From an uncultured Chryseolinea sp. (GTDB lineage: Bacteria > Bacteroidota > Bacteroidia > Cytophagales > Cyclobacteriaceae), in contig CAMLER010000116.1 in NCBI GenBank assembly GCA_946478915.1, positions 1 through 10,488 of the forward strand: DNA of 10,488 nucleotides. The letters run 5' to 3'. The position numbers and the translations under genes are program-made. A model generated the notes under the pieces. That model searched no databases. It was given only the letters and a program-made list of their open reading frames with translations, and was not told the origin of the DNA. Position 1 is the first letter of the stretch; each line of letters starts with the position of its first letter. Below are positions 1-10,488 of this stretch, piece by piece.

Positions 1-229
1 GAACGCCCTGAGTATACGTTACTTTTCCGTTCTCATTTGATTGTGACACCACGCGGTAGATGCGATCAAAGTTCCGATGATGTTTGTCGTAGCTTGACCC
101 GTCTTTAAGGATCAGGAAAATAATAATACAACTGGTTATGCCAAGGGTAAGTCCTGCAACATTGATGGTTGTGCTAACCTTATCTCTGAGAAGGGTGCGA
201 GATAGAATTCTTAAGTAATTTTTTAACAT
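1..229 (-). CDS. ABC transporter permease (MacB/FtsX type), N-terminal fragment
   Basis: Reading the minus strand from ATG at 229-227 gives an open frame of 76 codons that leaves the window at base 1, so only the N-terminus is present. It begins MLKNYLRILSRTLLRDK, then a hydrophobic segment at about residues 19-43 (INVAGLTLGITSCIIIFLIL), then SYDKHHRNFDRIYRV. This is the usual start of Bacteroidota MacB-like permeases: a short basic cytoplasmic tail, a first membrane helix with a GLTLGI motif, and the beginning of the periplasmic MacB core. Unlike the permease at 7775-10408 it has no prefix segment before this start. Such proteins work in the inner membrane with an ATPase partner in export or mechanotransmission; the substrate cannot be told. 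No clear Shine-Dalgarno precedes the ATG. Family assignment is firm, function generic. Confidence 0.88.
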   Translation of the reverse strand, partial: MLKNYLRILSRTLLRDKVSTTINVAGLTLGITSCIIIFLILKDGSSYDKHHRNFDRIYRVVSQSNENGKVTYTQGV

Positions 230-235
230 AGGGCC

Positions 236-245
236 GTGATATCAC
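236..245. promoter_or_regulatory. 10-bp perfect palindrome upstream of the left-edge permease
   Basis: GTGATATCAC is self-complementary and lies 6 bases upstream of the permease start codon, between the candidate -7 box and the ATG. A second 10-bp palindrome, GTGTATACAC, is at 283-292. The first is placed where a repressor could block transcription or initiation. No regulator is known for it; palindromes of this length also occur by chance. Confidence 0.25.
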
Positions 246-256
246 ACCCTACTTAC

Positions 257-264
257 CAAATATA
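257..264 (-). promoter_or_regulatory. Candidate -7 element for the left-edge permease
   Basis: On the minus strand TATATTTG fits the Bacteroidota -7 consensus TAnnTTTG exactly. It would place the transcript start near 252 and give a leader of roughly 22 nt before ATG at 229. No TTTG/TTG -33 element sits at the expected 18-21 nt upstream, so the call rests on half a promoter. Confidence 0.35.
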
Positions 265-418
265 AAACCAAACAAAAAATCGGTGTATACACGCGTTTTG
301 TGTACTTTATTGAATTGAATCCGAACAAAGATGTACGGAAACGAACGTATCGAGAGCTGCTGTGACATATCTTCAAATAAACTTTCAACGGCTGCGTCAC
401 AGGAGTTATTAAAAGTAG

Positions 419-1552
419 ATGAAATCTATTAAAGGATTTTTTAAGATTACAGGTGCAGTCGTGTTGGCACTGGTAGCAGTCATTACTATTGCGGGCTTGC
501 TGTTTATGAACCTGAGCCCACAGTTCGGTGGCTCTCCTTCCAGCGATAAATTACTTTCATATTCACGGTCCAAGCAATATCAAGAGGGTATGTTCGTGAA
601 TACGATCCCCACCGCAATGGATATGGGTTTCAGCGCCACAGTAAAAATAGCATACAAGATCTTCTTTAATCGAGCCAAAATGTTGGAGCCGTCCCACCGT
701 CTTCCCGTTGAGACGATAGATCCGATCACACTGGCTGTCCAAGCCAAAGAACTAACACGGATCACATGGTTAGGACATTCTGCATGTTTGCTTGAAATGA
801 ACGGAAAGAGAATACTTTTCGACCCAATGATGGGCCCTTCTCCATCACCTCATCCTTTATTAGGTCCAAAACGATTCAGCTCGCTGCCTATAACCATTGA
901 AGAGTTACCCCATATCGATGCCGTTGTTATTTCGCACGATCACTATGATCATCTTGATTACGAATCGATCTTAAAGCTTAAAAATAAAACAGCCCATTTT
1001 TTTGCTCCGCTCGGCGTAGGGGCGCACCTTGAAGCATGGGGCATTGCACCTACCCGTATCACTGAACTCGACTGGTGGGAAGAATCAACGCTCGATGGGT
1101 TTACATTCGTGTGCACTCCGGCGCGTCATTTCTCGGGGCGAGGACTATTCGACCGGTTTGCTACGCTTTGGGCTTCCTGGGTAGTGAAGACAGAAAGCAC
1201 AAGCATATATTTTAGCGGCGATGGCGGGTATGGTCCACACTTCCGTGAGATTGGTCAGCGCCATGGTCCTTTCGAATTTGTTATGCTGGAATGCGGACAG
1301 TACAATGAACTTTGGCAAGATATACACATGATGCCGGAAGAAACCGTGCAGGCCGCGATAGACTTGAAAGGAAAAACAGTGATGCCAATTCATTGGGGAT
1401 CATTTGCCTTGGCAATGCACCCATGGATGGACCCGATCAATCGGGTTACTGCAGCTGCCGACAACCGTAATGTGCCGATCACAACGCCACTTATCGGCGA
1501 ACCCATCGTGCTTAATAGCGGTCAGCTGCCTGCTACGAAATGGTGGAAGTAA
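419..1552 (+). CDS. Membrane-anchored MBL-fold metallo-hydrolase (NAPE-PLD/RomA-like)
   Basis: A 377-residue protein with a hydrophobic N-terminal segment at about residues 10-30, acting as signal anchor or uncleaved signal, followed by a metallo-beta-lactamase domain from about 113. Visible signatures are TWLGHSACLLE (116-126), FDPMMGP (134-140), the metal motif SHDHYDHLD with H173, H175, D177 and H178, a third-ligand H237 in ARHFSGRG, bridging D268 in FSGDGGYG, and H325 in PIHWGSF. Order and spacing match the zinc ligands of the NAPE-hydrolysing phospholipase D branch, whose characterised members cleave N-acyl-phosphatidylethanolamine; many bacterial relatives are annotated only as Zn-dependent hydrolase or RomA-like. 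All metal ligands are present, so it is probably active; the substrate is unproven but a phospholipid at the membrane is plausible. ATG at 419 follows GGAG at 402-405 with a long 13-nt spacer. It converges with the DinB-like gene, 44 nt away. Confidence 0.88.
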   Translation: MKSIKGFFKITGAVVLALVAVITIAGLLFMNLSPQFGGSPSSDKLLSYSRSKQYQEGMFVNTIPTAMDMGFSATVKIAYKIFFNRAKMLEPSHRLPVETIDPITLAVQAKELTRITWLGHSACLLEMNGKRILFDPMMGPSPSPHPLLGPKRFSSLPITIEELPHIDAVVISHDHYDHLDYESILKLKNKTAHFFAPLGVGAHLEAWGIAPTRITELDWWEESTLDGFTFVCTPARHFSGRGLFDRFATLWASWVVKTESTSIYFSGDGGYGPHFREIGQRHGPFEFVMLECGQYNELWQDIHMMPEETVQAAIDLKGKTVMPIHWGSFALAMHPWMDPINRVTAAADNRNVPITTPLIGEPIVLNSGQLPATKWWK

Positions 1553-1596
1553 GGCGCAACCAACCTATAGCACCGGACGGCAGCCATTCCCATCGG

Positions 1597-2184
1597 CTAT
1601 ACAAAACTGTTTTCTTTAAACAAGTTCATAAAACTGTTCTCGTTCTTTTCCATTTGCCTGAGATGTCGTTGTGCGTGCAGTGCTTGAAAATACAGATACT
1701 GATATACGTCTAGCTTACCAAGGTTGTTTACACTCATCGTTGTCTGATGAAGGATACCCTCACCGTTGGGTAAGTAGTCAAGCGTTATCAGGCATTTATT
1801 CAATTGATTTCTGATTTCACGCCTTATTTCGTAAAGTCCAATCTTTCCAGTAGGCTGATGGTGATCCGGTCGCTGCCACGGAAATGCATCAGGATCTGCG
1901 ACTTCCAACATTGCCTTGCTCGCCAGCGAATAATTTTCCGGAAACTCTGCAGGCAACGAACCATTTTGACTCTTGTGCAAAGCCTTTGCCCTGCCATTAT
2001 CGATGATAACCAGCAAGTAATGGTTGGTAAGCATAATATGTTCAAGCACCTCATTGATGTTCCACGCGCCTGGAAACGGGTGATGGCTACGCAACGGATG
2101 CTCTCTGTCGAACCATTCATCCACAACAGCAAATGTGCGGATGAGTTCGCGCTTAAGGGTCTTGAGTGTTTGTTCGAGAGGCAT
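1597..2184 (-). CDS. DinB/YfiT-like four-helix-bundle protein
   Basis: A 195-residue protein, close to the usual 150-190 of the DinB-like superfamily. The pattern is typical: an N-terminal helix, W41-NINEVLEHI with putative metal ligand H49, a variable middle, then HAQRHLRQM with H170 and H174 (HxxxH). In the superfamily three histidines bind a divalent metal at one end of the bundle; members include putative thiol-dependent transferases and DNA-damage-induced proteins of unknown activity, so no reaction is assigned. It is soluble and cytoplasmic, with no signal peptide. ATG at 2184-2182 has no Shine-Dalgarno. The gene starts only 22 nt beyond the U-tract of a strong terminator on the same strand, with no convincing promoter between, which suggests it may be reached by read-through. 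The C-terminus carries a short echo (NENSF then KENSF) from a small DNA duplication. Confidence 0.8.
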   Translation of the reverse strand: MPLEQTLKTLKRELIRTFAVVDEWFDREHPLRSHHPFPGAWNINEVLEHIMLTNHYLLVIIDNGRAKALHKSQNGSLPAEFPENYSLASKAMLEVADPDAFPWQRPDHHQPTGKIGLYEIRREIRNQLNKCLITLDYLPNGEGILHQTTMSVNNLGKLDVYQYLYFQALHAQRHLRQMEKNENSFMNLFKENSFV

Positions 2185-2206
2185 AAGTGTACAATATATG
2201 GTTAAT

Positions 2207-2233
2207 AAAAAAGCCCGGGTTTTTGCCCGGGCT
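2207..2233 (-). terminator. Strong intrinsic terminator just upstream of the DinB-like gene
   Basis: On the minus strand the arms AGCCCGGG and CCCGGGCT form a perfect 8-bp GC-rich stem around a 6-nt CAAAAA loop, followed at once by a run of Ts ending near 2207. On the plus strand the bases after the stem are TCTTCAT, a poor U-tract, so the orientation is minus. It closes the small transcription unit starting near 2359 and sits 22 nt before the DinB-like start codon. Confidence 0.85.
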
Positions 2234-2257
2234 CTTCATATTGTCAGTAAGTTCAAT

Positions 2258-2356
2258 TCATCTTACAAACATCGTAGTTTCCCGGGCACATGATATCCAC
2301 TTCACGTTCTGGCGAAGGCGGATCATGTTAGCGATATGAATTGTGGATGTTTTCAT
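2258..2356 (-). CDS. Possible 32-residue small protein or leader peptide
   Basis: On the minus strand ATG at 2356-2354 opens 32 codons ending in TGA at 2260-2258. The peptide starts MKTSTIHIANMIRLRQ, continues with KWISCARE (residues 19-26) and ends MFVR. It is basic, has one cysteine and one tryptophan, and lacks a membrane segment. It fits neatly between the promoter and the terminator, but its ATG would be only a few bases from the predicted transcript start, implying leaderless or nearly leaderless translation. An ORF this short can arise by chance and it overlaps a strong hairpin, so coding is uncertain. I do not recognise a family. Confidence 0.35.
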   Translation of the reverse strand: MKTSTIHIANMIRLRQNVKWISCARETTMFVR

Positions 2357-2363
2357 CTTGAGA

Positions 2364-2393
2364 CAAAGGTAAAAAGTTTTCTATAAAGTCAAA
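2364..2393 (-). promoter_or_regulatory. Near-consensus Bacteroidota promoter
   Basis: On the minus strand TTTG (2393-2390) is followed by an 18-nt spacer and TACCTTTG (2371-2364). This matches the Bacteroidota primary sigma factor consensus, a -33 TTTG/TTG and a -7 TAnnTTTG, including spacing. Transcription should begin near 2360-2357 and run left into the small structured unit. It is the best promoter in the window. Confidence 0.7.
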
Positions 2394-2422
2394 GCAACGT
2401 GGACAAAAAAGTGACAGATGAA

Positions 2423-2626
2423 GTGTTGACGTGTTTACGTGTTGAAGTGTTGAGGTGTGGAAGTGTTGATGTTGTGCACGGAAAATAGATTGTGCAAACT
2501 TGCTGAATTTTCTGCAGTCAATTAAACCCAGCCGCCTAAACACCTGAACACCTAAACACTTAACACCCAGACACACACGGAGACACGAAACACCAACACA
2601 TGAACACGTCAACACGTCAACACGTC
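2423..2626. repeat. Opposed tracts of 8-bp tandem repeats (imperfect long inverted repeat)
   Basis: The left tract, 2423-2470, holds six consecutive octamers of the form GTGTTGAN: GTGTTGAC, GTGTTTAC, GTGTTGAA, GTGTTGAG, GTGTGGAA and GTGTTGAT. The right tract, about 2536-2626, is the complementary type, degenerate at first and ending in three perfect copies of AACACGTC (2603-2610, 2611-2618, 2619-2626). The two face each other across about 65 bp of ordinary sequence and can pair with runs of 9-10 matches, making a long imperfect hairpin. The last three octamers overlap the 3' end of the REC-PAS kinase gene and supply its stop codon. No ORF or target-site duplication suggests a transposon. It may act as a transcript end or simply be an expanding microsatellite. 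Confidence 0.75.
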
Positions 2627-4135
2627 AAGTGTGCGCGTCAGCGGAAAATAAACTTTGAACTCCGAACCCTCGTCGATTTTGCTTACAACTTCTACACGGC
2701 CTCCAAGAGCCTCTGTTTGCGCCTTCACCAAATACAGTCCAACACCTTTTCCTGGAATCGATTCATTCTGAAATTTCTTATAGATTGTGAAAAGATCCTT
2801 TTGATTCTTCTCTAAATCTATACCCCTACCGTTGTCCGAAACGGAAAGGCAAACAAAATTCTCGTCGATGCTTGTCTTAACATGAATTTGTGGCAAGGTC
2901 TCGGGTAAAGTGAACTTGATGGCATTAGACAATAAATTTGTCATGATGCTGTCGAGATAGGAAGGGACCGTATTGAATCCCTGACATTGTTGAAAGTCGA
3001 GGGTTATTGTCGCTTTACTTTCCTCGATCGACTTTTGAAGGTCGTTGATAACCTTATGTGCAGCTGTGTCGAAATCAATTCTTTCATATTTTTCCTCGCC
3101 TGGATCACGTGCGGACACAACGACATTGATATCCTGAACAACCTGATCAAGTTCCTCTGTTGACTCGACAATCTTTTCTAAAATAAATATGTGATCCTCA
3201 GGACTATTGTTAAAAATACTCGCCAACCCCAATATTCTCGCAATAGGCGCCCGAAGGTGGTGCGGAATCATATACGCAAATTGCGCTAGCTGCTTGTTCC
3301 GTAATTGAAGATGATTCACCAGCATCTCAGTTTGTACTTCGGAATTCTTACGGTCAGTAATATCCACCAGCATATTAGTACCTCCAACAATTTCACCCGC
3401 TGAATTAAAATTTGGAGTGGGATGGGCGAGCACATACCTTCGCGAGCCGTCTGGTCGCTCGATGATCAATTCTTCTCCAATAATGCTTCGTTGTTCCGCA
3501 ATGGCGCGCGCCATTGGCGATGATACGGGATCCACAACATGGCCATCTTTGTCCAGCATTACCGTTGATCCACACCAAACTCCCCTAGAAGTCCGTGGAT
3601 TTCGTCCCCAGAGGTCTGCTGCGGCCTTATTGTATAATAGAATTCTTCCCTGAACATCACAGGTGTAGATAGCGGCGGGCAAATGTTGCAACAGATCGAA
3701 AAATTGCTTTTCACTTTCGACCATCCTGCTTTTGATCTCTTGCTGGATGGTTTCCATCCGCACCTTTTCCAGTGAATTGAGTATGGCAGCAGGCAGACGT
3801 TGCAGGCGATCTTTCAGAATATAATCGGCCGCCCCCTTTTGCATAGTTTGAAAAGCGAATTCGTCTGAGACAGCGCCAGTAACCAGGATAAAAGGAATTT
3901 TACGCCCCGTATTTTTCAGTATCTCCATCGCTGCAAGCGAATTGAAAGTCGGTAAGCTGTGATCGCTCAGGATGACGTCGGGACGAAACTCGTCAAGGGC
4001 TGCTTCAAATTCACTTTGGTTGTCCACTACCTTAATCTCAAAATCGTAATTTGACTTTCGAAGCTCTCGTTCAATGAGGTATGCGTCGTCGGCTAAATCT
4101 TCGAGGTGTAACACTTTGGTTGGTCGGCTATGCAT
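2609..4135 (-). CDS. Soluble REC-PAS hybrid histidine kinase
   Basis: A 508-residue protein without membrane segments. Residues 6-125 form a receiver: acidic pair E12/D13, phospho-acceptor D58 in SDHSLP, T86 in VTGA and K108 in LKDR. A PAS/PAC domain spans about 141-262, ending DITDRK. A HisKA-like dimerisation helix at 275-345 carries FAYMIPHHLRAP with probable phospho-histidine H292. A HATPase at about 353-497 has N404 (TNLLSNAIKF), D434 in SDNGRGID, and GKGVGL (462-467). The residue after H292 is histidine where most HisKA kinases have Asp/Glu. Receiver-first kinases take a phosphate signal from another kinase and adjust their own activity; the CheY-like protein 29 nt upstream is the obvious partner. 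The last residues, TLDVLTC, are encoded by the AACACGTC repeat tract, which also gives the TGA stop; the natural end may be around FPLTR. Confidence 0.9.
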   Translation of the reverse strand: MHSRPTKVLHLEDLADDAYLIERELRKSNYDFEIKVVDNQSEFEAALDEFRPDVILSDHSLPTFNSLAAMEILKNTGRKIPFILVTGAVSDEFAFQTMQKGAADYILKDRLQRLPAAILNSLEKVRMETIQQEIKSRMVESEKQFFDLLQHLPAAIYTCDVQGRILLYNKAAADLWGRNPRTSRGVWCGSTVMLDKDGHVVDPVSSPMARAIAEQRSIIGEELIIERPDGSRRYVLAHPTPNFNSAGEIVGGTNMLVDITDRKNSEVQTEMLVNHLQLRNKQLAQFAYMIPHHLRAPIARILGLASIFNNSPEDHIFILEKIVESTEELDQVVQDINVVVSARDPGEEKYERIDFDTAAHKVINDLQKSIEESKATITLDFQQCQGFNTVPSYLDSIMTNLLSNAIKFTLPETLPQIHVKTSIDENFVCLSVSDNGRGIDLEKNQKDLFTIYKKFQNESIPGKGVGLYLVKAQTEALGGRVEVVSKIDEGSEFKVYFPLTRTLDVLTC

Positions 4136-4164
4136 AACAGTCTTTTACGTTTGTAGATTACCTT

Positions 4165-4581
4165 TCAAATAGATTGGGTTGTTGCCATAGCGATTTCATC
4201 AAGCACATCCGGCAGCTTATAAAAGTCATTTGACTTGTCAAAAAAATAGTTAGCACCAAAGGCGATGCAGCGCATGCGATATTGGGGTGCTGAAAGATTC
4301 GTCAACATGATAATTTTCATTTTGGGGTAACGGTTGCGAAGGGCAATCAAAAGATCAATTCCATTGAATTGCGCAATGTTTTCATCCAGGTTAATATCAA
4401 GAATGACAACATCAGGAGTTTGCCTTTGGATCAAGGTCATCGCCGCCACTGCATTGTTGGCGCTACCAAGAAATTCAATTTTCTCCATCTCAGAAAGGAT
4501 GGATTTAATGCGTTGGGTTATGATTGGAGAATCATCGACCGTAACAACCTTAATCCGTTTGGAAAAATTTAATTTACCCAT
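4165..4581 (-). CDS. CheY-like single-domain response regulator
   Basis: A 138-residue protein that is almost entirely a receiver domain: acidic pocket D16/D17 (TVDDSP), phospho-acceptor D62 (VILDINLD), T94 (MLTN) and K116 (FDKSND). There is no DNA-binding or enzymatic output domain, so it acts by protein contact or as a phosphate shuttle. It lies between the NarL-type regulator, 98 nt upstream, and the REC-PAS kinase, 29 nt downstream, all on the minus strand, so it is probably co-transcribed at least with the latter. ATG at 4581 lacks a clear Shine-Dalgarno. A one-mismatch -7 box (GACCTTTG, 4608-4601) lies upstream but has no matching -33, so a private promoter is only possible. It could feed a phosphorelay with the receiver-first kinase. 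Confidence 0.9.
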   Translation of the reverse strand: MGKLNFSKRIKVVTVDDSPIITQRIKSILSEMEKIEFLGSANNAVAAMTLIQRQTPDVVILDINLDENIAQFNGIDLLIALRNRYPKMKIIMLTNLSAPQYRMRCIAFGANYFFDKSNDFYKLPDVLDEIAMATTQSI

Positions 4582-4651
4582 TGTGTTTTATTTGATGGCT
4601 CAAAGGTCACCATTGCACAGCAGGCATCGAATAGGATTAATTATGAAAGCA

Positions 4652-4672
4652 TTGTAGTGGTTTGTACTACAA
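4652..4672 (-). terminator. Hairpin just after the NarL-type regulator gene
   Basis: TTGTAGT and ACTACAA form a perfect 7-bp stem around a 7-nt loop, starting 7 bases after the TAG stop at 4682-4680. The bases that follow on the minus strand, TGCTTTCATAATT, are AT-rich but not a proper U-tract. It could be a weak terminator or a processing or stability hairpin that lowers expression of the two downstream signalling genes. Confidence 0.35.
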
Positions 4673-4679
4673 AGAAGTG

Positions 4680-5306
4680 CTACGCAAGGCCGTTATCGAT
4701 TGCATAACGGGTTAGCTCGGCATTGTTGTTAAGGCTTAGCTTTTCCAGTAGGCGGGTTCTGTAGGTGCTAATAGTATTTACACTTAATGAAAGTTCATCA
4801 CCGATTTCAGAAACGGTTTTACCGGACGCAATCATTTGCAAAACCTGCATTTCCCGGTCTGAAAGCATTTCATGGGCTTCTTTTTTAGGCTCGCCACCCA
4901 CGTTCTCTGCAAGTTTTTCAGCGACGCTTGCACTGATATATTTGCGGCCGGACAGCACGCGACGGACAGCGCTTAACAATTCGTCGGTAGCGCTGTCTTT
5001 GCTAAGGAAACCCGATGCGCCAGCTTTGAGAACCCTCACCCCATACTGGTCTTCAGGATGCATGCTCAACATCAGGATTGGAGATTTTACTCCTTCTGCC
5101 CGCAATTGCTTTAGCGTGTCGATACCATTTCGACCGGGCATCGAAATGTCGAGCAAGATCACATCCCAAGATTCCATCCTGGTTTCCTCTAACACCTGAT
5201 TGCTATTCACCACCTCTTTTACCTGGGCATCTGGAAACTCGTCGCATAGAATCTGCGCAAGGCCTTTTCGAACGATCGCATGATCGTCGGCGATTAAGAA
5301 CTTCAT
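4680..5306 (-). CDS. NarL/FixJ-family response regulator with LuxR-type HTH
   Basis: A 208-residue protein of standard length for the family. The receiver spans about 1-118, with D7/D8, phospho-acceptor D53 (LLDISMPG), S81 (MLSMHP, the Thr/Ser position) and K103 (LSKDSA). The LuxR-type helix-turn-helix is at about 146-205, with LSDREMQVLQMIASGKT, SEIGDELSLSVNTIS as the recognition region, and TYRTRLLEKL. It should be phosphorylated by the CHASE kinase encoded just upstream and then bind DNA as a dimer to control transcription. Its ATG overlaps the kinase stop codon (ATGA, 5306-5303), which implies translational coupling and cognate pairing. This is the only DNA-binding output in the four-gene signalling cluster; target genes are not evident here. 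Confidence 0.95.
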   Translation of the reverse strand: MKFLIADDHAIVRKGLAQILCDEFPDAQVKEVVNSNQVLEETRMESWDVILLDISMPGRNGIDTLKQLRAEGVKSPILMLSMHPEDQYGVRVLKAGASGFLSKDSATDELLSAVRRVLSGRKYISASVAEKLAENVGGEPKKEAHEMLSDREMQVLQMIASGKTVSEIGDELSLSVNTISTYRTRLLEKLSLNNNAELTRYAIDNGLA

Positions 5307-7555
5307 ACAACCTCTTGTTTTCTGACCAACATCGGAGCTTTTAACAAAATTTCTGTTCCCTTCCCTTTTTCGGAGTTAATTATCAACTCTCCCTGAAATA
5401 ACATTGCCCTTTCCCGCATACCCACGAGGCCTAGCGACCTTTTGCTTTTGACTTCCTCTAAATCAAACCCAACCCCATTATCTTTTATGGTAAGATAAAT
5501 AAAACCATTCTGTTCATTCAAAAAAGTTTCAACAATTGTAGCCTGTGAATGGCGTGCGATATTTGTAAGCGCTTCCTGGTAGACCCGGAAAATATTTGTG
5601 GCCAAATTCCTGTCGAAATTATGGTCGCTTAACGTTGCATGGCATCCAGAAACAATACCGGTCCGTTTCTCGAATTCCTGGCATTGCCATTCAAGCGCAG
5701 GGACTAGTCCAAGGTCATCGAGTATTCCAGGCCGGAGTTCAGAAGAAATCCGTCTTACAGTTTTTACGGTTTCGTCGATGAGTGCTATCATGGTTGCTAT
5801 CCGCTCCGCAATATTTTGTTCAACCCTGGCTCCGACTTTTTTGTTGATCCACGATGCATCCATTTTCAGCCCTGTGAGTTGCTGCCCTAGCTCATCATGA
5901 ATTTCACGGGCGATTCGCGTCCGCTCCTCTTCACGAACGTTTTCTAAATATGCTGTAAGTTTCTGGATTTCCTCAGTACGCTCACGCATGGCAGCTTCCA
6001 CCCGAACTCGGTCGGTGATATCTATACCCATTCCTATCAGATAGTCGGTACCATTAAAGTTTGCGCTACACCCATTGAAATAGTATGGTATTTTTCGATG
6101 ATCCTTTGTGAAGAAGTTAGCTTGCACATCTGCATACCCCTCTATGAAAACTCTGTTGATTTTTTCTTTCAAAACCGACTTTTCACTTTCTTCAAAAAAA
6201 TCGGTTGGACTCATTGTCAATATTTCCTCACTGCTATATCCCGACACTGTTTCAAAATTTCTATTCCAGCGCACGAATTTTCCCTCGCGATCGTAGAGAT
6301 AAAAGATTCCGGGCAGACTGTTAATTATTGATTCGGATTGCTTATTGGCCAGAAGAATTTTTTGTTCAGACTCGATTCGCTCCGAAATGTCCTGACAGTT
6401 GCAAACAATAGCAGCTACACTTTCGTCCTTTAACAAATTGGTGAATGTGCCTTCCAGCCAGACGTAATGGCCATCCTTGTGCCGGAATTGTCCGCTCCTC
6501 ATCATACCCGTGCCGGGATTCAAGAAAAGTTGATTTACAAATCTCTCCCCCTCATCCTGGTCTGCCGGATGAATGAGGTCCTTGATATTGTTCTGTTGCA
6601 TTTCATCAAGAGGATAACCTATGATTTTTTCGGTACGTGGACTTTGGTAGAGCACCTTTCCATTGCGATCAAACAATACGATAGCATCAGAACTCTTTTC
6701 AATGAGGGACCTGTAGTATCTTTCGCTCGATGCGAGCTGGCGGGTTTTCTCCTGGACAAGCCTGCCTAACTTAATAGGCTGCCGCGCAAGCGATCTGGCG
6801 TAAAAGCCGGCAGTAATAGCGAGGACAAAACCAAGGAATGAGTAGATAATTGCATCGTAGAACTGCCTGCTTTGTTTGTGCATAACATACAACTTCCATT
6901 CCCCATCTGGTACTTCAATGTAAGCCGATTGTCGGGTATCCCCTGCCCCCGATCCTGACCAAAAAAATTCTTCTTTGCCAGTTACAGGATTATGCTTGGA
7001 AAGTTGGTAAGCATAATTGGCTCTGCCAACGGTATCGATACCGGCCGCATGCAGGAGTGTATTAAGCTTGATCAGAACGACAGAAAAGCCAAAGAACTTA
7101 TTTTCTTTGAATAGTGGAAGCCTGCCGACCAAGCCTGTTCCGCCCTGCTGCAGCTTAAGAGGGCCTGCAAAAAATAATGCCTTTTTGTCGATTGCTTTAT
7201 AAGCCTGAGTAGCTGTATTTGAATTCGCAAATACGTCAAATCCGATTGCCTCTTCATTCCCGGCCAACGGATACACGTGTGTGATCTTGCCAGCCTCAGT
7301 AATTTCAAGGGCATCGATAAATTGGTTGGATTCCAGTATCTCCTTGGCAACGCGATCGAAATCTTCTGGAACACCATACTCCTCGATTATGAATGCAAGG
7401 GTTTTTGTCGCAGAGAGACTGTAGCTCAACGCGTTTTGAATCCGGCCCTTAACGGTATTCATTTCTTCCACAACGTTCTGCCGGTCTGCTTCCTGGCTCA
7501 TTAAATAACGCTGGTACGCCAGAAATTGCGTTAGTGTTGCAGTGGATGCAAACAC
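5303..7555 (-). CDS. CHASE-PAS-PAS sensor histidine kinase (HisKA_3, NarL-system type)
   Basis: A 750-residue membrane sensor, counted from GTG at 7555. Domains: a first membrane segment at the very N-terminus, an extracytoplasmic CHASE domain at about 55-190 with the characteristic HVYPLAGNEEAIGFDV (93-108), a second membrane helix at about 234-254, PAS/PAC at 280-398 and 405-520 (ending DITDRV), then a HisKA_3 core with phospho-histidine H553 in AREIHDELGQQL, N665 in the N-box (YQEALTNIARHS), D692 in KDNGVGFD, and GLVGMRERA (709-717). CHASE domains bind small extracellular ligands; which one is unknown. The cognate regulator follows with an ATGA overlap. The start is suspicious: GTG 7555 truncates the first helix, whereas the in-frame codons back to ATA at 7591-7589 add IKTIKPFIIGLV and complete it. 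An in-frame TGA lies a few codons before that, and no ATG, GTG or TTG intervenes. Confidence 0.92.
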   Translation of the reverse strand: MFASTATLTQFLAYQRYLMSQEADRQNVVEEMNTVKGRIQNALSYSLSATKTLAFIIEEYGVPEDFDRVAKEILESNQFIDALEITEAGKITHVYPLAGNEEAIGFDVFANSNTATQAYKAIDKKALFFAGPLKLQQGGTGLVGRLPLFKENKFFGFSVVLIKLNTLLHAAGIDTVGRANYAYQLSKHNPVTGKEEFFWSGSGAGDTRQSAYIEVPDGEWKLYVMHKQSRQFYDAIIYSFLGFVLAITAGFYARSLARQPIKLGRLVQEKTRQLASSERYYRSLIEKSSDAIVLFDRNGKVLYQSPRTEKIIGYPLDEMQQNNIKDLIHPADQDEGERFVNQLFLNPGTGMMRSGQFRHKDGHYVWLEGTFTNLLKDESVAAIVCNCQDISERIESEQKILLANKQSESIINSLPGIFYLYDREGKFVRWNRNFETVSGYSSEEILTMSPTDFFEESEKSVLKEKINRVFIEGYADVQANFFTKDHRKIPYYFNGCSANFNGTDYLIGMGIDITDRVRVEAAMRERTEEIQKLTAYLENVREEERTRIAREIHDELGQQLTGLKMDASWINKKVGARVEQNIAERIATMIALIDETVKTVRRISSELRPGILDDLGLVPALEWQCQEFEKRTGIVSGCHATLSDHNFDRNLATNIFRVYQEALTNIARHSQATIVETFLNEQNGFIYLTIKDNGVGFDLEEVKSKRSLGLVGMRERAMLFQGELIINSEKGKGTEILLKAPMLVRKQEVV

Positions 7556-7734
7556 GACAAGGCCAATTATAAATGGTTTAATCGTTTTTATGGATAAAAT
7601 ATAAGAAAGTTTTCAAGAACAACATTTGCCGAGACCCCAGGCGGAAGAAGCTCCCGATACAAAGTGAGCTGTTCGTCAATTTCCCTAACCCTTTTATGGG
7701 TTGCAACAAGCAATATATCGGACTTGTTCTACAA

Positions 7735-7747
7735 ATATGAAACATAT
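7735..7747. promoter_or_regulatory. Inverted repeat upstream of the prefix permease
   Basis: ATATG and CATAT are perfect inverted arms separated by AAA, 27 bases before the permease ATG at 7775. PadR proteins generally recognise short inverted repeats of ATGT/ACAT type, and a PadR gene follows this permease, so this is a possible autoregulatory operator. The match is loose and the assignment is inference. Confidence 0.25.
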
Positions 7748-7752
7748 CGAAT

Positions 7753-7769
7753 ATCTTCGCGTTGAAGAT
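7753..7769 (+). promoter_or_regulatory. Small hairpin in the leader of the prefix permease
   Basis: ATCTTC and GAAGAT form a perfect 6-bp stem with a GCGTT loop, ending 5 nt before ATG 7775, where a ribosome would bind. No Shine-Dalgarno is visible outside it. It could damp translation, or be an operator as DNA; short stems like this also occur by chance. Confidence 0.25.
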
Positions 7770-7774
7770 TGTGT

Positions 7775-10408
7775 ATGCAAAAGCCATCTCCTCCAAAATG
7801 GGCTGACCGATTTTTAGAATGGTACTGCAACCCAAAGTTGTTGGAATCAATTCAGGGGGATGCTCACGAGCTTTTCTTTCGTACAGCCACGAATCGGAGT
7901 AAGCATCTGGCCAACCTAGAATTCATCTGGAATGTCTTTCGCTTTTTCCGATGGTCTAACATCAAACGCAAACCCTCATCATCTTCACCTTTTATCATGT
8001 ACAGAAACTATCTCACTATTTTCAGACGTGGTCTTTCAAAGCAAAAAGGCTACTCGTTTTTAAATGTAAGCGGACTTGCTATTGGAATCGCATGTTTCCT
8101 GCTGATAAGCTTTTACATACGCGACGAATACAGCTTTGATCGAATGCATTCAAAAGCCGAGCGGATATATCGCGTCCACCAGATATTAGAGGCGGACGGA
8201 GTTGGAGAACGTTCAGCTAGCCAGCAGTTCCCTGTAGCCGAAGCGTTGCTCAACGATTTCGGCGCCCAAATTGAAACCGCGGTCAGACTTTTTAATTTTC
8301 AAGCGCCCACGCTCGCCATTTCTACCATCGACAACAAAAAGGAGTTTAATGAGTCGAGAATGTTCTTTGCCGATTCAACTTTTTTTGATGTTTTCGACTT
8401 CGAGCTTCTGGAGGGAAATCGCCAATCGGCTCTGACGATGCCGAATACCATTGTCATTACGGAAAGCATGGCAAAAAAGTATTTTGATAATGAACCAGCG
8501 GTAGGAAAATTTTTAAAGTTTCAGGGTGACCAGAATTTTTTGGTTACCGGCGTTCTAAAAGACATTCCACAAAACACACATTTCCAGTTCGACTTTCTGG
8601 CGTCATTCGCCAGCCTGCATGAAGTGTACAACCCAAGCGTGCCCCAAATATGGCATTGGTACTGGAATCCTTGCTGGACATATGTTTTATTGAAAGATGC
8701 TGCTTCCGCCCGGGAGGTTGAAGCCCTCCTACCGGGGTTTGTCCAAAAATACTTTCCGGATTTCGTTCGTGAAGATGTGTCGATGTCACTCATGCCGCTA
8801 ACCGATATTCATCTAAAATCAAATATGGATTATGAAATTCAGCCGAACAGCAGTCTTACAACGGTATATGTATTTGCATCTATCGCAATCTTTGTCCTTC
8901 TCATTGCAAGTATCAACTTTATTAACCTGAGTACGGCGCGAGCTTCCAAGCGCGCAAAGGAAGTTGGCATGCGAAAGACCTTAGGAGGCCAAAAATTCCA
9001 ACTAATCGGACAGTTTCTGTTTGAATCAATTATGCTTTCTGTCATCAGCGTTGTTGTTGCACTGGCAATGGTAGCAGCCGCATTGCCATTCTTTAACATG
9101 TTTGCCGAAAAGAGCATTCGTTTATCCGTTCTGCTTGAACCATTTTATTTAACTCTGCTTTTGCTACTTCCATTGGCGGTGGGTATTGTTTCAGGTATTT
9201 ACCCTGCCTTTGTCTTGTCATCCTTCCGGCCGATCACCGCACTGAAGTCGAACGGCGGCCGCGAAGAGGGAGCGATATTCCGGAAATCGCTGGTGGTTGT
9301 ACAATTCACGTTATCAATAATCCTGTTGGTGGGAACTGGCGTTGCAATTGATCAGCTAAAAATGCTTCAGACACGAGATACGGGATTTGTTAGGGAAAAT
9401 GTCATTCTCGTGCCCATCGCAAGGTCGCCGATCGCAAAGAATTATCTTTCATTGCGCAATGAATTCTTGCGAAACCCAAATGTGTTGGGCGTTACAGCTA
9501 CAGAAGAAATAGTGGGATCAAAACATCAGGTAGGAAACTTTAGCGTCGAAGGAATGGAAGGAACGCGGCCGTTTCCGAGGTTAACTGTTCGCCACGACTT
9601 CATAAAAACGTTCGGAATTCCTCTGGCAGCGGGAAGAGATTATTCCGAAGACATCCGAACAGATGACTCTCTGGCACTGCTGGTGAATGAGACTTTTGTG
9701 CGGCAAATGGGATGGCCTTCCAACGAGGCGGCTATTGGTAGGAAAGTCGGCATTCATCCTGACCAAAGAATCGTGGGCGTCGTCAAGGATTTTAATTTTA
9801 CGTCCCGTCACCAACCCATTCGTCCGTTGGCATTGAAACTCAACACTGCGGATGGCGCCTTTAATCTCTTGCTAAAATATATGGTGATTCGGATTTCAGG
9901 AAATGAGACTAATGAGACCATTGATTGGATCGAGCAACAATGGAAGGCGCAAATGCCAGCATGGCCGTTTGAGTACTTCTTCCTGGAAAGTGAACTGGAG
10001 AATATGTATAAGTCAGAAAACAAAATGAGCAAGGTTACGCTGATCTTTTCGGGATTCTCCATACTGGTTGCCTGTCTGGGTTTGTTCGGATTATCAACTT
10101 ATACCGCCGAGCAGCGCAAGAAGGAAATGAGCATTAGAAAAGTGCTGGGAAGCTCGGATTCGGAAATCTTCTTTTTATTTTCAAAACACTTTGTTGTTCT
10201 CATATTAATTGCAAATGCCGTAGCATTCCCGCTAGCCTATATGCTAATGAAGCGTTGGCTTGCCAGCTTTGCGTACAAGGTTGAAATTGATTTTACCTTA
10301 TTCCTGCTGGCAGGAGTCGTAGCAGCAGCGATCGCCTTTATCACCATTTCCTACCAGGCGTTGCGCACTGCCAACACGAGTCCTGCGGAGACATTGAGGA
10401 GTGAATAA
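7775..10408 (+). CDS. ABC transporter permease, MacB/FtsX type with N-terminal permease-prefix segment
   Basis: An 877-residue inner-membrane protein. The first ~70 residues (KWADRFLEWYCNPKLLESIQ, then GDAHELFFR and FRFFRW) are the prefix segment seen on many Cytophagales permeases linked to PadR regulators. A normal MacB-like start, MYRNYLTIFRRGLSKQKGYS, follows at about 76. Topology: helix 1 about 96-116, MacB periplasmic core about 117-355, FtsX helices about 363-387, 412-440 and 457-482, a further helix near 507-527, a second periplasmic core about 530-750, and final helices about 754-776, 803-825 and 841-862. Conserved FtsX motifs appear twice: KRAKEVGMRKTLGG (392-405) and QRKKEMSIRKVLGS (780-793). 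It needs an ATPase encoded elsewhere; the substrate is unknown. ATG 7775 is preferred to the in-frame TTG at 7769, which lies inside a hairpin. PadR begins 29 nt downstream. Confidence 0.92.
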   Translation: MQKPSPPKWADRFLEWYCNPKLLESIQGDAHELFFRTATNRSKHLANLEFIWNVFRFFRWSNIKRKPSSSSPFIMYRNYLTIFRRGLSKQKGYSFLNVSGLAIGIACFLLISFYIRDEYSFDRMHSKAERIYRVHQILEADGVGERSASQQFPVAEALLNDFGAQIETAVRLFNFQAPTLAISTIDNKKEFNESRMFFADSTFFDVFDFELLEGNRQSALTMPNTIVITESMAKKYFDNEPAVGKFLKFQGDQNFLVTGVLKDIPQNTHFQFDFLASFASLHEVYNPSVPQIWHWYWNPCWTYVLLKDAASAREVEALLPGFVQKYFPDFVREDVSMSLMPLTDIHLKSNMDYEIQPNSSLTTVYVFASIAIFVLLIASINFINLSTARASKRAKEVGMRKTLGGQKFQLIGQFLFESIMLSVISVVVALAMVAAALPFFNMFAEKSIRLSVLLEPFYLTLLLLLPLAVGIVSGIYPAFVLSSFRPITALKSNGGREEGAIFRKSLVVVQFTLSIILLVGTGVAIDQLKMLQTRDTGFVRENVILVPIARSPIAKNYLSLRNEFLRNPNVLGVTATEEIVGSKHQVGNFSVEGMEGTRPFPRLTVRHDFIKTFGIPLAAGRDYSEDIRTDDSLALLVNETFVRQMGWPSNEAAIGRKVGIHPDQRIVGVVKDFNFTSRHQPIRPLALKLNTADGAFNLLLKYMVIRISGNETNETIDWIEQQWKAQMPAWPFEYFFLESELENMYKSENKMSKVTLIFSGFSILVACLGLFGLSTYTAEQRKKEMSIRKVLGSSDSEIFFLFSKHFVVLILIANAVAFPLAYMLMKRWLASFAYKVEIDFTLFLLAGVVAAAIAFITISYQALRTANTSPAETLRSE

Positions 10409-10437
10409 TCTTAAAGTCTAAAATTTAAAACCACAAT

Positions 10438-10488
10438 ATGAAAGGAGCCAATCTTGGAGAGTTAGAAGAACTGATACTGCTCACGGTG
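10438..10488 (+). CDS. PadR-family transcriptional regulator, N-terminal fragment
   Basis: ATG at 10438 opens 17 codons to the window end, MKGANLGELEELILLTV, which is the typical first helix of Bacteroidota PadR regulators (the MKGxxLGExEELxLLTV pattern). The winged-helix domain and dimerisation helix lie beyond the window. PadR proteins usually repress their own transcription unit until a ligand is bound. Placement 29 nt after a prefix-type permease on the same strand is the expected arrangement and suggests it controls that permease. Only 17 residues are visible, but pattern and context agree. Confidence 0.8.
   Translation, partial: MKGANLGELEELILLTV

Follow-up and report, generated by a model that had tools for sequence, protein, structure and literature searches.

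The DNA that runs on the minus strand from position 2393 to 2207 of the window (the whole stretch analysed, 10,488 nucleotides) is the leader of a DinB-like gene and not an autonomous unit. It probably acts as a transcription attenuator of this gene, responding to the ribosome that translates a 32-codon upstream open reading frame (uORF). To judge from sequence comparison, the conserved feature is a set of RNA complementarities, not the peptide. The type of mechanism is ordinary; the genes behind it are what is new.

Organization of the leader and of the gene behind it

The promoter, the 32-codon ORF near the transcript start, the central hairpin and the strong terminator named in the preliminary description are all read on the minus strand (Table 1). 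The promoter is of the Bacteroidota type. The ATG of the uORF lies 7 nt past the -7 box; 23 nt separate the uORF stop from the terminator, and another 22 nt separate the terminator from the ATG of the DinB-like gene at 2184. The terminator itself has the sequence AGCCCGGGC-AAAAA-CCCGGGCT (2233-2212), with a T run at 2212-2207. Two features had been overlooked in the preliminary description, namely the GCCCGGG stretch complementary to the first terminator arm (2287-2281), and the possible pairing of uORF codons 2-4 with 2273-2267. Degenerate repeats of 8-nt period, resembling GTGTTGAC, are located directly upstream of the leader (2411-2474), and their inverted complement is found within 2531-2632; similar AAACACTT arrays occur upstream of the leader at locus L001.

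Table 1. Features of the leader and its neighbouring genes in the window
Feature	Position	Strand	Remarks
Response-regulator/PAS histidine kinase gene	4135-2609	minus	leader sits between this gene and the DinB-like gene
Promoter	2364..2393	minus	TTTG 2393-2390, spacer of 18 nt, TACCTTTG 2371-2364; read from the sequence
uORF, 32 codons plus stop	2258..2356	minus	ATG at 2356, TGA 2260-2258; peptide MKTSTIHIANMIRLRQNVKWISCARETTMFVR
Strand 1, AAACATC, uORF codons 2-4	2346..2352	minus	able to pair with 2273-2267 (P1, OFF state)
His codon 7 (CAT)	2336..2338	minus	candidate control codon, lead only
Central hairpin, flanked by strands 1 and 2	2289..2327	minus	predicted by RNA folding
Antiterminator strand GCCCGGG, within the uORF	2281..2287	minus	complementary to first arm of terminator
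GATGTTT, P1 partner of strand 1	2267..2273	minus	from pairing tests
AATATG, example of the ATA[CT] box directly ahead of the terminator	2237..2242	minus	from sequence
Intrinsic terminator	2207..2233	minus	arm 1 2233-2225, loop, arm 2 2219-2212, T run to 2207
DinB-like gene, 195-aa DinB_2/YfiT-fold protein	1597..2184	minus	PF12867, E 2.7e-6

In a generic motif scan of positions 1500-3500, which had Bacteroidota promoters outside its coverage, this hairpin was the sole terminator-like match, printed on the plus strand (shuffle mean 1.8); given that shuffle mean and that coverage, the scan alone reveals nothing above chance. It is the conservation in 14/14 complete DinB leaders described below, unlike the scan, that places the element above chance. 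The window contains no Rfam match at the gathering score, a permissive Rfam search returned sub-threshold matches only, mostly covering the terminator, and the uORF peptide has no Pfam match.

The DinB-like protein has 132 homologues, and its relatives place the window close to Chryseolinea and Ohtaekwangia. Its structural model (pLDDT 85.5) gave YfiT-like proteins and mycothiol S-transferase as top PDB matches, none of them at E<=0.001. No relative of the protein was found in viral contigs, and no DNA similar to the window stretch in phage records; a phage or virus link was rejected on these grounds.

Conservation of the leader at DinB loci

Leaders were collected by homology of the DinB protein, and not by the motif, from 245 genomes of the family. 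This yielded 17 DinB matches in 16 genomes, with the full leader at 13 of the 17 loci; L029 and L031 lack a leader, the leader is partial at L032, a locus identical to L009, where the promoter box is missing, and a contig end cuts L033. With the window counted, there are 14 complete DinB leaders (window, L001-L008, L015, L034-L037), several of which are present twice under other locus numbers; L004 comes from a cultivable relative, Ohtaekwangia koreensis DSM 25262. Every one of the 14 has a TACnTTT[GA] -7 box, an ATG 4-7 nt past this box, a uORF of 27-33 codons, and a terminator between the uORF and the gene. Distances are 22-31 nt from stop to terminator and 19-48 nt from terminator to gene in the 13 leaders measured, a set outside which L006 falls, its terminator having been missed by the first pattern and found in a later search. 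As background, an ATG was found 2-7 nt downstream of 23 of 203 TACnTTT[GA] sites in 400 kb of a relative. L034-L037 precede distant DinB homologues (about 33% identity) and have little leader sequence in common with the window. Scanned de novo, a 400-kb part of genome G003 yielded 36 terminators and no leader. An ATA[CT] box is located <=14 nt ahead of the terminator in 10/11 repair-type groups vs 12/36 background terminators.

In relatives with other genes upstream, the leader is still found ahead of DinB-like genes, for which reason the assignment of the terminator to the upstream kinase gene was rejected. The preliminary description had spoken of a self-contained mini transcription unit; with the leader kept at 13/17 DinB loci, the terminated RNA would instead be the OFF product of the attenuator. 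Its alternative suggestion of a cis-regulatory leader agrees both with this persistence and with the conserved alternative folds (see below). The stretch has a promoter and a terminator of its own, as expected of a trans-acting small RNA, and in the OFF state an RNA of that kind, some 150 nt long, would be set free; however, the groups diverge in sequence and yet retain the place ahead of DinB or repair genes, and we consider a small RNA quite improbable.

The same architecture before aromatic amino-acid genes

A pattern comprising promoter, ATG and terminator arm was searched for in 245 genomes and matched 38 times in 33 of them, as compared to 7 matches with the reversed pattern. Thirty matches had loci attached, and 26 of these possess both uORF and terminator while four (L100, L102, L103, L111) do not; the remaining 8/38 matches, which have no locus attached, are outside the 26 verified leaders. 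Half of the verified leaders (13/26) precede aromatic amino-acid genes: ten stand before DAHP synthase/chorismate mutase and three before an aromatic amino acid hydroxylase, of which one apiece was identified by Pfam and the others by sequence likeness. The uORFs of these 13 leaders are rich in Phe/Tyr, as exemplified by MLIAAFAFFSFYYFYFR and MNFTQNTYYYYYQ, and the Phe/Tyr leaders are a natural positive control for the architecture. The other 13 consist of seven DinB leaders, three leaders before AAA_33-Thg1, two before a 132-aa protein, and one (L094) before a 170-aa protein without Pfam family, the N-terminus of which is weakly like DinB. At L197 (G135), a 170-aa protein stands behind a leader of this type; it matches no family and resembles the DinB-like protein only weakly, at the N-terminus.

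Alternative folds of the leader RNA

The RNA of 2362-2204 folds with a predicted free energy of -49.8 kcal/mol (z = -5.23), and 0 of 200 shuffles were equally stable. Pairing of the early with the late uORF (P1, OFF) vs pairing of the late uORF with the first terminator arm (antiterminator) is the logic of a leader-peptide attenuator. In the predicted folds of truncated RNAs, in which the second terminator arm is absent, the antiterminator is present in 14/14 DinB leaders; with the second arm present, the terminator is predicted in 13/14, the exception being L007, which is predicted to be antiterminated even with the full terminator. Among the 14 leaders of another folding series, no antiterminator was predicted in the shortened L101, L146 and L107 RNAs, and the shortened L145 RNA formed it alongside an upstream helix.

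With Fisher's method applied to 11 sequence-distinct groups, each represented by one leader, the antiterminator exceeded shuffles with p=1.6e-6 and P1 (strand 1:2) with p=3e-4, values that would be too small if the 11 groups are of common ancestry. When P1 was first tested on 15 leaders, with the partner region set wider, only L045 was significant (p=0.032); as the partner region was narrowed to the antiterminator strand following that mostly non-significant test, the P1 value over 11 groups is partly post hoc. For the window alone, the antiterminator reached p=0.010 and P1 p=0.38, i.e. the latter is not above shuffles, and the minimum-energy fold uses another long helix. The antiterminator signal is absent from L107 (p=0.87). 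The best P1 and antiterminator duplexes have nucleotides in common in 25/25 repair-type leaders examined, their number ranging from 2 (window) to 10 (L118).

Compensatory changes, which the preliminary description had named as a mark of RNA function, occur in the OFF structure of the eight DinB-A leaders: it is 93.4% paired with four pairs altered on both sides, and its covariation of 0.153 compares with 0.107 for shuffled alignments (0/500 as high) and <=0.090 for slid versions. The 5-pair core of P1 is 100% paired in these eight leaders and has one compensatory change. Pairing of the DinB-A antiterminator helix amounts to 98%, with one-sided changes only. The central hairpin is retained in DinB-A leaders with compensatory changes, and 2/7 aligned pairs are broken in the window and L001. 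Between groups, the arms co-vary, e.g. L118/L122; in L118, AUGGGGUU stands against CAGCUCCAU and GGGCCCCGUU.

The alignment of the 14 DinB leaders contains no conserved core besides the promoter, the terminator and short boxes, and hence no conserved aptamer. An attenuator under the control of a ligand or an RNA-binding protein, with the ORF being incidental, would be compatible with the lack of peptide conservation, with strand pairings that fit any switch, and with uORFs of 25 codons in RtcB-gene leaders and 10 codons in L125. However, the close placement of the ATG behind the -7 box (4-7 nt in 14/14 DinB leaders vs 23/203 background sites), the architecture shared by the Phe/Tyr leaders, and the lack of an Rfam match and of any aptamer-like sequence common to the aligned DinB leader groups make such control improbable.

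The uORF peptide and the candidate control codon

Comparison of the uORF of the window with that of L001 revealed 4/5/7 differences at codon positions 1/2/3, with 8 of 12 changed codons being non-synonymous. Ten in-frame pairs showed no third-position excess and mostly non-synonymous changes. The L002 uORF is frame-shifted and carries CCCGGG in another frame, with the RNA motif retained. The negative codon-position test and the frame shift led us to reject a conserved small protein, one of the options raised in the preliminary description; as to the conservation in relatives considered there, the fold was found and the peptide was not conserved. A functional microprotein gene would account for the open frame in 14/14 complete DinB leaders, but given the lack of third-position bias, the mostly non-synonymous changes and the frame shift of L002, we regard it as very improbable.

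Classical attenuators are ON when the ribosome stalls over strand 1. The uORFs of repair-type leaders contain no run of one amino acid and thus no obvious control codon. A His codon is found at codon 6-7 in 6 of the 11 groups, and later additions (L125, L009) raise this to 8 of 14 groups in all; L125 and L009 (with His) as well as the RtcB leaders and L145/L146 (without; the latter pair belongs to the 11) were judged after the pattern had been noticed. His is absent from codon 6-7 in L034/L037, L007, L145/L146, L089/L090, L094 and three RtcB leaders; it was therefore rejected as a universal control codon. Its overall frequency of 5.5% vs 3.0% expected is a modest excess (nominal p 0.006, 20 residues tested). 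Since strand 1 ends in a recurrent CCATAT-like motif with which the His codon overlaps, the pattern is possibly an RNA effect, and His codon 6-7 is treated as a lead only.

RNA-repair genes behind related leaders

Among the genes behind leaders of the non-amino-acid type are an AAA_33 kinase with a weak match to polynucleotide kinase, Thg1 (PF04446), a 2OG-Fe oxygenase, PARG_cat_microb, KptA/Tpt1 (PF01885) and RlaP (PF10127), and RtcB (PF01139) is encoded directly upstream of several such leaders or genes. Thg1 represents the tRNA-His guanylyltransferase family. Of the 11 Thg1 loci that passed the cut-off, 7 have a leader, mostly followed by the AAA_33 gene before Thg1; at the Thg1 locus L125, the uORF is 10 codons long and an open AAA_33 frame is missing from the listing. 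In the class-level search for Thg1 (6/395 genomes), none of the 6 loci had the leader. KptA was rejected as a general target, as only 2 of the 23 loci examined have a leader, which in both cases is the DinB leader. RtcB is preceded by a leader in L247, L253 and L254, i.e. at 3/30 RtcB loci fetched, with uORFs of 25 codons; several genomes (G002, G003, G005 and others) contain two or more RtcB genes each.

The 132-aa protein, which has no Pfam family, resembles Tpt1/KptA ADP-ribosyltransferases according to its structural model (pLDDT 95.5; Tpt1 structures as best, albeit weak, match with E 6.8e-3), and we refer to it as an uncharacterised mini-ART. Its 12 loci, eleven of which are L148-L158, have a leader in nine cases, located directly ahead of the gene in four and heading an operon that contains the mini-ART in five. 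Three viral contigs (L202-L204) also encode relatives of the mini-ART. In G159, the attenuator-led mini-ART gene is followed by an elongation factor G paralogue (L195:2086-4158, by Pfam), and likewise in G130 (L156:2329-3387, by sequence likeness).

DinB genes adjoin RtcB, KptA or mini-ART genes at 7/17 loci (G139, G166, G184, G159, G130, G076 and G179, the last two by position only), and the leader is present at five of these seven. No repair gene adjoins the DinB-like gene of the window, so that the link to repair is there by family only. Genomes with the DinB gene coincide more often than expected with those encoding Thg1 (7/11, p 3e-7), mini-ART (9/12, p 3e-10) and KptA (10/23, p 4e-8), p-values which ignore kinship. 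One report discusses RNA ligases jointly with KptA, Macro domains, RlaP and Thg1 as parts of RNA repair (PMC7824862).

Proposed mechanism and signal

In the proposed mechanism, strand 1 in the early uORF would pair with strand 2 in the late uORF, while strands 3 and 4 form the terminator; alternatively, strand 2 would pair with strand 3, the first terminator arm. If the uORF is translated normally or is untranslated, 1:2 and 3:4 would form, and transcription would stop about 150 nt after its start. A ribosome stalled early in the uORF, at an estimated position of about codons 5-12, would cover strand 1 and leave strand 2 free to capture strand 3, so that the terminator would not form and RNA polymerase would read into the DinB-like gene. 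The position of the ribosome is likely to be the input.

Because like leaders stand ahead of RNA-repair genes, the most likely signal would be translation slowed by damaged or missing tRNA; tRNA damage is here a reasoned hypothesis drawn from gene content, which we put forward tentatively. A Cytophagales lineage may possess an RNA-repair regulon under uORF attenuators, with the ribosome itself as the sensor of broken or missing tRNA and the DinB-like protein as a new RNA-repair-associated factor, a proposal that we hold with equal reserve. The regulon would comprise RtcB ligase, PNK-like kinase, Thg1 polymerase, RlaP, the Tpt1-like mini ADP-ribosyltransferase, KptA (in a DinB operon) and the DinB-like protein. 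The tRNA concerned is possibly tRNA-His, as suggested by the His codon that ends strand 1 in many leaders and by the Thg1 family. The same attenuator might respond to general translation inhibition, such as by ribosome-targeting antibiotics, with the DinB-like protein being a detoxifying thiol transferase. Mycothiol and bacillithiol S-transferases are indeed among the PDB relatives of the DinB/YfiT fold (weak matches), and an E. coli report counts in favour of an antibiotic signal (PMC12606134); nevertheless, the companion genes identified code for RNA-end repair enzymes, and an antibiotic signal appears rather unlikely.

Comparison with known systems

Attenuators of the trp/phe/his type operate by the 1:2 / 2:3 / 3:4 segment logic. 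The leader described here has in common with them a promoter-proximal short ORF, the predicted 2:3 and 3:4 pairings, possibly also the 1:2 pairing, and an intrinsic terminator ahead of the gene, but differs in lacking a single-amino-acid run and in preceding DinB-like and RNA-repair genes instead of biosynthesis genes. For Flavobacterium psychrophilum, one study mentions "strong clues" that amino-acid operons have such leaders (PMC9723704). In E. coli, the toiL uORF senses translation stress via RNA refolding (PMC12121999); toiL acts through the ribosome-binding site and Rho, whereas an intrinsic terminator and other genes are involved here. The RNA-repair genes of the rtcBA operon are turned on by damaged tRNA (PMC7790460). 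Control of this type involves a sigma-54 promoter and RtcR, an activator protein whose CARF domain binds tRNA fragments; in the mechanism proposed here, by contrast, the sensor would be the translating ribosome. No account of such attenuators was found among the matches listed from open-licence PubMed Central, a collection outside which most subscription papers lie.

If the proposed mechanism is true, tRNA repair would be triggered by the direct consequence of the damage itself, a stalled ribosome, without a dedicated regulator protein. Such a circuit would be short and testable, and would offer an alternative to RtcR. An orphan branch of the DinB superfamily and the orphan mini-ART would be assigned to a pathway, and the leader would provide a natural reporter of tRNA damage in Bacteroidota.
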